A stretch of DNA of 64,000 nucleotides, taken from Microbacterium sp. SD291 (lineage in GTDB: Bacteria; Actinomycetota; Actinomycetes; Actinomycetales; Microbacteriaceae). The notes beneath the pieces were generated by a model that was not told the DNA's origin, did not search any database, and saw only the letters and a program-made list of their open reading frames with translations. The stretch is from positions 1-64,000 of the forward strand of contig NZ_JADIJR010000007.1 in assembly GCF_017355365.1 (NCBI RefSeq), given 5' to 3'. Made by a program: the position numbers and the translations under genes. Of this stretch, positions 1 to 64,000 are shown piece by piece (position 1 is the stretch's first letter; every line of letters begins with the position of its first letter).

Positions 1-94
1 CCGACGGGGTGCCGACCGCATCCGCACGAAGCATCCCGGCGAGGTCGGAGACGACCCCCTCCAGGACTGCCGCGGTGCTGTTCATACCCTCCAT
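1..94 (-). CDS. N-terminal fragment of an unidentified protein
   Basis: Read leftward from an ATG at 94 (or a second ATG at 85), about 31 codons stay open to the window edge, beginning [20 protein letters not shown]. The peptide is acidic and looks helical. A GGAGG sits only two bases before the ATG at 85, so the choice of start is unclear. The shape of the first 30 residues (short helix, then A-V-G-T-P) recalls the beginning of GerW/YtfJ-type proteins, but that is a weak impression from few residues. The rest of the gene lies outside the window. Confidence 0.35.
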
Positions 95-554
95 TCTGGT
101 GGGGGCCACTGACATTGCGACCCCGGAATCGGCCAGGTCAGAGAAACTTTCTGAACGAATCTCGTGCCGTGCTCGTGCAGGTGTGCACGCTGCCCGAGAA
201 GGGGCTCCGAATGGTCGCCTTCGAGCCGTGGGGGCGACCATATGCGGTCCGCGGACGCCGCCGAGGTGCGCGTTGTTGCCGTACGCGCGCCCCCGAGACG
301 ACGACAACACGCACCCCGGCAATCCCGAGGCGGTGAGGCGTTTCGTCTCGCCTCGCTCGCTCAACGACCAGTTCCTTCCTCGATCGTTGATCGAGGGAAC
401 GAAGCGACTGAAACGAAACGCGACTTCAGTTCGGGGTCGCGCGACTGAGGCGCGCGCTTCGTCTCGCTGCGCGCGCTCAACCGCCCCGGACCGGCCCCAC
501 AGTGATGTCCGATTTCCGCCAGCCGGGGTCCGGGAACGGTGGCAGAGTGGAGTC
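95..554. other. Long intergenic region with palindromic repeat remnants
   Basis: This 460-base gap separates the leftward fragment from the rightward alkA-type gene. An open frame runs through it into alkA, but its translation is arginine/serine-rich and matches nothing, so I do not treat it as coding. The right half (338-485) carries a diverged repeat described separately. I see no convincing promoter or RNA gene in the rest. Confidence 0.6.
338..485. repeat. Diverged palindromic intergenic element, two copies of a half-site
   Basis: A block beginning TTTCGTCTCGC and ending CGCTCAACGACC lies at 341-369. A related block, CTTCGTCTCGC to CGCTCAACCGCC, lies at 457-485 in the same orientation, about 80% identical over 29 bases. 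Between them is a hairpin CCTCGATC-GTT-GATCGAGG (378-396). It is flanked by GCGTTTCGT (338-346) and its complement ACGAAACGC (413-421), so the first copy is itself a large inverted repeat. Dispersed palindromes of this kind are familiar in Microbacteriaceae intergenic regions. I infer a non-coding repeat. Confidence 0.6.
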
Positions 555-2042
555 ATGAGCCTCCCCGTGACCGACTTCGACGAGCGGTACCGCGCGATCA
601 GCGCCCGTGACACCCGCTTCGACGGGCAGTTCGTCACGGCCGTGCGCTCGACCGGCATCTACTGCCGCCCCAGCTGCCCCGCGCGCACCCCGAAGCCCGA
701 GAACGTCACCTTCTATCCGACCAGTGCGGCCGCGCACGAGGCGGGGTATCGCGCCTGCAAGCGCTGCCTCCCGGAGGCGGCCCCCGGGTCCTCCGCCTGG
801 AACCTCCGCGGCGACACCGCGGCGCGGGCGATGCGGCTGATCGCCTCCGGCATCGTGGAGCGCGAGGGAGTTCCCGGCCTCGCCGCGCGGCTGGGCTACT
901 CGAGCCGGCATCTGACCCGGCTGCTCACCTCCGAACTCGGGGCGGGCCCCCTCGCGCTTGCCAGGGCGCACCGGGCGCACACCGCGCGGATGCTGCTCGT
1001 CGGCACCGACATGCCGATCTCCGACGTGGCGTTCTCTGCCGGCTTCGCCAGCATCCGCCAGTGCAACGACATGATCCGCGAGGTGTTCGGCATGACGCCG
1101 GGGGAGCTGCGCGCGAGACGCCGGAAGGACGCCGCTTCAGCCGAGCTGATTCCCGGCACGATCGACCTCGTCCTCCCATACCGAGGGCCGCTCGACGCCT
1201 CCGGCATCTTCACCTGGATGGCCGCGCGGGCGCTGCCCGGTGTCGAGGTCGCGACGGCGACGTCGTTCGCGCGGCACCTGCGCATGCCGGGAGGGCCGGT
1301 CTGGTTCGAGGTGAGCCAGGATGCCGCGCAGCGGCTGCACCTGCGCGCCAGCGTCACCCGCCTCGGCGACCTCGCCCCGCTCGTCGCCACTGTGCGGCGG
1401 ATCTTCGACCTGGATGCCGACCCGCTCGCGGTCGACGAGGCGCTCACCGCGCACCCCGAGCTCGCGCCCCTCGTGGCCGGGACCCCCGGCATCCGCGTTC
1501 CCGGCTCCGCAGACCCGCACGAGATGCTCATCCGCGCCATGATCGGACAGCAGATCACCGTGGCCGCTGCGCGCACCGCACTGGCGGCGCTCGCGGACGC
1601 GCTCGGGGAGCGGACCGAGAGCGGGATGCTCTTCCCCACGATGACGGCGATCGCCGAGCACGGCGCCGACGTGCTGCGCGGCCCGGCCGCTCGCATCCGC
1701 GCGATCACCGGCGCGGCCGCGGCGCTCGCAGACCAATCCCTGACCCTCACGGTCGGCGATGATGGCGTCGAGCAGCGGGCAGCGCTCCTCGCGATGCCCG
1801 GCATCGGACCGTGGACCGCCGACTACGTGCGCATGCGCGTGCTCGGCGACCCAGACATCCTGCTCCCCGGCGACGTGGCGCTGCGCGCGGGCGCCACAGC
1901 TTCAGGGCTCCCCGGGGAGCCGAAGACCCTCACCGCCTGGGCGGAGCGCGCCGCGCCCTGGCGCAGCTATCTCAGTGCACACCTCTGGCGCGCCGCCCCC
2001 GTCCGGCCGACGCGCACGAAGACCATCAAGGAGTCATCATGA
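555..2042 (+). CDS. alkA: Ada-type zinc/HTH domain fused to AlkA DNA-3-methyladenine glycosylase
   Basis: A 495-residue fusion for alkylation repair. Residues 1-80 form an Ada N-terminal domain with the four zinc/methyl-acceptor cysteines C37, C41, C68 and C71 (GIYCRPSC and CKRC). An AraC-type HTH follows at about 85-185, then an AlkA N-terminal domain and a helix-hairpin-helix glycosylase domain. The latter carries [10 protein letters not shown] followed by LLPGDVALR, whose aspartate matches the catalytic Asp of AlkA. By family knowledge it excises 3-methyladenine and related bases, and the Ada domain may sense methylphosphotriesters and activate the operon. The start at 555 is chosen because the Ada fold begins directly after it ([12 protein letters not shown]). 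The stop overlaps the next gene as ATGA, so the two are probably translated together. Confidence 0.9.
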
Positions 2043-2536
2043 CCGCGATCATCCAGACGATCGACACCGCAGACGGCGCATTCACGATCCTCGCCGATGA
2101 GCGCCAGCGGGTGCTCGCCTCCGGATGGACGGCAGACCCGCAGGCGATCATCGCCCGCCTCGATCCGTCGCAGAGACCGCAGACGGTCAGCGACGGCGAG
2201 ACGGATGCCGCGGCCGCGGCCCTCGCCTACTATGCGGGTGACCTCGCCGCCCTCGACGCAGTCGCCGTGAAGCAGAACGGAACCGCGCTGCAGCAGGCCG
2301 GCTGGCAGATGCTCCGCCGCATCGAGCCCGGTACCCCGCTCACGTACACGACCTTCGCCGAGCGGCTCGGCAATCCGCGCGCGGTGCGGGCCGCGGCATC
2401 CATCTGCGCCCGCAACGCCCCGGCGCTCTTCGTGCCGTGCCACCGCGTGCTCCGCACCGACGGCACCCTCGGCGGCTTCGCCTGGGGGCTCGGTGTCAAG
2501 GAGAGCCTGCTGGCGCGCGAGGTGCTGGCCCGGTGA
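2039..2536 (+). CDS. ogt: Methylated-DNA--protein-cysteine methyltransferase
   Basis: A 165-residue suicide methyltransferase that removes O6-methyl groups from guanine (and O4-methyl from thymine). The acceptor motif PCHR is present with C134 ([14 protein letters not shown]), preceded by the winged-helix DNA-binding segment [19 protein letters not shown]. The N-terminal 75 residues form the poorly conserved ribonuclease-like domain. It starts four bases inside the end of the Ada-AlkA gene (ATGA), which fits a co-translated repair operon in which the Ada domain acts as sensor. Confidence 0.93.
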
Positions 2537-2616
2537 ATCATCGGACGCAGCGGGCGGGGTGAAGGCACCCGTTTCGTCGGGAACCCCGATCGGCGGAGAC
2601 GGATCGGGAATTCCTC

Positions 2617-2646
2617 TTGCGGCCAGCTCGTTCACAGGAATAGGCT
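2617..2646 (+). promoter_or_regulatory. Probable promoter of the ABC exporter operon
   Basis: TTGCGG (2617-2622) and TAGGCT (2641-2646) are separated by 18 bases, a usual form in high-GC Gram-positives. They lie downstream of ogt and about 55 bases before the small leader ORF. Confidence 0.45.
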
Positions 2647-2699
2647 GATGGGCTGTCGCGCCGACCGGACGACATCGCCGAGCCCCTGAGGAGGACACC

Positions 2700-2765
2700 A
2701 TGACCACGATCGCCAGTGTGCAGATCGCAGCCCTCGGCTCGACCCCGGCGCGTCTGCTCTTCTAG
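2700..2765 (+). CDS. Possible 21-residue leader peptide of the ABC exporter
   Basis: ATG at 2700 follows a good ribosome-binding site (GAGGAG, 2691-2696) and opens 21 codons, beginning [14 protein letters not shown] and ending TPARLLF, closed by TAG at 2763-2765. It lies between a plausible promoter and two hairpins, about 105 bases before the exporter start, which itself has only a weak ribosome-binding site. That is the arrangement of ribosome-stalling leaders that control antibiotic-exporting ABC genes in actinobacteria. The function is inference. It has no homology I can name, and it could simply be a chance small ORF. Confidence 0.5.
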
Positions 2766-2783
2766 AGCCCGCCACCGCCTCAT

Positions 2784-2812
2784 CTGCATCGGATGCAGGA
2801 CTCTCCGAGTCC
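2784..2812 (+). promoter_or_regulatory. Two adjacent hairpins between leader ORF and exporter
   Basis: CTGCAT-CGG-ATGCAG (2784-2798) and GGACTC-TCC-GAGTCC (2798-2812) share one base, so the two six-pair stems are nearly stacked. They start 18 bases after the leader stop codon. Folding of one or both could depend on where a ribosome stops on the leader. No uridine run follows, so this is not a classical terminator. Confidence 0.4.
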
Positions 2813-2869
2813 CTCGCTGCGTCCGCCCCGCTCAGCAACCGCTTTCCATACGAAACTCATCTGAGAGAC

Positions 2870-4825
2870 ATGTCTTCCTCGCCTTCATCGCAGAACTCGT
2901 CCCCGTCCTCCTCCCTCTCCACTCCTGCCGCCCTGTGGCGTCTGAAGCCGTTCGTCCGGCCGGTGATCTGGCGTCTCGCCGGCGGTGCGGCCAGCGCCCT
3001 CGCTGCGGCCATCATCGCGCTGATGATCCCGATCGTGCTCGAGCAGATCATCCGCGGCCCCGTGCAGACCGGCGCGATCGACGCGATCGCCTGGGGTGCC
3101 GCCGCCGTGTTCGGCCTCGCCCTCGGTGAGGCGCTCATGGTGTGGCTCCGTCGCCAGTTCGTGTTGAAGCCGGCCACCGAGGTCGAGTACCAGATGCGCA
3201 CCCAGCTCTACGCGCGCCTGCAGACGCTCCCGGTCGCATTCCACGACCGGTGGCAGTCCGGTCAGCTGCTCAGCCGCATGATGCAGGACATCGGCCTCAT
3301 CCGCCGCTGGCTCGCATTCGGCCTGGTGCTGCTCGTCGTCAACGTCCTGACGATCGTCATCGGCTCGGTGCTGCTGTTCCGCTGGCACTGGCTGCTCGGC
3401 GTGATCTTCCTGGTCACCGCGATCCCGCTGTGGATCCGCGGGTACCTGTTCGAGAAGCGGTACGGCGCACTGACCAGGCGCAGCCAGGACCAGGCCGGCG
3501 ACCTCGCGACCAGTGTCGAGGAGAGCGTGCACGGCATCCGCGTGCTGAAGGCCTTCGGCCGGGGCAAGCACGCGCTCAGCCGGTTCAGCCGCCAGGCCGA
3601 GACGCTGCGTGAGACCGAGATGAGCAAGGCCGGCGCGATCGCGTCGATCTGGTTCTGGCTCGACCTCATGCCGCAGATCGCGTTCGGGCTCAGCCTGATG
3701 TCCGGCATCTGGCTGATCTCGCAGGGCGCGATCGAGCTGCCCGAGCTGTTCGCGTTCTTCGCGATGGCGACGGTGCTGCGCTGGCCGATCGAGTCGATCG
3801 GCTTCCTGTTCTCCTTCATGCTCGACGCGCGGACGGCGACCGACCGCGTGTTCGACATCTTCTCCGAGACGAACACGATCACGGATCCGGCGAACCCGGT
3901 GCACATCGAGAGCCCGCGCGGCGAGCTCGCGTTCGAGGGTGCGCGCTTCCGCTATCAGGACGCGGGCGCACAGGAGCGCGACCTGCTCGACGGGATCGAC
4001 CTGGTGCTGCGCCCAGGCGAGACCATGGCGCTCGTCGGCCTCACCGGCAGCGGCAAGACGACGCTCACGACGCTTCCCGCTCGCCTGTACGACGTCACCG
4101 GCGGGCGCGTGACGCTCGACGGGGTCGACGTGCGCGACCTGCCGCTCGCGGAGCTGCGTCAGCACATCGCGATGGCGTTCGAGGACGCGACGCTGTTCTC
4201 GGCATCCGTCCGCGAGAACGTCCTGCTCGGCCGCGCCGACCTCGACATGCACAGCGAGGAGGGGGAGCGTGTGCTCCGGGAAGCGCTCGACGTCGCCCAG
4301 GCGGCGTTCGTCGACTCGCTGCCGGACGGTGTCGAGACGATCATCGGCGAGGAGGGTCTCAGCCTGTCCGGCGGCCAGCGCCAGCGCCTCGCCCTGGCGC
4401 GCGCCGTGGCCGCGAACCCGAAGGTGCTCGTGCTGGACGACCCGCTGTCGGCCCTCGACGTCGACACCGAGGCTCTCGTCGAGGAGGCCCTGCGGCACGT
4501 CCTGGCCGAGACCACGGCGATGATCGTCGCGCACCGTCCGTCGACCGTCGCGCTCGCCGACAGGGTGGCGCTGCTCGAGGCCGGTCGCATCACCGCGGTG
4601 GGCACGCACTCGGAGCTGCTGAAGTCGAGCCGCCACTACCGTCACGTGATCTCCAGCCTCGAGGCGGAGGAGGCCGCGCGGACGGGTGCGATCCCGATCA
4701 TCAGGGATGAACCGGACGACGAGGGCCGGAGCCCCGAGGCCGAGCACAGCCGGGTCCCTGAGCCTGCCGAAGGGTCGACCAGCTCGGCAACCCAATCAGA
4801 TCAGATGAAGGAGGTGCAGGCATGA
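2870..4825 (+). CDS. ABC exporter half-transporter, degenerate-site subunit
   Basis: A 651-residue type IV (B-type) exporter half: a Ser-rich N-terminus, six membrane helices (about residues 35-330) and a nucleotide-binding domain. Walker A is [12 protein letters not shown] near residue 388, the signature is the intact LSGGQ near 498, and Walker B is [12 protein letters not shown] near 521. The usual catalytic glutamate after Walker B is aspartate, so this subunit brings the non-catalytic Walker motifs of a heterodimer. The H-loop histidine is present (IVAHRPSTV). It probably pairs with the next gene, whose ATG overlaps its stop (ATGA), to export lipid-like or drug-like compounds; the substrate is unknown. 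The C-terminal tail contains a genomic repeat (see 4752-4780). The start is taken at the ATG after a weak GAGA site; nothing upstream fits better. Confidence 0.9.
4752..4780 (+). repeat. Dispersed 'CCTGAGCCTGNCGAAGGG' repeat inside a coding sequence
   Basis: GGTCCCTGAGCCTGCCGAAG followed by GGTCGACC matches the abundant intergenic repeat of actinobacterial genomes whose core is CCTGAGCCTGTCGAAGGG. Here it is read in frame as [10 protein letters not shown] (about residues 628-638) in the tail of the first exporter subunit, close to its stop codon. Confidence 0.65.
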
Positions 4826-6636
4826 GCTCCGCGATCACCGGAACCCGCAACGAGGACCGCTCGAACTACACCCGCGAGGAGAGCAGGGCGATCAGGCAGC
4901 GCTCGCTGCGACTGCTCGGCTCGCTCGTGCGCCCGCTGAAGCTGCAGGTGGTCCTCGCGGCCGTCGTGCTCGTCATCTCGACGGCGCTGCAGGTCGCGGG
5001 CCCCATCCTGATCAGCATCGGTCTCGACCGCGCGCTGCCTGCGGTCCTGAAGGACGCCGACTGGATGCCGACGCTGGTGATCGGCTTCGTCTACCTGTTC
5101 TCGGGGGCTGCGGCCGCCGTGCTCATCGCCTGGTACGTGATGATCGCCGCCCGCATCACCCAGGCGGTGCTGCTGGATCTGCGCAAGCGCATCTTCCTGC
5201 ACACGCAGCGGCTGAGCCTCGAATTCCACGAGTCGTACACGTCGGGCCGGATCATCTCTCGCCAGACCAGCGACCTGGACTCGATCCGCGAGCTGCTCGA
5301 CGGGGGTCTCAACAACCTGGTCTCCGGCGTGCTGTTCGGCGCCTTCACGTTCATCGCCCTGATCATCTGGGACTGGCAGTCGGGTGTGATCCTGGCGCTC
5401 GCGGGCATCCCGCTGTTCCTGCTGATGCGCTGGTTCTACAGCCGCTCCCAGCTGGTCTACCGCGAGTCGCGCGTGGTCAGCGCGAAGGTGATCGTGCAGT
5501 TCGTGGAGACCATGACCGGCATCCGCGCCGTCAAGGCGTTCCGCAAGGAGCCCCGCAACGACGCGACCTTCCAGAAGGTCGCCGGCGACTACCGCGACAT
5601 CAACCGTCGCTCGATGATGCTGTTCGGCACCTTCGAGCCCGGTCTGATGGGAGTCGCAGCCCTCACGCTCGGCCTGGTCGTGCTGTGGGGCGGCATCCGC
5701 GTCTCCGACGGCGTGCTGAGCGTCGGCGTGCTGCTGTCGGCCGTGCTGTACGTGCGGAACTTCTTCGCGCCGATGCAGGAGATCGCGATGTTCCTGAACT
5801 CCTACCAGTCGGCCACCGCGGCGCTGGAGAAGGTGTCGGGCGTGCTCGAGGAGCAGCCGACGGTGCCGGACCCCGCGACGCCGGTCGACCTGTGGGAGTC
5901 GCGCGGTGCCATCCGCTTCGACGGCGTCACGTTCGGGTACAACGGCGAGAAGACGATCCTTCCGGACTTCTCGCTCGACATCCCCGCCGGGCAGACGATC
6001 GCGCTGGTCGGCACCACCGGGGCCGGCAAGTCGACGCTGGCGAAGCTGATCTCGCGGTTCTACGACCCCACGGTCGGCCGGGTGACGCTCGACGGCGTGG
6101 ATCTGCGCAACCTGCACCCGAAGGACCTCCGCCGCGCGATCGTGATGGTCACGCAGGAGGCGTACCTGTTCAGCGGCACCGTGGCCGACAACATCGCGCT
6201 CGGCAAGCCCGACGCGACCCTGGACGAGATCAGGGCGGCGGCGCGCGCCGTCGGTGCCGACGGATTCATCTCGTCGTTGCCCGACGGGTACGGCACCGAT
6301 GTCAACAAGCGCGGCGGCCGGGTGTCGGCGGGGCAGCGTCAGCTGATCTCGTTCGCTCGCGCGTTCCTCGCAGACCCCGCGGTGCTGATCCTCGACGAGG
6401 CGACCGCCTCGCTGGACATCCCGTCGGAGCGGCTGATCCAGGATGCTCTGCAGACGCTGCTCAAGGACCGCACCGCGATCATCATCGCGCACCGCCTGTC
6501 GACGGTCGCGATCGCCGATCGCGTGCTGGTGATGGAGCACGGCCGGATCATCGAGGACGACTCGCCCCAGGCGCTGATCGGCGGCACCGGCAAGTTCGCC
6601 CAGCTGCACGCTGCCTGGCAGGAGACCCTGGTCTGA
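4822..6636 (+). CDS. ABC exporter half-transporter, catalytic-site subunit
   Basis: The 604-residue partner of the preceding subunit: six membrane helices over about residues 30-320, then an ATPase domain. Walker A is [12 protein letters not shown] near residue 396 and Walker B is [12 protein letters not shown] near 519 with the catalytic glutamate intact, but the signature is degenerate (VSAGQ instead of LSGGQ, near 499). The H-loop is [10 protein letters not shown]. Combined with the intact signature and E-to-D change of the first subunit, this gives exactly one competent and one degenerate ATP site, as in known heterodimeric exporters. It has a strong ribosome-binding site (AAGGAGG, 4808-4814) although it already overlaps the upstream stop. 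Confidence 0.92.
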
Positions 6637-6642
6637 GGATGC

Positions 6643-6680
6643 ACGCGAGGCCCGCACGGTTCGCCGTGCGGGCCTCGCGT
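6643..6680. terminator. Bidirectional terminator between exporter and xylB
   Basis: A perfect 17-base-pair stem (6643-6659 with 6664-6680) closes a TTCG tetraloop. It sits in the 52-base gap between convergent genes. No uridine tract is seen on either strand. Confidence 0.8.
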
Positions 6681-6688
6681 ACGTCTGA

Positions 6689-7981
6689 TCAGGCCCGAGC
6701 GGCCGCCCGTGCGGCCTGGCGGGCGGCGCCCAGGGCCACGTACTCCGCGATCTCCGGCACCTCGACCGGCAGCCCGAGCACGTCTGGCGCGATGCGCCGG
6801 ACAGCCTCGGACTGCGCGCCGCCGCCGATGAGCAGGGCGCGCTCGAGGGGGATGCCGAGGGCGCGCAGGGCGTCGAGCCCGGCGCCGAGCCCTCGGAGCA
6901 TGCCCTCCACCGCCGCCCGGGCCAGGTTCGCCCTGGTCGTCGAGGCGAGGGTCATCCCGGACAGCGTCGCCGTGGCATCCGGCAGGTTCGGGGTGCGCTC
7001 GCCCTCGAAGTAGGGCAGCAGCGAGAGCCCGCCGGCGCCGGGTGCGGCCTCCAGCGCGAGGTCGCTGAACCCGTCGAGGCTCACACCGAGAAGGGTCGCC
7101 GTCGCGTCGAGCACCCTGGCCGCGTTCAGCGTGGCGACGAGCGGCAGGAAGTTCCCGGTCGCGTCCGCGAACCCGGCGACCGCTCCGCTCTCATCGCGCA
7201 CCGCCTCGGCGCTGATCGCGAAGACAGTGCCGGAGGTGCCGATCGACACCACGACGTCACCAGGGCGTGCTCCGAGCCCCAGGGCGGCTGCGGCGTTGTC
7301 GCCTGCGCCGGCGCCGACGCGGCGGCCGTCGGCATCCGTCACCGATTCGTCGTGCGCGAGCACGCGCGGCAGCGCCACGTCGTGGCCGAGCGCGGCGATC
7401 AGCAGCTCGCGGTCGTACTCGCCGGTCGCCGGGTTCCAGTAGCCGGTTCCCGAGGCGTCCGAGCGGTCCGTGACCAGCTCGTCGAGCACAGGGTTCTCCG
7501 GACCGAAACCGCGAAGACGCCACGTCAGCCAGTCGTGCGGCAGCGCGACGGCGGCCACGCGGGCCGCGTTCTCCGGCTCGTGATCGCGCAGCCAGCGCAG
7601 CTTCGTGATCGTGAACGACGCGACCGGCACGAGACCGGTCCGTGCCGCCAGGTCCGCCGCGCCGAACTCGGCGATCAGGTCGGCGGCTGCGGCGGCCGAA
7701 CGGGTGTCGTTCCACAGCAGGGCGTCGCGGATGACGTTCCCCGAGGCGTCGAGAGCCACCATGCCGTGCTGCTGGCCGCCGATCGACCACGCCGCGATGT
7801 CGTCGAGGCCGCCGGCGTCCGCGACCGCAGCCCGCAGGGCCCGCCACCATGCCTCGGGGTCGACCGCCGTTCCGTCAGGGTGCGCGGCGCGACCGGAGCG
7901 GACGACCGCTCCGGTCGCCGCGTCCACGATCACGGCCTTGCAGGACTGGGTCGACGAGTCGACCCCGAGAACCAGCGCCAT
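6689..7981 (-). CDS. xylB: Xylulokinase (FGGY family)
   Basis: A 430-residue sugar kinase that phosphorylates D-xylulose to xylulose 5-phosphate. The N-terminus ([20 protein letters not shown]) holds the first phosphate loop, [12 protein letters not shown] follows, and the catalytic Asp lies in [13 protein letters not shown] before the ATP-binding [10 protein letters not shown]. The C-terminal adenosine motif [14 protein letters not shown] is near residue 385. It is somewhat short because the protein ends soon after [10 protein letters not shown], without the usual extra C-terminal helix. The start at 7981 is set by the family's N-terminus; upstream in-frame sequence is shadow of xylA. It lies seven bases after the xylA stop, so the two form one operon under the operator at 9202-9224. 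Confidence 0.92.
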
Positions 7982-7988
7982 CGCGGTG

Positions 7989-9176
7989 TCAGCGAGCGCC
8001 GAGCAGGTGCTCGGTGGCGAGCTGCTGCAGCCGGACGAAGCCGAAGCCCTTGCCGCCGAAGTACGAGTTCGCGTCGAAGTCCTCGTAGGAGGAGCGGTCG
8101 GCGAGGAAGTCGTCATAGGACTCGCCCTCGTTCAGCGTGGGGGTCGACAGCTCGTCGACCCGCGCGGCGGCGAGCGCCTCCTGCACCTCGGGGTCTGCTC
8201 GGAACGCGGCGGCACGCTCCTTGAGCAGCAGGTAGGTGCGCATGTTGGCCGCGGCCGAGTCCCACACGCCGTTCTCGTCCTCCGTGCGGCTCGGCTTGTA
8301 GTCGAAGTGCCGGGGGCCGTCGTAGGCGGGCACTCCACCGGGGCCGCCGTTCTCGAGCAGATCGACCAGCGAGAAGGCGTTGTGCAGGTCGCCGTGCCCG
8401 AACACCAGGTCCTGGTCGTACTTGATGCCCCGCTGGCCGTTCAGGTCGATGTGGAAGAGCTTGCCGTGGAACAGCGCCTGCGCGATTCCCGCGGTGAAGT
8501 TGAGGCCCGCCATCTGCTCGTGACCGACCTCCGGGTTGACGCCGACGAGCTCAGGCCGCTCGAGCGAGTCGATGAAGGCGATCGCGTGACCGAGCGTCGG
8601 GAGGAGGATGTCGCCGCGGGGCTCGTTCGGCTTCGGCTCGATCGCGAACCGGATGTCGTACCCCTTGTCCGTCACGTAGTCGCCGAGCAGGTTCACGGCC
8701 TCGCGGTAGCGCTCGAGCGCTGCGCGGATGTCCTTGGCGGAGTCGTATTCGGCGCCCTCGCGGCCGCCCCACATCACGAACGTCTTCGCGCCCAGCTCGG
8801 CGCCGAGGTCGAGCTGACGGAAGACCTTGCGCAGCGCGTAGCGGCGGACGTCGCGATCGTTCGACGTGAAGCCGCCGTCCTTGAAGATCGGGGCGCTGAA
8901 CAGGTTCGTGGTGACCATCGGCACGATCAGGCCGGTGTCGGCGAGCGCGCCCTTCAGCCGGTCGATCTGGGTCTGCCGCTCGGCGTCGGTCGCCCCGAAG
9001 GCGAACAGGTCGTCGTCGTGGAAGGTCAGTCCGTACGCGCCGAGCTCCGCGAGCTTCTCGACGGCGTGCACGACGTCGAGCGAGGGACGCGTGGGGCCGC
9101 CGAAGGGATCGGCGCCGTTGTAGCCGACCGTCCAGAGGCCGAAGGAGAACTTGTCGTCGCGGGTGGGGGTTGTCAT
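7989..9176 (-). CDS. xylA: Xylose isomerase
   Basis: A 395-residue TIM-barrel enzyme that converts D-xylose to D-xylulose (and glucose to fructose) with two divalent metals. The catalytic His lies in GLTFHDDDL near residue 50, the metal-binding glutamate in [13 protein letters not shown], and HIDLNGQRG together with the later aspartates completes the second metal site. The length is typical of the actinobacterial class. The start at 9176 ([18 protein letters not shown]) follows GGAG and matches the usual family N-terminus. It is first gene of xylAB, and divergent from the ROK regulator. Confidence 0.96.
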
Positions 9177-9201
9177 GGGGTGCTCCAGCGGGGAAGATCG
9201 G

Positions 9202-9224
9202 ATAAGTTGGCAACAACAACTTAT
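9202..9224. promoter_or_regulatory. XylR operator
   Basis: ATAAGTTG (9202-9209), seven bases, then the exact complement CAACTTAT (9217-9224). It lies 26 bases upstream of xylA and about 95 bases before the divergent ROK gene. The form resembles ROK/XylR operators of Gram-positive bacteria (an inverted repeat around GTTTG/CAAAC-like halves). Confidence 0.8.
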
Positions 9225-9319
9225 GACATGCTCGAGCCCCTGTCCAGCCCCATCGTGTGCGACCGCCGCGGCTAGGCTGAACCAGCGGGTCGAACATGCA
9301 CCCGGAGAGGGGAGCATCC

Positions 9320-10483
9320 GTGATCGACGGCGCGAGAAGCGTGGAGGGCGTGCGCCGGCGCAACCTCGGCGAGGTGCTCCGGCTGGTGCACGAGGGCGGA
9401 CCGCAGTCGCGGGCGCGGCTCACCGCGGCGACCGGCCTCAACCGCTCGACCGTGGCCGACCTCGTCACCACGCTCGCCGACGCCGGTCTCGTCGTGGAGC
9501 GCGAACCCGATCAGACCCGTCGGGTCGGCCGCCCGTCACCCGTAGTCGCGGCGAGCCACGACGTCGTGGCGATCGCCGTCAACCCCGAGGTCGACGCGAT
9601 CGAGATGGCGGCGGTCGGGCTGAACGGGCAGGTCCGCGCCCGCGTGCGGGAAGAGGCCGATCGGCTGACCACCCCGGAGGAGGCGACGGCCGCTGTCGCA
9701 CGCATCCTCGCGGGATGGCGGGTGCGCGAGCTGGCAGAGCTCCGGGTGGTCGGCATCGGCATCGCGGTGCCCGGCCTCGTCCGGGCGACCGACGCGGTGG
9801 TGCGGTACGCGCCGCACCTCGACTGGCGAGACGCCTCGATCGGCGCCCTGGTGCAGGAGTCGACAGGCCTTCCGGTCGCGGTCGGCAACGACGCGAGCCT
9901 CGGCGCGATGGCCGAGCATCTGTTCGGCGCCGCGGTCGGTCATGACGACGTCGTCTACCTCAACGGCGGCGCCAGCGGCATCGGCGGCGGGCTCATCATC
10001 GGCGGCAGGCTGGTCGGCGGAGCCGGCGGCTATGCGGGGGAATGGGGGCAGAACCGGCCCGCAATCCTGGACCCGACCGACCGGCGCACCGACAGCGGCG
10101 TGCTCGAAGACGAGGTGTCGCGCGCCCGCCTGCTGGGGGTGCTCGGGCTGAGCGGTGCGGACGACGTGGTGCTCGCCGACGCACTCGCCTCTGCGACGCG
10201 CGTCGACGTGATCGAGGAGGTGACGCGACAGCGCCGCATCCTGATCCCCACGCTGGCCAGCGCGGTCAACGTCCTCAACCCGTCGGCCGTGGTGCTCGGC
10301 GGATTCCTCAGCATGATCCTCACCCACGACGCGGACGCGCTGATCGAGACCGTGCGTGCGCAGGCGATGTCCGACCCGGCGGAGGACGTGACCATCCTGC
10401 CGGCGGCCCTGGGAGACGATCGGCTGCTCATCGGCGCCGCCGAGATCGCCTTCGCGCCACTCCTCGCCGACCCGCTCGCCTGA
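9320..10483 (+). CDS. xylR: ROK-family transcriptional repressor, probable xylose regulator
   Basis: 387 residues from a GTG at 9320, preceded by GAGAGGGG. An ATG eight codons earlier (9296) is in frame but has no ribosome-binding site. It has a winged HTH at about residues 10-65 ([21 protein letters not shown]), then a ROK sugar-binding domain with ENDxxxx-type motifs ([12 protein letters not shown]) and [13 protein letters not shown]. The CxCGxxGC zinc motif usual in ROK proteins is absent, replaced by a segment with [15 protein letters not shown], as in many XylR-type repressors. A TAGGCT at 9273-9278 is a likely -10. Its divergence from xylA around a perfect operator makes xylose the expected inducer. 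The first base triplet of the tandem repeat at 10481 is its stop codon. Confidence 0.85.
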
Positions 10484-10532
10484 ACTCGAGCCCTGAACTC
10501 GAGCCCTGAACTCGAGCCCTGAACTCGAGCCC
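10481..10532 (+). repeat. Tandem repeat, four exact copies of a 13-base unit
   Basis: The unit TGAACTCGAGCCC occurs four times without change (10481-10493, 10494-10506, 10507-10519, 10520-10532). The first copy supplies the TGA stop of the ROK gene, so later copies would give new stops in the same place after slippage. Each unit contains the palindrome CTCGAG. Confidence 0.97.
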
Positions 10533-10572
10533 CGACGGCGACTCGCGACCGGGGCGTGGGTACCATCGAGTC

Positions 10573-11376
10573 ATGGACCCGTTGCTGCTGATCGCCGAGT
10601 GGTGGTGGATCGCGCCGGCGGCGGCCGGAGCCGGCGCCGTCGGCGTGATGGGCGCCCGGCGGAGAGGCCGTGCGACCGGGCGGCGGCTCGCGTACGACGC
10701 AGCCCGGACCGATCTGAAGACCGCGAGGCAGGCCGCGATCGAACGGCGCCTGGCGGTCAAGGTCGCCCGCGCCGATCTCGCCCACGTCACGGCGCAGCGA
10801 GCGGCGCGCACCGCGACGCCCGAGCAGGTCGCCAGCGCGAAGCGCATGCTGCGGGAGCGAGAGAACGCCGCCAAGTCCGCAGCGGCCGAGGTGCGCGCAC
10901 GCCAGGCGCGGCTCACGGCCGCGCGAGCCGAGATCTCGACGGCCTCGGGTGCGCGTCCGATCGAGCGGCTGCACGCGGCGCACGACGCGGTGACCGCAAG
11001 GTGGATGCAGTACGAGACCGACACGGCGCGGCAGATCGCATACCCCGCCATGACCGACGTCAGGCGGCCGACGACGGCCGCGTATCTGCGCGCGGCCGGC
11101 CACGCGACCGAGTGCCGGCGCACCGCGTCCGGGAGGATCACCCCGGCTGATTTCGCGGCCTACCGGGATGCCGTCGCCGACCTGGAGCGCGCGTTCGACG
11201 TCGCCGAGCACGATGCCAGGGTGCAGGCGGGGGAGACCCCGCCCGCACCAGGCTGGCAGGATGCCGCGCAGGACGTGTTCAGCCGCTCGGCCGAAGCGCT
11301 CGACAAGGCCGCCGGAGCCGCGGTATCCGCCCTGGCCGCCTGGACGAACCGCAGCCGCCCGGGCAAGCCCGACTGA
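10573..11376 (+). CDS. Membrane-anchored coiled-coil protein of unknown function
   Basis: 267 residues that I do not recognise. The N-terminus is one hydrophobic segment (LLLIAEWWWIAPAAAGAGAVGVM), followed by Arg-rich sequence typical of a cytoplasmic face. Residues 35-130 are alanine, arginine and glutamate rich with heptad character (KTARQAAIERRLAVKVARADL), suggesting a long coiled coil. The C-terminal third is less regular (DVAEHDARVQAGETPPAPGWQD) and ends basic. It has no cysteines. It stands alone between the tandem repeat and the convergent alpha-xylosidase, and the context gives no clue to its role. Confidence 0.65.
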   Translation: MDPLLLIAEWWWIAPAAAGAGAVGVMGARRRGRATGRRLAYDAARTDLKTARQAAIERRLAVKVARADLAHVTAQRAARTATPEQVASAKRMLRERENAAKSAAAEVRARQARLTAARAEISTASGARPIERLHAAHDAVTARWMQYETDTARQIAYPAMTDVRRPTTAAYLRAAGHATECRRTASGRITPADFAAYRDAVADLERAFDVAEHDARVQAGETPPAPGWQDAAQDVFSRSAEALDKAAGAAVSALAAWTNRSRPGKPD

Positions 11377-11430
11377 CCGGCGGCGCATGGCGGCGCTGCG
11401 CGCCGGACCGTGCCTCGTCCAGGCCGGGCC

Positions 11431-13665
11431 TCAGCCCGTGACCTCCTCGAGGTTCGCGGTGTAGCTCCTCGCCGTGCCGTCGGGAGCGGTGACCCTGACG
11501 GAGGCGGTGCCGGAGCCGCCGGCGAACACCCGGAGGCGCAGACCGTCGTGGTAGTCGTAGTCGGGCCGGTCGGTGCGGGCGCCCCAGGGCAGCACGGCGC
11601 CGGGGCGCACGTACAGCGGCAGCGAGTCGAACCCGTGCGTCTCGCGGCGCCAGGCGCCTCCGGTGACGGTCTCGCCGGTGAGGAGCGACGTCCACTCTCC
11701 GGCGGGCAGGTAGAGGTCGACCATGCCGTCCTCGCTGAACACCGGGGCGACGAGCAGGTCGGAGCCGAGCATGTACTGACGGTCCAGGTGGCCGGTGGCC
11801 GTGTCGTCGGGGAACTCCAGCGCCATCGGACGCATCAGCGGGACACCCGTCTGCACGGCATCCAGCCCGTGCTGATACAGGTACGGCATCAGCTGCATCT
11901 TCAGGTGCGTGAAGCGACGGGTGACCTCGACGGCCTCCTCGTCGAACGCCCACGGCACCCGGTAGGAACCGGAGCCGTGGAAGCGGGAGTGCGAGCCGAG
12001 CATCCCGAACGCCGTCCAGCGTTTGAACACGCCGGCATCCGGCGTGCCCTCGAAGCCGCCGATGTCGTGGCTCCAGAACGCGAAGCCGCTCAGCGCGAGC
12101 GACAGCCCGCCGCGGAGAGTCTCCGCCATCGAGGCGAACGTCGAAGTGGAGTCGCCGCCCCAGTGCACGGGCATGCTCTGCCCGCCCGCGGTCGCCGAGC
12201 GCGCGAACAGCACGGCCTCGCCCTCGCCGCGGGCATCCACCAGCACGTCGTGCACAGCGCGGTTGTAGAGGTCCGTGTACAGGTTGTGCATGCGCTCAGG
12301 GTCGCTGCCGTCGGCCCAGACGACGTCGGTGGGGATGCGCTCGCCGAAGTCCGTCTTGAAGCAGTCGACGCCCTGGTCGACGAGTGCGCGCAGCTTCGCC
12401 TGGTACCAGGCGGTGGCATCGGGATTCGTGAAGTCCACGAGGCCCATGCCTGCCTGCCACAGGTCCCACTGCCACACCGAGCCGTCGGCCCGCGTCACCA
12501 GGAACCCCTGATCGGCTGCCTCCCGGAAGAGCGCCGAGCGCTGCCCGATGTACGGGTTGATCCAGACGCAGACGCGGAGGTCCCTGTCGTGGAGCCTGGC
12601 GAGCATTCCGTCGGGGTCGGGGAACACGCGGGGGTCCCACTCGAAGTCGCACCAGTTGAACTCGCGCATCCAGAAGCAGTCGAAGTGGAACACCGACACG
12701 GGCAGCTCCCTGGCCGCCATCTCGTCGATGAAGGACGTGACGGTCTGCTCGTCGTAGTCGGTCGTGAAGCTCGTCGACAGCCACAGGCCGTACGACCACG
12801 CGGGCACCACCGGCGGGCGGCCGGTCAGCGCGGTGTACCGGCCGAGCACCTCCTTCGGGGTGGGGCCGGCGATCACGAAGTATTCGAGCACCTCGCCGGC
12901 GACCGAGAACTGCACCCGCTCGACCGCCTCTGAGCCGATCTCGTACGACACGTGCCCCGGGTCGTTCACGAGCACGCCGTAGCCGCGGTTCGAGAGGTGG
13001 AACGGGACGTTCTTGTACGCCTGCTCGCTGGAGGTCCCGCCGTCGGCGTTCCAGATCTCCACCGACTGGCCGTTCTTGACCAGCGGACCGAATCGCTCGC
13101 CGAGCCCGTAGATGAGCTCGCCTACCCCGAGGTCGAGCTGCTCATGCACGAACGCGGATGCCGCGGGCACGCCGGCGTCGTACTGCGTGTTGCCCACGAC
13201 GCCGACGTCGACGGCGGCGCCCGGAGCCAGGCGCAGGTATCCCTGCGACTTGCCGCCGCTGCCGGTCACGCGCCGTCCGCCGACCTCGAAGGACAGGTCC
13301 CACGGTGCGCCGGGGGCGATCCGCGCGATCAGCGAACCGGCATCCAGGATGCCGCCGGCATCCGACACCGTCACGGACGCCGCGGCCCCGCCCGCCCCGG
13401 GGAGGGCGAAGCCCGTGTGCGCTCGCCCCCCGGAGTGGTGCGCGATGCGCACCCGGATGACGCCCTCCGCAGGGGAGGAGAGCGTGGTCGTCAGTGTCGC
13501 GCGATTGAGGACGTCGCCCCGACGGGCGATGACCGCAGTCGGCGCGGTGATGACGATGCCGGGCCCGTCGGGCGTGTCGTCGGTGGCGTCGATGTCGTAG
13601 GCCTCCTGCGCGTACAGCGCGGTGACCCCCGGTCGGAGCTGCCAGAAACCGTCGGTGAACTTCAT
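11431..13665 (-). CDS. yicI: Alpha-xylosidase, glycoside hydrolase family 31
   Basis: A 744-residue enzyme that releases alpha-linked xylose from xyloglucan oligosaccharides such as isoprimeverose. The nucleophile motif is the YicI-type KTDFGERIP with D439; the extra FGE distinguishes xylosidases from alpha-glucosidases. Upstream are WLSTSF and the subsite aromatic cluster FHFDCFWMREFNWCDFEWD; downstream are HWGGDSTSTF and GGFEG. The N-terminal galactose-mutarotase-like domain and C-terminal beta domains are present. The start at 13665 overlaps the stop of the permease gene (TAATG), so it belongs to the importer operon. There is no signal peptide: the enzyme works in the cytoplasm on imported oligosaccharide. 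The released xylose would enter xylAB. Confidence 0.93.
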   Translation of the reverse strand: MKFTDGFWQLRPGVTALYAQEAYDIDATDDTPDGPGIVITAPTAVIARRGDVLNRATLTTTLSSPAEGVIRVRIAHHSGGRAHTGFALPGAGGAAASVTVSDAGGILDAGSLIARIAPGAPWDLSFEVGGRRVTGSGGKSQGYLRLAPGAAVDVGVVGNTQYDAGVPAASAFVHEQLDLGVGELIYGLGERFGPLVKNGQSVEIWNADGGTSSEQAYKNVPFHLSNRGYGVLVNDPGHVSYEIGSEAVERVQFSVAGEVLEYFVIAGPTPKEVLGRYTALTGRPPVVPAWSYGLWLSTSFTTDYDEQTVTSFIDEMAARELPVSVFHFDCFWMREFNWCDFEWDPRVFPDPDGMLARLHDRDLRVCVWINPYIGQRSALFREAADQGFLVTRADGSVWQWDLWQAGMGLVDFTNPDATAWYQAKLRALVDQGVDCFKTDFGERIPTDVVWADGSDPERMHNLYTDLYNRAVHDVLVDARGEGEAVLFARSATAGGQSMPVHWGGDSTSTFASMAETLRGGLSLALSGFAFWSHDIGGFEGTPDAGVFKRWTAFGMLGSHSRFHGSGSYRVPWAFDEEAVEVTRRFTHLKMQLMPYLYQHGLDAVQTGVPLMRPMALEFPDDTATGHLDRQYMLGSDLLVAPVFSEDGMVDLYLPAGEWTSLLTGETVTGGAWRRETHGFDSLPLYVRPGAVLPWGARTDRPDYDYHDGLRLRVFAGGSGTASVRVTAPDGTARSYTANLEEVTG

Positions 13666-14552
13666 TACTTGACTGCTCCTGCTGTGATGCCGCGGGTGAG
13701 CGTGCGCTGGAAGATGAGGAAGAAGATGAGCGTCGGGATGATGCCCAGAAGCGCCGAGGCGCTCGTGGTCGTGACATCCATCAGGCGATCGCCCTGGAGC
13801 ACGGCGATCGCGACCGGCACGGTCTGGTTCGCATTCGAGGCGAGGAACGTCAGCGGGATGAGGAACTCGTTCCACGTCCAGATGAAGAAGAAGATCAGCA
13901 GCACCGACAGGGTCGGCCGGCTGATCGGGAACACGACGCGCCAGAGGATCTGCCAGCGGGTCGCGCCGTCGAGGGATGCGGCCTCGAGGACCTCTTTGGG
14001 GAAGGTCCCGTACACCGAGGAGAGGAGGTAGGTGCCGAAGGCCGCCTGGATCACGGTGAAGACGATGATCACCGACCACACGTTGTCGTACAGGCCCACC
14101 GATTTGAACATGTAGTACAGCGGGTAGAGCAGCGCCTCCTGCGGCAGCAGGTTCGCGAGCAGGAACAGCAGCACGATCCAGGACCGCCCGCGGACCCGGC
14201 CGATGCCGATCGCGAAGGCGTTGAGCATGGAGATGAGCACCGCCAGCACCGCGACCAGCCCGGAGATGAGGATCGAGTTCCAGACCTTCTGCGGGAAGTT
14301 CACCCGCTCCCAGAACTTCACGATGCCGGTGAAGTCGAGCGTCTCGGGCAGTGCGAGCGGGCCGGACGTGGCGTAGTCGACCGGCGACTTGAACGAGTTC
14401 ACCAGCACGAGGTAGAACGGCGCGACGATCAGCAGGGCGCCGATGACCACGAGGGCCAGCATCAGCCAGTCGATGCCGCGCTTCTTCGTCATGCCGCCGC
14501 GGGGCCGGCTCTTCGCCGGCTTGCCGGTGACGATGGCAGTGGTGGCGTTCAT
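13665..14552 (-). CDS. ABC sugar importer permease (MalG type)
   Basis: A 295-residue inner-membrane permease of the carbohydrate uptake transporter-1 family, with six hydrophobic segments. The cytoplasmic EAA loop is EAASLDGATRWQILWRVVFP. The N-terminus MNATTAIVTGKPAKSRPRGG is soluble and basic. The start at 14552 overlaps the stop of the first permease (TGATG). It is expected to pair with the other permease; no ATPase is encoded here, so a shared MsiK-like ATPase elsewhere is likely, as is common in actinobacteria. Confidence 0.9.
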   Translation of the reverse strand: MNATTAIVTGKPAKSRPRGGMTKKRGIDWLMLALVVIGALLIVAPFYLVLVNSFKSPVDYATSGPLALPETLDFTGIVKFWERVNFPQKVWNSILISGLVAVLAVLISMLNAFAIGIGRVRGRSWIVLLFLLANLLPQEALLYPLYYMFKSVGLYDNVWSVIIVFTVIQAAFGTYLLSSVYGTFPKEVLEAASLDGATRWQILWRVVFPISRPTLSVLLIFFFIWTWNEFLIPLTFLASNANQTVPVAIAVLQGDRLMDVTTTSASALLGIIPTLIFFLIFQRTLTRGITAGAVK

Positions 14553-15514
14553 CACAGCCCCGCCCTTTCCTTGCGCTCGATCGAGTTCTGCACGCGGATG
14601 AACACGATCGACACGATGACGACCACGATCGTGAGGACCGTTGCGATCGTGGCGCCGTATCCGACGTTCCGCTTGGTGAAGAACTCCTGGTAGGCGTAGT
14701 ACGCGGGGACGAGGGTGGCTCCGGCCGGCCCGCCGCGGGTGATGATGTAGACCGGGCCGAACACCTTGAGGGCCGCGATCGTGCAGGTCAGGGTCACGAC
14801 GAAGATCTCCGGGCGGATGATGCTCATCGTGATGGCGGAGAACCGCTGGAACCAGTTCGCGCCGTCGAGCTCCGCGGCTTCGTAGAGCTCGGGGTCGACG
14901 CGCTGCAGGGCGGCCATGAACACCACGACCGGGTAGCCGATCTGCACCCAGACCATCACGAGCATCAGCACGATGAGCGCGGACGGCATCTGGCCGAGCC
15001 AGTCGTAGGCGGGGATGCCGAACGCGCCGAGTATCTGGTTGAGGGCGCCGTCGCCGCCGGGTCGCACGATCCAGCCGATCACGATGCCGGCGACGGCGAT
15101 GGGGAGGATCTGCGGAAGGTAGTAGGTGGCGCGCAGGAAGCTGCCGACCCTGCCGCCGAACTTGCGGCCGACGACGTCGAACAGAAGTGCGGCGACGATG
15201 AGCCCGACGATCGTCGGGATGACGACCATGGCGATGATCATCCAGACGGAGTTGGCGAACGAGGTCCAGAAGTCCTCGTCGGAGAACAGCTTCTGCCAGT
15301 TCTCGAGTCCGATGAACTCGGGGGTGCGCACGCCCTTCCACTTCGTGAACGTGAGGTACGCGTTCCAGACGAGGGGGACGATGACGATCACCAGCAGCAG
15401 CACGAAGCCGGGGAGGAGGTACAGCCAGTAGGCGGCCGTACCGCCGCCGCGCTGCGGGATCGACGGCTGATCGGGCGGCAGTGCGGTGCGTGCCGAGCGC
15501 GTTTCACGAGACAT
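14552..15514 (-). CDS. ABC sugar importer permease (MalF type)
   Basis: A 320-residue permease of the same importer, with six membrane helices. The EAA loop is YEAAELDGANWFQRFSAITM. It starts at 15514 (MSRETRSARTALPPDQ) after a GGAG site; upstream in-frame residues are low-complexity and lie in the gap after the binding-protein gene. The order lipoprotein, permease, permease, xylosidase is the standard layout of a carbohydrate importer with its cytoplasmic hydrolase. Confidence 0.9.
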   Translation of the reverse strand: MSRETRSARTALPPDQPSIPQRGGGTAAYWLYLLPGFVLLLVIVIVPLVWNAYLTFTKWKGVRTPEFIGLENWQKLFSDEDFWTSFANSVWMIIAMVVIPTIVGLIVAALLFDVVGRKFGGRVGSFLRATYYLPQILPIAVAGIVIGWIVRPGGDGALNQILGAFGIPAYDWLGQMPSALIVLMLVMVWVQIGYPVVVFMAALQRVDPELYEAAELDGANWFQRFSAITMSIIRPEIFVVTLTCTIAALKVFGPVYIITRGGPAGATLVPAYYAYQEFFTKRNVGYGATIATVLTIVVVIVSIVFIRVQNSIERKERAGL

Positions 15515-15572
15515 GTTCAACTCCAGGGAAGGGGGTGGGGACGGCATCCGCAGGATGCCGTCCCCCGGCGGA

Positions 15573-16877
15573 TCAGCGGAAGTCCGCGGTTCCCTCGTCG
15601 TACGCCTCGCCGAGACGGGCGTTGGTGGTCTCGGCATCCTGCGTACCGGTGATCAGGCCCTGCAGCTCCTGCACGATCACGTCGTAGAAGCCGGGGGCGG
15701 GCCAGTCCGGGTAGAAGGAGAGGCCGTCCTGGTCGAGGATGCCGTTGAACGTCTCGATCAGCTCGGCGCTCTTCTCGTCGGTGATGTCGGCCGAGTCGGC
15801 AGCGACCGGGAGGCCGCCGTTGTTGCCGATGATCGCCTGGATCTCGGGGCGCATCGTGATGTCGATGAACTCGTAGGCGAGCTCCTTGTTGGCGGCGTTC
15901 TCGGGGACGACCCAGATGTTGCCCGAGGAGCCGAGCGACAGGTCGGCGCCGGGGAACGCGGTCAGCGTCCAGTCGAAACCGGTCGCCTCCGCCACGAAGC
16001 GCCCGAACCACCATGAGCCGGAGACGAAGATCGGCGAGGTGCCGTTGATGAACGAGACGCCGGCATCCTCCGCCTTGACGGAGGAGACGTCGGAGGCGAT
16101 GTACCCCTTGTCGATGTAGTCCTTCAGGGTCTCGGTCGCCGAGGTGACCTCCGGTCCCTGCCAGTCGACAGGGTTCTCGTAGAGCTGGTAGTCGTCGACG
16201 AACCCGCGGTCGCCCTCGAGGAGCGCCAGCTGGTACCAGAGCTGCCCGAGCGGGTACTCGGCGCCCGCTTCGGCGAGCGGCGTGACGCCCTTCGCGACGA
16301 AGGCGTCGAGGACGTCGACGAACTCGTCGTAGGTCGTGGGGATCTCGAGCCCCGCGGCGGCGAAGGCGTCCTCGTTGTAGTAGACGCCGACGAACTCGCC
16401 GTAGTTCGGCACGCCGAACCACGTGTCGCCGCCCATCACGCCGTCGTCGGTGTACTTCGCCGTGGTCTGCAGGGAGGGGGCGAGCTTGTCGGCCCAGCCG
16501 TACTCGTCGACCGCGTCGGAGATGTCGCTGATCAGACCGGTCGACGCGAGGAAGCCGGCCGTCGCGTTGCCCTTGTTGAACTCCATGAGGTCGGGTGCGG
16601 CATCCGTGTCGAGCACCTGGCTCGCCGTCTTCTGGATCTGCTCGAACGACTTCTCCTCGAACTCGACCGCGGCGCCGGTCTCCTCTTCGAAGACCTTGAT
16701 CGCCTCGGCCCAGGCCTTGCCCATCGCGCTGTCGGCGCCCTCGTAGTGCCAGAGCTTGAGGGTCTTGCCGTCCTCTGCGTCCGAGCCGCCGCCGGCGCAG
16801 CCGCTCAGTGCGAGGCCGGTCGCGGTCAGGGCCGCGGCTGCGGCCAGGATCTTCGTCGTGCGGATCGTGCGTGCCAT
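15573..16877 (-). CDS. Extracellular sugar-binding lipoprotein of the ABC importer
   Basis: 434 residues, solute-binding protein family 1. The signal peptide MARTIRTTKILAAAAALTAT leads to the lipobox LSGC near residue 26, followed by a Gly/Ser linker. The mature part contains the cluster-1 features APDLMEFNKGNATAGF, WFGVPNYGEFVGVYYNEDAF and SGSWWFGRFVAE, plus many aromatic residues for sugar stacking. The start at 16877 follows AAGGAG at good spacing. From context the ligand is probably a xylose-bearing oligosaccharide. Transcription probably starts about 120 bases upstream, next to a LacI-type palindrome. Confidence 0.92.
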   Translation of the reverse strand: MARTIRTTKILAAAAALTATGLALSGCAGGGSDAEDGKTLKLWHYEGADSAMGKAWAEAIKVFEEETGAAVEFEEKSFEQIQKTASQVLDTDAAPDLMEFNKGNATAGFLASTGLISDISDAVDEYGWADKLAPSLQTTAKYTDDGVMGGDTWFGVPNYGEFVGVYYNEDAFAAAGLEIPTTYDEFVDVLDAFVAKGVTPLAEAGAEYPLGQLWYQLALLEGDRGFVDDYQLYENPVDWQGPEVTSATETLKDYIDKGYIASDVSSVKAEDAGVSFINGTSPIFVSGSWWFGRFVAEATGFDWTLTAFPGADLSLGSSGNIWVVPENAANKELAYEFIDITMRPEIQAIIGNNGGLPVAADSADITDEKSAELIETFNGILDQDGLSFYPDWPAPGFYDVIVQELQGLITGTQDAETTNARLGEAYDEGTADFR

Positions 16878-16971
16878 CGTCGGCACTCCTTTCTCGGCGG
16901 CCCGTGGGCCGGACACCTCGGTGGGTCTGGTGACGCCTCTCTGCGTCCCGGTCTGGTCGGATTCCAGATAG

Positions 16972-16985
16972 TCGAAGCGCTTCGA
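16972..16985. promoter_or_regulatory. LacI-family operator in front of the xyloside importer operon
   Basis: A perfect 14-base palindrome TCGAAGCGCTTCGA with the central CG typical of LacI-type operators (consensus CGAAnCGnTTCG). It lies just downstream of the predicted -10 at 17003-17008, a position expected to block transcription start or clearance. No LacI-type gene is in this window. Confidence 0.85.
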
Positions 16986-17002
16986 TTAGCGAACTGAGAT
17001 CG

Positions 17003-17031
17003 ATGATAGGGGCAGCGCGGTCTTGGCGCAA
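17003..17031 (-). promoter_or_regulatory. Promoter of the xyloside importer operon
   Basis: On the minus strand TTGCGC (17031-17026) and TATCAT (17008-17003) are 17 bases apart. Transcription would begin around 16996, immediately before the LacI-type palindrome. Confidence 0.65.
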
Positions 17032-17052
17032 GCTTTTGTGGTCACCCGCAAC

Positions 17053-17088
17053 AAAAAGCCCCGAGCGTGTGCTGAACACGCTCGGGGC
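17053..17088 (-). terminator. Rho-independent terminator of the GNAT gene
   Basis: On the minus strand a 13-pair stem (arms 17058-17070 and 17076-17088, five-base loop) is followed by TTTTT (17057-17053). It lies 61 bases after the acetyltransferase stop and separates it from the importer promoter. Confidence 0.88.
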
Positions 17089-17148
17089 CCGTGGTCGAAG
17101 GCGACGGAGTCTCGATGGGGGAGGGGATTCGAGGCCCCGCCGCCGGTC

Positions 17149-17607
17149 TCAGGGGGCTACGCGGATCTCCGCGATCATCTCGCCGTAGGCGGTCTCTCCG
17201 ACAGGGGTGAATCCGACCCGGAGGAAGAACGCCTCCGGTCCGCCCTCACCGGCCTCGTAGATCACGTTCACGTGATCGACGCCGCGTTCGCGCGCTTCCT
17301 CGATGAGGTTCTCGACCGCGAACCGGCCGACGCCGCGGCCCTGGTCGTCGGCATCGACGTTGATCCGCCACAGCACGGAGCGGAAGTGCTCCTCGGGTGC
17401 CTCGGGGTCGAAGTTCGCGCTGACGAAGCCGACGACCTCGTTGCGATCGAGGATGACGCGCTGCCATGACGTCGCCGGATTGATGACGGTGGCGGCGATT
17501 CCGTACGACACCGGCGCGAGGAACTGCTCCTGCCCTGGCTTGAGCGACAGGTTGTTCACGGCGACGATCGTCGCGGCGGAGAGTTCGACCATGCGCAGTT
17601 CGGACAT
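17149..17607 (-). CDS. GNAT N-acetyltransferase, polyamine-acetyltransferase-like
   Basis: A 152-residue single-domain acetyltransferase. The acetyl-CoA loop is DDQGRGVGRFAVENLI near residues 86-101. The N-terminal part (VNNLSLKPGQEQFLAPVSYGIAA) resembles the substrate end of Bacillus BltD/PaiA diamine acetyltransferases, which would point to spermidine or other polyamines as substrate. That substrate is inference; many GNATs look alike. It is a single gene with its own terminator, divergent from icd. Confidence 0.75.
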   Translation of the reverse strand: MSELRMVELSAATIVAVNNLSLKPGQEQFLAPVSYGIAATVINPATSWQRVILDRNEVVGFVSANFDPEAPEEHFRSVLWRINVDADDQGRGVGRFAVENLIEEARERGVDHVNVIYEAGEGGPEAFFLRVGFTPVGETAYGEMIAEIRVAP

Positions 17608-17736
17608 GATCCCAGGCTAGCCCCTCCCCGGCGAGAGCACACGGATTCGGTGGGGAATCGCCTGGGGAGTCCGCTCGGCCGACTCAGGTATCTTGGTATC
17701 GAGACAAATCTGCCCTCGTGAACGGAGAACCTCCCG

Positions 17737-19956
<2,220 letters not shown>

Positions 19957-19970
19957 TCCGCCGGACGAGA

Positions 19971-20004
19971 AAGGGACCGGATGCCTCGCGGCATCCGGTC
20001 CTTT
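19971..20004. terminator. Bidirectional terminator between icd and the L,D-transpeptidase
   Basis: AAGGGACCGGATGCC (19971-19985) pairs with GGCATCCGGTCCTTT (19990-20004), apart from one G-U, around a TCGC loop. It is 14 bases after the icd stop and 21 before the convergent stop. Confidence 0.85.
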
Positions 20005-20025
20005 CGCGTTTCAGGGGGCTGAGGA

Positions 20026-21543
20026 TCAGCCGTGCACCCACACCTCGAGGCCGACCGGCGCCCACTCGTAGACGAACCTGGCGACGTCGATCGGCATGTT
20101 CACGCAGCCGTGGCTGCGCGGGTTGCCGAAGTCGTTGTGCCAGTAGGTGCCGTGGAAGCCCTCGTCGCCGTTGAAGTAGGTCACCCACGGCACGTTCGGC
20201 GTCTCGGTGATCGAGCCGTCGGGCTCGCGGCTCTTCATGTCCTGCTCGCGGAGATGCGCGTACACCCGGAAGTGGCCCTGATCGGTCGGTGTCGCCGCCT
20301 TGCCGGAGGAGATCCGCCAGGAGTTCACGACGGACTCGTTCTCGAACAGCGTGGCGGTCTGCGAGCCGAGATCGACCTCGATGCGGCGGAAGAGGTTCAC
20401 CGACTGGAACGGGACCTCCGTCACCTCGAGGGCGAAGACGCCGTCTCCCCCTTCGAGCTGGGTGGCGAAAGCGGCGGCGACGTCCGAGGTGTCGACGAGC
20501 TCGCGTCCGTTCACGCCTGCCGTCTGCTCCTGCAGGACCCTGCCGTCGGAGTCGACGATCGTGGCGGCGTTGACCGGGGCCCGGTTGACGAGGGCCGGAA
20601 GACCGTCGACGGTCGCCTGGATCGCTGCGCGGTCGACCTCGATGCGCAGCGCGCCCTCGTCGTCCATGACCTTGAGCCATGTCGCGACGGTGGCGGGGGC
20701 GACCGGAACGGTGCGCTCCGCGCCGACGTAGAAGCCGATCGTGCCGAGAAGAGTGTTCATGGAGGCCGCTGTGGCCGTCGCGTCCTCGTCGGTCACGGCA
20801 GGCGCGGCCTCAGCAGGCGCACCCGAGTACTCGAGGCTCTTGCCGCCGTCGGCGACCGTCTCGATGATCGCCGCGGTGAGGTCGCCGACGTCGATGCCGG
20901 TGCCGGGCTCGGAGGGCGTCGTGACGTAGGTGGCCGAGGCCGCGTCGAACACCACGCCCGCGTCGACGGGATCGTCGAAGCTCCCAGGCACGGCGTCGCG
21001 CAGCGCGCTGTCTGCCTTCGCGGGGTCGAGGGCGATGTCCGCGGCCAGCGGCTCGCCCATCCACATGTCGAGGTTCCAGAGCGGGCGGGTCGCGAACGCC
21101 TCGTCGGCGAGGGCCCGCGCGTCGATCGTCGCGCCCAGGTCGGCGCCGGTGAGGACGACGTCGCCGCCTGCCCCGGTGAGAGTGATCTCGGTCTCGGCGA
21201 GGTGGTTGCCGATGGCCTCTGCGGCGGCGCCGGGCGTCATCCAGCCGACGGGGATCCCGGCGACGGTCGTCCCTGGGGCGATCAGGATCATCGATGCGGC
21301 GCCCGCGCCGATCACGACGGCTCCGACACCGAGCCCGATCCAGAGTCCGAGGCGCTTCTTCCGGTGCGCGGGCTCGGCGGGAGCCCACGCGAGCGGCTGG
21401 TGGCCGTCGAGCGGGGGCGCGGCATCGGCCGGCGCGTCGCCGTGGGCGGGCGTCAGCGCGACGGTGGCCAGATCATCGCCGGAAGCGGATGCCACCGGCA
21501 GTTTCTCGGTCGCTGCGTCGTGCGCGGAAATCAGATCGGTCAC
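20026..21543 (-). CDS. L,D-transpeptidase with peptidoglycan-binding domains
   Basis: 505 residues. After about 55 soluble residues comes one membrane segment (LGLWIGLGVGAVVIGAGAASMI). It is followed by an extracytoplasmic region with two VanW/PG_binding_4-like repeats and a C-terminal YkuD catalytic domain with the active-site motif SHGCVNMPI (catalytic Cys). The protein ends soon after at VWVHG. By family it makes 3-3 cross-links in peptidoglycan or attaches proteins to it. The start is taken at a GTG (21543) preceded by GGGGGTGA; longer in-frame versions have no support. It is a single gene, divergent from the ROK regulator and convergent with icd. Confidence 0.88.
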   Translation of the reverse strand: MTDLISAHDAATEKLPVASASGDDLATVALTPAHGDAPADAAPPLDGHQPLAWAPAEPAHRKKRLGLWIGLGVGAVVIGAGAASMILIAPGTTVAGIPVGWMTPGAAAEAIGNHLAETEITLTGAGGDVVLTGADLGATIDARALADEAFATRPLWNLDMWMGEPLAADIALDPAKADSALRDAVPGSFDDPVDAGVVFDAASATYVTTPSEPGTGIDVGDLTAAIIETVADGGKSLEYSGAPAEAAPAVTDEDATATAASMNTLLGTIGFYVGAERTVPVAPATVATWLKVMDDEGALRIEVDRAAIQATVDGLPALVNRAPVNAATIVDSDGRVLQEQTAGVNGRELVDTSDVAAAFATQLEGGDGVFALEVTEVPFQSVNLFRRIEVDLGSQTATLFENESVVNSWRISSGKAATPTDQGHFRVYAHLREQDMKSREPDGSITETPNVPWVTYFNGDEGFHGTYWHNDFGNPRSHGCVNMPIDVARFVYEWAPVGLEVWVHG

Positions 21544-21717
21544 GAACTTCACCCCCCGGCAATCACACGTGTCCTTGGTGCCAATGGTACGGGATGGCAG
21601 GTAACGGGGAGGCAACGGAATATCGCAGGTGAGCGTGCGGTAACGTTTCGATAACCGTCCCCGAAGCACGCGGGTCGCGACTTGCGTCATCCACGTTCGT
21701 AAGGTCTACTAACAAAC

Positions 21718-22905
21718 ATGTCCGTTTCGGATGGATCGCGCCCCGCAGCCTCGTCGGGCTACGTCGCTGCGAACACGCATGCCTTCGGCCCCGGGCGCCA
21801 TCTGCGTTCGCGCTCGAAGGTCCTCCCTGAGCATGCGCGCGGCCACAACCGGGCGCTGGTCCTGCAGACCCTGTACCACTCCGGCGCGATGAGCCGTGCG
21901 GACCTGTCGCGCGAGACCGGGCTGACCAGGGTCACGATCTCCGACCTCGTCGCCGAGTTCATCGCCGACAGGATCGTGCTCGAGATCGGCATCCGCGAGA
22001 CGATCGGGCCGGGGAAGCCGCCCATCCTGATCGACATCGACCGGGTCGGACACCAGATCATCGGCATCGACCTGTCGGGGCCCAGCGCCTTCGTCGGCGC
22101 CGTGCTCAGCCTGGACGGTGATGTACTCCATCGGGGGGAGGTGGCGCGCCCCGAGAAGGCGGACGGGGACGCGACCTACGCGGCCACCCTTGAGCTCGCT
22201 CGCATGCTGGCGGCGGCGGCCACGCAGCCGCTGCTCGGCGTCGGCATCGGCACCCCCGGTGTCGTCCGCCCCGACGGCGTCGTGCTGAGCTCGCCCAACC
22301 TCGGCTGGACGAACCTGCCGCTCGAGGCGAAGCTCGGCACCGATCTCGATCTGCCGGTGCTCGTCCGCAACGACGCCAATGCCGCGGTGCTCGCGGAGTA
22401 CACCTTCGGCGAGGCGAAGGCCGACTTCATGCTCATCAAGATCGGCAGGGGAGTGGGCGCCGGACTCATCACCGGAAGCCAGCCGCTGATGGGAAGCCGC
22501 TTCGCCGCCGGCGAGATCGGCCACGTCGTCGTCGGCACCGACGGCGGTCCGCGCTGCGCGTGCGGCAAGGACGGCTGCCTGGAGGCCTGGCTCAGCGTCA
22601 CCAGGCTCAGTGCGGCGATCGCCGCCGACCCGGAAGCCCGTGACGACATCCTCCGCGACGCCGGCACGCGCATGGCGATCGCGATCGCGCCCATCGTCGC
22701 GGCACTCGACCTCTCCGAGGTCGTCCTCTCCGGACCCGCCGAACTGCTCGACGGCACCCTGATCGACGCCGCAGTGGAGACGCTGCACGCGCGGACGCTG
22801 GAGGGCGTCTTCGAGGACGCCCTGATCCGGCTGACGCACCAGGACGACATCGTGCTCCGAGGAGCCGCCGTGATGGTGCTCTCCGGCCAGCTGGGCGTCT
22901 CGTGA
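21718..22905 (+). CDS. ROK-family transcriptional regulator, NagC-like
   Basis: 395 residues. A winged HTH lies at about residues 40-95 (SRADLSRETGLTRVTISDLV), then a ROK domain with GIGTPGVVRPDG, VRNDANAAVLAEYTFG and the zinc motif CACGKDGCLEAW. The preceding ExGH histidine is present (GEIGHVVVG), so sugar binding looks intact. It is followed by a ROK kinase and nagB, which suggests N-acetylglucosamine or its 6-phosphate as ligand. No ribosome-binding site precedes the ATG. A TAAGGT at 21700-21705 would give a 5-6 base leader, so the message may be nearly leaderless. Confidence 0.85.
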   Translation: MSVSDGSRPAASSGYVAANTHAFGPGRHLRSRSKVLPEHARGHNRALVLQTLYHSGAMSRADLSRETGLTRVTISDLVAEFIADRIVLEIGIRETIGPGKPPILIDIDRVGHQIIGIDLSGPSAFVGAVLSLDGDVLHRGEVARPEKADGDATYAATLELARMLAAAATQPLLGVGIGTPGVVRPDGVVLSSPNLGWTNLPLEAKLGTDLDLPVLVRNDANAAVLAEYTFGEAKADFMLIKIGRGVGAGLITGSQPLMGSRFAAGEIGHVVVGTDGGPRCACGKDGCLEAWLSVTRLSAAIAADPEARDDILRDAGTRMAIAIAPIVAALDLSEVVLSGPAELLDGTLIDAAVETLHARTLEGVFEDALIRLTHQDDIVLRGAAVMVLSGQLGVS

Positions 22906-22945
22906 GCCGCGGCATCCGTCTGCAGACGACCGAGAGCGCGCGCTG

Positions 22946-23905
22946 ATGGCGAGCGCGACCGCGGCCGACCGAGCCGGTCGGCCGATACGGGTGGGCCTGG
23001 ACGTCGGCGGAACCAAGATCGAGGCCGTCGCCGTATCGGCAGGCGGAGAGATCCTCGGACTCCTGCGCCGCCCGACAGGTTGGGGCGCGGATGCCGTGAT
23101 CGAGAGCATCGCCGAGGCGGTCGCGGCGCTCGCCGAGGAGACCGGCTTCGCGCTCGAGGACGTCGCCTCGGCAGGCGTCGGCATCCCCGGTCTCGTCGAC
23201 GCCGGCACCGTGCTGCACGCCGTCAACCTGGGCGTGGAGTCGCTGGATCTCGCCGACCGGGCGAGCGCGCTGCTCGGCGTGCCGTTCGTCGTCGAGAACG
23301 ACGTGAAGGCGGCGGCGCTCGGCGCCGCCGCACTCCGCGGCGCCGAGGAGTCGATGGCGTACCTGAACCTCGGCACCGGCGTCGCCGCCGGCATCGTCGT
23401 GGACGGCCGGATCTGGCGCGGCACCAGAGGATTCGCGGGCGAGGTCGGCCATCTCTCCGTGGCCCCGGGTGGCCGTCTCTGCGGGTGCGGGCAGCGCGGC
23501 TGCATCGAGACCCTCTGCGGAGGCGGCGCGCTCGCGAAGGCATGGGGCAGGCCGGGAGCGCTTCCGGTGCTCGACATCCTCGACGCCGCGGATGCCGGCG
23601 ATCCCGAGGCGATCGCCCTGCGAAACGGCCTCCACCAGGGTGCTGCCGCCGCTGTCCGGGTGCTCGTGCTCACGACGGATGTCGACCGGGTGATCATCGG
23701 CGGAGGCCTCACCTCTCTCGGAGACCGCCTGGAGGACGGCATCCGCGCAGCGCTGCGCGACGGCGCCGGGACCTCGGCGTTCATGCGGTCCCTGCGCCTG
23801 GATGAGAGAATCGAGCTGCTACCGGCCGGTTCGCCTGCAGGGGCTTTCGGAGCGGCCCTCGTGGGCGCATCAACACCCACCAAGGAGATCGTGCCCCATG
23901 GCTGA
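22946..23905 (+). CDS. ROK-family sugar kinase, probable N-acetylglucosamine kinase
   Basis: 319 residues. The phosphate loop is LDVGGTKIEAVAV near residue 17, GIPGLVD and the catalytic aspartate in ENDVKAAALG follow, then the sugar-contact GEVGH and the zinc motif CGCGQRGCIE. Unlike the regulator upstream it lacks an HTH, so it is a catalytic kinase. Beside nagB, and without PTS genes nearby, phosphorylation of GlcNAc (or glucosamine) to the 6-phosphate is the likely reaction; glucokinase activity cannot be excluded. Its stop lies eight bases inside nagB, which indicates coupled translation. Confidence 0.82.
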   Translation: MASATAADRAGRPIRVGLDVGGTKIEAVAVSAGGEILGLLRRPTGWGADAVIESIAEAVAALAEETGFALEDVASAGVGIPGLVDAGTVLHAVNLGVESLDLADRASALLGVPFVVENDVKAAALGAAALRGAEESMAYLNLGTGVAAGIVVDGRIWRGTRGFAGEVGHLSVAPGGRLCGCGQRGCIETLCGGGALAKAWGRPGALPVLDILDAADAGDPEAIALRNGLHQGAAAAVRVLVLTTDVDRVIIGGGLTSLGDRLEDGIRAALRDGAGTSAFMRSLRLDERIELLPAGSPAGAFGAALVGASTPTKEIVPHG

Positions 23906-24677
23906 AGTCGTCATCGTCGAGAACTCGGAAGCGGCCGGAGAGCTGGTCGCGGCGGAGATCGTCGAGCTCATCGAGGGGCGTCCGGACGCCGTGCTCGGCC
24001 TCGCGACCGGTTCGACGCCGCTGCCGGTGTACCTCGCGCTGCGCTCGCGACTCGCCGGCCGTGATGTGTCTCAGGTGCGCGGCTTCGCGCTCGACGAGTA
24101 CGTCGGACTCGACCCGGCCCACCCGGAGAGCTACCGCTCGGTGATCACGCGCGAGGTCGTCGAGCCGCTCGGGCTCGACCCGCGGCGCATCCATGTGCCG
24201 AACGGGGCGGAGGCGACCATCCAGCACGCCGGGGGCGACTACGAAGCCGCGATCGACGCCGCGGGCGGCGTCGACCTGCAGCTCCTCGGCATCGGCACGG
24301 ACGGCCACATCGGCTTCAACGAGCCCGGATCGTCGTTCGCCTCGCGCACCAGGGTGAAGACGCTCACCGAGCAGACCCGCGCGGACAACGCCCGCTTCTT
24401 CGATTCCGTCGACGACGTGCCGCGGCACTGCATCACGCAGGGGCTCGGAACGATCCTGCGCGCGCGCCACCTCGTGCTGCTCGCGTTCGGCGAGGGCAAG
24501 GCGCAGGCGGTGGCGGATGCCGTCGAGGGGCCGCTCTCCGCGTTCCTCCCCGGATCCGCGATCCAGCTGCACCCGCACGCGACGGTCGTCGTGGACGCGG
24601 CCGCGGCGTCGAAGCTCAGGCTCGCCGACTACTACCGCTACACGTTCGCGAACAAGCCGGAGTGGCAGGGGATCTGA
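23898..24677 (+). CDS. nagB: Glucosamine-6-phosphate deaminase
   Basis: A 259-residue enzyme that converts glucosamine 6-phosphate to fructose 6-phosphate and ammonia. Motifs in order are LGLATGSTPLPVY (phosphate binding), FALDEYVGL with the catalytic Asp, LLGIGTDGHIGFNEPGSS (the ring-opening GHIGFNEP box) and FGEGKAQAVADAVEGP. The start at 23898 has AAGGAG ten bases upstream (inside the kinase gene) and gives the normal family N-terminus MAEVVIVENSEAAG. Confidence 0.95.
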   Translation: MAEVVIVENSEAAGELVAAEIVELIEGRPDAVLGLATGSTPLPVYLALRSRLAGRDVSQVRGFALDEYVGLDPAHPESYRSVITREVVEPLGLDPRRIHVPNGAEATIQHAGGDYEAAIDAAGGVDLQLLGIGTDGHIGFNEPGSSFASRTRVKTLTEQTRADNARFFDSVDDVPRHCITQGLGTILRARHLVLLAFGEGKAQAVADAVEGPLSAFLPGSAIQLHPHATVVVDAAAASKLRLADYYRYTFANKPEWQGI

Positions 24678-24714
24678 GGGGTCCGCCGGGAGCGTCTCCT
24701 CGCGCCGGGCCCGC

Positions 24715-25131
24715 TCACCGATCGGTGGCCCGGAGGTGCGGCCACGCGATGGGCAGCAGATGCTCGGTGCTCAGAGGCGCGAGCGGGAGCGTCTCGGCAT
24801 CCGCCGGGGTGATCCAGCGCAGCTCGGCGAGCTCGGCCTGCACGACCACCGCCGCGGGGTCGAGCGCGGTCGCGAACGCCTCGGCGACGACGCGGTGACC
24901 CGGCTCGTTCGCGGCCTCCGAGATGAAGCTGCCGAGCGGCTCGAGGTCGCCCTCGTCGAGCAGGACGCCGAGCTCCTCGTGGAGCTCGCGGACGAGCGTC
25001 TGCGCAGGGGACTCGCCAGCCTCGGGCTTGCCGCCCGGCTGCATGAATCGGGTGGTGCCCTGCTTGCGGACGACGAGCACGCGGCCCGCGTCGTCGACGA
25101 TCACGGCCGCGCTCACGTGGATGTCAGGCAT
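24715..25131 (-). CDS. Nudix hydrolase
   Basis: 138 residues with a complete Nudix box, GGKPEAGESPAQTLVRELHE then ELGV, at about residues 33-56 (GX5EX7REUXEEXGU), for Mg-dependent cleavage of a nucleoside diphosphate linked to another moiety. The fold begins directly at VSAAVIVDDAGRVLVVRKQG, with no extra domains. It overlaps the FAD oxidase stop by eight bases and is the last gene of a three-gene minus-strand operon. The substrate is not evident; a MutT-like house-cleaning role is the default guess. Confidence 0.85.
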   Translation of the reverse strand: MPDIHVSAAVIVDDAGRVLVVRKQGTTRFMQPGGKPEAGESPAQTLVRELHEELGVLLDEGDLEPLGSFISEAANEPGHRVVAEAFATALDPAAVVVQAELAELRWITPADAETLPLAPLSTEHLLPIAWPHLRATDR

Positions 25132-26485
25132 GCGCGAACACCTTCCCGGGGTTGAGGATGCCGAGCGGATCGAACACGCGGGTGATCTGGCGCTGCAGCT
25201 CCCACTGATCGTCGCCCAGCTCCGCCGCCAGCCACCGGCTCTTCAGCGTGCCGATGCCGTGCTCTCCGGTGAGCGTGCCGCCGAGCGCGATCGCCGCGCG
25301 GAACAGCTCGTCGGCCGCGGCCCAGACGTGCTCCGGCGGCTCGGCGCCTTCGAAGATGAAATTCGGATGCAGGTTGCCGTCGCCCGCGTGCGCGACGGTC
25401 GGGATCGCCAGCCCGTACTCGCGCTCGATGCGCGCGATCTCGTCGAACATCGCCGGCATCGCGCTCCGCGGCACCGACACGTCTTCGATGAGAGTGGTGC
25501 CGAGTGCCGCCATCGCCGGGTGCATCGACCGGCGGACGGCGAGCAGCCGCTCGCCCTCCTCACGATCGTGCGACACCTGGGTCGCCCCGCCGTGGGCGCG
25601 CAGGATCGCCGCGATCGCGTCGGCTTCGACGGCTGCCGCCGGCCCGTCGGTCTGGATCGTCAGCTGCGCGCTCCCGGCGTCGGGGGAGGGAAGCGCGAGC
25701 AGCGAGGCGACGGCTGAGAGGCTCGCGGCATCCATCAGCTCCATGATCGCGGGCTGGATGCCCGCAGCGGTGACGGCAGCGGATGCCGCGGCCGCCGCGC
25801 GGACATCCGGGAACGTCGCGGCGATGGTGCAGATCGAGCCCTCGACGAGCCGCCGCAGCTTCAGGGTGGCTCCGACGACGACGCCCAGCGTGCCCTCCGA
25901 CCCGATCACCAGCGAGGTGAGATCGAGGCCGGTGACGCCCTTCACACTGCGGTGGCCGAGGTGCAGGAGCCGTCCGTCGGCAAGCACCAGGTCGACCCCG
26001 AGCACGGCATCGCGGACGACGCCGTACTTGGCGCAGAGCAGACCGCCCGCACCCGTCGCGATGTTCCCGCCGACGGTGGAGATGTCACGGCTCGCGGGAT
26101 CCGGCGCCCACCACAGCCCGTGCTCCGTGAGTAGGGCGTTGAGCTCGGCGTTCAGGATGCCGGGCTCGACCACGGCGAGGAGATCATCGGCACGGATCTC
26201 CCGCACCGCCGTCATCCGCCGGGTGGAGAGGACGATCTCGCCCTCGCCCCCGTTCGCCGCGCCCGCGAGTCCGGTGCCGGCGCCTCGCACGACGACCGGT
26301 GTCCTGGTCGCCGTGGCGATGCGCATGACCTGCTGAACCTGCTCCACAGTCTCGGCGTGCACGACCGCGAGCGGAGTACCGGGCGCGGCATGACCCGAGC
26401 GGTCGGCACGTGCGTCAGCGAGCGAGGCGGGAGTGGTGTCGACGAGCTCTCCGAGGGCGCGGACCAGCCGGTCGAGCGCGCTCAT
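25124..26485 (-). CDS. FAD-binding oxidoreductase, GlcD / D-lactate dehydrogenase type
   Basis: 453 residues of the vanillyl-alcohol-oxidase fold. The FAD domain has VVVRGAGTGLAGAANG near residue 65 and TVGGNIATGAGGLLCAKYG near 138 (PP-loop glycines). The C-terminal cap has the metal-site histidines in TVAHAGDGNLHPNF and ends with the signature GGTLTGEHGIGTLK...FDPLGILNPGKV. It oxidises a 2-hydroxyacid such as glycolate or D-lactate, passing electrons to quinone. No GlcE or GlcF partners are nearby, so a stand-alone enzyme is likely. The start overlaps the YrdB stop (ATGA) and the stop overlaps the Nudix start. Confidence 0.9.
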   Translation of the reverse strand: MSALDRLVRALGELVDTTPASLADARADRSGHAAPGTPLAVVHAETVEQVQQVMRIATATRTPVVVRGAGTGLAGAANGGEGEIVLSTRRMTAVREIRADDLLAVVEPGILNAELNALLTEHGLWWAPDPASRDISTVGGNIATGAGGLLCAKYGVVRDAVLGVDLVLADGRLLHLGHRSVKGVTGLDLTSLVIGSEGTLGVVVGATLKLRRLVEGSICTIAATFPDVRAAAAASAAVTAAGIQPAIMELMDAASLSAVASLLALPSPDAGSAQLTIQTDGPAAAVEADAIAAILRAHGGATQVSHDREEGERLLAVRRSMHPAMAALGTTLIEDVSVPRSAMPAMFDEIARIEREYGLAIPTVAHAGDGNLHPNFIFEGAEPPEHVWAAADELFRAAIALGGTLTGEHGIGTLKSRWLAAELGDDQWELQRQITRVFDPLGILNPGKVFAHA

Positions 26486-26853
26486 GACAGGGTGCGTCGA
26501 CCGCTGACCACTCCGGCGCCCACCGCGACCAGTGCGAACGCGAGGCCGATCAGCGGCTGATCCATCAGCCACCAGGCGGTGGTGACGCCGACGTAGATGA
26601 GCAGCTCGACGACCGCGCGGAGGAAGGGATGCAGCCGCAGCACGGGCTTCGGCGAGAGGAACAGCGCCCACACCAGCAGCACCACGATCGGCGCGCCAAG
26701 GCCCAGGACGATGTTCCACGGGAGCGGCCAGGTGGCGAAACCCCAGAGCGCGAGAGTGCCGATCGCTATCACCAGGACGACGGCGCGGACGACGTCCAGC
26801 GCGTTGATGTTCGGGCGTTCGACACCGGGGACGGAGGCGGGATCCTGGGACAT
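26482..26853 (-). CDS. YrdB/DUF2568-like small membrane protein
   Basis: 123 residues with four predicted membrane helices (VVLVIAIGTLALWGFATW, WNIVLGLGAPIVVLLVWALF, LRAVVELLIYVGVTTAWWLM, GLAFALVAVGAGVVSG). The charged loop FLSPKPVLRLHPFLRAVVE between helices 2 and 3 resembles the conserved loop of YrdB proteins. The function is unknown. It is the first gene of an operon with an oxidase and a Nudix hydrolase, overlapping the former by four bases. Confidence 0.75.
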   Translation of the reverse strand: MSQDPASVPGVERPNINALDVVRAVVLVIAIGTLALWGFATWPLPWNIVLGLGAPIVVLLVWALFLSPKPVLRLHPFLRAVVELLIYVGVTTAWWLMDQPLIGLAFALVAVGAGVVSGRRTLS

Positions 26854-26921
26854 GATCCCAGTCTATTCGGCGCCTGCGAAGGCGATCGGCCGCGTCGGAT
26901 CGGATCCCGGCGCTGAGCGAT

Positions 26922-28646
26922 CTAGAACGGGTTGTTGCAGCGCCCCTCGAGCTGCGGGATGTTCGCCAGGGATTCCAGTTCGATGGTGACGACCTCGCCC
27001 AGAAGGTCACCCGAGGCGTACGAGTAGGTCAGCTCCGCGCCCTCGCACACCTGCTGCAGGGTGGGCTCGATCTCGAACGAGGCCGCGCCTGTCGTGTCGA
27101 GCGCGACATCCTGGGAGATGCCGTCCACGAGCGCGCGGACGGTCGCGTCCGGTGCTCCCGCGAAGGCGATCGAATAGAGCACCGTCGGCGGCTGGCCGTT
27201 CGACACCGTCGCGGAGACGATGTCGAGAGCGGGCGCGCCCTCGGGCACGGATGCCTCTGGGCCCTCACCGCCGGGATCCTCGCCCCCGGGATCGACGGGG
27301 TCGACGGGATCCACGGGGTCGACGGGATCCACGGGATCCACCGGGTCGACGGGATCGACCGGCTCCTCCGGCGCGATGGTCTCGGTCGGCGGGGCGACGG
27401 CGGGTGCGGACTCAGGAGCGGGCGCCGGCGTCGGAGCCACGGCATCTGCGATCGGCGGGACGGGCTCAGGGTCGGGCTCGGGCTCGACCTGCTCGATGAC
27501 GACCGGTTCGTCGGCGCCCATCGACGGATCCGGTGCGATGTCCGATGAGATGGCGCCGGAATCCTGCTGTCCGGCGTTCGGCAGCGAGGCGGGCGAGCTG
27601 GCACCCGCGAGGCCGGGGATGATCGTGACGGCCGTGACGACTCCGGCGACGACCAGCGCTGCGGAGCCCGCTCCGACGAGCGCTCCGATGCCGCTCAGCA
27701 TCCCTCCGGAGCTCCCGCCTCCTGCGCCACCGCTCGCAGCCGAGCCGTAGGCGGTGGCGCCGGCGGCAGCGGTGCCGGTGACGCTCACGCCGCCTTCGAT
27801 CACTCCCGAGGGCATCGCCGCGAGCGCGACGATCGGAGTGCCGCCGCCCTGCAGCGCGGCGAGGTAGCCGGCGGATCCGCTGACCCCGAGGACGAGCGGC
27901 AGCAGCACGAGGACGAGCCTGCCGGAGACGTCCTTGGCCTCGGCGGCGACGATCATGCAGCGCGCGCACTCGTCGAGGTGTCGCTCGAGACGCGTGTGGT
28001 CGCGGGTGCTCAGGTTGCCGCGCGAGTACGCGCCGAGATGCTCGACCGTCCACTGGCAGTCCGACCCGGGAGCGGCGCTGCGCAGGTGCGCCTGGATCCA
28101 CGCCTCGCGCAGCCCCTCGCGGGCGCGGAATGCGAGCTGCGACACCGCGCCGGGCTTCATGCCGAGCAGCGGTGCCACCTCCTGCGGCTTCATCTGCTCG
28201 ATCTCGGTGTACCAGAGCACTTCCTGCCAGCGGGAGGGAAGACTGCGGAACGCCTGGGCGGTGAGGCTGCGGTCGAGCGCCTCGTTCGCGGCCTGCTCCG
28301 TGGTGTGCGGGTCGGCCACGGTGTCCAGCGCGTCGATGGTCGACTCGCGACGCGCGCGGCCCCAGGCCGCCGCGGTGTTGCGGATGCTGGTGAAGAGGTA
28401 CGCGCGGAACGAGCCGTTGGGGCCGCCGCCCTTGATGATCGCCTGGTAGATGCGGGTGTACGACTCCTGGACGAGGTCGTCAGGGTCGATCGAGGAGGTG
28501 ATGGAGCGTGCGACGGACATGCCGGACGGATAGTGCCTTCGCCAGAGCTCAGCGAACGCGTCAGCGTCGCCCGAGCGTGTGCGCAGCACAAGGTCGGCAT
28601 CGGCGATCATCTCGCCGGGAAGGGTGTTCTCGTGGTCCACAGTCAT
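26922..28646 (-). CDS. ECF-type sigma factor fused to zinc-finger anti-sigma-like membrane protein
   Basis: 574 residues. Residues 18-97 are sigma region 2 (FAELWRRHYPSGMSVARSI, DDLVQESYTRIYQAI) and 130-185 region 4 (LPSRWQEVLWYTEIEQMKPQ, then GMKPGAVSQLAFRAREGLRE). Then comes a zinc-finger anti-sigma motif with C197 and H223-xxx-C227-xx-C230 (HLDECARC), a hydrophobic helix at 243-264, a Gly/Ala-rich stretch and a second hydrophobic helix at about 318-345. A long Pro/Glu/Asp region follows with VDP repeated eight times (430-453), then a C-terminal Ig-like-looking domain ending QLEGRCNNPF. Sigma and anti-sigma are normally separate; ECF groups with such C-terminal extensions are known in actinobacteria. 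The topology of the tail is unresolved. An alternative start is M13 (MIADADLVLRTRSG). Its targets are unknown. Confidence 0.85.
   Translation of the reverse strand: MTVDHENTLPGEMIADADLVLRTRSGDADAFAELWRRHYPSGMSVARSITSSIDPDDLVQESYTRIYQAIIKGGGPNGSFRAYLFTSIRNTAAAWGRARRESTIDALDTVADPHTTEQAANEALDRSLTAQAFRSLPSRWQEVLWYTEIEQMKPQEVAPLLGMKPGAVSQLAFRAREGLREAWIQAHLRSAAPGSDCQWTVEHLGAYSRGNLSTRDHTRLERHLDECARCMIVAAEAKDVSGRLVLVLLPLVLGVSGSAGYLAALQGGGTPIVALAAMPSGVIEGGVSVTGTAAAGATAYGSAASGGAGGGSSGGMLSGIGALVGAGSAALVVAGVVTAVTIIPGLAGASSPASLPNAGQQDSGAISSDIAPDPSMGADEPVVIEQVEPEPDPEPVPPIADAVAPTPAPAPESAPAVAPPTETIAPEEPVDPVDPVDPVDPVDPVDPVDPVDPGGEDPGGEGPEASVPEGAPALDIVSATVSNGQPPTVLYSIAFAGAPDATVRALVDGISQDVALDTTGAASFEIEPTLQQVCEGAELTYSYASGDLLGEVVTIELESLANIPQLEGRCNNPF
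27288..27359 (-). repeat. Nine-base tandem repeat coding (Val-Asp-Pro)8
   Basis: Eight in-frame copies of a nine-base unit (GTCGACCCC, GTGGATCCC and variants) encode VDP. Copies differ at the wobble positions, so the array is not a fresh duplication. It forms a stiff acidic spacer in the sigma/anti-sigma fusion protein. Confidence 0.95.
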
Positions 28647-29016
28647 CCATCTGTTGCGGAGCGCAGGTGTGCCTCCACATGAAGAGACGCGTGACAGGGG
28701 TCTTCATCACGCGCTTTCTTCATTCTCTCCCGAATATCCCAGGGCAGGCCACCCCTGAGAGGAAATCCGTGGGAATCCTCAAAATCGGCAGAATCCCAGA
28801 TCCCGAGCCTGTTCCGTGACGATACCCGAAGATTCTCGAGGATTCTCGGCCGAGTCGCGTAATGATCGGCGCACTGCCCCGTCTCATCACTTAGAGAAAG
28901 CCGACGATTCCACCGGGGGGCGGAGTCGGAAGCGCCGGCGCACGGGGCAAGAGCGCCGGTCGGTGGATCGAGAGCCTCGGGGGAGGAGCTCCCGGCCACC
29001 GCTCTGACAGGGATGA
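28647..29016. other. Intergenic region upstream of the sigma-factor fusion
   Basis: About 370 bases with no convincing gene; a minus-strand open frame here has no recognisable content. It is less GC-rich than its surroundings. It holds a direct repeat GATTCTCG (28831 and 28841) and an inverted repeat of ATGAAGA/TCTTCAT in the 30 bases around 28672-28705. These are candidates for the regulatory region of the sigma gene, but I cannot assign a promoter with confidence. Confidence 0.4.
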
Positions 29017-29042
29017 GGCCGCCGATCTGGGGATCGGCGGCC
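29017..29042. terminator. Hairpin downstream of nagA
   Basis: GGCCGCCGATC (29017-29027) pairs exactly with GATCGGCGGCC (29032-29042) around a four-base loop, 22 bases after the nagA stop. No uridine run follows on the minus strand. Confidence 0.65.
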
Positions 29043-29064
29043 TTCCCCTCCGCCGTGGCCTGCC

Positions 29065-30228
29065 CTACCGGGCTCCAACCCAGACGCGAACGACCTGCAG
29101 CTGCGCATCCAGCAGCACCGCGTCACCGCTGAGACCGCGGCTCAGGCCTCCGATCTCGGCGCCGAGGCCGATCGCCCTCGCCGGCGTCCGCGTCAGAGCG
29201 CGCACGGCTTCAGGAAGCGTCGCGCCCGCGGAGACCGCCCTGCGCAGCGCCACATCCTGCGTGAGCGTGGAGCCTGCGATCGAGCCCGTGTCGTCCGCAC
29301 GCGCGACACCGTTCTCGACGGTCACGCTCACCGCCCCGAGATCGTAGTGGCCGTCCGCACTGCCGGCAGCGGCCATGGCATCGGTGACCAGTGCCACGCG
29401 GCCGGGGGCGGAGTCGAACAGCAGCTTGATCACCTGCGGGTCCAGGTGCACGTTGTCGGCGATCGCCTCGAGCACGACGCGGTGGTCGGCCGCGGCGGCG
29501 AGCACCGGACCAGGCGCGCGATGGTGGATGCCGTTCATCCCGTTGAAGGCATGTGTGAGGATCGACGCCCCTGCCTCGAAAGCGGCGGCCGCCATCGCGG
29601 CATCCGCATCGGTGTGCCCGACCGCCGCCGCTGCACCCGCGGCGACGATGCGCCCGATCGCGTCGAGTCCGCCCGGCAGCTCAGGGGCGATCGTCACCTG
29701 CCGGACGGTGCCGCGGCCCGCGTCGAGGAGCCGCTGGACGTCGGCCGCGACCGGCTCGCGCAGCAGTGAGGGCTCGTGCGCACCGTGGTGACCGGGGTCG
29801 AGGAAGGGGCCCTCGAGGTGGGAGCCGAGGATGTCGGCATCCGTCTCGCTCAGATCCGCGATCAGTGCCACGCTCCGGGCGAGATCGTCGAGCGAGGCGG
29901 TGACCAGAGACACCACTGCGCGCGTCGTCCCGTGCGCGCGATGCAGGGCTCTCGCGGTGCGGATCGCGTCGACGCCGTCGTCGAAGGCCAGCCCCGCTCC
30001 GCCGTGGCAGTGGATATCGACGAAGCCAGGGGCCAGCACCGCCCCCTCGCCGGCCACGGCGGCAGCATCCACGACCTCGTCGGCGGCGTCCCACTCCGAG
30101 CCGGTGCCGGTGGACACGACCCGGCCGTTCTCGAACCGGACCCAGGCGTCCTCCGTCGTCCGGCCCTCGTCGACGAGACGCGCCGAATGGATGACGACGG
30201 AACCCGTCGCTGTGGAATGGACGCTCAT
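29065..30228 (-). CDS. nagA: N-acetylglucosamine-6-phosphate deacetylase
   Basis: A 387-residue amidohydrolase that removes the acetyl group from GlcNAc 6-phosphate to feed NagB. Metal and substrate motifs in order are VDIHCHGG (HxH) near residue 72, SHLEGPFLDPGHHGAH near 137, VGHTDADAAMAAAAFEAGA, THAFNGMNGIHHR, and the catalytic Asp in ALVTDAMAAAG near 280. The start at 30228 overlaps the hexosaminidase stop (ATGA), so chitooligosaccharide or glycan hydrolysis and deacetylation are co-translated. Confidence 0.94.
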   Translation of the reverse strand: MSVHSTATGSVVIHSARLVDEGRTTEDAWVRFENGRVVSTGTGSEWDAADEVVDAAAVAGEGAVLAPGFVDIHCHGGAGLAFDDGVDAIRTARALHRAHGTTRAVVSLVTASLDDLARSVALIADLSETDADILGSHLEGPFLDPGHHGAHEPSLLREPVAADVQRLLDAGRGTVRQVTIAPELPGGLDAIGRIVAAGAAAAVGHTDADAAMAAAAFEAGASILTHAFNGMNGIHHRAPGPVLAAAADHRVVLEAIADNVHLDPQVIKLLFDSAPGRVALVTDAMAAAGSADGHYDLGAVSVTVENGVARADDTGSIAGSTLTQDVALRRAVSAGATLPEAVRALTRTPARAIGLGAEIGGLSRGLSGDAVLLDAQLQVVRVWVGAR

Positions 30229-31760
30229 CGATCGCTCCAGGGGATCTCGGGGGCCGGGTGGAAGCTGATCCCCTCAGCCTTCCACAGCGGCGCGAGTGCG
30301 CCGAGACGCTCGCGGAACGACTCCCAGGTGCGAGCCGGAGACTGCTGCGGTGACCAGGCCACCTCCGCGAGGGCGGCCGCTCGCGGGAAGACCAGCTGCT
30401 CGACGTCGTCGAAGGTGCGAGCCGTCTCGCTCCACAGCGGCGCCTCGATGCCGAGGATCGCGGCATCCGGAACCTCGAGGATGCCGGTGGGCTCCCAGTC
30501 GTACGCGGCGCGCACGTCGATGAACGCCGCCCAGGTGAGGCCGAGGGGGGAGTCCTCGGCGTACTTCATGTCGAGGTACGCGACGTTCGACGGCGACATG
30601 ATCAGCGCACCGCCTCGCGCCGTGAACCGAGCGGCCTCCTCGGCGTGCGCACCCGCCGGGGTCGTGCTGCCCCAGTACTGGCCGACCGTGCCCTCGGCGA
30701 TGTCCTCGGCCGAGCCCATCTCGTGCCAGGCGATCGGGACCTTTCCCGCCTCGACGACGATCGCGGTCGCCCGTGCGGCGAAAAGGTCGAAGTCGGCCTT
30801 CGGGGTGCCGAGCGATTCGTCGCCGCCGATGTGGATGTAGGGACCCGGAGTCAGCTCTGCGAGCTCGCGCACCACGTCGCGCACGAACCGGTAGGTGCGC
30901 TCGTCGTGGATGCGGACGCTGGAGTGCCCGACGCCCCAGCCCAGGTAGTTCTCGCCCGCGACCGGCAGCGGCTGGCCGAGGCGCTCGGATTCGGCGATGA
31001 GACTGTCGTTGAGAACGGGCGCCTCGACGAGGTCGGGGTATGCGACGCCGATCGCATGTGTGTGACCCGGGAGGTCGATCTCGGGGATCACGATCATGTG
31101 GCGGGATGCCGCGTATGCGACGATCTCGCGGTAGTCGTCCTTCGTGTAGAAGCCGCCGGGGTCGCCGCCTGCCGAAGTGCCGGAGGAGCGCTCCGTGAGC
31201 AGCGGCCAGGAGTCGATGTGGATGCGCCACCCCTGATCGTCGGAGAGGTGCAGATGCAGGTGGTTGAGCTTCAGGGCGCTGACGCCGTCGATGAACGCCT
31301 TGACGTCCGCGACCCCGAAGAAGTGCCGGGCGACGTCGAGCATGACGCCGCGGCGGGCGAAGCGCGGGGCGTCGGCGATGTCGGCTCGGAGGATCGCCCA
31401 GGTGCCGTCTTCGTCTTCGCGCAGGAGCTGCAGCAGCGTCTGCACGCCGTAGAAGAGGCCGGCCTCGTCGGCGCCGACGACCTCGGCCGTGTCTCCCACG
31501 GTGAGCGTGTAGCCCTCGGCGGCGGCCATGTCGGGATCGATGCGCAGGACGAGATCCCCGGAGGCGGGTTCGCCCTCGGCGGTGCGCTGTGCGGCGGTGG
31601 CGATGCGGATGCTGCTCCGACGCTCGACCGCGTCAGCGAGCAGGGTCGCGACAGCGGCGGCGCCGTGCACCCGAGTGGCCGCGGTGACCGGCATCCGTCC
31701 CTCGCCCGCCGTGGCGGAGACGGGCACCGGCACGAGCGGCAGCGAATGAGTAAAGACCAT
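30225..31760 (-). CDS. Beta-N-acetylhexosaminidase, glycoside hydrolase family 20
   Basis: 511 residues. An N-terminal GH20b domain (about 1-130) precedes the TIM barrel, which carries LNHLHLHLSDDQGWRI, IPEIDLPGHTHA and the catalytic pair D314-E315 in YIHIGGDESLG. The C-terminal part holds the aromatic substrate pocket (GIEAPLWSETARTFDDVEQL). It releases terminal GlcNAc/GalNAc by substrate-assisted catalysis. I see no signal peptide, so it should act on imported disaccharides such as chitobiose in the cytoplasm. The ATG at 31760 is preferred because TAGGTT lies exactly six bases upstream, which fits a leaderless start; a TTG two codons earlier is less likely. Confidence 0.92.
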   Translation of the reverse strand: MVFTHSLPLVPVPVSATAGEGRMPVTAATRVHGAAAVATLLADAVERRSSIRIATAAQRTAEGEPASGDLVLRIDPDMAAAEGYTLTVGDTAEVVGADEAGLFYGVQTLLQLLREDEDGTWAILRADIADAPRFARRGVMLDVARHFFGVADVKAFIDGVSALKLNHLHLHLSDDQGWRIHIDSWPLLTERSSGTSAGGDPGGFYTKDDYREIVAYAASRHMIVIPEIDLPGHTHAIGVAYPDLVEAPVLNDSLIAESERLGQPLPVAGENYLGWGVGHSSVRIHDERTYRFVRDVVRELAELTPGPYIHIGGDESLGTPKADFDLFAARATAIVVEAGKVPIAWHEMGSAEDIAEGTVGQYWGSTTPAGAHAEEAARFTARGGALIMSPSNVAYLDMKYAEDSPLGLTWAAFIDVRAAYDWEPTGILEVPDAAILGIEAPLWSETARTFDDVEQLVFPRAAALAEVAWSPQQSPARTWESFRERLGALAPLWKAEGISFHPAPEIPWSDR

Positions 31761-31766
31761 GAACAA

Positions 31767-31772
31767 AACCTA
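31767..31772 (-). promoter_or_regulatory. -10 box for a leaderless hexosaminidase-nagA transcript
   Basis: On the minus strand TAGGTT (31772-31767) is followed by six bases and the ATG at 31760, so transcription is predicted to begin at the initiator codon. There is no Shine-Dalgarno sequence. No good -35 box is visible. Confidence 0.5.
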
Positions 31773-31815
31773 CCCTGAGCCGCGTCATGGGCACACCGAA
31801 ATCCGCTATGCTCGT

Positions 31816-31893
31816 AACCGTCGCGACTGGCGTCTGGGTGGACTACCACCGGGGAGCGACTGACCACGGAATTCGACCGCGCGCCTGGGCCGA
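31816..31893 (+). ncRNA. ZTP (pfl) riboswitch controlling glyA-folD
   Basis: The leader contains the conserved pfl blocks in order and spacing: GACTGGCG (31825-31832), the P2 stem GGTGG-ACTA-CCACC, GGGGAGCGACTGA (31851-31863), a variable linker, and CCGCGCGCCTGGGC (31878-31891), which forms the pseudoknot half. ZTP riboswitches bind the folate-stress alarmone ZTP/ZMP and commonly precede glyA and folD, which are exactly the two genes that follow. A TATGCT at 31807-31812 is the likely -10. No uridine-tract terminator is seen before glyA, so control may act on translation. Confidence 0.92.
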
Positions 31894-31936
31894 TGGAAGC
31901 ACCCCTTTCGAATCCGTTGTCAGAGGAGCACGTCAC

Positions 31937-33211
31937 ATGACCGACCGTTACTTCAACGCCCCGCTCGCCGAGGTCGACCCCGAGATCGCCGAGGTGCTCG
32001 ACCGCGAGCTCAAGCGTCAGCAGACGTTCCTCGAGATGATCGCGTCCGAGAACTTCGTACCCGTCTCCATCCTGCAGTCGCAGGGCTCGGTGCTCACGAA
32101 CAAGTACGCCGAGGGCTACCCCGGCCGTCGCTACTACGGCGGCTGCGAAGAGGTCGACGTCGCCGAGGAGCTCGCCATCCAGCGCGCGAAGGACCTCTTC
32201 GGCTCCGAGTTCGCCAACGTCCAGCCCCACTCGGGAGCGTCGGCCAACGCCGCCGTGCTGCACGCGATCGCCCGCCCGGGCGACACGCTGCTCGGCCTCT
32301 CGCTCGACCAGGGCGGCCACCTCACCCACGGCATGAAGATCAACTTCTCCGGCCGTCTCTACGACATCGTCGCCTACGGCGTGAACCCCGAGACCTCGAC
32401 CATCGACATGGAGGAGGTCCGTCGCCTCGCCATCGAGCACAAGCCGAAGGTCATCATCGCCGGCTGGTCGGCCTACCCGCGCACGCTCGACTTCGCCGCC
32501 TTCCGCGCGATCGCGGACGAGGTCGGCGCGCTCCTCTGGGTCGACATGGCGCACTTCGCCGGCCTCGTGGCCGCGGGTCTGCACCCGAACCCCGTGCCCC
32601 ACGCGCACGTCGTCTCCTCGACCGTGCACAAGACGATCGGCGGCCCGCGCTCGGGCTTCATCCTGACCAATGACGCCGACATCGCGAAGAAGATCAACTC
32701 CGCCGTCTTCCCCGGCCAGCAGGGCGGCCCGCTCATGCACGTCATCGCGGCGAAGGCCACGGCGTTCAAGCTCGCGGCGACCCCGGAGTTCAAGGAGCGC
32801 CAGGAGCGCGTGCTGCGCGGTGCGGCGATCCTCGCCGAGCGCCTCTCGCACCAGGACGTGAAGGATGCCGGCATCGGCGTGCGCTCCGGCGGCACCGACG
32901 TGCACCTCGTGCTCGTCGACCTGCGCGACGCCGCGATCGACGGCAAGCAGGCGGAGGACCTCCTGCACGACATCCACATCACGGTGAACCGCAACGCTGT
33001 GCCGAACGACCCGCGTCCGCCGATGGTCACCTCGGGTCTGCGCATCGGCACACCGGCGCTCGCCACACGCGGGTTCGGCGACGCCGAGTTCACCGAGGTC
33101 GCCGACATCATCGCGCTCGCGCTGCTGCCCGGCGCCGACGTCGAGGGCCTCCGGGCTCGCGTGGACGCGCTCGCCGCAGGCTTCCCGCTGTACCCGGACC
33201 TGCAGCAGTAA
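31937..33211 (+). CDS. glyA: Serine hydroxymethyltransferase
   Basis: A 424-residue PLP enzyme interconverting serine plus tetrahydrofolate with glycine plus 5,10-methylenetetrahydrofolate. The cofactor lysine is K232 in [17 protein letters not shown]. Other landmarks are [12 protein letters not shown] near residue 35, [15 protein letters not shown] near 60, and [13 protein letters not shown] near 205. The start at 31937 follows GAGGAG (31923-31928) and gives the standard N-terminus; the in-frame sequence before it is the riboswitch RNA. Expression is expected to rise when ZTP accumulates, that is, when one-carbon folates run short. Confidence 0.96.
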
Positions 33212-33245
33212 GCAGCCGGCCGGCCGTCCCTGGCTGTGAGTTCCG

Positions 33246-33294
33246 GATTCGCGCGTGAGATCCCCGTCCGGCACGGGGAACTCACGCGCGAATC
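33246..33294. repeat. Long inverted repeat between glyA and folD
   Basis: GATTCGCGCGTGAG (33246-33259) pairs exactly with CTCACGCGCGAATC (33281-33294), and inside it CCCCG (33262-33266) pairs with CGGGG (33274-33278). The result is a 19-pair hairpin with one internal loop. It lies between two genes on the same strand, 72 bases before folD, and has no uridine tract. Confidence 0.75.
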
Positions 33295-33365
33295 GCGGTC
33301 TCGCTGCCGGATCGGGATCCCACACCGACGGCATCCGCCCCTCCCGCTCCCGAAAGGAACCTGAC

Positions 33366-34244
33366 ATGACCGCGAAGATCCTCGACGGCAAGGCCGCTGC
33401 AGCATCCATCAGGACGGAGCTGACCGAGCGCGTCGCCGCGCTGAAGGAGAAGGGCATCGTCCCCGGCATCGCCACCGTGCTCGTCGGGGCCGACCCGGCA
33501 TCGCAGCTCTATGTGGGCATGAAGCACCGGCAGTCGGAGGCGATCGGGATGAACTCGATCCAGCGCGAACTCCCGGCCGACGCCACGCAGGAGGACGTCG
33601 AGGCGCTGATCGACGAGCTCAACGCCGACCCCGGCTGCCACGGGTACATCGTGCAGCTGCCGCTGCCGAAGCACCTCGACACCGACGCGATCCTCGAGCG
33701 GATCGACCCGGCGAAGGATGCCGACGGTCTGCACCCGACCAACCTCGGCCGGCTCGTGCTGAACGTGAACAACCCGATCACGACGCCGCTGCCGTGCACG
33801 CCTCGCGGCGTGATCGAGCTGCTGCTGCGCAACGACTACGACCTGAAGGGCAAGCACGTCGTCGTCGTCGGCCGCGGTGTCACGATCGGGCGCCCGATGG
33901 GCCTGCTGCTGACCCGCCGCGACATCAACGCCACGGTCACGCAGGTCCACACCGGCACGCCCGACATGTCGCCGTACCTCCGTCAGGCCGATGTGATCGT
34001 CGCCGGCGCCGGCGTCAAGCACCTGATCCGCGCTGAGGACGTCAAGCCGGGCGCTGCGGTGCTCGACGTGGGCGTGACCCGCGAGACGGATGCCGAGACC
34101 GGCAAGAGCCTCGTCTTCGGGGACGTGCATCCGGACGTCGCCGAGGTCGCCGGCTGGATCTCACCGAACCCCGGCGGGGTCGGCCCGATGACGGTCGCGC
34201 TGCTGATGACGAACGTGGTCGAGGCGGCCGAGCGGCTGGTCTGA
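33366..34244 (+). CDS. folD: Bifunctional methylenetetrahydrofolate dehydrogenase/cyclohydrolase
   Basis: A 292-residue FolD, which oxidises 5,10-methylene-THF to methenyl-THF and hydrolyses that to 10-formyl-THF. The catalytic lysine region is [17 protein letters not shown] near residue 50, then [11 protein letters not shown] near 98, the NADP-binding [18 protein letters not shown] near 162, and the C-terminal [12 protein letters not shown]. The start at 33366 follows AAAGGAA; upstream in-frame sequence crosses the hairpin and is not coding. It works directly downstream of GlyA in one-carbon metabolism and probably shares its riboswitch-controlled transcript, unless the hairpin at 33246 ends it. 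Confidence 0.95.
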
Positions 34245-34270
34245 GCCTGCGGCGCGGCATCTGCCTCGCT

Positions 34271-34325
34271 CCGGTCGCAGAAAAGCACGGTCTCGGGCGC
34301 GAATACCGTGCCTTTTCGCGACCGG
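34271..34325. terminator. Imperfect hairpin between convergent folD and a membrane protein
   Basis: Two 21-base arms (34271-34291 and 34305-34325) pair except for two single-base offsets around the GAAAAG/CTTTTC segment; the loop is 13 bases. The position between convergent stops suggests a bidirectional terminator. The inner CTTTTC on one strand could act as a weak uridine-rich stretch. Confidence 0.6.
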
Positions 34326-34339
34326 AACCGGGGTGATGC

Positions 34340-34897
34340 TCAGCCGAGCTCGTCCAGCATCCGGCGCTGCTCGGGCGTGAGCCCGTCGCGCAGCTCCTCG
34401 CGCGCCTGAGCGGTGGCGGGGGCGTCCGGGGTGCGGGCGGCAGACGCGGTCGGCTTCGTGCCGCGGGCCGAGACCTTCGCGTGCACGGTGTCGTACACCT
34501 GCGCCGCCTTCCCGCGCATCCGGTCGTCGAGCTGGTCGTAGATCATCCAGCCGAACAGCAGGATCAGCGGCGGCAGGGCGAAGCCCCAGAAGCCGCGGGC
34601 TGTGACTCCGCTCAGCCACACGGTGAGCACCCAGACGATGAGCTCGACGAGGTAGACGAGCGCGTACTGCAGGACCTTCTCGCCCTTCCTCCCGCGATCC
34701 GCCGAAGACCTGGCGGCGGCCTTGCGGAATGCGGCGCCGAGCGTCGGTTTCACGACGAGGGCCGCGAGGGTCAGGATGACTGCCGCCCAGAGCGCATGCA
34801 GCCCGACCGAGACGTTCGGGAACAGCAGGCCGATGAGCAGCAGCACCGCGACATCGAACACGTAGAGGGCCGCGAACCGGACGATTCCGTTCTTCAT
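34340..34897 (-). CDS. Four-helix membrane protein of unknown function
   Basis: 185 residues beginning MKNGIVRFAALYVFDVAVLL. Four hydrophobic segments are visible (ALYVFDVAVLLLIGLLFPNV, HALWAAVILTLAALVVKP, ALVYLVELIVWVLTVWLSGV, GFALPPLILLFGWMIYDQL). A charged cytoplasmic tail follows, with GLTPEQRRMLDELG at the end. The layout resembles the phage-holin-like family IV membrane proteins found in many actinobacteria, but I cannot name it. The start at 34897 is chosen because upstream sequence is low-complexity Arg/Gly. Confidence 0.65.
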   Translation of the reverse strand: MKNGIVRFAALYVFDVAVLLLIGLLFPNVSVGLHALWAAVILTLAALVVKPTLGAAFRKAAARSSADRGRKGEKVLQYALVYLVELIVWVLTVWLSGVTARGFWGFALPPLILLFGWMIYDQLDDRMRGKAAQVYDTVHAKVSARGTKPTASAARTPDAPATAQAREELRDGLTPEQRRMLDELG

Positions 34898-34932
34898 GCG
34901 ACCAGAATCCCACACCTTCGGGCGGGGAGCGC

Positions 34933-35496
34933 CTATCGCGGCGGGAAGGCGCGCTGGACGGCGTCGAGCACCGCCTCGTACACGGCATCCCAGTCGACAG
35001 CCTCCGGGGCCACCGCGGCGAGTTCCAGCGAGATTGCGCCGTGCACCTGTGCCCACACCGTCATCGCGGCGGCCATCACGTCCTCCGCGGGCGCTCGGGC
35101 GGCCAGAGCGCGCACCAGCGGGGCGATCGCGGAGCTCGTCACCTCGGCATCCGGCACGCAGTCGCCGGTGTCGGTGATCGCTCCGCCGAACATCAGCCGG
35201 TACAGGGCCGGGTTCGCCTTCGCCCAGGTCCGATACGCGACCCCGAGTGCGCGAAGCCCCTCGGATTCGGTCTCGGACTGGGAAGCGCCGAACGAGGCGA
35301 AGCCGTGCTCGATCACGGCGACCAGCAGCTCGGCCTTGCCGCCGAACAGCGCGTAGATCGCAGAAGTCGACGTTCCCGCCTGCTGGGCGATGTCGCGGAG
35401 GCCGATGCGTCCGGGGCCGTTCTGGTCGACCATCTCGGCGGTGATGTCGAGGAGCCTGTCGCGCAGGGCGTCGTCGTAGATCGCAGGTCTTGCCAT
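34933..35496 (-). CDS. TetR-family transcriptional regulator
   Basis: 187 residues. The HTH is DALRDRLLDITAEMVDQNGP...GLRDIAQQAGTSTSAIYALF at about residues 8-52. The C-terminal ligand domain (ASEGLRALGVAYRTWAKANPALYRLMFGG, then AMTVWAQVHGAISLEL) belongs to the WHG/TetR_C_33-like type. It diverges from a DUF4188 gene across 65 bases that contain an inverted repeat (35512-35537), so it most likely represses that gene and itself. The effector is unknown. Confidence 0.88.
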   Translation of the reverse strand: MARPAIYDDALRDRLLDITAEMVDQNGPGRIGLRDIAQQAGTSTSAIYALFGGKAELLVAVIEHGFASFGASQSETESEGLRALGVAYRTWAKANPALYRLMFGGAITDTGDCVPDAEVTSSAIAPLVRALAARAPAEDVMAAAMTVWAQVHGAISLELAAVAPEAVDWDAVYEAVLDAVQRAFPPR

Positions 35497-35511
35497 GGAA
35501 CAGATCGTATC

Positions 35512-35537
35512 GTAACGTTGTTGTATAACACTGTTAC
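35512..35537. promoter_or_regulatory. Probable TetR operator
   Basis: GTAACGTTGTT (35512-35522), four bases, AACACTGTTAC (35527-35537): the arms match at nine of eleven positions. It lies between the divergent TetR and DUF4188 genes, 16 and 25 bases from their starts, and covers AT-rich -10-like sequence (TATAAC). Confidence 0.75.
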
Positions 35538-35561
35538 AAAACGGATGAAGAAGGAGATGCC

Positions 35562-36038
35562 ATGACTCAGCAGGTCTTCCCCGGCAGGTTCACCGCGGCG
35601 CCAGAGCGCACCGACGTCACGGTGTTCCTGATCGGGATGCGGGCGAACCGCTGGTGGCAGCTCGGCCGGGTGCTGCGGACGGCGGGCAGGATGCCGCCGA
35701 TGCTGAAGCACCTCGCCACGCATCCGGAGGCCGGGATGCTCGGCGCGCACAGCTGGTTCGGCCGGACGACGCTGCTGCTCTCGTACTGGGAGAGCCCGGA
35801 GCATCTGCAGCGCTTCGCCGCGGATCGTGACGCCCCGCACCTGCAGCCGTGGCGCGACTTCATGCGCACGCTGCAGGGGTCGGGAAGCGTCGGCGTCTGG
35901 CACGAGACCTACCAGGTGCCGGTCGCCGACCTCGAGGCGGTGTACGTCGACATGCCGGCATTCGGCCTCGCCGCGGCGACCGTTCACGCACCGATCGGCC
36001 CGGGCAAGAAGACGGCCCGACAGCGACTCGGGCGGTGA
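35562..36038 (+). CDS. DUF4188-family protein
   Basis: 158 residues. The pattern VTVFLIGMRANRWWQLGRVL followed by MLGAHSWFGRTTLLLSYWES and WRDFMRT...VGVWHETYQVPVADLEAVYVDMPAFGLA is that of DUF4188 proteins, which have a dimeric alpha/beta-barrel (monooxygenase-like) fold and no established reaction. Strong ribosome-binding site AAGGAG (35549-35554). It is probably controlled by the divergent TetR regulator, which suggests a response to a small hydrophobic compound. Confidence 0.8.
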   Translation: MTQQVFPGRFTAAPERTDVTVFLIGMRANRWWQLGRVLRTAGRMPPMLKHLATHPEAGMLGAHSWFGRTTLLLSYWESPEHLQRFAADRDAPHLQPWRDFMRTLQGSGSVGVWHETYQVPVADLEAVYVDMPAFGLAAATVHAPIGPGKKTARQRLGR

Positions 36039-36040
36039 TC

Positions 36041-36070
36041 ACAGAGCGGATGCCGCGGCATCCGCTCTGT
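36041..36070. terminator. Perfect 30-base palindrome between convergent genes
   Basis: Bases 36041-36055 are the exact reverse complement of 36056-36070 (ACAGAGCGGATGCCG and complement). It lies between the DUF4188 stop and the convergent stop, whose first base it includes. It is probably a bidirectional terminator. Confidence 0.7.
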
Positions 36071-36792
36071 CAGCCCTGAGTGCTCAGCGAGCTCTCCACG
36101 CCGGTGATGCGCGCATGCTCGTCGAAGCGGAACGTCGCAGTCCCGGTGCTGTCGGACACGGTGGCGCCGGAGAACGCCTCATCCGCCCATGTCAGCGTCC
36201 AGCCGGCGAGACGGGCCAGGTCCCACACCGCGGTCCTGGCGTCCGCAAGCGCGAGGGTCTGCAGCGCGCGGGGGAGTGCGACCACGGCCGCGGCGACCGT
36301 GAGCGGCGGAAGCGGTGCGTCGAGCAGGAACACCGCGCGTGTGCCGCCGCCGACCGGTGCGGAATAGTAGGGCGAGCGCCCTGTCAGTTCGACGGCGACC
36401 CCGCCGATCGTGTGTGCGGCGCGGGTGATCCATTCGTCGTCACCAGCGGCCTCAGCGGGGAACGGGACCTCGGCGGTGGAGAGCTCGGCGATCCCGTGCT
36501 GGTCGCCATAGGCCTTGAGTGGTGCGGCCACACCCTCGGCGTCGCCCTGCGGATGCGCCCACGCCCACAGCAGGGAGCGCGGCCCCGGAGCGATCGTCGC
36601 GATCAGGTGCGCCTTGGCGACCAGCGTGCGGGTCGGATCGGCGTCGGCCGTGAACGTCAGGGTGCCGGCGGCCATGTCGGCATCCCAGCGATGCTCGCCG
36701 AGTGCGTCGGCGGCCGCGGTCAGGGTGTCCTGGCGGAGCGCGGTGAACAGGGCGGCACGGTCGGCGAGCGGCTGGAGCGCGGCGAAGGTCAT
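36070..36792 (-). CDS. DUF6882-like protein of unknown function
   Basis: 240 residues, soluble, without signal peptide or membrane segments. The segment GEHRWDADMAAGTLTFTADADPTRTLVAKAHLIATIA followed by SLLWAWAHPQGDAEGVAAPLKAYGDQHGI matches my memory of DUF6882 proteins (WAWA-N/H-P core). The C-terminus contains a beta-rich stretch TGTATFRFDEHARITGVESSL. It lies 22 bases after the MFS gene on the same strand and may share its transcript. No function can be stated. Confidence 0.6.
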   Translation of the reverse strand: MTFAALQPLADRAALFTALRQDTLTAAADALGEHRWDADMAAGTLTFTADADPTRTLVAKAHLIATIAPGPRSLLWAWAHPQGDAEGVAAPLKAYGDQHGIAELSTAEVPFPAEAAGDDEWITRAAHTIGGVAVELTGRSPYYSAPVGGGTRAVFLLDAPLPPLTVAAAVVALPRALQTLALADARTAVWDLARLAGWTLTWADEAFSGATVSDSTGTATFRFDEHARITGVESSLSTQG

Positions 36793-36814
36793 GCACACAG
36801 TCTCGCCCCGATTG

Positions 36815-38059
36815 CTATGAATCCGCCAACGCCGGCGCATGCTCGAGCGCGCCGTCGACCCTGCCCATCCGCCACACGCTCGGGATCAGCATGGTGCCGA
36901 GTGCCACGACCGCGTACACGACCGCCGAGCCGACCAGCAGCGAGGTCGGGTCGACCTGGCCGATCAGCCAGCCGAACGCGAGCGTGCCGATCGGCATCGC
37001 CACGAAGCTCGCGAGCATGTCGTAGCTCGCGACGCGGGACAGCTTGTCGCCGGGGATCTGCTCCATCTCGGTGACGTTCCACCCCGTGTTGAAGATCTCC
37101 ACGCCCGCGCCTGCGACGAACGCCGCGATCGCGACGAACAGCGCATGCGGGTACAGGCCGAGCATGGCCAGCGGGATCGCGAGCGCGCTGACCGCGAGCA
37201 TCCCCCATCGAAGGGGACGGCGCAGCGGCAGCCACATCAGGATCAGCGTCATCACGAGGATGCCCGCGCCCTCGGCGCTCAGCACCCAGCCCCAGCCCGT
37301 GATGCCCAGCCGTGGGTCGTTCTTGGCGATGTAAGGTCCGGCGACACCCCAGGCGCCGATGTGGATCGCGTTGAGGAGCATGAACGCGAGGCAGATGCTC
37401 CACATCCACGTGCGTGACCAGAACTCGTGCCAGCCGGTGCGCAGGTCGCGGAAGAAGCTCGAGCCGGAGGGAGCGGGTGCGGGCAGCCGCACCATCGCGA
37501 GCAGCACGATCGCGATCGCCCATCCGGCGGCCTGGACGACCATCACCCAGGCGGGGCCCGCCGTCGCGACGAGGATTCCGGCCACGATCGGGCCGCCGAT
37601 CGTCGTCGCGGAGCGCACGAAGGAGAGCATCGCGTTCGCCTGCTGCAGGTGCGCCGGCGTCGTCAGCTGCGGGATGATGCCCTGCATGGCGGGCATCACG
37701 AAGGCGGAGGAGGCGCCGTTCACCGCCGCCAGGAGCGCCAGAAGCGGCACCGTCGCAGCGCCCGTGAACAGCAGAGCCGCCATTGTGCCGATCGAGAGGA
37801 TGTCGATCACGTAGCACGACTGGATCACGAGCGCCCGCGGCAGGCGGTCGGCGACGACTCCGCCGAAGATGAGGAAGACCACGTTCGCGAGCGTGAAGAC
37901 CGTGAGCACGATCGCGAGAGACTCCGGGGCGTTGTCGATCCCGAGCACCGCGAACGCGAGCGCGATCGAGGACATCGAGCCGGTGATCATGGTGATCGCG
38001 CGGGCGAGGAAGAACCACCGGAACCCGCGGTCCTGCATCGCGGCGAGGCCGCGCATCAT
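36815..38059 (-). CDS. MFS exporter
   Basis: 414 residues with twelve predicted membrane helices. The motif-A-like loop between helices 2 and 3 is FGGVVADRLPRALVIQSCYV, with a second half at GWLIGQVDPTSL. The overall pattern (RWFFLARAITMITGSMSSIALAFAVLGI at the N-terminus) is that of the MFS_3/EntS-like drug or siderophore exporters. The ATG at 38059 starts immediately before the first helix. The substrate is not evident, and no regulator is adjacent. Confidence 0.83.
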   Translation of the reverse strand: MMRGLAAMQDRGFRWFFLARAITMITGSMSSIALAFAVLGIDNAPESLAIVLTVFTLANVVFLIFGGVVADRLPRALVIQSCYVIDILSIGTMAALLFTGAATVPLLALLAAVNGASSAFVMPAMQGIIPQLTTPAHLQQANAMLSFVRSATTIGGPIVAGILVATAGPAWVMVVQAAGWAIAIVLLAMVRLPAPAPSGSSFFRDLRTGWHEFWSRTWMWSICLAFMLLNAIHIGAWGVAGPYIAKNDPRLGITGWGWVLSAEGAGILVMTLILMWLPLRRPLRWGMLAVSALAIPLAMLGLYPHALFVAIAAFVAGAGVEIFNTGWNVTEMEQIPGDKLSRVASYDMLASFVAMPIGTLAFGWLIGQVDPTSLLVGSAVVYAVVALGTMLIPSVWRMGRVDGALEHAPALADS

Positions 38060-38110
38060 CGGGGGCCGTCGAGTCTCAGCATCCGATCATCCTGCCATGA
38101 GCAGGGAGCG

Positions 38111-38914
38111 TCAGTAGCTCGCGCGCGCCGTCTCGTCGGTGGCCGGGATGAAGCGGGCGGCCAGCGCCTCGGATGCCCGCGCCAGCAGCGCCACGTCGGC
38201 ACCCACCGCGACGAAGTCGGCGCCCGCCGCGATGTACGCGTCGGCGGCGACGGGGTCGAACGCGTTCACGCCCACGGGCTTGCCCGCGCCCTTGACCGCG
38301 ACGAACACGCGCTCGACCGCGGACACCACGTCCGGATGCGTCTGCTGGCCGAGCAGCCCCATGGAGGCCGACAGGTCGGACGGACCGACGAAGATCGCGT
38401 CGACGCCGTCGACGGCGGCGATCTCGGCCGCAGCATCAACCCCGGCCGCCGTCTCGATCTGCACGGTCAGCGATGTGTGCTGGGCCGAATCGGCGAGGTA
38501 GCCGTCGACCCGGTTCCAGCGTGCGCTGCGGGCCAGCGCGCTGCCCACGCCCCGGATGCCCTCCGGCGGGTATCGGGTCGCCGAGACCGCACTCCGCGCC
38601 TCGTCGGCGGTGGAGACCATCGGCACGATGAGGTTCTGGGCGCCGAGATCGAGCACCTGCTTGATGGCGACGGGATCGCCCCACGGCACGCGAACCACCG
38701 GCGTGATCGGATAGGCCGCGGCGACCTGCAGCTGCAGGAGCACGGACTCCAGCGTGTTCGCCGAATGCTCCATGTCGAGCAGGAGCCAATCGAGGCCCGA
38801 CCCTGCGGCCACCTCGGTGATCAGCGGGCTGCCGGAGCAGGCCCACATCCCGATGAGCGGGCGCTCGGCTCCGGCGAGCTGCTCGCGGAAGGAGGCGGCT
38901 AGACGAAGCGGCAT
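38111..38914 (-). CDS. hpaI: 4-Hydroxy-2-oxoheptane-1,7-dioate aldolase (HpcH/HpaI family)
   Basis: A 267-residue class II aldolase, last step of the homoprotocatechuate pathway, splitting the C7 hydroxy-oxo acid to pyruvate and succinate semialdehyde. Key blocks are LIGMWACSGSPLITEVAAGSGLDWLLLDMEHS near residue 20-50, TPVVRVPW, VPMVSTADEARSAVSATRYPPEGIRG, the metal-binding VQIETAAGVDAAAEI, and FVGPSDLSASMG. It starts 16 bases inside the end of the hydratase gene and closes the operon. Confidence 0.92.
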   Translation of the reverse strand: MPLRLAASFREQLAGAERPLIGMWACSGSPLITEVAAGSGLDWLLLDMEHSANTLESVLLQLQVAAAYPITPVVRVPWGDPVAIKQVLDLGAQNLIVPMVSTADEARSAVSATRYPPEGIRGVGSALARSARWNRVDGYLADSAQHTSLTVQIETAAGVDAAAEIAAVDGVDAIFVGPSDLSASMGLLGQQTHPDVVSAVERVFVAVKGAGKPVGVNAFDPVAADAYIAAGADFVAVGADVALLARASEALAARFIPATDETARASY

Positions 38915-39687
38915 TCGATCGTTCCCATCGGTCCGTAGTCGCACAGCACCTCGTCGCCGCGCGACACCCACATCGGGCGCGTGAACGATCCTGCCAGGAT
39001 GATCTCTCCCGCCTCCAGACGCGCGCCGTGCTGGTGGAACTTGTTCGCCAGCCACGCCACTCCGGTCGCGGGGTGGTTCAGCACTCCGGCGGCGACGCCG
39101 GTCTCCTCGATCTCGCCGTTCTTGAACAGCAGCCCGGGCACCCAGCGCAGGTCGATCTCGTCGGGGCGCTTGCGCACGGCGCCGAGCACCATCGCGCCGT
39201 AGGCGGCGTTGTCGCTGATCGTGTCGACGATCGTGCGGCCCTCGAGCTCGATGTGCGAGTTCAGCACCTCGAGCGCGGGCACCGCGTAGTCGATCGCCGC
39301 GAGGGCGTCGTCGAGCGTGCAGTCCGGGCCCTCGAGCGGATGCTTGAGCACGAACGCGAGCTCGACCTCGATGCGCACGTTCGAGAAGTGGTCGACCGGG
39401 ATCTCGGCGCCCGACTCGTACACGGTGTCGTCGAACATGACGCCGAAGTCGGGCTCGGTGATCCCCGTCGCCTGCTGCATCGCCTTCGACGTGAGGCCGA
39501 TCTTGCGTCCGACGAGCTTGCGGCCGGCATCGATCTGCGAATCCCGCCAGACGCCCTGGATCGCGTAGGAGTCCTCGACCGTCGCCTCCGGGAACCGCGC
39601 GGTGATCCGCGGGATCACGCCGTGCGTGCGGTCGGCCTCGGCCAGCTCCGCGGCGATCTGCGCGATGGTCTCCGCGGGGAGAGTCAC
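38899..39687 (-). CDS. hpaH: 2-Oxo-hept-3-ene-1,7-dioate hydratase
   Basis: A 262-residue member of the MhpD/FAH-like hydratase fold that adds water to 2-oxohept-3-enedioate before the aldolase. Landmarks are YAIQGVWRDSQIDAGRKLVGRKIGLTSKAMQ near residue 40-70, the metal site EPDFGVMFDD, and VRIEVELAFVLKHPLEG near 105. A distal GEIILAGSFTRPMWVSRGDEV follows near the end. The start is a GTG at 39687 that overlaps the stop of hpaD (GTGA), giving MTLPAETIAQIAAEL. Confidence 0.9.
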   Translation of the reverse strand: MTLPAETIAQIAAELAEADRTHGVIPRITARFPEATVEDSYAIQGVWRDSQIDAGRKLVGRKIGLTSKAMQQATGITEPDFGVMFDDTVYESGAEIPVDHFSNVRIEVELAFVLKHPLEGPDCTLDDALAAIDYAVPALEVLNSHIELEGRTIVDTISDNAAYGAMVLGAVRKRPDEIDLRWVPGLLFKNGEIEETGVAAGVLNHPATGVAWLANKFHQHGARLEAGEIILAGSFTRPMWVSRGDEVLCDYGPMGTIECRFV

Positions 39688-40850
39688 AGCTGGTGACCCA
39701 GCTTGTACTCGCCCTGCTTCCACTCGGGCATGGACTCCTCGCCCTCGTCGGGGCGGGTGTACGAGAAGCCGTCGGCGCCGATGGTCACCGCCATCTCCGA
39801 GGTGTCGGTGCGGGCGACGACCGGCTGCGGGTTGCCGTCGAGGTCGAGCACGAGGCTCGCATCGGTGTACCAGGACGGGACGACGGGGTTGCCCCACCAG
39901 TCGCGGCGCTGGTTGTCGTGCACGTCCCAGGTGATGACGGGGTTGTCCGGGTCGCCGGTGTAGTAGTCCTGCGTGTAGACCTCGACGCGGTGGCCGTCGG
40001 GGTCGCGCAGGTACAGGTAGAACGCGTTGCTCACACCGTGCCGGCCGGGGCCGCGCTCGATCGCGTCCGAGCGGCGGAGCGCGCCGAGCTTGTCGCAGAT
40101 CGCGAGGATGTTGTGCTTCTCGTGCGTCGCGAAGCACACGTGGTGCATGCGCGGGCCGTCGCCGCCGGTCATGGCGGTGTCGTGCACGGTGGGCTTGCGG
40201 CGCATCCACGCGGCGTACACTGTGCCCTCGTCGTCCTGGATGTCCTCCGTGACGCGGAAGCCGAGGTCCTGCATGAACTTCACGGCGCGCGGCACGTCGG
40301 GGGTGACCTGGTTGAAGTGGTCGAGTCGCACGAGCTCGCCGGGGATGTGCAGGTCGTAGCGCCACGACATCCGCTCGACGTGGTCGGTCTGGTGGAAGAA
40401 CTCGTACGGGAAGCCGAGCGGGTCGACCACGCGCACCGAGTCGCCGATGCCCTTGACGAAGCCGTTCTCGTTGCGGCGGACCTCGCAGCCGAGCTCGGTG
40501 TAGAACTCGACCGCGCGGTCGAGGTCCGCAGGCTCCCGCACGCGGTAGGAGAACGCCGCGACGGCGGCGACGGGGCCCTTGCGCAGCACCAGGTTGTGGT
40601 GGATGAACTCCTCGGTGGAGCGGAGGTAGATCGCCTCGTCGTCCTCCTCTGTCACGTACAGGCCGAGGATGTCGACGTAGAACACCCGGGAGGCCGCGAG
40701 GTCGGTGACGACCAGTTCCATGTAGGCGCAGCGCAGCACGTCCGGCGGCGTGCTCGTCGGGGTCGGGGTGGGGTTGTCGGGGTGGATGGGCGCCTCCTGG
40801 CTCACGTAGAAGCCGGAGGAGGTCTGCGTCATTTCTTGGCGGTTCGTCAT
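39684..40850 (-). CDS. hpaD: 3,4-Dihydroxyphenylacetate 2,3-dioxygenase
   Basis: A 388-residue type I extradiol dioxygenase that opens the ring of homoprotocatechuate to 5-carboxymethyl-2-hydroxymuconate semialdehyde. It closely matches the Brevibacterium/Arthrobacter enzymes in layout: two tandem vicinal-oxygen-chelate domains, metal ligands in RLDHFNQV (His), MHHVCFATHEKHN (His) and DGHRVEVYTQDYY (Glu), and the C-terminal lid region WYTDASLVLDLDG. The metal may be Fe(II) or Mn(II). The start at 40850 gives MTNRQEMTQTSSGFYVSQEA; a later Met (residue 7) is also possible. Confidence 0.95.
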   Translation of the reverse strand: MTNRQEMTQTSSGFYVSQEAPIHPDNPTPTPTSTPPDVLRCAYMELVVTDLAASRVFYVDILGLYVTEEDDEAIYLRSTEEFIHHNLVLRKGPVAAVAAFSYRVREPADLDRAVEFYTELGCEVRRNENGFVKGIGDSVRVVDPLGFPYEFFHQTDHVERMSWRYDLHIPGELVRLDHFNQVTPDVPRAVKFMQDLGFRVTEDIQDDEGTVYAAWMRRKPTVHDTAMTGGDGPRMHHVCFATHEKHNILAICDKLGALRRSDAIERGPGRHGVSNAFYLYLRDPDGHRVEVYTQDYYTGDPDNPVITWDVHDNQRRDWWGNPVVPSWYTDASLVLDLDGNPQPVVARTDTSEMAVTIGADGFSYTRPDEGEESMPEWKQGEYKLGHQL

Positions 40851-40877
40851 GTCAGCGTCCTTGCTAGCGGTGGCGGG

Positions 40878-42416
40878 TCAGCGGGGGTCCGGGTCGTCCA
40901 GGTCGGTGGCCCCGTGCGGATCCTGCTTGCCGAAGGTCGGGTTGTGTGCGCCGCCCAGCGTGATGTGCACGCTCTGCTGGTCGGTGTAGAAGTCGATCGA
41001 GCGGTAGCCGCCCTCGTGGCCGAGGCCCGAGGCCTTCACGCCGCCGAACGGGGTCCGGAGGTCGCGCACGTTGTTCGAGTTCAGCCACACCATCCCTGCC
41101 TCGACGGACTGCGCGAAGTTGTGCGCGCGCGTCAGGTCGTTGGTCCAGATGTACGCGGCGAGGCCGTACTTCGTGTTGTTCGCGAGCGCGAGCGCCTCTT
41201 CATCCGAGTCGAACGGGGTGATCGCGACCACGGGGCCGAAGATCTCCTCCTGGAAGATCCGGGCGTCGGGGGAGACGTCGGCGAACACGGTCGGTGCGAC
41301 GAAGTTGCCCTCCTCGAAGCCCTCCGGACGCCCGCCGCCGGCGACGAGACGGCCCTCGGACTTGCCGATCTCGACGTAGCTCATCACCTTGTCGTAGTGC
41401 TCGGGGTGCACGAGCGCGCCGACCTCGGTCGACGGGTCGTGCGGGTAGCCGACCTTGACGCGCTTCGCCTGGGCGGCGTACCGCTCGACGAACTCCTCGT
41501 AGATCGCGCGCTCGACCATGATGCGGCTTCCGGCGGTGCAGCGCTCGCCGTTGAGGGAGAAGACGCCGAAGATGGTGGCGTCGACCGCGGCCTCGAGGTC
41601 GGCGTCGGCGAAGACGACGGCCGGCGACTTGCCGCCGAGTTCCATCGACAGCCCCTTGAGGAACGGGGCGGCGTTGCCGAAGATGATCTGGCCGGTGCGG
41701 CTCTCGCCGGTGAACGAGATCAGCGGCACATCCGGGTGCTTCACCAGGGCGTCACCGGCATCCTCGCCGAGGCCGTTGACGAGGTTGAAGACGCCTGCTG
41801 GCAGGCCCGCCTCCTCGAAGATCCCGGCCCAGAGGGATGCCGAGAGCGGGGTGAACTCGGCCGGCTTCAGCACCACCGTGTTGCCGGTCGCGAGGGCGGG
41901 GCCGAGCTTCCAGGACTCGAGCATGAACGGCGTGTTCCACGGCGTGATGAGGCCGGCGACGCCGATCGGCTTGCGGTTGACGTAGTTCATCTGCTTGCCG
42001 GGCACCTTGTAGGCGTCGTCGGCCTGCGCGACGATCAGGTCGGCGAAGAAGCGGAAGTTCTCGGCGGCACGGCGGGCCTGGCCGAGGGCCTGGGTGATCG
42101 GCAGACCGGAGTCGAACGACTCGAGCTCGGCGAGACGCGCGTCGCGCGACTCGACGATGTCGGCGATCCGGTGCAGCACTCGACTCCGCTCGCGCGGCAG
42201 CATCCGCGGCCAGGGGCCCTCGTCGAAGGCGCGCTTGGCCGCGGCCACCGCGAGATCGATGTCGGCCTTCTTGCCTGCCGCCGCCGTCGTGTAGGTCTTG
42301 TTCGTCACCGGGTCGAGCACGTCGAACGTGTCGCCGTCGGTCGAATCGACGAAGGCGCCGTCGATGTAGTGCTGGATGTGGTCGGGCAGATCGGCGGGGA
42401 TGCGGGAATCGGTCAT
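40878..42416 (-). CDS. hpaE: 5-Carboxymethyl-2-hydroxymuconate semialdehyde dehydrogenase
   Basis: A 512-residue NAD-dependent aldehyde dehydrogenase that oxidises the ring-cleavage product. It contains the full set: TPWNTPFMLESWKLGPALAT with the oxyanion Asn, VLKPAEFTPLSA, SFTGESRTGQ, catalytic Glu in LSMELGGKSPAVVFADADL and catalytic Cys in NGERCTAGSRIMVE, with C-terminal FGGVKASGLGHEGGYRSIDFY. The stretch HITLGGAHNPTFGKQDPHGA is a usual HpaE tail. The start ATG overlaps the GntR stop (ATGA); hpaD begins 27 bases after its stop. Confidence 0.94.
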   Translation of the reverse strand: MTDSRIPADLPDHIQHYIDGAFVDSTDGDTFDVLDPVTNKTYTTAAAGKKADIDLAVAAAKRAFDEGPWPRMLPRERSRVLHRIADIVESRDARLAELESFDSGLPITQALGQARRAAENFRFFADLIVAQADDAYKVPGKQMNYVNRKPIGVAGLITPWNTPFMLESWKLGPALATGNTVVLKPAEFTPLSASLWAGIFEEAGLPAGVFNLVNGLGEDAGDALVKHPDVPLISFTGESRTGQIIFGNAAPFLKGLSMELGGKSPAVVFADADLEAAVDATIFGVFSLNGERCTAGSRIMVERAIYEEFVERYAAQAKRVKVGYPHDPSTEVGALVHPEHYDKVMSYVEIGKSEGRLVAGGGRPEGFEEGNFVAPTVFADVSPDARIFQEEIFGPVVAITPFDSDEEALALANNTKYGLAAYIWTNDLTRAHNFAQSVEAGMVWLNSNNVRDLRTPFGGVKASGLGHEGGYRSIDFYTDQQSVHITLGGAHNPTFGKQDPHGATDLDDPDPR

Positions 42417-43099
42417 CAGGCTTCTCCAGGATTGTGGTGGTTGCGGGTGTGCAGCGCCGCGAGGAATGCGTCCCTCGTGCGCCAGCGGTGGTTGCGGGCG
42501 GCGAGCTCGATCTCGAGGGGGTCTGCACCCTCTCGGATCAGCTCGAGGATCTGGGCGTGCTCGTCGACGGAGTGCTGGGCTCTGCCTGGCACGTAGGCGA
42601 ACGTGGAATCGCGGATGCCGGAGAGGCGCGACCAGCCGCGATGCACGAGGTCGAGCAGATGCGGGTTGGGACACGGCTCGAACAGCAGCGAATGGAACTG
42701 GCGGTTCAGCTCGGTGAACGCGTGCGCATCGAGGTGGTCGAGCATCGCGTGCATCCGCTCGTTGACCTTCGCGGCGGCGTCCAGCGCCTTCGCGTCGAGG
42801 AAGGGCGCGGACAGTGCCGTCGCCGCGCCTTCGACGAGGCCGAGCGTCTGCATGGTGTGCGCGTATTCGCTCTCGTCGACGAGGGTGACTCTGGCGCCCA
42901 CGTTGCGCTCGAACGTGACCAGTCCCTCCGCCTCGAGCCGGCGGATCGCCTCGCGCACGGGCACGACGCTCATTCCGAGCTCATCGGCGATCGAGCCGAG
43001 CACGAGGCGGTAGCCGGGGCCGAAGGCGTGGCCCGCGATCCGCGAGCGGATCCAGGCGTAGGCCTGCTCCGACTTGCTGGCGCTCGCGAGGGTGGTCAC
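42416..43099 (-). CDS. GntR-family (FCD) regulator of the hpa operon
   Basis: 227 residues. A winged HTH with RLVLGSIADELGMSVVPVREAIRRLEAEGLV at about 30-62 is followed by an all-helical FCD effector domain whose metal-site residues are seen in HAFTELNRQFHSLLF and DEHAQILELI. It starts with GTG at 43099, overlapping the FAH-RraA stop (GTGA), and its own stop overlaps hpaE. It is therefore transcribed inside the operon that it presumably represses, an autoregulated arrangement. The inducer is probably homoprotocatechuate or a pathway intermediate; this is inference. Confidence 0.88.
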   Translation of the reverse strand: MTTLASASKSEQAYAWIRSRIAGHAFGPGYRLVLGSIADELGMSVVPVREAIRRLEAEGLVTFERNVGARVTLVDESEYAHTMQTLGLVEGAATALSAPFLDAKALDAAAKVNERMHAMLDHLDAHAFTELNRQFHSLLFEPCPNPHLLDLVHRGWSRLSGIRDSTFAYVPGRAQHSVDEHAQILELIREGADPLEIELAARNHRWRTRDAFLAALHTRNHHNPGEA

Positions 43100-44574
43100 T
43101 TCCCGGCCCCTCCGCTCATGGCGTCCGCGTATTTCGCGCGCCATTCGGCGTTCATCGGGAACAGGCCGTCGACGGGGTGGCCGGCAGCGACCTGTTCGGC
43201 GATCCAGGCGTCCTCGACCTCCTGCGCGATGGCGTCGTCGGCGACCTCGGCCGCGAGGGCGGGCGGGATGACGATCACGCCGTCGCCGTCGCCCACGATG
43301 ATGTCGCCCGGCTGCACCGTCGCGCCGCCGCAGGCGATCGTGACGTCGACGTCCCAGGGGACGTGCTTGCGGCCGAGCACCGACGGGTGCGCGCCGCGCG
43401 AGAACACCGGCAGGCCGATCTCGGCGACCGCATCGAAGTCCCTGACGCCGCCGTCGGTGACGACGCCTGCGGCACCGCGCGCCTTCGCACGGAGGGCGAG
43501 GATGTCGCCGAGCGTGCCGGTGCTGTCGTCGCCGCGGGCCTCGATCACGATGATCTCGCCCTCGTTCACCGCGTCGAACGCGCGCTTCTGCGCGTTGTAG
43601 CCGCCGCCGTGGCTCTTGAAGAGATCCTCCCGGAACGGCACGAAGCGCAGCGTCTTCGCCGTTCCGACGATCTTGGTGCCGGCGATGTTCGCGGCGACGC
43701 CGTCGATGAAGCAGGAGTGATGACCGCGCTTGCGCAGCTGCGCCGAAAGCCCGGCCGTGGGGGCCTCGAGGAGCTTGGCGCGGAGCTCGGGGGACATGCC
43801 TCCTGCCGTCGCCGGCGCCTCCTCGGGCGGCAGGCCGGCCTCTTCGCGTGAGCCCCACGCCTCAGTCCGCTGCAGGTCGTCGACCGCAGGAAGCGACCCG
43901 AGCGCCTCGTCGAAGGGGACATCGCCCTGCGTGACGGTCGTGACCAGCCGGCCGGAGGTCGGGGCGCCGGGAGCATCCGGAGCATCCACCTCGATCTCGA
44001 CCACGTCGCCCGGCACGATCACCGACGAACCCGCCGGAGTGCCGGTGAGGATCACGTCGCCGGGCTCCAGGGTGAAGTGCTGCGACAGGTCGGCGACCAG
44101 CTGCGCGAGCGGGAAGATGAGCCCGGCGGTGGTGTCGTCCTGCCGGACCTCGCCGTTCACCCAGGCGCGTACGCGGAGGGCTGACGGGTCGACCGCGCGG
44201 GCGTCGATGAGATCGGGGCCGAGCGGGGTGTAGCCGTCGCCGCCCTTGGAGCGGACGTTCGATCCCTTGTCGTTCGCGCGGAGGTCGTAGAGCCCGAGGT
44301 CGTTCGACGCGGTGACCCAGCCGACGTGATCCCACGCGTCCGCCAGGGAGACGTGACGGGCCTCGGTCCCGATGATCAGCGCGATCTCGCCCTCGAAGGC
44401 GAGCAGCTCGGTTCCGGCCGGCCTCTCGACGGTGCCGCCGGTGACGCCCACTGAGCTCGCCGGCTTGAAGAAGTAGGAGGGGGCCGCCGGTCGCCGGCCG
44501 CGCTGGTCAGCGCGTGAGGCGTAACTCAGGTGGATCGCGATGATCTTGCCGGGGCGGGGGATGGATGCCGTCAC
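43096..44574 (-). CDS. Fusion of fumarylacetoacetate-hydrolase domain and RraA-like aldolase/decarboxylase domain
   Basis: 492 residues. Residues 1-225 are a FAH-fold domain with FFKPASSVGVTGG, the metal-binding AFEGEIALIIG near residue 60 and VILTGTPAGSSVIVPGDVVEIEV near 185. After a linker (REEAGLPPEEAPATAGG), residues about 255-470 form an RraA/HMG-aldolase-like domain with GTAKTLRFVPFRED, DSTGTLGDILALRAKARGAAG and VVTDGGVRDFDA (the arginine/aspartate active-site pattern of this family). In the hpa pathway the FAH part corresponds to HpaG (decarboxylation of 5-oxopent-3-ene-1,2,5-tricarboxylate and isomerisation). The RraA domain may take the decarboxylase share. It starts with GTG after GAGGAGG and heads the operon. 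Confidence 0.85.
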   Translation of the reverse strand: MTASIPRPGKIIAIHLSYASRADQRGRRPAAPSYFFKPASSVGVTGGTVERPAGTELLAFEGEIALIIGTEARHVSLADAWDHVGWVTASNDLGLYDLRANDKGSNVRSKGGDGYTPLGPDLIDARAVDPSALRVRAWVNGEVRQDDTTAGLIFPLAQLVADLSQHFTLEPGDVILTGTPAGSSVIVPGDVVEIEVDAPDAPGAPTSGRLVTTVTQGDVPFDEALGSLPAVDDLQRTEAWGSREEAGLPPEEAPATAGGMSPELRAKLLEAPTAGLSAQLRKRGHHSCFIDGVAANIAGTKIVGTAKTLRFVPFREDLFKSHGGGYNAQKRAFDAVNEGEIIVIEARGDDSTGTLGDILALRAKARGAAGVVTDGGVRDFDAVAEIGLPVFSRGAHPSVLGRKHVPWDVDVTIACGGATVQPGDIIVGDGDGVIVIPPALAAEVADDAIAQEVEDAWIAEQVAAGHPVDGLFPMNAEWRAKYADAMSGGAGK

Positions 44575-44606
44575 GGATGCGCCTCCTCGCGCTCTTCGTC
44601 GAAGCC

Positions 44607-44654
44607 TTGTGCGTCGTATTCGAAATCATATATCATCGTGACATCGATCGGCAA
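44607..44654. promoter_or_regulatory. Overlapping divergent promoters of the hpa operon and the MHS transporter
   Basis: Rightward: TTGTGC (44607-44612), 18 bases, TATCAT (44631-44636). Leftward: TTGCCG (44654-44649), 18 bases, TATGAT (44630-44625). The two -10 boxes abut, forming ATCATATATCAT. A single bound GntR dimer there would block both directions. The region is conspicuously AT-rich within 70% GC surroundings. Confidence 0.6.
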
Positions 44655-44717
44655 GCATCGGCGGAAGCCAGGGGATGCACGCCGTGACAACGCCGTCACA
44701 ACCTAAGGAGACACCCC

Positions 44718-46097
44718 ATGAGCGGGCAGTCACAGGATGGGTTCACCCCCACCGGAACCATCGCCTCAGCGGCCGATCGCCGCCGCGTCGTCTTCGCCAC
44801 AGTCGTCGGGACCACCGTCGAGTGGTACGACTTCTTCATCTACGCCACGGCCGTCGGACTGGTGTTCGGGCAGCTCTTCTTCGAGCCGCTCGGCAAGAAC
44901 AGCGCGCTGATCGCCTTCGCGACCGTCGGCGTCAGCTTCCTGTTCCGCCCGCTCGGCGCCTTCCTCGCCGGGCACTACGGCGACAAGCTCGGCCGCAAGG
45001 CGGTGCTGATGTGGACGCTGATCCTGATGGGTGCCGCGACCGCGCTGATCGGCGTGCTGCCCACCTACCAGGCGATCGGCATCACGGCGCCGATCCTGCT
45101 GGTGCTGCTGCGCATCCTGCAGGGCATCTCTGCCGGCGGCGAGTGGGGCGGGGCCGTCCTGATGGCGGTCGAGCACGCGCCCAAGTCGCGGCGCGGCGTC
45201 TTCGGCGCCTCTCCGCAGATCGGCGTGCCGCTCGGTCTGCTGCTCGCCTCCGGCGTGATGGCGCTGATGACGGTCATCGCACCGGGTGACCAGTTCCTCG
45301 CGTGGGGATGGCGCATCCCGTTCCTGCTCAGCGTCGTGCTGATCCTGGTCGGCTACTACGTGCGGCGCAAGGTCGAGGAGAGCCCGGTGTTCGCCGAGCT
45401 CGCCGAGCGCAAGGAGAAGGCGCGGATGCCGATCGTGCAGCTGTTCGCCAAGCACACGCTGCTCGTCGTCATCGCCGCCCTCGTCTTCGCCGGCAACAAC
45501 GCTGTCGGATACATGACCACCGGCGGGTACATCCAGGGCTACGCCACGAACCCGGAGGGCCCGATCGGACTCGACCGCGGTGCCGTGCTCTGGGCGGTCG
45601 CCGGCTCAGCGGTGACCTGGCTGATCTCGACCCTCTTCGCCGGCTGGATCTCGGACCGGATCGGACGCCGCACGACGTACATCATCGGCTGGATTCTCCA
45701 GCTGGCCGGCGTGTTCGCGCTGTTCCCGCTTGTGAACACGGGTGAGATCGGTCTGCTGTTCGCCGGCCTCGCGATCCTCACGATCGGCCTCGGATTCACG
45801 TACGGGCCGCAGGCCGCGCTGTACTCGGAGCTGTTCCCCGCGAGCATCCGCTTCTCCGGCGTGTCGATCTCGTACGCGATCGGCGCGATCGCCGGCGGCG
45901 CCTTCGCCCCGGCCATCGCGACCGCGATCGTGCAGGCGACCGGATCCACCGAGGCTGTGACCTGGTACCTCGCCGGCATGACCACGCTCGGACTCGTCGC
46001 GACGCTGCTGCTGCGCGACCGCTCCGGCATCCCGCTCGGCCCCGATCACGAGGCGGAGCAGTCGGTCAGCCCGATCTACGGGCTCGCGAAGGCCTGA
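44718..46097 (+). CDS. MHS-family MFS transporter, probable aromatic acid importer
   Basis: 459 residues with twelve membrane helices. The N-terminus FATVVGTTVEWYDFFIYATA and the loop LAGHYGDKLGRKAVLMWTLI followed by LQGISAGGEWGGAVLMAVEHAP are the signature of the metabolite:H+ symporter (ProP/ShiA/citrate) group. A second signature is LFAGWISDRIGRRTTYIIGW. Because it is divergent from the hpa operon at overlapping promoters, uptake of hydroxyphenylacetate or a related aromatic acid is the natural guess. The start has AAGGAGA eight bases before it. Confidence 0.87.
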   Translation: MSGQSQDGFTPTGTIASAADRRRVVFATVVGTTVEWYDFFIYATAVGLVFGQLFFEPLGKNSALIAFATVGVSFLFRPLGAFLAGHYGDKLGRKAVLMWTLILMGAATALIGVLPTYQAIGITAPILLVLLRILQGISAGGEWGGAVLMAVEHAPKSRRGVFGASPQIGVPLGLLLASGVMALMTVIAPGDQFLAWGWRIPFLLSVVLILVGYYVRRKVEESPVFAELAERKEKARMPIVQLFAKHTLLVVIAALVFAGNNAVGYMTTGGYIQGYATNPEGPIGLDRGAVLWAVAGSAVTWLISTLFAGWISDRIGRRTTYIIGWILQLAGVFALFPLVNTGEIGLLFAGLAILTIGLGFTYGPQAALYSELFPASIRFSGVSISYAIGAIAGGAFAPAIATAIVQATGSTEAVTWYLAGMTTLGLVATLLLRDRSGIPLGPDHEAEQSVSPIYGLAKA

Positions 46098-46116
46098 CGC
46101 CCTCGCGCGCAGACTT

Positions 46117-46172
46117 GCGGGGATGGATCCGGTCGCTCCAGACGTATGCGGAGCGGCCGAATCCATCCCCGC
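46117..46172. terminator. Long hairpin between convergent MHS transporter and IclR genes
   Basis: Arms 46117-46139 and 46150-46172 (23 bases each) pair at 21 positions; the outer twelve pairs, GCGGGGATGGAT with ATCCATCCCCGC, are perfect. The loop is ten bases. It ends one base before the convergent IclR stop codon, so it fits a bidirectional terminator. Confidence 0.75.
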
Positions 46173-46877
46173 TCAGCCCTCAAGGGACTCGCGGATGACG
46201 GATGCCGAGCGCACGAGCCGTGCGGCGATCTCGGCGTCGTCGAGATCCGTCGCGACATGGACGACGGCGATCGCGGCAGGGCGCTGCCCGCGCACCACGA
46301 GCGGCACCGCCACCGACTGCACCGTGGGGATCACCTCGTCGTGGCTCGTCGCATAGCCGAGCCGACGCGCGGCATCGACCTGGTCGCGCAGCGCAGGCGC
46401 GGCATCCGACGGCCATTCCCTGGCCGCCAGCTGCGTCAGGATCGCCTTGCCCGGCGCGCCGACGGTCACCGGATGCCGGGCGCCCGGCCGCTGCGCCACG
46501 CTCGCGACGGCGTGGCGTGGCTCGATGCTCGCGAGCGTGATGCAGTCCTCCGCGTCGAGCACGGCGAGGAAGCAGGTCATGCCCAGCTCGTTGGCGATCG
46601 CGGTGAGCTCGGGGAGGGCCTCGGCCTGCAGGTCGTGCGCGACGCCTGCGGCCAGGGCGGCCATGCGCGCGCCGAGGCTCACGGCGCCGGAGGCATCGCG
46701 CGCGACGAGGCGGTGGTCCTCGAGCGTGCGGAGCAGGCGGTACGCGATCGAGCGGTGCACGTCGAGCCGGGTGGCGATCTCGTCGATCGTGAGCGGTCCG
46801 AGAGCATCCGCGAGGACCTCGAGGATGCGGATGCCGCGGCTCAGCGTCTGCGATGCCGGGGTCGTGCTCTCGGCCAT
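46173..46877 (-). CDS. IclR-family transcriptional regulator
   Basis: 234 residues. The winged HTH is SRGIRILEVLADALGPLTIDEIATRLDVHRSIAYRLLRTL (residues 13-52), the effector domain contains GMTCFLAVLDAEDCITLASIEP and the pocket motif HPVTVGAPGKAILTQLA, and it ends SASVIRESLEG. It diverges from the flavin hydroxylase gene; the intergenic region has two similarly spaced inverted repeats near the hydroxylase start, which are probable binding sites. The ligand is likely an aromatic acid; whether it activates or represses cannot be told from sequence. Confidence 0.9.
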   Translation of the reverse strand: MAESTTPASQTLSRGIRILEVLADALGPLTIDEIATRLDVHRSIAYRLLRTLEDHRLVARDASGAVSLGARMAALAAGVAHDLQAEALPELTAIANELGMTCFLAVLDAEDCITLASIEPRHAVASVAQRPGARHPVTVGAPGKAILTQLAAREWPSDAAPALRDQVDAARRLGYATSHDEVIPTVQSVAVPLVVRGQRPAAIAVVHVATDLDDAEIAARLVRSASVIRESLEG

Positions 46878-46894
46878 GCGAGCTCCTTACGGTT

Positions 46895-46955
46895 CGCGAG
46901 ACTTCACGAATGTCACGTTTTCCGCGCGATTTCATGACATTCGTGAAGTCTCGCG
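46895..46955. repeat. Perfect 21-base inverted repeat in the IclR-hydroxylase divergent region
   Basis: The arm at 46895-46915 (CGCGAGACTTCACGAATGTC plus A) is the exact reverse complement of 46935-46955; the loop is 19 bases. It lies 17 bases upstream of the IclR start, inside or just before its transcript leader, and 40 bases before the IclR-type operators. Since both flanking genes read away from it, an ordinary terminator role is not obvious. Confidence 0.85.
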
Positions 46956-46997
46956 GGCTGTGTGGGTTGTGGGGGCGCGAGGTCCCACGTAAGCTGT

Positions 46998-47036
46998 GTT
47001 CAATAGTAGAACGTTGTGTTCGAATATAGAACACAA
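46998..47036. promoter_or_regulatory. Tandem IclR-type operators
   Basis: Site 1: GTTC-AATAGTA-GAAC (46998-47012). Site 2: TTGTGTTC-GAATATA-GAACACAA (47014-47036), a perfect eight-base inverted repeat with the same seven-base spacer. Their centres are 20 bases apart, about two helical turns, so two dimers would bind the same face of DNA. They lie 50-88 bases before the hydroxylase start. Confidence 0.78.
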
Positions 47037-47085
47037 CGATTCGCAAAGCAAGACCCGACAGAGCAGTCCGGAAGGATCGACGACG

Positions 47086-48951
47086 ATGCAGTTCCACCAC
47101 CACGGTTACGTCTCCGGTGACCCGCGTGTGCTTCCCGCCGCGGTCGCCGAGCGCGACGCCGACCTCCCCGACGAGATCGACGTCCTCATCGTCGGCTCGG
47201 GCCCTGCCGGCATGCTCCTCTCCGCGCAGATGTCGCAGTTCCCGAGCGTCACCACGCGCATCATCGAGAAGCGCGAGGGGCGGCTCGTGCTCGGCCAGGC
47301 CGACGGCATCCAGCCGCGCAGCGTCGAGACCTTCCAGGCGTTCGGATTCGCCGAGCGGATCGTCGCCGAGGCCTACAACATCGGCTGGATGAACTTCTGG
47401 GGTCCCGATCCGGAGGACCCGAGCCGGATCATCCGCACCTCGCGCACCGCCGACTACGCCTACGACATCTGCGAGTTCCCGCACCTGATCGTGAACCAGG
47501 CGCGCGTCCTCGACTACTTCGCGGAGGCCGCGGCAGACGGCCCCGCCCGCATCGTGCCCGACTACGGCGTCGAGTTCGTCGGACTCACGGTGCACGAAGA
47601 GGGCGAGTACCCGGTCGAGGTGCAGATCCGCTACGTCGCGGGGGAGCGGGCGGGCGAGGAGCGCACCGTCCGCGCGAAGTTCGTGGTCGGCTGCGACGGC
47701 GCGCGCAGCGGCGTGCGCGGCGCCATCGGACGCACGCACGTCGGCGAGAAGGCCGCACACGCCTGGGGCGTCATGGACGTTCTCGTCAACACCGACTTCC
47801 CCGACTGGCGCACCAAGTGCGCCATCAACTCCGAAGCGGGCAACATCCTGCACATCCCCCGCGAGGGCGGCTACCTCAGCCGGATGTACATCGATCTCGG
47901 CGAGGTCCCGGAGGACGACCACCACCGCGTGCGGGAGACTCCGATCGAGGAGATCATCCGCAAGGCGAACGCGATCCTGCATCCCTACACGATCGACGTG
48001 AAGCAGGTCGCCTGGCACAGCGTCTACGAGGTGGGGCACCGCGTCACCGACGGCTTCGACGACGTCATCGACGGATCGGGCCGCACGCCGCACGTGTTCC
48101 TCACCGGCGACGCCTGCCACACGCACAGCGCCAAGGCTGGCCAGGGCATGAACGTGTCGATGCAGGACGGCTTCAACCTCGGCTGGAAGCTCGGCGCCGT
48201 GCTCACCGGGCGCTCTCCCGAAACGCTGCTGGCCACCTACGGGGCCGAGCGACGTCCGGTCGCCCAGCAGCTGATCGACTTCGACCGCGAATGGTCGTCG
48301 CTGATGGCCCGCAAGCCGGGCGAGATCACCGACCCCAACGAGCTGGCCACCTACTACCTCGCCACAGCCGAGTTCCCGTCCGGCTTCATGACGCAGTACA
48401 CCTCGTCGATGATCACGGGGTCCGACGCTCATCAGGCGCTCGCCGCGGGCTTCCCGCTCGGGAAGCGGTTCAAGTCGGCCGAGGTCGTCAGGGTCGGCGA
48501 CGGCAACGCGATCCACCTCGGGCATCACGCCAGGGCCGACGGACGCTGGCGCGTCTACGCGTTCGGCGACCGCGACGGATCCGGTCTCGAGACGTGGGCC
48601 GCGCAGGCCTCCTCGGTGTTCGCCCGGTTCACCCCGGCGGATGCCGACGCCGACGCCGTCTTCGACGTGAAGGCCGTCTACCAGCAGCCGTACGAGGCGC
48701 TCGAGGTCACCACGGCGCCCGAGCTGTTCCAGCCGAAGAACGGGCCGCTCGCGCTCACCGACTGGGAGAAGATGTACGCGGCCGGGCCGTCGAAGTGGAC
48801 GGACGTCGACATCTTCGAGGCGCGCGAGCTGTCCCGCGACGGCGTCGTGATCGTGGTGCGCCCCGACCAGTACGTCGCCGCGATCCTGCCGCTGGATGGC
48901 GTCGATGAGCTCGCCGGCTTCCTCGAGGGAGCCTTCCTCCCGGCATCCTGA
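47086..48951 (+). CDS. FAD-dependent aromatic hydroxylase, phenol 2-/3-hydroxybenzoate 4-monooxygenase type
   Basis: 621 residues. The Rossmann motif is DVLIVGSGPAGMLLSAQMSQ near residue 28, then the RPR-type QADGIQPRSVETFQAFG, the DG motif FVVGCDGARSGVRGAIG near 205, and the second FAD motif VFLTGDACHTHSAKAGQGMNVSMQDGFNLGWKL near 345. The C-terminal 170 residues form the thioredoxin-like domain of the phenol hydroxylase/MobA group (GDGNAIHLGHHA; VVRPDQYVAAILPLDGVDELAGFL). It inserts one hydroxyl into a phenolic acid using NAD(P)H and O2. The start at 47086 follows GGAAGGA; upstream in-frame codons lie in the operator region. It may supply a dihydroxy-aromatic for ring cleavage, but the substrate is not determined. 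Confidence 0.9.
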   Translation: MQFHHHGYVSGDPRVLPAAVAERDADLPDEIDVLIVGSGPAGMLLSAQMSQFPSVTTRIIEKREGRLVLGQADGIQPRSVETFQAFGFAERIVAEAYNIGWMNFWGPDPEDPSRIIRTSRTADYAYDICEFPHLIVNQARVLDYFAEAAADGPARIVPDYGVEFVGLTVHEEGEYPVEVQIRYVAGERAGEERTVRAKFVVGCDGARSGVRGAIGRTHVGEKAAHAWGVMDVLVNTDFPDWRTKCAINSEAGNILHIPREGGYLSRMYIDLGEVPEDDHHRVRETPIEEIIRKANAILHPYTIDVKQVAWHSVYEVGHRVTDGFDDVIDGSGRTPHVFLTGDACHTHSAKAGQGMNVSMQDGFNLGWKLGAVLTGRSPETLLATYGAERRPVAQQLIDFDREWSSLMARKPGEITDPNELATYYLATAEFPSGFMTQYTSSMITGSDAHQALAAGFPLGKRFKSAEVVRVGDGNAIHLGHHARADGRWRVYAFGDRDGSGLETWAAQASSVFARFTPADADADAVFDVKAVYQQPYEALEVTTAPELFQPKNGPLALTDWEKMYAAGPSKWTDVDIFEARELSRDGVVIVVRPDQYVAAILPLDGVDELAGFLEGAFLPAS

Positions 48952-48975
48952 CCGTCTGCCCCCCGTCTCCCGCTG

Positions 48976-49034
48976 TTCGAATCGCTCAAATGACCCCTTT
49001 CCGGACCTGGAAAGGGTCATTTGAGCGATTCGAA
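48976..49034. repeat. Long hairpin between hydroxylase and VOC genes
   Basis: A 27-base arm (48976-49002) and a 26-base arm (49009-49034) are exact complements except for one extra C, around the six-base loop GGACCT. It begins TTCGAATCGCTCAAATGACC. It follows the hydroxylase stop by 24 bases and precedes a gene on the same strand, so it probably ends the hydroxylase transcript. No uridine tract follows. Confidence 0.8.
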
Positions 49035-49126
49035 GGCTCGGGGGGAACCACTGGTGCGGTGTCGGTGGCTACGCATACGGTGGGTCGCGGACGGGGTACC
49101 GTGCCTCGCCACGGAGGGTGTGTGCG

Positions 49127-49516
49127 ATGACTTGGAAGATCGAGCTCATCTTCGTGCCGGTCAGCGATGTGGACCGGGCGAAGGACTTCTACGAGAAGAT
49201 CGGCTTCAACGCCGACCACGACCAGCGGCCCGTCGACGGCCTTCGCTTCGTTCAGATGACGCCCCCGGGGTCGGCCTGCTCGATCGCGTTCGGCACGGGT
49301 CTGGATATCCCGCTCGAGCCGGGACAGCAGAAGACGATCCAGGTGGTGGTTCCGGACGCCGACGAGGCGAAGGCGCATCTGGAGGGACTCGGCGTGCCGG
49401 CGAAGGGTGTCGAGGACCTCGGCTGGGGCCGCTTCGTATGGTTCGACGACCCCGACGGGAACACGTGGACGCTGCAGGAGCTGCCTGACTACAGCGCGCA
49501 GAACGCCGCCTCCTGA
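49127..49516 (+). CDS. Vicinal-oxygen-chelate (glyoxalase/bleomycin-resistance-like) protein
   Basis: 129 residues, one VOC domain: IELIFVPVSDVDRAKDFYEKIGF at the N-terminus and GRFVWFDDPDGNTWTLQELPD at the C-terminus. A central TIQVVVPDADEAKAHLEGLGV lies between. The metal-ligand positions are not all His/Glu: the first strand has no His, while the terminal Glu in QEL is present. The reaction is not clear. The start at 49127 has GGAGGG nine bases upstream; a GTG three codons earlier is less likely. Confidence 0.78.
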   Translation: MTWKIELIFVPVSDVDRAKDFYEKIGFNADHDQRPVDGLRFVQMTPPGSACSIAFGTGLDIPLEPGQQKTIQVVVPDADEAKAHLEGLGVPAKGVEDLGWGRFVWFDDPDGNTWTLQELPDYSAQNAAS

Positions 49517-49529
49517 ACTCAGGGCAGGC

Positions 49530-49574
49530 GCCCGAGATCCGGATGATAGGACGTCCCCGATCCGGATCTCGGGC
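49530..49574. terminator. Hairpin between convergent VOC and ThDP-enzyme genes
   Basis: GCCCGAGATCCGGAT (49530-49544) pairs exactly with ATCCGGATCTCGGGC (49560-49574); loop 15 bases. It lies between convergent stops, so it is probably a bidirectional terminator. Confidence 0.7.
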
Positions 49575-49621
49575 TGTTCGCCGCGTCTCGGACTGCGGCA
49601 GAGGTCACCCGATGGGCTGCG

Positions 49622-51361
49622 TCAGGAGTTCACGCGGATGATCTCCTGCTGGTACGGGGCGATGACGTCTCCGGAGATGCGCAGGTCGAGCAGCAGGAAG
49701 CGGCGCGTCGCGGCATCCTCCTGCGCCCATGCCGCGAGGCGGTCGAGGTCGGCGAGCGTTCGCACGACGACGCCCTCCGCGCCCACCGCGGCGCCGAACG
49801 CGGCGAAGTCGACCTCGGGGATGCGCATCGGCCCCTCGGCCAGGCCCTTCAGCCCGTAGAGGTTCACCTCGGCGCCATAGGCCGCATCGTTCCAGATCAC
49901 CGCGACGCCGCGGCCGCCGGCGGCGCGGACCGCCGACTCGAGGTCGGCGATCGCCATGAGCCCGCCGCCGTCACCCGAGGTGAGCACGACCGTCGACTCG
50001 CGGCGTGCGAGGGCGGCGCCGACGACGCTCGGCCAGCCCTGGCCGATGGACTGGAACGCGGTGCCGACCATCATCATTCGATCCGGAGCGGCGACCGGCC
50101 AGTACATGTTCGCCCAGCCGATGAAGTGCCCGCCGTCTGAGACGACGACGCGGTCCTCCGGCAGCAGCTCGGCGATGCGCCGCGCCGCCGAGCGGGGGTC
50201 GAGGCGGCCGTCGGGGGCGAGGTCGTCGCCCGCGGCGTACGCGCGCGCGGCGGCGACGTCGACGGTCTCGCGCCATCTCGGTGCGGGCACAGCTTCGGAT
50301 GCCGCGTCCGACAGGCCGACGGCATCCGTCTCCGCCGCGGCGTGTCCGGTCCCGGATCCGAAGCTGTGCTCGGAAGCAGAGGACCCGGACACACGCGAGA
50401 CGAGCGTCTCGGCCGCGATCCGGGCGTCGGCGCGCACGAAACCGCCGACGTGCGGGTGCGTGGCCGTAGGCGCGGTGTCGATCTGGAAGACGCGGGTTCC
50501 CGGTGCGAACAGCTCGCCGAACCGCATCGTGAACTGGTTGAGGGAGGCGCCGAAGACGACGGCGACGTCGGCGGTGTGGATGAGGTCCATCGCGCCATCG
50601 GCCCCGAATCCGCCGGTGACGCCCAAGTCGTGGTGAGAGTCGGGGAAGACGCCGCGGCCGAGTGCGGAGGATGCGGTCAGCGCCCCGGTCAGATCGGCCA
50701 GCTCGCCGAGCGCGGCACCGGCGCCGGCGAGCCAGGCGCCGCGGCCGGCGAGCAGGAACGGGCGATCGGCGGTGCGCAGCGCCTGCGCGATCTCGTCGAG
50801 CATCCCGTCGGCGAACTCGCCTTTCGGTGCGAGGGGAGCGGGGATCCTCGGCTCCGGGGCGGAAGGCACGTCGCCGGCCTCGAGCGCGGCGACGTCGTAC
50901 GGGATCGCGAGGACCACGGGTACCCGGTAGGTGAGGGCGTGCTCGATCGCGATGACGGTCGTGGCCGCGGCATCCGTCCGTCCCACCGTGTACGTGCGCG
51001 CGCCGACGGCCGAGGCGAGCGCGATCTGGTCGACGTCCCACGGGCGGGGGCCCGACGTGGGCTCGTCGCCCACCACGAGCACGAGCGGCACGTGCGCCTG
51101 CACGGCCTCCGCGAGCGCCGTGATCGTGTTGGTGAAGCCGGCGCCGTAGGTCGACGTTCCGGCGGCGATGCGTCCGGACGCGCGGAAGTGCGCGTCGGCG
51201 GCGACCACCGCGCCCTGCTCGTGGCGGACAGCGGTGAAGACAGCATCCGTCTGCTTCTCGATCGCGTCGAGGAAGTAGGCGTTGCCATTGCCCATCACGC
51301 CGAAGACGGCATCGATGTGCTGGGCCAGGGCGAGGGCGACGTGGGCGGAGACGGTGGGCAT
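49622..51361 (-). CDS. Thiamine-diphosphate-dependent enzyme, acetolactate synthase-like
   Basis: 579 residues with the three-domain layout of the ThDP enzymes: a pyrimidine domain with the cofactor glutamate in AVRHEQGAVVAADAHFRASG near residue 47, a central domain, and a PP domain with the ThDP-binding box GDGGGLMAIADLESAVRAAG...VIWND near residues 468-495. The central region (about 320-350) carries an unusual Ser/Gly/Ala-rich insertion (SSASEHSFGSGTGHAAAETDA). The protein could be a 2-oxoacid decarboxylase, a carboligase or an acetolactate-synthase-like enzyme; residues that decide this are not conclusive. It is a single gene preceded by 139 bases with a small hairpin (GTGCCT/AGGCAC). Confidence 0.8.
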   Translation of the reverse strand: MPTVSAHVALALAQHIDAVFGVMGNGNAYFLDAIEKQTDAVFTAVRHEQGAVVAADAHFRASGRIAAGTSTYGAGFTNTITALAEAVQAHVPLVLVVGDEPTSGPRPWDVDQIALASAVGARTYTVGRTDAAATTVIAIEHALTYRVPVVLAIPYDVAALEAGDVPSAPEPRIPAPLAPKGEFADGMLDEIAQALRTADRPFLLAGRGAWLAGAGAALGELADLTGALTASSALGRGVFPDSHHDLGVTGGFGADGAMDLIHTADVAVVFGASLNQFTMRFGELFAPGTRVFQIDTAPTATHPHVGGFVRADARIAAETLVSRVSGSSASEHSFGSGTGHAAAETDAVGLSDAASEAVPAPRWRETVDVAAARAYAAGDDLAPDGRLDPRSAARRIAELLPEDRVVVSDGGHFIGWANMYWPVAAPDRMMMVGTAFQSIGQGWPSVVGAALARRESTVVLTSGDGGGLMAIADLESAVRAAGGRGVAVIWNDAAYGAEVNLYGLKGLAEGPMRIPEVDFAAFGAAVGAEGVVVRTLADLDRLAAWAQEDAATRRFLLLDLRISGDVIAPYQQEIIRVNS

Positions 51362-51500
51362 GCGAAAGCCTTTCGAGACAGGGACGGAGTGAATGCTGAT
51401 TCCGTATGTGTCTCGCCCTCGCGTCTGTGCAACAGAACGCCGCGGGTGCTTCGTGCCTCTTTTTCAGGCACCGGCCTCACGTGGACCGGACAGGTCGATT

Positions 51501-52304
51501 CTAGCCGTGCTCGGGGTGCAGCGCGATGGTCGAGCCGGTGCGATCGCCGAGGCGGATGGCAGTCACCGATTCGGGCGGCAGCGGCTCCCAGTCGAACTCG
51601 GCGACGCCGGTCGAGCCGATCACGATCGTGCCGTCCGGCTGCCGCTTCCAGCGCAGAGCGAAATAGTCCTCATTGTGCTCGTCGGGAAGATGGGCGTGCA
51701 GCGCGATCTCGTCGAGACTGCGATCGGAGAGGATGCTGTGCGCGCTCGCCCGGACGACGATCATCTGCTCGCGATCGAGCAGGATGGCGTTCAGGCTCGC
51801 GAGCGGGAAGACCTCGCGCAGCCGCCGGACGACCTGCACCGTGGCTTCGTGCAGCGGCAGCCCGAGGGCGAGTTGCTCGCGGATCAGGGTGAAGTACATC
51901 TCGCTGTCGGTCTCGCCCTCCATGCCGGCGAGGGCCTCGGGTGACAGCAGGGCCCGAAGCTGCGCGATCGGCTTCAGCGCGCCGTTGTGCTCGAAGGCCA
52001 GATCGCCGCGCTGGAACGGATGCGCGTTGTGGTCTGCGATCGGGATCCCGGACGTCGCCCAGCGCAGGTGCACCATGGCCGAGTGGGCTGGGGTCGTCAT
52101 CGCGGCCTCGAAGCCCGGGTCGGTCACGGCCGATCGTGCGGACTTGTGCACGACGGGGGAGTCGCCGGCGTGCTCGACGCCAGCCCAGCCCCATCCGTCG
52201 CCGTGCAGGCGCGCGAGGGAGACCAGGCTCTCCATCCCGGGGTCGCCCAGTTCGCGCCGCACCGTGGAGGAGGCGGGAGAGACGAACGCGAACAGGCGGC
52301 ACAT
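51501..52304 (-). CDS. Class II glutamine amidotransferase
   Basis: A 267-residue Ntn-type amidotransferase domain (GATase_4, YafJ/EgtC-like). After Met removal the N-terminal nucleophile is Cys2 (MCRLFAFVSP). Further motifs are HGDGWGWAGVE near residue 36, MVHLRWATSG near 78, NAHPF and FEHNGALKPI near 108, and GETDSEMYFTLI near 130. It releases ammonia from glutamine or hydrolyses a gamma-glutamyl amide; no synthase partner is fused or adjacent. The start at 52304 is fixed by the need for Cys at position 2. Confidence 0.88.
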   Translation of the reverse strand: MCRLFAFVSPASSTVRRELGDPGMESLVSLARLHGDGWGWAGVEHAGDSPVVHKSARSAVTDPGFEAAMTTPAHSAMVHLRWATSGIPIADHNAHPFQRGDLAFEHNGALKPIAQLRALLSPEALAGMEGETDSEMYFTLIREQLALGLPLHEATVQVVRRLREVFPLASLNAILLDREQMIVVRASAHSILSDRSLDEIALHAHLPDEHNEDYFALRWKRQPDGTIVIGSTGVAEFDWEPLPPESVTAIRLGDRTGSTIALHPEHG

Positions 52305-52344
52305 GGTTCTTCGTTTGTACCTCATTCCGGATCGGCGCGCCCGC

Positions 52345-53838
52345 TCAACGGTGCGACTCCGCGAGGGGCCGCCGGTCGAGGGCGAGGATCATCACCATCG
52401 CGGCGAAGGCGAACGGCGCGAGGAGGAGGAAGAGCGGCGGGAGCGAGTCCGCGTAGGCCTCGGCGATCGCCAGACGGAGTGACGGCTCGAGCGTCGCGAG
52501 GCGCTCCGGGGAGATCGCGGCGACGCTGAGCCCCGTGGGTGCCTCGACCGCATGGGAGCGCAGCGCCGACATCATCGAGTGGTGCAGCCGAGCGGCGAAG
52601 GCGACCCCGACCAGCGAGATGCCCATCGTCGCACCCGCCTGGCGGAAGAAGTTGTTGGCGGCCGTGGCGACGCCGATGTGACGCACGGGGATCGCATTCT
52701 GCGCGAGAAGCGTCAGCAGCAGCACATTGGTGCCGACCCCGGCACCCAGCAGCGCCGCGTACAGCGACAGATGCAGTGCATCCGCATGCCGGTCGAGGGT
52801 GCCCAGCAGCACCAGCCCGACACCGACGGCACCTGCGCCGACCGCAGGGATGAGGATGTACCGGCCGGTGCGGGAAACGGCGAAGCCCGTGAGCGTCGAC
52901 GCGAGCACGGTGGTGGCGATCATCGGCAGCAGGAGCAGGCCCGCGTGGAACGCAGAGAGGCCCAGCACCATCTGCGCGAACGAGGGCAGGTAGGCGAGCA
53001 CGACGAACGATGACACCCCGCTGGAGAGCGTCCCGGCCAGCGTCGCCAGCATGAACGTCCGACTTCGGAAGAGGATGCCGGGAAGCACGGGCTGGTCTGC
53101 GCGGCGCTCGGCGAAGAAGAGGGCGAGGGCCGCCGCGATGCCCGTCGCGGCGATGAACCAGGACCATTCGGGGCTCAGCGTGCCGGAGGTCGCGGTCACC
53201 AATGCGGTGGTGGCGATGCACAGCAGCAGCATGCCGGCGATGTCGGGGCTGATCGGGGACTCACTGCGCGGAGTGCGCGTGATGTGACGGCCGCACAGCG
53301 CCATCGCGCCGAGCAGCAGCGGCAGAGTGCCCCAGAACACCCATCGCCAGCCGGGGCCGTCGGTGAGCCAGCCGCCGATCAGAACGCCGCTCGTCGTGGC
53401 CACAGCCCAGACGGATCCGAACGCGCCCGCGTACTTCGCGCGCTCCCTTGGCGGCACGGTCGCGGCCATGATCGTCTGCGTGAGCACCATCACCGCGCCG
53501 CCGCCGATACCCTGCACCAGCCGGGCGATGATCAGGACGTCGAGGTTCCAGGAAAGCGCACCGAGGAGCGTGCCGATCCCGAACACGGTGCTCGCACCGA
53601 GGAGGAGCGCCTTCCGGTCGATCACGTCGGCGAGGGCGCCGGCCAGTGGCATGCTCAGCGTCGCCGTGAGCACGAAGGCGGCCACGATCCAGCCGATGCG
53701 ATCCAGCCCGCCGAGCTCCGCGATCACCGTCGGAAGCGCCGTGTTCAGCACAGTCTGGTTGAACGAGACGACGAGCATCGACGCCATCAGGCAGGCGACG
53801 AGGATCCGCACGGATCCGGACGACGCCCCCTCGTTCAT
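52345..53838 (-). CDS. MFS drug-resistance-type exporter (DHA2, 14 helices)
   Basis: 497 residues with about fourteen membrane segments. Motif C/A features are seen in VVSFNQTVLNTALPTVIAEL (helix 1), LAGALADVIDRKALLLGASTVFGIGTLLG (loop 2-3) and RLVQGIGGGAVMVLTQTI (helix 4), then FGSVWAVATTSGVLIGGWLTDGPGWRWVFWGTLPLL typical of EmrB/QacA proteins. It is 12 bases after the dihydropyrimidinase-like gene and probably the last gene of that operon, suggesting export of a product or of the toxic substrate. Confidence 0.87.
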   Translation of the reverse strand: MNEGASSGSVRILVACLMASMLVVSFNQTVLNTALPTVIAELGGLDRIGWIVAAFVLTATLSMPLAGALADVIDRKALLLGASTVFGIGTLLGALSWNLDVLIIARLVQGIGGGAVMVLTQTIMAATVPPRERAKYAGAFGSVWAVATTSGVLIGGWLTDGPGWRWVFWGTLPLLLGAMALCGRHITRTPRSESPISPDIAGMLLLCIATTALVTATSGTLSPEWSWFIAATGIAAALALFFAERRADQPVLPGILFRSRTFMLATLAGTLSSGVSSFVVLAYLPSFAQMVLGLSAFHAGLLLLPMIATTVLASTLTGFAVSRTGRYILIPAVGAGAVGVGLVLLGTLDRHADALHLSLYAALLGAGVGTNVLLLTLLAQNAIPVRHIGVATAANNFFRQAGATMGISLVGVAFAARLHHSMMSALRSHAVEAPTGLSVAAISPERLATLEPSLRLAIAEAYADSLPPLFLLLAPFAFAAMVMILALDRRPLAESHR

Positions 53839-53850
53839 CGGGCGCAGTGC

Positions 53851-55275
53851 TCAGCAGGCCGGGCGATTGAGCACGTCGGAGGAAACCCGCTGCTGCTGAA
53901 GCTCGCCGATCGGTCCGAGGAGGAGGTTGCGGTCATCGACCATCACGCGCCCGCGTAGCAGGGTCATGGTGTTCCATGCCCTGGTGCGATAGCCCTCCCA
54001 CGGCGTGTAGTCCGCCTCATGCAGGTCAGCGGCCGTGACCCGGCGGTCGACGTTCGTGTCGAGCACGGCGAGATCCGCATCGCTGCCGACGGCGATCGCG
54101 CCCTTGCGGGGGTACAGACCGAGGATCTTCGCGGCGTTGGCCGAGGTGAGGTCGACGAAGCGCGTGAGGTCGAGACCCCGGTCGACGACGCCCTCCGTGT
54201 AGGCGACAGCCATCCGCATCTCCACGCCGGCGTGACCGCCGGTTGCGTCGTAGATCGTGTTGCCGCGGGTCTTCACGTCGAAATCGGTGCACACGCCGTC
54301 GGTGGCGAGCGTGCTGAGCGTGCCGTCGATCAGTGCCGGCCACATCCGGTCGCGGTCGTCGGCGTCTTTGAGCGACGGGTAGGTGTGGTAGATCGCGCCG
54401 TGCGGCTCGCGGTAGTTCTCGGCTGAGAAGTACGCGTAGTGGGGGAGGATCTCCCCGTAGATCGGAGCGCCTTCCCCGCGCGCCTGGCGGATCGCGTCGA
54501 TGCCGTCGTTCGCACTCACGTGCATCAGGTAGATCGCGGCGCCGACGTGCCTGGCCAGCGTGATCGCGCGCTGGAACGACAGCCGCTCGGAGAGCACATT
54601 GTGCGCATGATGCATGTGCTCGATGCCGATGGTGCCCTGGTGCTTCAGGCGCCGGTAGGAGTACATGACGATGTCGTCGTCCTCGGCGTGCACGGCGAGC
54701 ATGGCACCTGCGGCGGCCGTCTGCTCCATGATGCCCCACATGTTCCCGAGGTCCGTCTTCTGATACGGCCGGGTCGGCGTGGTGTTGGTCATCCACACCT
54801 TCCAGCTGCCGTGCCCGTTGCGCACGGCATCCGGGATCTGCTCGAGCACGCCGAACGGGATCTCCGGCTCCTTGAAGGTGCCGTGCAGAGCGAAGTCCGT
54901 GTATGTCTGGCCGTTCCATTCGGCAGCCTTACGGCGGAATGAATCCTCGAGGTCGTCGCCCGGCTGCCAGTGCGCGAAGTCGACGAGCGTGGTCGTACCG
55001 CCATGGATGGCGCCCTCGCTGACGCGGTCGGCGCCGAAGCACATGATGCCGCTGTCCGCGGCGGTGGGCAGCACCGAGTTCGTGTGGACGTGCGGGTCCA
55101 CGCCGCCAGGAACCACGAGCTTGCCGGCCACGTCGATGACGCGCGCGGCCGAGTCGGGAGGGGTGGTGCCGGCGAGGGCCAGAGCTGCGATGCGTCCGTC
55201 TGCGATCGCGATGTCGAGGCGTTCGGCGCCGGCCGGCGTGACGACGAGTCCGCCGGTGATGAGGAGGTCGTACAT
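53851..55275 (-). CDS. Dihydropyrimidinase/hydantoinase-family amidohydrolase
   Basis: 474 residues of the cyclic-amidohydrolase superfamily. The HxH is H62/H64 in VDPHVHTN, the lysine expected to be carbamylated is K159 in GSWKVWMTNTTP, and later metal histidines lie in LAVHAEDDD and IYLMHVSAND. The catalytic Asp lies in ATDGVCTDF. The strand IEHMHHAHNVLSERLSFQRAI is usual for this family. It opens cyclic amides such as hydantoins, dihydropyrimidines or allantoin-like rings. The substrate is unknown here; the loops (W-rich SWKVWMTNTTPTRPY) differ from classical enzymes, which have FMAY. The start at 55275 is one base after the formamidase stop. Confidence 0.87.
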   Translation of the reverse strand: MYDLLITGGLVVTPAGAERLDIAIADGRIAALALAGTTPPDSAARVIDVAGKLVVPGGVDPHVHTNSVLPTAADSGIMCFGADRVSEGAIHGGTTTLVDFAHWQPGDDLEDSFRRKAAEWNGQTYTDFALHGTFKEPEIPFGVLEQIPDAVRNGHGSWKVWMTNTTPTRPYQKTDLGNMWGIMEQTAAAGAMLAVHAEDDDIVMYSYRRLKHQGTIGIEHMHHAHNVLSERLSFQRAITLARHVGAAIYLMHVSANDGIDAIRQARGEGAPIYGEILPHYAYFSAENYREPHGAIYHTYPSLKDADDRDRMWPALIDGTLSTLATDGVCTDFDVKTRGNTIYDATGGHAGVEMRMAVAYTEGVVDRGLDLTRFVDLTSANAAKILGLYPRKGAIAVGSDADLAVLDTNVDRRVTAADLHEADYTPWEGYRTRAWNTMTLLRGRVMVDDRNLLLGPIGELQQQRVSSDVLNRPAC

Positions 55276-55276
55276 C

Positions 55277-56182
55277 TCAATCCTCTTTCCGTTCGAAGGG
55301 TGTGGTGCGCAGATAGCGGGAGGGGAGGGTGACCTTGACGCTGCGCCGGGCGTTGACCAGCTGGGCGACGGAGACATCGGCGGCGGCGGACAGGAACATC
55401 GCCGTTCGCTCGCGCGTCCAACCGCGGTCTGCCTGCAGGATCGCCATCGTCTCGTCGAGTGCGACGGTCGCCGCCTCGTCGAGATCGGCGCCGTCGCCGA
55501 GCACGATCATGCGATCCTCCGCGAAAACCACTGGGCCGCGCACGGGGGCAGGGCGGACGACGCGACAGGAGAGCTCCACAGCCCCTTCCATCTCGACCGC
55601 GGTGAGTGAGCACTCCCCGTCGCCTTGGACAGCATGCAGGTCGCCGACGTACAGGCGTCCTCCTTCGAGCTGGGCCGTGATGAACAGCGATGACCCGGCG
55701 ATGATGTCGCGACAGTCCATGTTGCCGCCGTACCGCCCCACGGTCGAGGAGCTCGGGCTGGCGTCCGCGGGGGCGAAGCCGATCTTGCCGATCATCGGCC
55801 GGATGGGGATCAGCACTTCATCGTCGAAATGGGCGAATCCGTCTCGCACTGGCACGATGTGGCCGTCCATCCGCAGCGGCGACCCGAATCCGCCGCGTCC
55901 GGGCATCGTCACCATTGCGCCACGATCGGCGAGGTGGATCTCGTGCACATCGATCCGCACGAGGTCTCCGGGAACGACACCGGAGATATCGATGGGTCCG
56001 GTGACCGGGATGCTGAGTGCGGAGTAGTCCTCGGTGCGTTCGAACGCGCCACCGGTGAGCAGGCTCCGCGCCTCGACGCGGAACAGCTCGCCCTGCTCGA
56101 CCTGCAGCACGGACGGCGCGTCCGGATCGAACTCGGCGCGAGCGTGGAGGAACCCGACGTGCGCAGGAGACTCGACGTCCAT
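55277..56182 (-). CDS. Acetamidase/formamidase family protein
   Basis: 301 residues of the FmdA/AmdA fold. Conserved blocks are PVTGPIDISGVVPGDLVRIDVHEIHL near residue 60-85, GRYGGNMDCRDIIAGSSLFI near 150, and GRLYVGDLHAVQGDGECSLTAVEM near 178 (the D-x-H-A-x-Q-G-D-G-E signature with the catalytic acid/base residues). It hydrolyses short amides such as formamide or acetamide to ammonia. The start overlaps the aminotransferase stop (ATGA). Between an aminotransferase and a ring-opening hydrolase it may remove a formyl or carbamoyl amide group. Confidence 0.88.
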   Translation of the reverse strand: MDVESPAHVGFLHARAEFDPDAPSVLQVEQGELFRVEARSLLTGGAFERTEDYSALSIPVTGPIDISGVVPGDLVRIDVHEIHLADRGAMVTMPGRGGFGSPLRMDGHIVPVRDGFAHFDDEVLIPIRPMIGKIGFAPADASPSSSTVGRYGGNMDCRDIIAGSSLFITAQLEGGRLYVGDLHAVQGDGECSLTAVEMEGAVELSCRVVRPAPVRGPVVFAEDRMIVLGDGADLDEAATVALDETMAILQADRGWTRERTAMFLSAAADVSVAQLVNARRSVKVTLPSRYLRTTPFERKED

Positions 56183-57126
56183 CAGCGCGTCGCGGCGCCG
56201 TACACGGGGATCACCCAGTCGCGGTACTTCTCGATTCGGCCGCGGACGGCCTGCTGGTACAGGTCCTGGAGCTGCGAGGTGATCGGACCGGCGGCGCTGC
56301 CGTCGCCGATCGGCGTCCGATCCACAGAGGTGACATGGTTCACCTCGGCCGCGCTGCCGCAGACGAAGATCTCGTCGGCCGAATAGAGCTCGGTGCGATC
56401 GATGGGCCGGAGGTCGACGTCGAGCCCGAGTTCGGTCGCTGCGAGCTGCAGCACGCTGTCACGGGTGATGCCCTCGAGAATGCTCTCGGTCGACGGTGGC
56501 GTGCACAGACGCCCCTGGCGCACCATGAAGACGTTGTAGCCGGCACCCTCGGCGACGTGCCCGCTCTCGGTGAGGAGGAGCGCTGCGCCGTACCCGTTGC
56601 GCCGCGCCTCGAGGAGCGCCAGCCGCCCGTTCTGGTAGTTCGCGATCGACTTGATCCGCGGCGGCATCGCGCGGTCCGAAAGGCGGGCCCAGCTGCTGAT
56701 CTGCACGTCGAGCCCAGTGGCGCCGAAGTAGTTTCCCATCGGGATCGCCGCCATGTAGACGGTGGCGGGCCCCGTGTCGTCCGGCTTGCCGTCTGGGGAG
56801 TCGACGAACACCTGTGCGCGCATGTGCAGGTTCGCCCGCAGCTCGTTCGCACGGACGAGCCCGAGCAGCTGGTCGGAGAGGACGTCGATGTCGGCGGGGC
56901 CGGCGATCTCGACGACGCGCATCGAGTCGAGCAGCCGGCGCATGTGATCCTGCACGCGGAAGGCGTACAACTCGCCGTCCTCCTCGCTCCAGTAGGCGCG
57001 GAAGCCCTCGAAGACGCCCACTCCGTACTTCATGCTCGTGCTGAGCACGTGCATCTTCGCGTCCGCGTACTCGATGAGCTCGCCGTCGTGCAGAAGGTAG
57101 CGAACGGGGGAGGAAGCGGTGGACAT
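56182..57126 (-). CDS. Branched-chain-type aminotransferase (fold type IV)
   Basis: 314 residues. The PLP lysine is K159 in RIKSIANYQNGRLALLEAR; the phosphate and aldimine loops are VFEGFRAYWSEEDGELYAF near residue 40 and ESGHVAEGAGYNVFMVRQGRLCTPP near 185, then TESILEGITRDSVL. This matches the IlvE/BCAT group; D-amino-acid aminotransferases share the fold, so the substrate is open. The start is uncertain: ATGs at 57153 and 57138 are in frame too; 57126 is closest to the family length. Heading the left arm of a catabolic locus rather than a biosynthetic one, it probably deaminates an imported amino compound. Confidence 0.85.
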   Translation of the reverse strand: MSTASSPVRYLLHDGELIEYADAKMHVLSTSMKYGVGVFEGFRAYWSEEDGELYAFRVQDHMRRLLDSMRVVEIAGPADIDVLSDQLLGLVRANELRANLHMRAQVFVDSPDGKPDDTGPATVYMAAIPMGNYFGATGLDVQISSWARLSDRAMPPRIKSIANYQNGRLALLEARRNGYGAALLLTESGHVAEGAGYNVFMVRQGRLCTPPSTESILEGITRDSVLQLAATELGLDVDLRPIDRTELYSADEIFVCGSAAEVNHVTSVDRTPIGDGSAAGPITSQLQDLYQQAVRGRIEKYRDWVIPVYGAATR

Positions 57127-57176
57127 CAGCGGCACCATCCTGTCTGTCTTCATTGAAACGGGATTCTCATCACCAT

Positions 57177-57190
57177 AATGAAGATTCATT
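57177..57190. promoter_or_regulatory. Palindrome upstream of the aminotransferase arm
   Basis: AATGAA-GA-TTCATT, a perfect six-base inverted repeat 50 bases before the aminotransferase. A related TTCATTGAA lies at 57150-57158. Both resemble in composition the TTCA/TGAA motifs in front of the transporter arm, in reversed half-site order. Confidence 0.45.
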
Positions 57191-57286
57191 GCCGTGATGT
57201 CAATGGCGATGAAGAGCAGGCTTCGCTGTGCGAGTCGCATTTCGCGACCTAAACCGCATTATTCCAAGTGGGATTGGGATACCCCC

Positions 57287-57321
57287 TTGACGCGAGGTCC
57301 AAGTGCGTCTTCAATAAAGTG
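57287..57321 (+). promoter_or_regulatory. Promoter and operator-like site of the ABC transporter arm
   Basis: TTGACG (57287-57292) is followed 17 bases later by TTCAAT, which is part of TTCAATAAAGTG (57310-57321). The same 12-mer with one change, TTCACTAAAGTG, recurs at 61143-61154 at the second transcription unit of this arm. This points to a common regulator. Confidence 0.5.
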
Positions 57322-57370
57322 AGGATCCGTTCAGGGTCCCGATGACGACGAGGTCAACCCGGGAGCTCCC

Positions 57371-57436
57371 ATGTCAGAACTGTCGTACTCCGACGCGCAC
57401 CCGGCGTGCGCCGACGCCGGAGGTGGTCGAACTTGA
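57371..57436 (+). CDS. Small upstream ORF coupled to the permease gene
   Basis: ATG at 57371, five bases after GGGAG, opens 21 codons (MSELSYSDAHPACADA... ending GGGRT). Its TGA (57434-57436) overlaps the TTG start of the permease as TTGA. The stop codon at the re-initiation site and the GGAGGTGG inside the small ORF would allow translation of the first transporter gene to depend on translation of the peptide. It may equally be a chance ORF; no function for the peptide is claimed. Confidence 0.45.
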   Translation: MSELSYSDAHPACADAGGGRT

Positions 57437-58317
57437 CTGCTCAGATCCACCCGCCCACGTCTCCCGCGATCCGGGTCATCCGTTGGCGGCGCAGCCGCCT
57501 GCGCCTCGGCGGGCACGGCAACGCCATTGCGGTGGCGATCGCGCTCGTGATCATCGTCGGCCTTCCTGCGCTCGCGCTGATCGGGCCGTATCCGTTCGAC
57601 CCTCTGCGTCCGGACCCCTACGCGATCGGCATCGCCCCGAACGCCACGCACTGGTTCGGCACCGACGGGAACGGCATGGACGTGTTCTCCCGTACGATCG
57701 AGGCCGCGAAGCTCGACGTGCCGATCTCGGTCGCCGCGACTCTTCTGGCGCTCGTCGTCGGCGTGCCGATCGGCCTCTTCGCGACGAGCGGGCGGGTGGG
57801 CGATGCCGTCATGCGGGTGGTCGACGCCTTCGCCGCCCTGCCGATCATCGTGATCGCCATCGTCGCGATCCAGCTCATGGGCGGCGGGGCGTGGAACGTC
57901 GTCCTCGCCATCGCGATCGTCGCCGCGCCCCGGTTCGTCAGGCTCTCCCGCGCCTCGGCTCTGGCCCTCCGCTCGTCGAGGTACGTCGAGGCCGCCATCG
58001 CGATCGGATGCTCGCCATTGAGGGTCGCCTTCAACCACGTCTTCCGGAACGCGTACGGCGTCGTCCTCGTGCAGGCCACGCTCACGGCGGCCAACGCCCT
58101 CGGCACCATCGCCGCACTGAACTTCCTCGGCGTGGGGGTCAAGCCTCCGCAGCCCACCTGGGGTGCGATGATCAGCGACGGAGCGAGCATGCTGATCCGC
58201 GGGGAGTGGTGGGCGGCGGCGTTCCCCACGCTGGCCATGCTGCTCGTCATCGCCTCCTTCAACGTGATCGCCGGAGCGATCGAGAACCGCATCGAGCGTC
58301 TGGAGCGTGCGCGATGA
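57433..58317 (+). CDS. Dipeptide-type ABC importer permease (DppC-like)
   Basis: 294 residues. After a basic N-terminus (VIRWRRSRLRLGGHGN) there are six membrane segments. The HWFGTDGNGMDVFSRTIEAA segment near residue 70 and the EAA loop YVEAAIAIGCSPLRVAFNHV near 190 define the OppC/DppC family, and LGVGVKPPQPTWGAMISDG near 240 confirms it. The start is taken as TTG at 57433, preceded by GGAGGTGG; an upstream GTG at 57406 would add nine residues but lacks a good site. Its stop overlaps the next gene (ATGA). Confidence 0.88.
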   Translation: MTAQIHPPTSPAIRVIRWRRSRLRLGGHGNAIAVAIALVIIVGLPALALIGPYPFDPLRPDPYAIGIAPNATHWFGTDGNGMDVFSRTIEAAKLDVPISVAATLLALVVGVPIGLFATSGRVGDAVMRVVDAFAALPIIVIAIVAIQLMGGGAWNVVLAIAIVAAPRFVRLSRASALALRSSRYVEAAIAIGCSPLRVAFNHVFRNAYGVVLVQATLTAANALGTIAALNFLGVGVKPPQPTWGAMISDGASMLIRGEWWAAAFPTLAMLLVIASFNVIAGAIENRIERLERAR

Positions 58318-59174
58318 GCGTCGGACTCGAGGTCAGCGGCCTCGTCACGGATTTCGAGAGCAGGCAGCACTCGGTGCGCGCTCTCCATGGCATCTCCTTC
58401 GAAGTCGGCGAAAGCGAGATCGTCGGCATCGTCGGCGAGTCGGGATCGGGGAAATCGACCGTCGTCCGCTCGATCATCAAGCTGCTGATGCCCCCGGGGA
58501 GGGTCGCCGAAGGACACGTGGACTTCTACGGCACTTCGCTGCTCGAACTGCGCGAGCGCGAGCTGCGCCGCATCCGCGGCAAGGAGATCGGGTTCGTCGC
58601 TCAGAACCCGTTCAGCGCGCTCAACCCCGTTCTGCGGATCGAGAGGCAGTTCCAGAACATCGCCAGGGCGCACGGGATCCCGCGGGACGACGAGATGCGG
58701 CGTCGGGCGATCGAGCTGCTCGAGGCGACGGGCGTCAAGGAGGCCGAGCGGGTCATCGGAGGCTATGCGCACGAACTCAGTGGCGGGATGGCGCAGCGAG
58801 TAGTCATCGCGATGGCGCTTTTCCTCAATCCCAGGCTGGTGATCGCGGACGAGCCCACGACGGCGCTCGACCTCACCGTGCAGCGTCAGGTGCTCGACAC
58901 GCTCACCCGGCTCACGACTGGGAGCGGCCGCTCGATGCTCATCGTCACCCACGACCTCGGCGTCGTCGCGAAGTACTGCGATCGGGTGCTCGTCATGTAC
59001 CAGGGGCGGCTCGTCGAGCAGGGCCCGGTGTCGAAGGTCTTCGTCACCCCGGAGCACGACTACACGGCCTCGCTGCTCGAATCCGTGGTGCGTCCGGACG
59101 CCGCCCCGCCGGCCGGCACCGCTCCCATCCCCGCTGTCGACCTGGTGGGCGCACCGCGCCCGGGAGGGCTCTGA
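58314..59174 (+). CDS. Dipeptide-type ABC importer ATPase (DppD-like)
   Basis: 286 residues. Walker A is GIVGESGSGKSTVV near residue 43, the Q-loop FVAQNPFSALNPVLRI near 98, the signature LSGGMAQRVVIAMAL near 157 (LSGGM, as usual in OppD proteins), Walker B RLVIADEPTTALD, and the H-loop LIVTHDLGVVAKYCDRV. The C-terminal oligopeptide-transporter extension (HDYTASLLESVVRPDAAP) is present but lacks an obvious iron-sulphur cysteine cluster. The start overlaps the permease gene by four bases. Confidence 0.93.
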   Translation: MSVGLEVSGLVTDFESRQHSVRALHGISFEVGESEIVGIVGESGSGKSTVVRSIIKLLMPPGRVAEGHVDFYGTSLLELRERELRRIRGKEIGFVAQNPFSALNPVLRIERQFQNIARAHGIPRDDEMRRRAIELLEATGVKEAERVIGGYAHELSGGMAQRVVIAMALFLNPRLVIADEPTTALDLTVQRQVLDTLTRLTTGSGRSMLIVTHDLGVVAKYCDRVLVMYQGRLVEQGPVSKVFVTPEHDYTASLLESVVRPDAAPPAGTAPIPAVDLVGAPRPGGL

Positions 59175-59175
59175 G

Positions 59176-59994
59176 ATGGCCATCATCGAGCTGAAGGACG
59201 TCGTCAAGGCCTTCCCCTTGCCGCACGGCGGGTCCAAGATCGCGGTCGACGGCATCAGTCTTGCCGTGGAGCAGGGGGAGTGCCTCGGCATCATCGGAGA
59301 ATCCGGTTCGGGCAAGTCGACGCTCGGTCGCCTGATCCTCCGACTCTATGAGGCCGACTCCGGGACGGTGCTCCTCGACGGTCGGGACATCGGCGCGCTG
59401 AGCCCTCGGGAGCTGCGCCGCAGCCGGCACCGGTGGCAGATCGTCTTCCAGGAGCCATTCGCCTCGCTGAACCCGCGCCTCACGATCGGGCAGATCGTCG
59501 AGGAGCCGCTCATCGTGGCCGGCAGCGTCAGGAGTCGCGTCGCGCGCCGCGAGCGCGTGGCCAGGACGCTCGAGGAGGTCGGTCTCTCGGGAGACTTCCT
59601 CGATCGCCGTCCCGCCAACCTCAGTGGAGGCCAGCAGCAGAGGGTAGGTATCGCGAGGGCGCTAGTCACCGACCCGAGCATCGTCGTACTCGATGAGCCG
59701 ACGGCGTCCCTCGACCTCACCATCCGCGCATCGATCCTCCGGATGCTGAACCGTCTGCGGGAATCGCGGGATCTGACCTACGTCTTCATCTCGCATGACA
59801 TCGAGACGGTGCGCCACTTCTGCTCGAGGGTGATGGTCATGCACCACGGCCGCTTCGTCGAGAGCGGCCCCGCGCTGCAGGTACTGGACAACCCGCAGGA
59901 GGAATACACCCGCGGCCTCATGTCGGCAGCCATGCCGCCGATCCCGTACCGAGGGCGCGCGCACGCGTCCGAGATTCAGGCAGGAGCATCATGA
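59176..59994 (+). CDS. Dipeptide-type ABC importer ATPase (DppF-like)
   Basis: 272 residues. Walker A is GIIGESGSGKSTLGR near residue 40, the Q-loop IVFQEPFASLNPRLTI near 90, the signature LSGGQQQRVGIARAL near 150, Walker B SIVVLDEPTASLD and the H-loop FISHDIETVRHFC. It begins one base after the DppD-like stop, with a GGAGGG site inside that gene (59162-59167), and ends overlapping the next permease (ATGA). Together the two ATPases should drive one heteromeric importer. Confidence 0.93.
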   Translation: MAIIELKDVVKAFPLPHGGSKIAVDGISLAVEQGECLGIIGESGSGKSTLGRLILRLYEADSGTVLLDGRDIGALSPRELRRSRHRWQIVFQEPFASLNPRLTIGQIVEEPLIVAGSVRSRVARRERVARTLEEVGLSGDFLDRRPANLSGGQQQRVGIARALVTDPSIVVLDEPTASLDLTIRASILRMLNRLRESRDLTYVFISHDIETVRHFCSRVMVMHHGRFVESGPALQVLDNPQEEYTRGLMSAAMPPIPYRGRAHASEIQAGAS

Positions 59995-61064
59995 TCCGCT
60001 ATCTCGCGTCCCGCCTCGCCGTCGCGGCTCTGCTGCTGTGGGGGCTGATCACGCTCAGCTTCGCGCTCGTGTCCCTGCTGCCAGGCGACCCGGCTGTCGC
60101 GCTGCTCGGCGAATACGCCACGCCGTCGGATGTCGCCAGGATCAACGCCGAGCTCGGCCTCGACAAGCCCTATTTCGAGCGCTATCTCGACTATCTGCTG
60201 CGCACTCTGGGCGGCGACCTCGGAACCTCGTTCTTCACCGGCAGCTCGGTGTCCGAGGAGCTCTGGACGCGCGTGCCCAACACGCTCGTCTATCTCGTGC
60301 CGGGGCTGCTGCTCGCGCTCGTGATTGGCTTGGGACTCGGCACTCTCGCCGCGTACCGGGTGGGTCGCCTCGCAGACCGCTCGTTCAGCGTGGTCGTGTC
60401 GATCCTGATGGCGATGCCGGAGTTCGTGCTGGCCCTGCTGCTCCTCTACATCTTCTACCAGCAGCTCCGTGTCGCCCCGGCCCCCCTCGGGATGCTCTCC
60501 GCGGCCGACATCACCCCTCCGGTCATCACGGGCTGGCTTCCCGTCGATGCGGTCCTCGCCGGTCAATGGGGCACCGTCGGGTCGATCCTGAGCAGGGCAG
60601 CGCTGCCCATCGTCACTCTCGGTCTGTTCTTCGCGGCACCGTTCGGGAAGACCGTCCGCACGGGCCTCCTGCAGATCCTGAACTCGCCTCAGATCGAGTT
60701 CGCACGTGCGTGCGGGCTGCGGCCGTGGCAGGTCTTCGGCTACGCGCTCAGCGATGTCCGTGGGGCACTCATGACATACATGGTCCTGCTGTTCGCGGCC
60801 GCACTCAGCGGCGCGGCGATCGTCGAGAGCGTGTTCTCCTGGCCAGGAGTGGGCGGCTGGTCCCTCGACGGCGTGCTCAAGGGCGATGTGCCCGTTATTC
60901 AGGGGTTCGTCCTCGTGATGGGCGCGACGAGCCTGCTCGGGTACGTCATCCTCGACACTCTCATCACCCTGCTCGACCCTCGGACGAGGGCGATCGCGGC
61001 GCCAACCAGGGGGTCGCGGCCGCCGCTGACGGTCTCCGAGCCGGAGACCGTGCCGGCCGGCTGA
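59991..61064 (+). CDS. Dipeptide-type ABC importer permease (DppB-like)
   Basis: 357 residues. The N-terminus MIRYLASRLAVAALLLWGLI followed by FALVSLLPGDPAVALLGEYAT is the OppB/DppB signature, with NAELGLDKPYFERYLDYLLR and GDLGTSFFTGSSV after it. The EAA loop is SPQIEFARACGLRPWQVFGYAL near residue 240, and ESVFSWPGVGGWSLDGVLKGD near 285. Six membrane helices. It is placed last in the transporter block (C-D-F-B), whereas B normally comes first. An expanded loop (RVAPAPLGMLSAADITPPVI) lies between helices 3 and 4. Confidence 0.9.
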   Translation: MIRYLASRLAVAALLLWGLITLSFALVSLLPGDPAVALLGEYATPSDVARINAELGLDKPYFERYLDYLLRTLGGDLGTSFFTGSSVSEELWTRVPNTLVYLVPGLLLALVIGLGLGTLAAYRVGRLADRSFSVVVSILMAMPEFVLALLLLYIFYQQLRVAPAPLGMLSAADITPPVITGWLPVDAVLAGQWGTVGSILSRAALPIVTLGLFFAAPFGKTVRTGLLQILNSPQIEFARACGLRPWQVFGYALSDVRGALMTYMVLLFAAALSGAAIVESVFSWPGVGGWSLDGVLKGDVPVIQGFVLVMGATSLLGYVILDTLITLLDPRTRAIAAPTRGSRPPLTVSEPETVPAG

Positions 61065-61104
61065 TTCCGCAGCGGAGTCGGCGTCCGGATCGGTGCCGAA
61101 ACTC

Positions 61105-61154
61105 TTGACAGCACCCTCTATCTTCAATAGATTGAAGCCATGTTCACTAAAGTG
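61105..61154 (+). promoter_or_regulatory. Consensus promoter with operator, predicted leaderless start
   Basis: TTGACA (61105-61110), 17 bases, TAGATT (61128-61133), then the ATG at 61140, exactly where transcription should begin. The -10 lies inside a perfect palindrome CTTCAATAGATTGAAG (61122-61137). A second site TTCACTAAAGTG (61143-61154) lies in the first codons of the gene. Bound regulator would cover the -10 and start. Confidence 0.75.
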
Positions 61155-61964
61155 CATGAAGACGAGTTGACAGTCCTCGGCGGGACCTACCCGCTCAGTG
61201 ATCTCGTCAGCTGGGTTCCACGGGGCTCGACGGGGTACCAGTCATCCAACTGCTACCTCCTCAGCGAGGGCGACCAGCACCTCCTCGTCGACTCCGGGCT
61301 GGCCATCCATGGCCAGCAGGTGCTCGACGGCCTTGCCGAACTGCTCGGCGAAGGCGGGGGAGTGTCGGTCTTCTTCACTCGTCCTGAGATGGACTGCGTA
61401 TCGAATCTCGAGCCCATCGCACGGCGCTTCGACATCCAGCGCCTCTTCACCGGCGGCGTGATCAACCCCTTCGACGCTTTCGACGATGTGGGCCTGCTCG
61501 CCCTGCGCGGCCGGCGCGAGCAGATCGACGGCACGCGTACGACCGAGGGCGACGCCGTCGAGCGGGCGATGAGCATCGAGATCGCACCCGGCCGCGTCCT
61601 CGCGGTGCAGTCCCCGCTGCTGCGCCTGCTTCCGACGTTCTGGGGGTGGGACGAGAAGACGGGGACGATCTTCACATCGGACACGTTCACGCACGGGGTG
61701 ATGGACCGTCCGGATGGATATCGGTTCATCGACGACACCGTCGACGACCGCACGACGGTCGAGCAGGTCGCCGCTCACATCTCCGCCAAGTACGAATGGC
61801 TGCCGCGCGCGACGAAGCACCCGCTCAGGGACTGGCTCTCCGCGACTTTCGCCGAGCTCGAGCCCGAGACCATCGCCCCCTCGAGGGGCTCAGTCATCCG
61901 AGGGCGCTCCTCGGTGCGCCGCCACCTCGACCTCATGCTGGCCGCTCTGGCCGACGCCGTTTAG
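61140..61964 (+). CDS. Flavodiiron-like metallo-beta-lactamase-fold protein, metal site degenerate
   Basis: 274 residues. The arrangement YQSSNCYLLSEGDQHLLVDSGLA, FFTRPEMDCVSNLEPI, FWGWDEKTGTIFTSDTF and LEPETIAPSRGSVIRG follows the order of the flavodiiron-protein lactamase domain. At the metal positions the family has HxExDH, H, D and PSHG; here these read RPEMDC (two His replaced by Arg and Cys), with the Asp of TSDTF kept, and PSRG (His to Arg). The diiron site is therefore unlikely to form as usual. It has no flavodoxin domain. It may be a binding or structural partner of the next gene. Translation probably starts on a leaderless mRNA. Confidence 0.72.
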   Translation: MFTKVHEDELTVLGGTYPLSDLVSWVPRGSTGYQSSNCYLLSEGDQHLLVDSGLAIHGQQVLDGLAELLGEGGGVSVFFTRPEMDCVSNLEPIARRFDIQRLFTGGVINPFDAFDDVGLLALRGRREQIDGTRTTEGDAVERAMSIEIAPGRVLAVQSPLLRLLPTFWGWDEKTGTIFTSDTFTHGVMDRPDGYRFIDDTVDDRTTVEQVAAHISAKYEWLPRATKHPLRDWLSATFAELEPETIAPSRGSVIRGRSSVRRHLDLMLAALADAV

Positions 61965-61973
61965 GAGAGCACC

Positions 61974-62792
61974 ATGGACACCACCAACGCCGTCGAGACC
62001 ATGAGCAGCGACTTCCCGCGCGAGATTGCGCCCGGAGTCTTCTGGATGGGGGCGTGCCTGCCCTTCCACCTCTCGGACCGGGTCATCCACGGTCACAACT
62101 CCGCCTACGTCGTGCGCGGCACCGACGCCTCGGTGATCGTCGACACCGGCAACCCGTCCAGCTGGCCGACGATCTCGAAGAAGCTCGACGAGATCCTCGG
62201 CGATGAGCCTCTGACCTATGTCTTCCCGACCCATCCGGAGCTCCCGCACACCGGCAACCTCCCGCGGCTCGTCGAGAAGTATCCCGAGGTGAAGGTGATC
62301 GGCGACATGCACGACTATCACCTGTTCTACCCGCAGATCGTCGGCAACCTTCACTCCAAGGCTCCGGGAGACCGGATCGACCTCGGCGGGCAGGAGCTCC
62401 TGATCGTCGAGGCGATGATCCGCGACCTGCCGAACACGCAATGGGCGTTCGCGAAGGAGGGCGGCGTGCTCTTCACCGCCGACGGCTTCTGCTATATGCA
62501 CCGCCCGGAGCTGGACGATGAGGATCCGCTGCACCTCCCGGGCGAATGCGCGCTCACCACCGACGAGCTCGCGAAGCCCATCGCCGTGGAGAACGCCGCG
62601 TTCTTCACGGGCAGCGCGCTGTACTGGGCGCGCTTCAACAACGACGCGGACCGCGTCTACGACCGTGTCCTCGGGCTCATCGACGAGCTCGGGGTCCAGA
62701 TGGTCGGTCCGACCCACGGCAACGTGATCACGAACATCCGTGCGGTCGAGCCCATCATCCGAGCGGGCCACAAGCAGGCCTACCGATACTGA
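61974..62792 (+). CDS. Flavodiiron-like metallo-beta-lactamase-fold protein
   Basis: 272 residues, a paralogue-like neighbour of the preceding gene. Motifs are NSAYVVRGTDASVIVDTGNP near residue 42, VFPTHPELPHTGNLPRLV near 83 (HxExxH, retaining two His and the Glu), FTADGFCYMH near 165 (Asp kept) and VGPTHGNVITNIRAVEPII near the C-terminus (His kept). It has no flavodoxin domain, so it lacks the FMN partner of true flavodiiron proteins. A hydrolase or oxygen/NO-reactive iron protein is possible; the role is unknown. Good ribosome-binding site (AGGAGAG, 61963-61969) ten bases after the previous stop. The product may act on the compound carried by the adjacent importer. Confidence 0.75.
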   Translation: MDTTNAVETMSSDFPREIAPGVFWMGACLPFHLSDRVIHGHNSAYVVRGTDASVIVDTGNPSSWPTISKKLDEILGDEPLTYVFPTHPELPHTGNLPRLVEKYPEVKVIGDMHDYHLFYPQIVGNLHSKAPGDRIDLGGQELLIVEAMIRDLPNTQWAFAKEGGVLFTADGFCYMHRPELDDEDPLHLPGECALTTDELAKPIAVENAAFFTGSALYWARFNNDADRVYDRVLGLIDELGVQMVGPTHGNVITNIRAVEPIIRAGHKQAYRY

Positions 62793-62860
62793 CGGAAGGC
62801 CTCCGCTCACCACCCTCGCTGTTCCCCTGTCATCACCCTGAGTTCAGAACGGAACCCGAA

Positions 62861-64000
62861 ATGAAGCACAACCGCCTCGCAGGCCTCGGTGCACTCACCG
62901 CGACCGCCGTCGCTCTCGCCGGCTGCGCCGGCTCTGGCGCGAGCTCCCAGGAGAGCGCCGCGCCAGTCGCACTCGACAACGTCGTCGTCGCGGTCGGCGC
63001 ACTGCCTGACAGCCTGACGCCCTCGCCATGGGGTGGCAGCGCCTCCCACGTCGTCCTGAGCGGACTCGGCTCGCAGCTGCTGACTTACGACCGCAGCGGC
63101 GGAGACGAGCAGAACTGCCTCGAGCCGTCCATCGAAGTCAGCGGAAGGCTGGCGGAGAGTGCCGAGATCAATCCCGAGGGCACCGGCGTCATCGTCAAGC
63201 TGAAGCAGCTCACCAGCCAGTGGGGCAACACCCTCTCCGCGGAGGACGTCGCGTGGAGTCTCGCGATCGGCATGGTCCGCCAACCCGTCATGAAGGGCAC
63301 TCTGAAGACGAGCGGCTTCGACGTCGACAACCTTGTGACCGTCATCGACGACAGCACCGTCCAGCTCAACACGACCGCCATCAACTCGTACACGCTGGCC
63401 GCACTTCAGAACAACCTCTTCTACATCCACGACAGCGTCGAGGCGAAGAAGCACGCGACCGAGGCCGATCCCACCGCGAACGACTGGCTCTCGAAGAACC
63501 TCGCCGATTACTCCGGCTGGGAACTCGAGGAGTTCACGCCGGGAACCTCGCTGACGCTGACCGCAGACGAGGAGTGGGAAGGCGACCGGGGCTCGGTCGA
63601 GCGCCTGGTGGTCAAGGCCGTGCCGAACACCGCGACCAGGAGCCAGCTCGTCGAGTCCGGCGAGGCGCACGTCGCGGGGGCGTTCGAGTACGACCAGTAC
63701 AGCTCGATGGCGGAGACCCCCGGCGTCGAGGTGCAGGACTGCGTGAGCCAGACCCGTGACACCCTCATGATGAACACCAAGGCGGGTCCCCTGGCCGAGC
63801 CCGAGGTTCGCCGGGCGATCTCCATGGCGATCGACCGCGAGGCGCTGCTCGAAGGAGCGTACGCGGGGTACGGCGAGCCGGCGAAGGCCATCTTCCCCGG
63901 CGTCGACGCGACCGAAAGCTACGAGTTCGACCCGGATGCGGCTAAGGAGGCCATCGCGGACGCCGGATACCCTGACGGCTTCGACATGGTCCTCAGCTAC
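62861..64000 (+). CDS. Dipeptide-type ABC importer substrate-binding lipoprotein (partial)
   Basis: At least 380 residues, cut by the window edge. The signal peptide MKHNRLAGLGALTATAVALA leads to the lipobox ALAGC near residue 22, so it is a membrane-anchored lipoprotein. The mature part has SBP_bac_5 features: LTPSPWGGSASHVVLSGLGSQLLTYD, ISAEDVAWSLAIGMVR-type segment (here LSAEDVAWSLAIG), and RRAISMAIDREALLEGAYAGYG followed by AKEAIADAGYPDGFDM. It is expected to feed the C-D-F-B permease/ATPase genes upstream. It is preceded by 68 bases without an obvious terminator. Confidence 0.9.
   Translation, partial: MKHNRLAGLGALTATAVALAGCAGSGASSQESAAPVALDNVVVAVGALPDSLTPSPWGGSASHVVLSGLGSQLLTYDRSGGDEQNCLEPSIEVSGRLAESAEINPEGTGVIVKLKQLTSQWGNTLSAEDVAWSLAIGMVRQPVMKGTLKTSGFDVDNLVTVIDDSTVQLNTTAINSYTLAALQNNLFYIHDSVEAKKHATEADPTANDWLSKNLADYSGWELEEFTPGTSLTLTADEEWEGDRGSVERLVVKAVPNTATRSQLVESGEAHVAGAFEYDQYSSMAETPGVEVQDCVSQTRDTLMMNTKAGPLAEPEVRRAISMAIDREALLEGAYAGYGEPAKAIFPGVDATESYEFDPDAAKEAIADAGYPDGFDMVLSY

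Follow-up and report, generated by a model that had tools for sequence, protein, structure and literature searches.

Gene content of the locus

The window, the whole stretch of 64,000 nucleotides of Microbacterium sp. SD291 DNA that was analysed here, carries on its minus strand a gene for an ECF sigma factor that continues into a zinc anti-sigma domain, membrane segments, a Pro-rich linker and a C-terminal domain, and upstream of it two copies of a promoter-like element and a predicted divergent RNA (Table 1). The original prediction had joined a sigma factor, a zinc-finger anti-sigma motif, hydrophobic segments and VDP units in a single protein and this was borne out by Pfam, TIGR02937, Kyte-Doolittle and repeat analyses. 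The coordinates proposed for the gene were also correct, with minus as the coding strand; a plus-strand reading of 26922-28646 is interrupted by an internal stop. Sigma70_r2, Sigma70_r4_2 and zf-HC2 all match the protein above their Pfam cut-offs and TIGR02937 matches above its cut-off over residues 29-182 (E 6.4e-22). No Pfam match to sigma region 3 was found in the protein at E<=1, and it thus shows the ECF arrangement of regions 2 and 4 with region 3 absent.

Table 1 Features of the sigma factor locus, with positions in the window and residues of the encoded protein
Feature	Position	Strand	Details
ECF sigma factor with zinc anti-sigma domain, membrane segments, Pro-rich linker and C-terminal domain	26922-28646	-	574 aa
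Sigma-70 region 2, residues 34-95	28362-28547	-	Pfam PF04542, E 6.7e-8
Sigma-70 region 4, residues 131-177	28116-28256	-	Pfam PF08281, E 4.1e-6
zf-HC2 zinc anti-sigma domain, residues 197-230	27957-28058	-	Pfam PF13490; C197, H223, C227, C230
Hydrophobic segment 1, residues 244-262	27861-27917	-	Invariant P250 and G254
Hydrophobic segment 2, residues 329-347	27606-27662	-	
Pro-rich linker, residues 348-461	27264-27605	-	25% Pro over the first 120 residues counted
9-bp tandem array, eight VDP units	27287-27359	-	
C-terminal Ig/FN3-like beta-sandwich, residues 462-574	26925-27263	-	C534 and C570
Promoter-like element directed toward the sigma gene	28684-28710	-	Exact match, within inverted repeat
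Second, outward-facing copy of the element	28859-28885	+	1 mismatch
Predicted divergent RNA, conserved and covarying, several G-rich-loop hairpins	28880-29068	+	About 190 nt
DUF2568 protein, downstream of the sigma gene	26482-26853	-	
NagA-like amidohydrolase, upstream of the sigma gene	29065-30228	-	NagA by our reading
GH20 enzyme, upstream of the sigma gene	30225-31766	-	

Further downstream lie genes for a FAD-linked oxidase and a NUDIX protein, and the genes between 24715 and 31766 are all on one strand. In the flanks fetched for the best 80 of 516 related loci the NagA-like enzyme was matched in 45 loci, the DUF2568 protein in 43 and the GH20 enzyme in 37, and these neighbours hint at an amino-sugar link for the sigma gene. 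Beyond them an ordinary ZMP/ZTP riboswitch (Rfam RF01750, over its gathering score) occupies 31813-31897 on the plus strand, ahead of a glyA-like gene (listed as 31787-33211, its true start probably lying inside) and a folD-like gene (33255-34244), both named by eye.

Conservation of the fusion

A sequencing error hiding a stop between the sigma and zinc-finger parts had been named as the circumstance that would undo the prediction. This explanation is ruled out, as the protein is matched in 88 of 119 congeneric genomes (E<=1e-10) and the zinc motif is in frame with the sigma part in 81/81 proteins, taken from 80 named loci (the best 80 of 516) after proteins with a blastp score <100 were skipped; the fusion is therefore no sequencing artefact. 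The fusion of the sigma and anti-sigma partners is thus present as predicted. The prediction had also treated it as a departure from the usual partnership, and this part did not stand, the arrangement being the fused layout of Actinobacteria described for ECF48, ECF52 and ECF53 (PMC5826349, PMC8999054) and common among the relatives examined. At family level 77 of 199 genomes gave matches and at class level 121 of 246, both counts including matches to the sigma part only, with up to six matches in some family genomes. The best 80 of the 516 relatives belong mostly to Microbacterium and other Microbacteriaceae, together with Nocardiopsis and Pseudonocardiaceae.

Two fused sigma genes lie close together on one strand in L221 (genome G069; 1221-2984 and 3189-5357) and in L164 (1451-3565 and 3944-6052). 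In a single genome (L089 in G252, 1253-2320) the frame changes between the sigma and zinc parts, a change that resembles a local error more than a natural split. No unfused sigma/zinc pair was seen at the stand-alone sigma genes L092 and L093, neither having a same-strand zinc-motif ORF alongside in the stretch examined. A 26-codon ORF that overlaps the start of the sigma gene and ends at its ATG was not accepted as a gene, since in at least 3 of 14 aligned loci (L108, L109 and L142, judged by eye) its frame is lost through single-base differences in length.

The zinc anti-sigma domain

H223, C227 and C230 form an H-x3-C-x2-C motif with C197 as a fourth ligand-like residue. The motif had been predicted to follow region 4 directly and in fact lies 41-46 residues past it. 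HxxxCxxC is found inside a zf-HC2-like domain with PF13490 over its cut-off, as expected of a Class I zinc anti-sigma domain. In an alignment of 45 sequences (the window protein and sequences chosen from the best 80 of 516 confirmed loci) the ligand pattern C-x25-H-x3-C-x2-C is conserved, with H223, C227, C230, P250 and G254 invariant and C197 nearly so. Domains of this class are expected to inhibit by binding between sigma regions 2 and 4. An AlphaFold2 model of residues 1-267 had a pTM of 0.44, and with confidence this low no statement on the packing of the sigma and zinc parts is possible from it.

The ligand pattern raises the alternative that the zinc domain is itself the sensor, such that disulfide stress would oxidise the CHCC residues, zinc would be lost and the sigma part would be freed in place in the manner of RsrA, with the membrane part only positioning the protein. 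The four ligand-like residues share the CHCC pattern and the Cys-Cys spacing of RsrA (C197-C227-C230 compared with Cys11-Cys41-Cys44; PMC4960319), the N-terminal Cys ligand is linked there to redox sensing, and C197 is kept in at least 90% of the 45 sequences. However C197 is absent from some fused relatives (e.g. L034-L037) in which the remaining layout is intact, the redox hypothesis is described in the same source as confounded by other cases, and the long tail, if extracytoplasmic, would be left idle. We consider this alternative improbable.

Membrane segments and topology of the tail

The two hydrophobic segments of the original prediction were confirmed by Kyte-Doolittle analysis at residues 244-262 (2.08) and 329-347 (2.25), together with a weaker third stretch at 272-290 (1.49). 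In order to consider on which side of the membrane the tail may lie we looked at the residues following segment 2 in 145 proteins including that of the window, a set reduced from 159 different proteins by removing 7 without a zinc motif or room after it and 7 with a weak segment 2 or a short tail. Tail cysteines were absent from 85 of these, present in even number in 57 and in odd number in 3, counts drawn from related sequences that are not independent and from some proteins cut at contig ends. Tail Cys pairs occupy different places among the relatives. The odd cases are L104, L040 and L176, and in L104 the composition of the tail suggests a frame shift. Across the 145 proteins the tail contains 13.4% D/E as against 3.8% K/R. 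Because the cysteines are paired and the tail is acidic an extracytoplasmic position is suggested for the tail.

Two full membrane crossings would bring the tail back inside, and an outward tail therefore needs either segment 1 to cross incompletely or a third crossing at 272-290. The loop before segment 2 is without K/R in 94 of the 145 proteins. Several distant relatives (L072, L074, L168 and L170) do carry K/R in this loop, which suggests an inside position for the loop; segment 1, in which a Pro and a Gly are invariant, would then be partial or re-entrant. In the AlphaFold2 model of residues 1-267 this segment is broken, with low confidence, into a pair of short helices.

The array predicted to code eight VDP units was recovered by a tandem-repeat search with a 9-bp period, 8.1 copies and 81% matches, and by translation. 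At least 5 exact tandem copies of a 2-8-aa unit occur in 49 of the 145 proteins (PT, PVD, PGTD, TDP and others), PT (9) and PVD (8) being the commonest, and both the unit and the length of the linker vary between relatives. The VDP array is thus one among many interchangeable Pro-rich spacers.

AlphaFold2 modelled the 113 residues of the C-terminal domain from 39 sequences as a beta-sandwich (pLDDT 92.3, pTM 0.82). In the VIA list used for structural ranking the best match was an Ig-like domain of the SiiE adhesin (2yn5_B, Z 9.7, rmsd 2.0, 80 aligned residues), followed by a second SiiE match (2yn3_D, Z 8.9) and then many tied Ig/FN3 folds near Z 7. The domain had no Foldseek match at E<=0.001 and, taken alone, no Pfam family at E<=0.05, and there was no NPCBM-like fold among the 50 VIA matches listed, which is no evidence either way. 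The last domain had been described as ending with a conserved-looking Cys; C570 is indeed present five residues before the end, and it matters as a pair with C534 rather than as a conserved end, the pair being retained in near relatives (e.g. L005, L099 and L030) and not family-wide.

A promoter-like element upstream of the sigma gene

Alignment of the upstream DNA of 14 Microbacterium loci revealed two strongly conserved blocks, which contain two inverted copies of one two-part motif, the far copy exact in 14/14 loci and the near copy in 11/14. In the direction of the gene the near copy reads GTRATGAA-N13-CGTCTC. ECF promoters are usually two-part, with 21 nt between the starts of the blocks and CGTC in the second block. 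The element likewise has block starts 21 nt apart and a second block that contains CGTC.

Among the 119 congeneric genomes this pattern had 55 exact sites in 33 genomes, against 1 site for a reversed control pattern. Most (43/55) lie <=800 nt upstream of a sigma gene, 13 of them directed toward the gene at 38-113 nt and 30 away from it at 159-483 nt, where distances run to the first aligned residue and true values may be up to about 45 nt shorter. A sigma gene match is present in 33/33 of the genomes with exact sites (lists compared by eye), and the exact element occurs in 33 of 88 genomes with the sigma gene and in 0 of 31 without it (Fisher p 1e-5); as the element was derived from these loci, both its nearness to the gene and this split are partly built in. 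The sites far from a sigma gene are on their own independent evidence, and few in number. There are 12 of these and 9 precede a correctly directed ORF by 6-138 nt, with start codons of our choosing; of the others one is inside an ORF (L286), one probably so (L285) and one has no clear target (L217).

The far-site targets comprise homologous small membrane proteins (L216, L284), a 50-aa membrane peptide (L279), two members of one family of 150-156 aa (L283, L280) and proteins with a signal peptide recognised by eye, which carry a SpaA domain (L281), PKD and laminin-G domains (L282), an Ig-like match below cut-off (L218) or no domain match (L219). The small membrane proteins behind the element in genomes G107 and G014 are homologous (41-44% over 63 aa). 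A 150-aa protein follows the element in G014, in G071 and, with 1 mismatch in the element, in the genome of the window itself, with 59% over 149 aa and 40% over 128 aa. This family has no Pfam match over cut-off, and since its ORFs begin 6-7 nt past the element their mRNAs are perhaps leaderless. The gene in the window's own genome is on contig C28 (L289, about 3576-4028), with its homologues in L283 and L280.

The only exact site in the genome of the window is that ahead of the sigma gene. Four sites have 1 mismatch, these being the outward copy at the locus, the site before the 150-aa gene on C28 (7534-7560), one inside an ORF (C23) and one that by eye has no target (C13). With <=2 mismatches there were 27 sites and 12 for the control, counts that are not useful. 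Two sites with 2 mismatches, neither counted, lie 80 nt ahead of an ORF (C56) and inside an ORF (C88).

A forward reading of the motif, GAnGAGACG-N15-CATnACGC, matched exactly at 53 sites spread over 32 of 119 congeners (2 for the control), with 48/53 near the gene. It was dropped in favour of the reverse complement, since under the latter the far sites are oriented toward ORFs. A scan of 26400-29200 for sigma-70-type promoters found nothing, which is expected for an ECF promoter yet offers no support either. Ahead of one Streptomyces-like gene the best match, with a loose pattern, had 3 mismatches at -175 and was not taken as support.

We propose that the element is the promoter of this sigma factor. 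The alternative is that another regulator or sigma factor binds it, or that the near copy acts as an RNA hairpin. The element was found by conservation alone, the window's own genome has other sigma factors (three weak matches), and the near copy sits in an inverted repeat whose predicted fold is better than that of shuffled sequences (z -2.75, with 2/200 shuffles as good), so that a hairpin in RNA or an operator could account for its conservation. However its spacing and CGTC block are typical of ECF promoters, and the element recurs at far places before partly homologous ORFs, where a hairpin has no role. The presence of a sigma gene in every genome with exact sites likewise speaks against this alternative, and ECF autoregulation is described as common (PMC5826349). 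On this evidence we regard a different reader of the element, or a hairpin, as unlikely though a serious contender, and keep to the reading of the element as this sigma factor's promoter.

A predicted divergent RNA

Downstream of the outward copy of the element lies a conserved region, reaching at its far end the stop of the NagA-like gene, which we predict to be a transcribed RNA on the plus strand. RNAalifold was run on 14 sequences, those of the window and the closest of 27 sequences with the outward copy, and gave -81.1 kcal/mol with a covariation term of -3.2 on the plus strand. A reading on the sigma strand was less supported (-61.6, covariation term +0.45) and was set aside. One terminator-like site was found on the sigma strand at 28916-28901 where 0.5 were expected, which is undecisive for the strand of the RNA. 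Changes on both sides that preserve pairing were seen in 13 of 52 pairs compared with 7.1 (sd 1.6) in shuffles, 0/500 of which were as high; slid versions of the alignment gave 2-5 such pairs, a control that leans toward the predicted fold as the structure was derived from the same alignment.

With a covariance model 37 of 119 congeners yielded 43 matches at E<1e-4, and 43/43 of them lie <=800 nt upstream of a sigma gene and divergent to it. The search ran with stricter filters under which weak matches can be lost, and it returned 13 weaker matches, those in G002 and G077 overlapping the locus on the other strand and the other 11 lying elsewhere. Tandem double copies of the RNA occur in L103, L106, L109, L142, L296, L301, L305 and L307, and in L103, L106, L109 and L142 each copy has its own outward element. 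Rfam gave no match at E<=0.1 in 26400-29200 and none there at gathering in a scan of the whole window; on L100, L103 and L109 it returned only a sub-threshold asX1 match overlapping the L103 RNA (29.9 vs 70 bits). A search of mainly open-access literature found no paper on the element, the divergent RNA or a fused sigma factor of Microbacterium.

Proposed mechanism and significance

The fusion, its domains, the conserved element with its places and the covarying fold are apparent from comparison of the sequences. What we infer beyond them is autoinhibition, an outward tail, proteolytic release, a sigma factor that reads these elements and production of the RNA. Our preferred reading, which we hold to be probable, is that of a one-protein switch combining autoinhibition by the zinc domain at the membrane, release by proteolysis and autoactivation through the element. 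The protein would be made inactive at the membrane with its sigma part and zinc domain in the cytoplasm, the latter holding the sigma part inactive beside the membrane, and the Pro-rich linker with its VDP repeats would carry the Ig-like domain outside as a sensor. A cell-wall or surface cue sensed there would be passed inward and proteolysis would free the sigma part, which would then bind GTRATGAA-N13-CGTCTC promoters including its own, giving positive feedback, and would also turn on the structured divergent RNA as well as a limited number of surface, membrane and unknown genes.

How such a factor reaches its promoters could also be explained without cleavage, by a shape change that lets the sigma part recruit RNA polymerase to promoters while still tethered to the membrane. 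No cleavage site is apparent from this analysis and conformational release is also mentioned for ECF52 (PMC5826349). However tethering would be expected to restrict access to promoters, and for IutY, another fused sigma factor, release is proteolytic (PMC8999054). We take proteolysis to be the most likely route of release, in line with what is reported for IutY and has been proposed for ECF52, where a sigma-only truncation of SCO4117 retained some effect on development (PMC5826349, PMC8999054); a tethered, uncleaved factor we consider quite improbable, and we retain the switch released by proteolysis.

More tentatively, and with rather less confidence than in the switch itself, we suggest a sigma-plus-RNA module of Microbacterium-type bacteria, in which the promoter type of a self-inhibited membrane sigma factor would drive its own gene and a dedicated RNA back to back, with the RNA acting alongside the sigma factor and the Ig-like tail serving as a surface sensor. 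If so the RNA could act as feedback on the sigma mRNA, on the NagA-like and GH20 genes or on mRNAs of surface proteins. The fused layout is already known from Streptomyces and what is new is the predicted promoter signature and the conserved divergent predicted RNA. Such fusions are frequent among the Actinobacteria that we examined, yet SCO4117 is the only ECF52 member that we found described as characterised (PMC5826349). A sharp element with recurring targets makes activation of the fused protein testable, and if the conserved RNA linked to the sigma gene holds, switches of this class would gain an RNA component. Should neither element nor RNA hold, an ordinary, well-conserved relative of a known class remains.

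Relationship to known fused sigma factors and RsrA

ECF52, exclusive to Actinobacteria according to PMC5826349, is defined there by a sigma factor, zinc finger, transmembrane segment(s) and Pro-rich extension in one protein, and the definition includes a C-terminal carbohydrate-binding domain (smart00776/NPCBM). The window protein has the sigma, zinc finger, hydrophobic segments and Pro-rich extension of this layout. Pfam found no NPCBM match in the protein or in its C-terminal domain alone, and NPCBM was found in 4/4 Streptomyces-like orthologues scanned. Because ECF52 is defined with the carbohydrate-binding domain we do not file the window protein as ECF52 proper. Some ECF52 and ECF53 proteins carry glycosyl hydrolase and carbohydrate-binding domains (PMC10766802), so that variety of the tail is already known.

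Reciprocal best matches link the window protein to the Streptomyces-like gene L094:6388-8340 (2.1e-60 into genome G371; 1.0e-58 back, against 3.5e-7 for the next gene of the window's own genome). The latter has sigma and NPCBM matches over cut-offs, with region 4 and zinc slightly under theirs. Its neighbours, read in L094 out of L094-L098, are a TetR-type gene and a pyridine-nucleotide oxidoreductase, and atrA is also a TetR-type gene. This fits SCO4117, which adjoins atrA (PMC5826349), and the source genus of L094 is probably Streptomyces.

In a tree of 51 selected sequences, in which very long outgroup branches were flagged by the program and SCO4117 itself was left out, the window protein groups with Microbacterium. 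Six Streptomyces-like rows, of which one was checked for an atrA-like neighbour and four for NPCBM, form their own clade (100/100) nested in a 23-row non-Microbacteriaceae clade (99/98) that excludes the window, and two stand-alone sigma genes fall among the Microbacteriaceae rows. By its sequence the window protein is a variant outside the SCO4117-type clade, and by its layout it should work like ECF52.

SCO4117 of Streptomyces coelicolor resembles the window protein in having sigma regions 2 and 4, a zinc domain, membrane segment(s), a Pro-rich extension and a further C-terminal domain. In contrast the window protein has an Ig/FN3-like domain in place of NPCBM and NagA-like and GH20 neighbours, its locus has a predicted divergent RNA, and its element is unlike the promoter motif proposed for SCO4117, CSGYN-17-SRHA, which is itself unsettled in print (PMC5826349). 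ECF48 and ECF53 are by description alike in their C-terminal zinc-finger fusion and one or two transmembrane helices, as is IutY of Pseudomonas putida (ECF243) in the fusion of sigma factor and membrane anti-sigma part (PMC8999054), although IutY belongs to siderophore cell-surface signalling in Pseudomonas. RsrA, whose ligand pattern the zinc domain shares, is a separate protein of 105 aa, whereas the zinc domain of the window protein is fused to its sigma factor and linked to the membrane.
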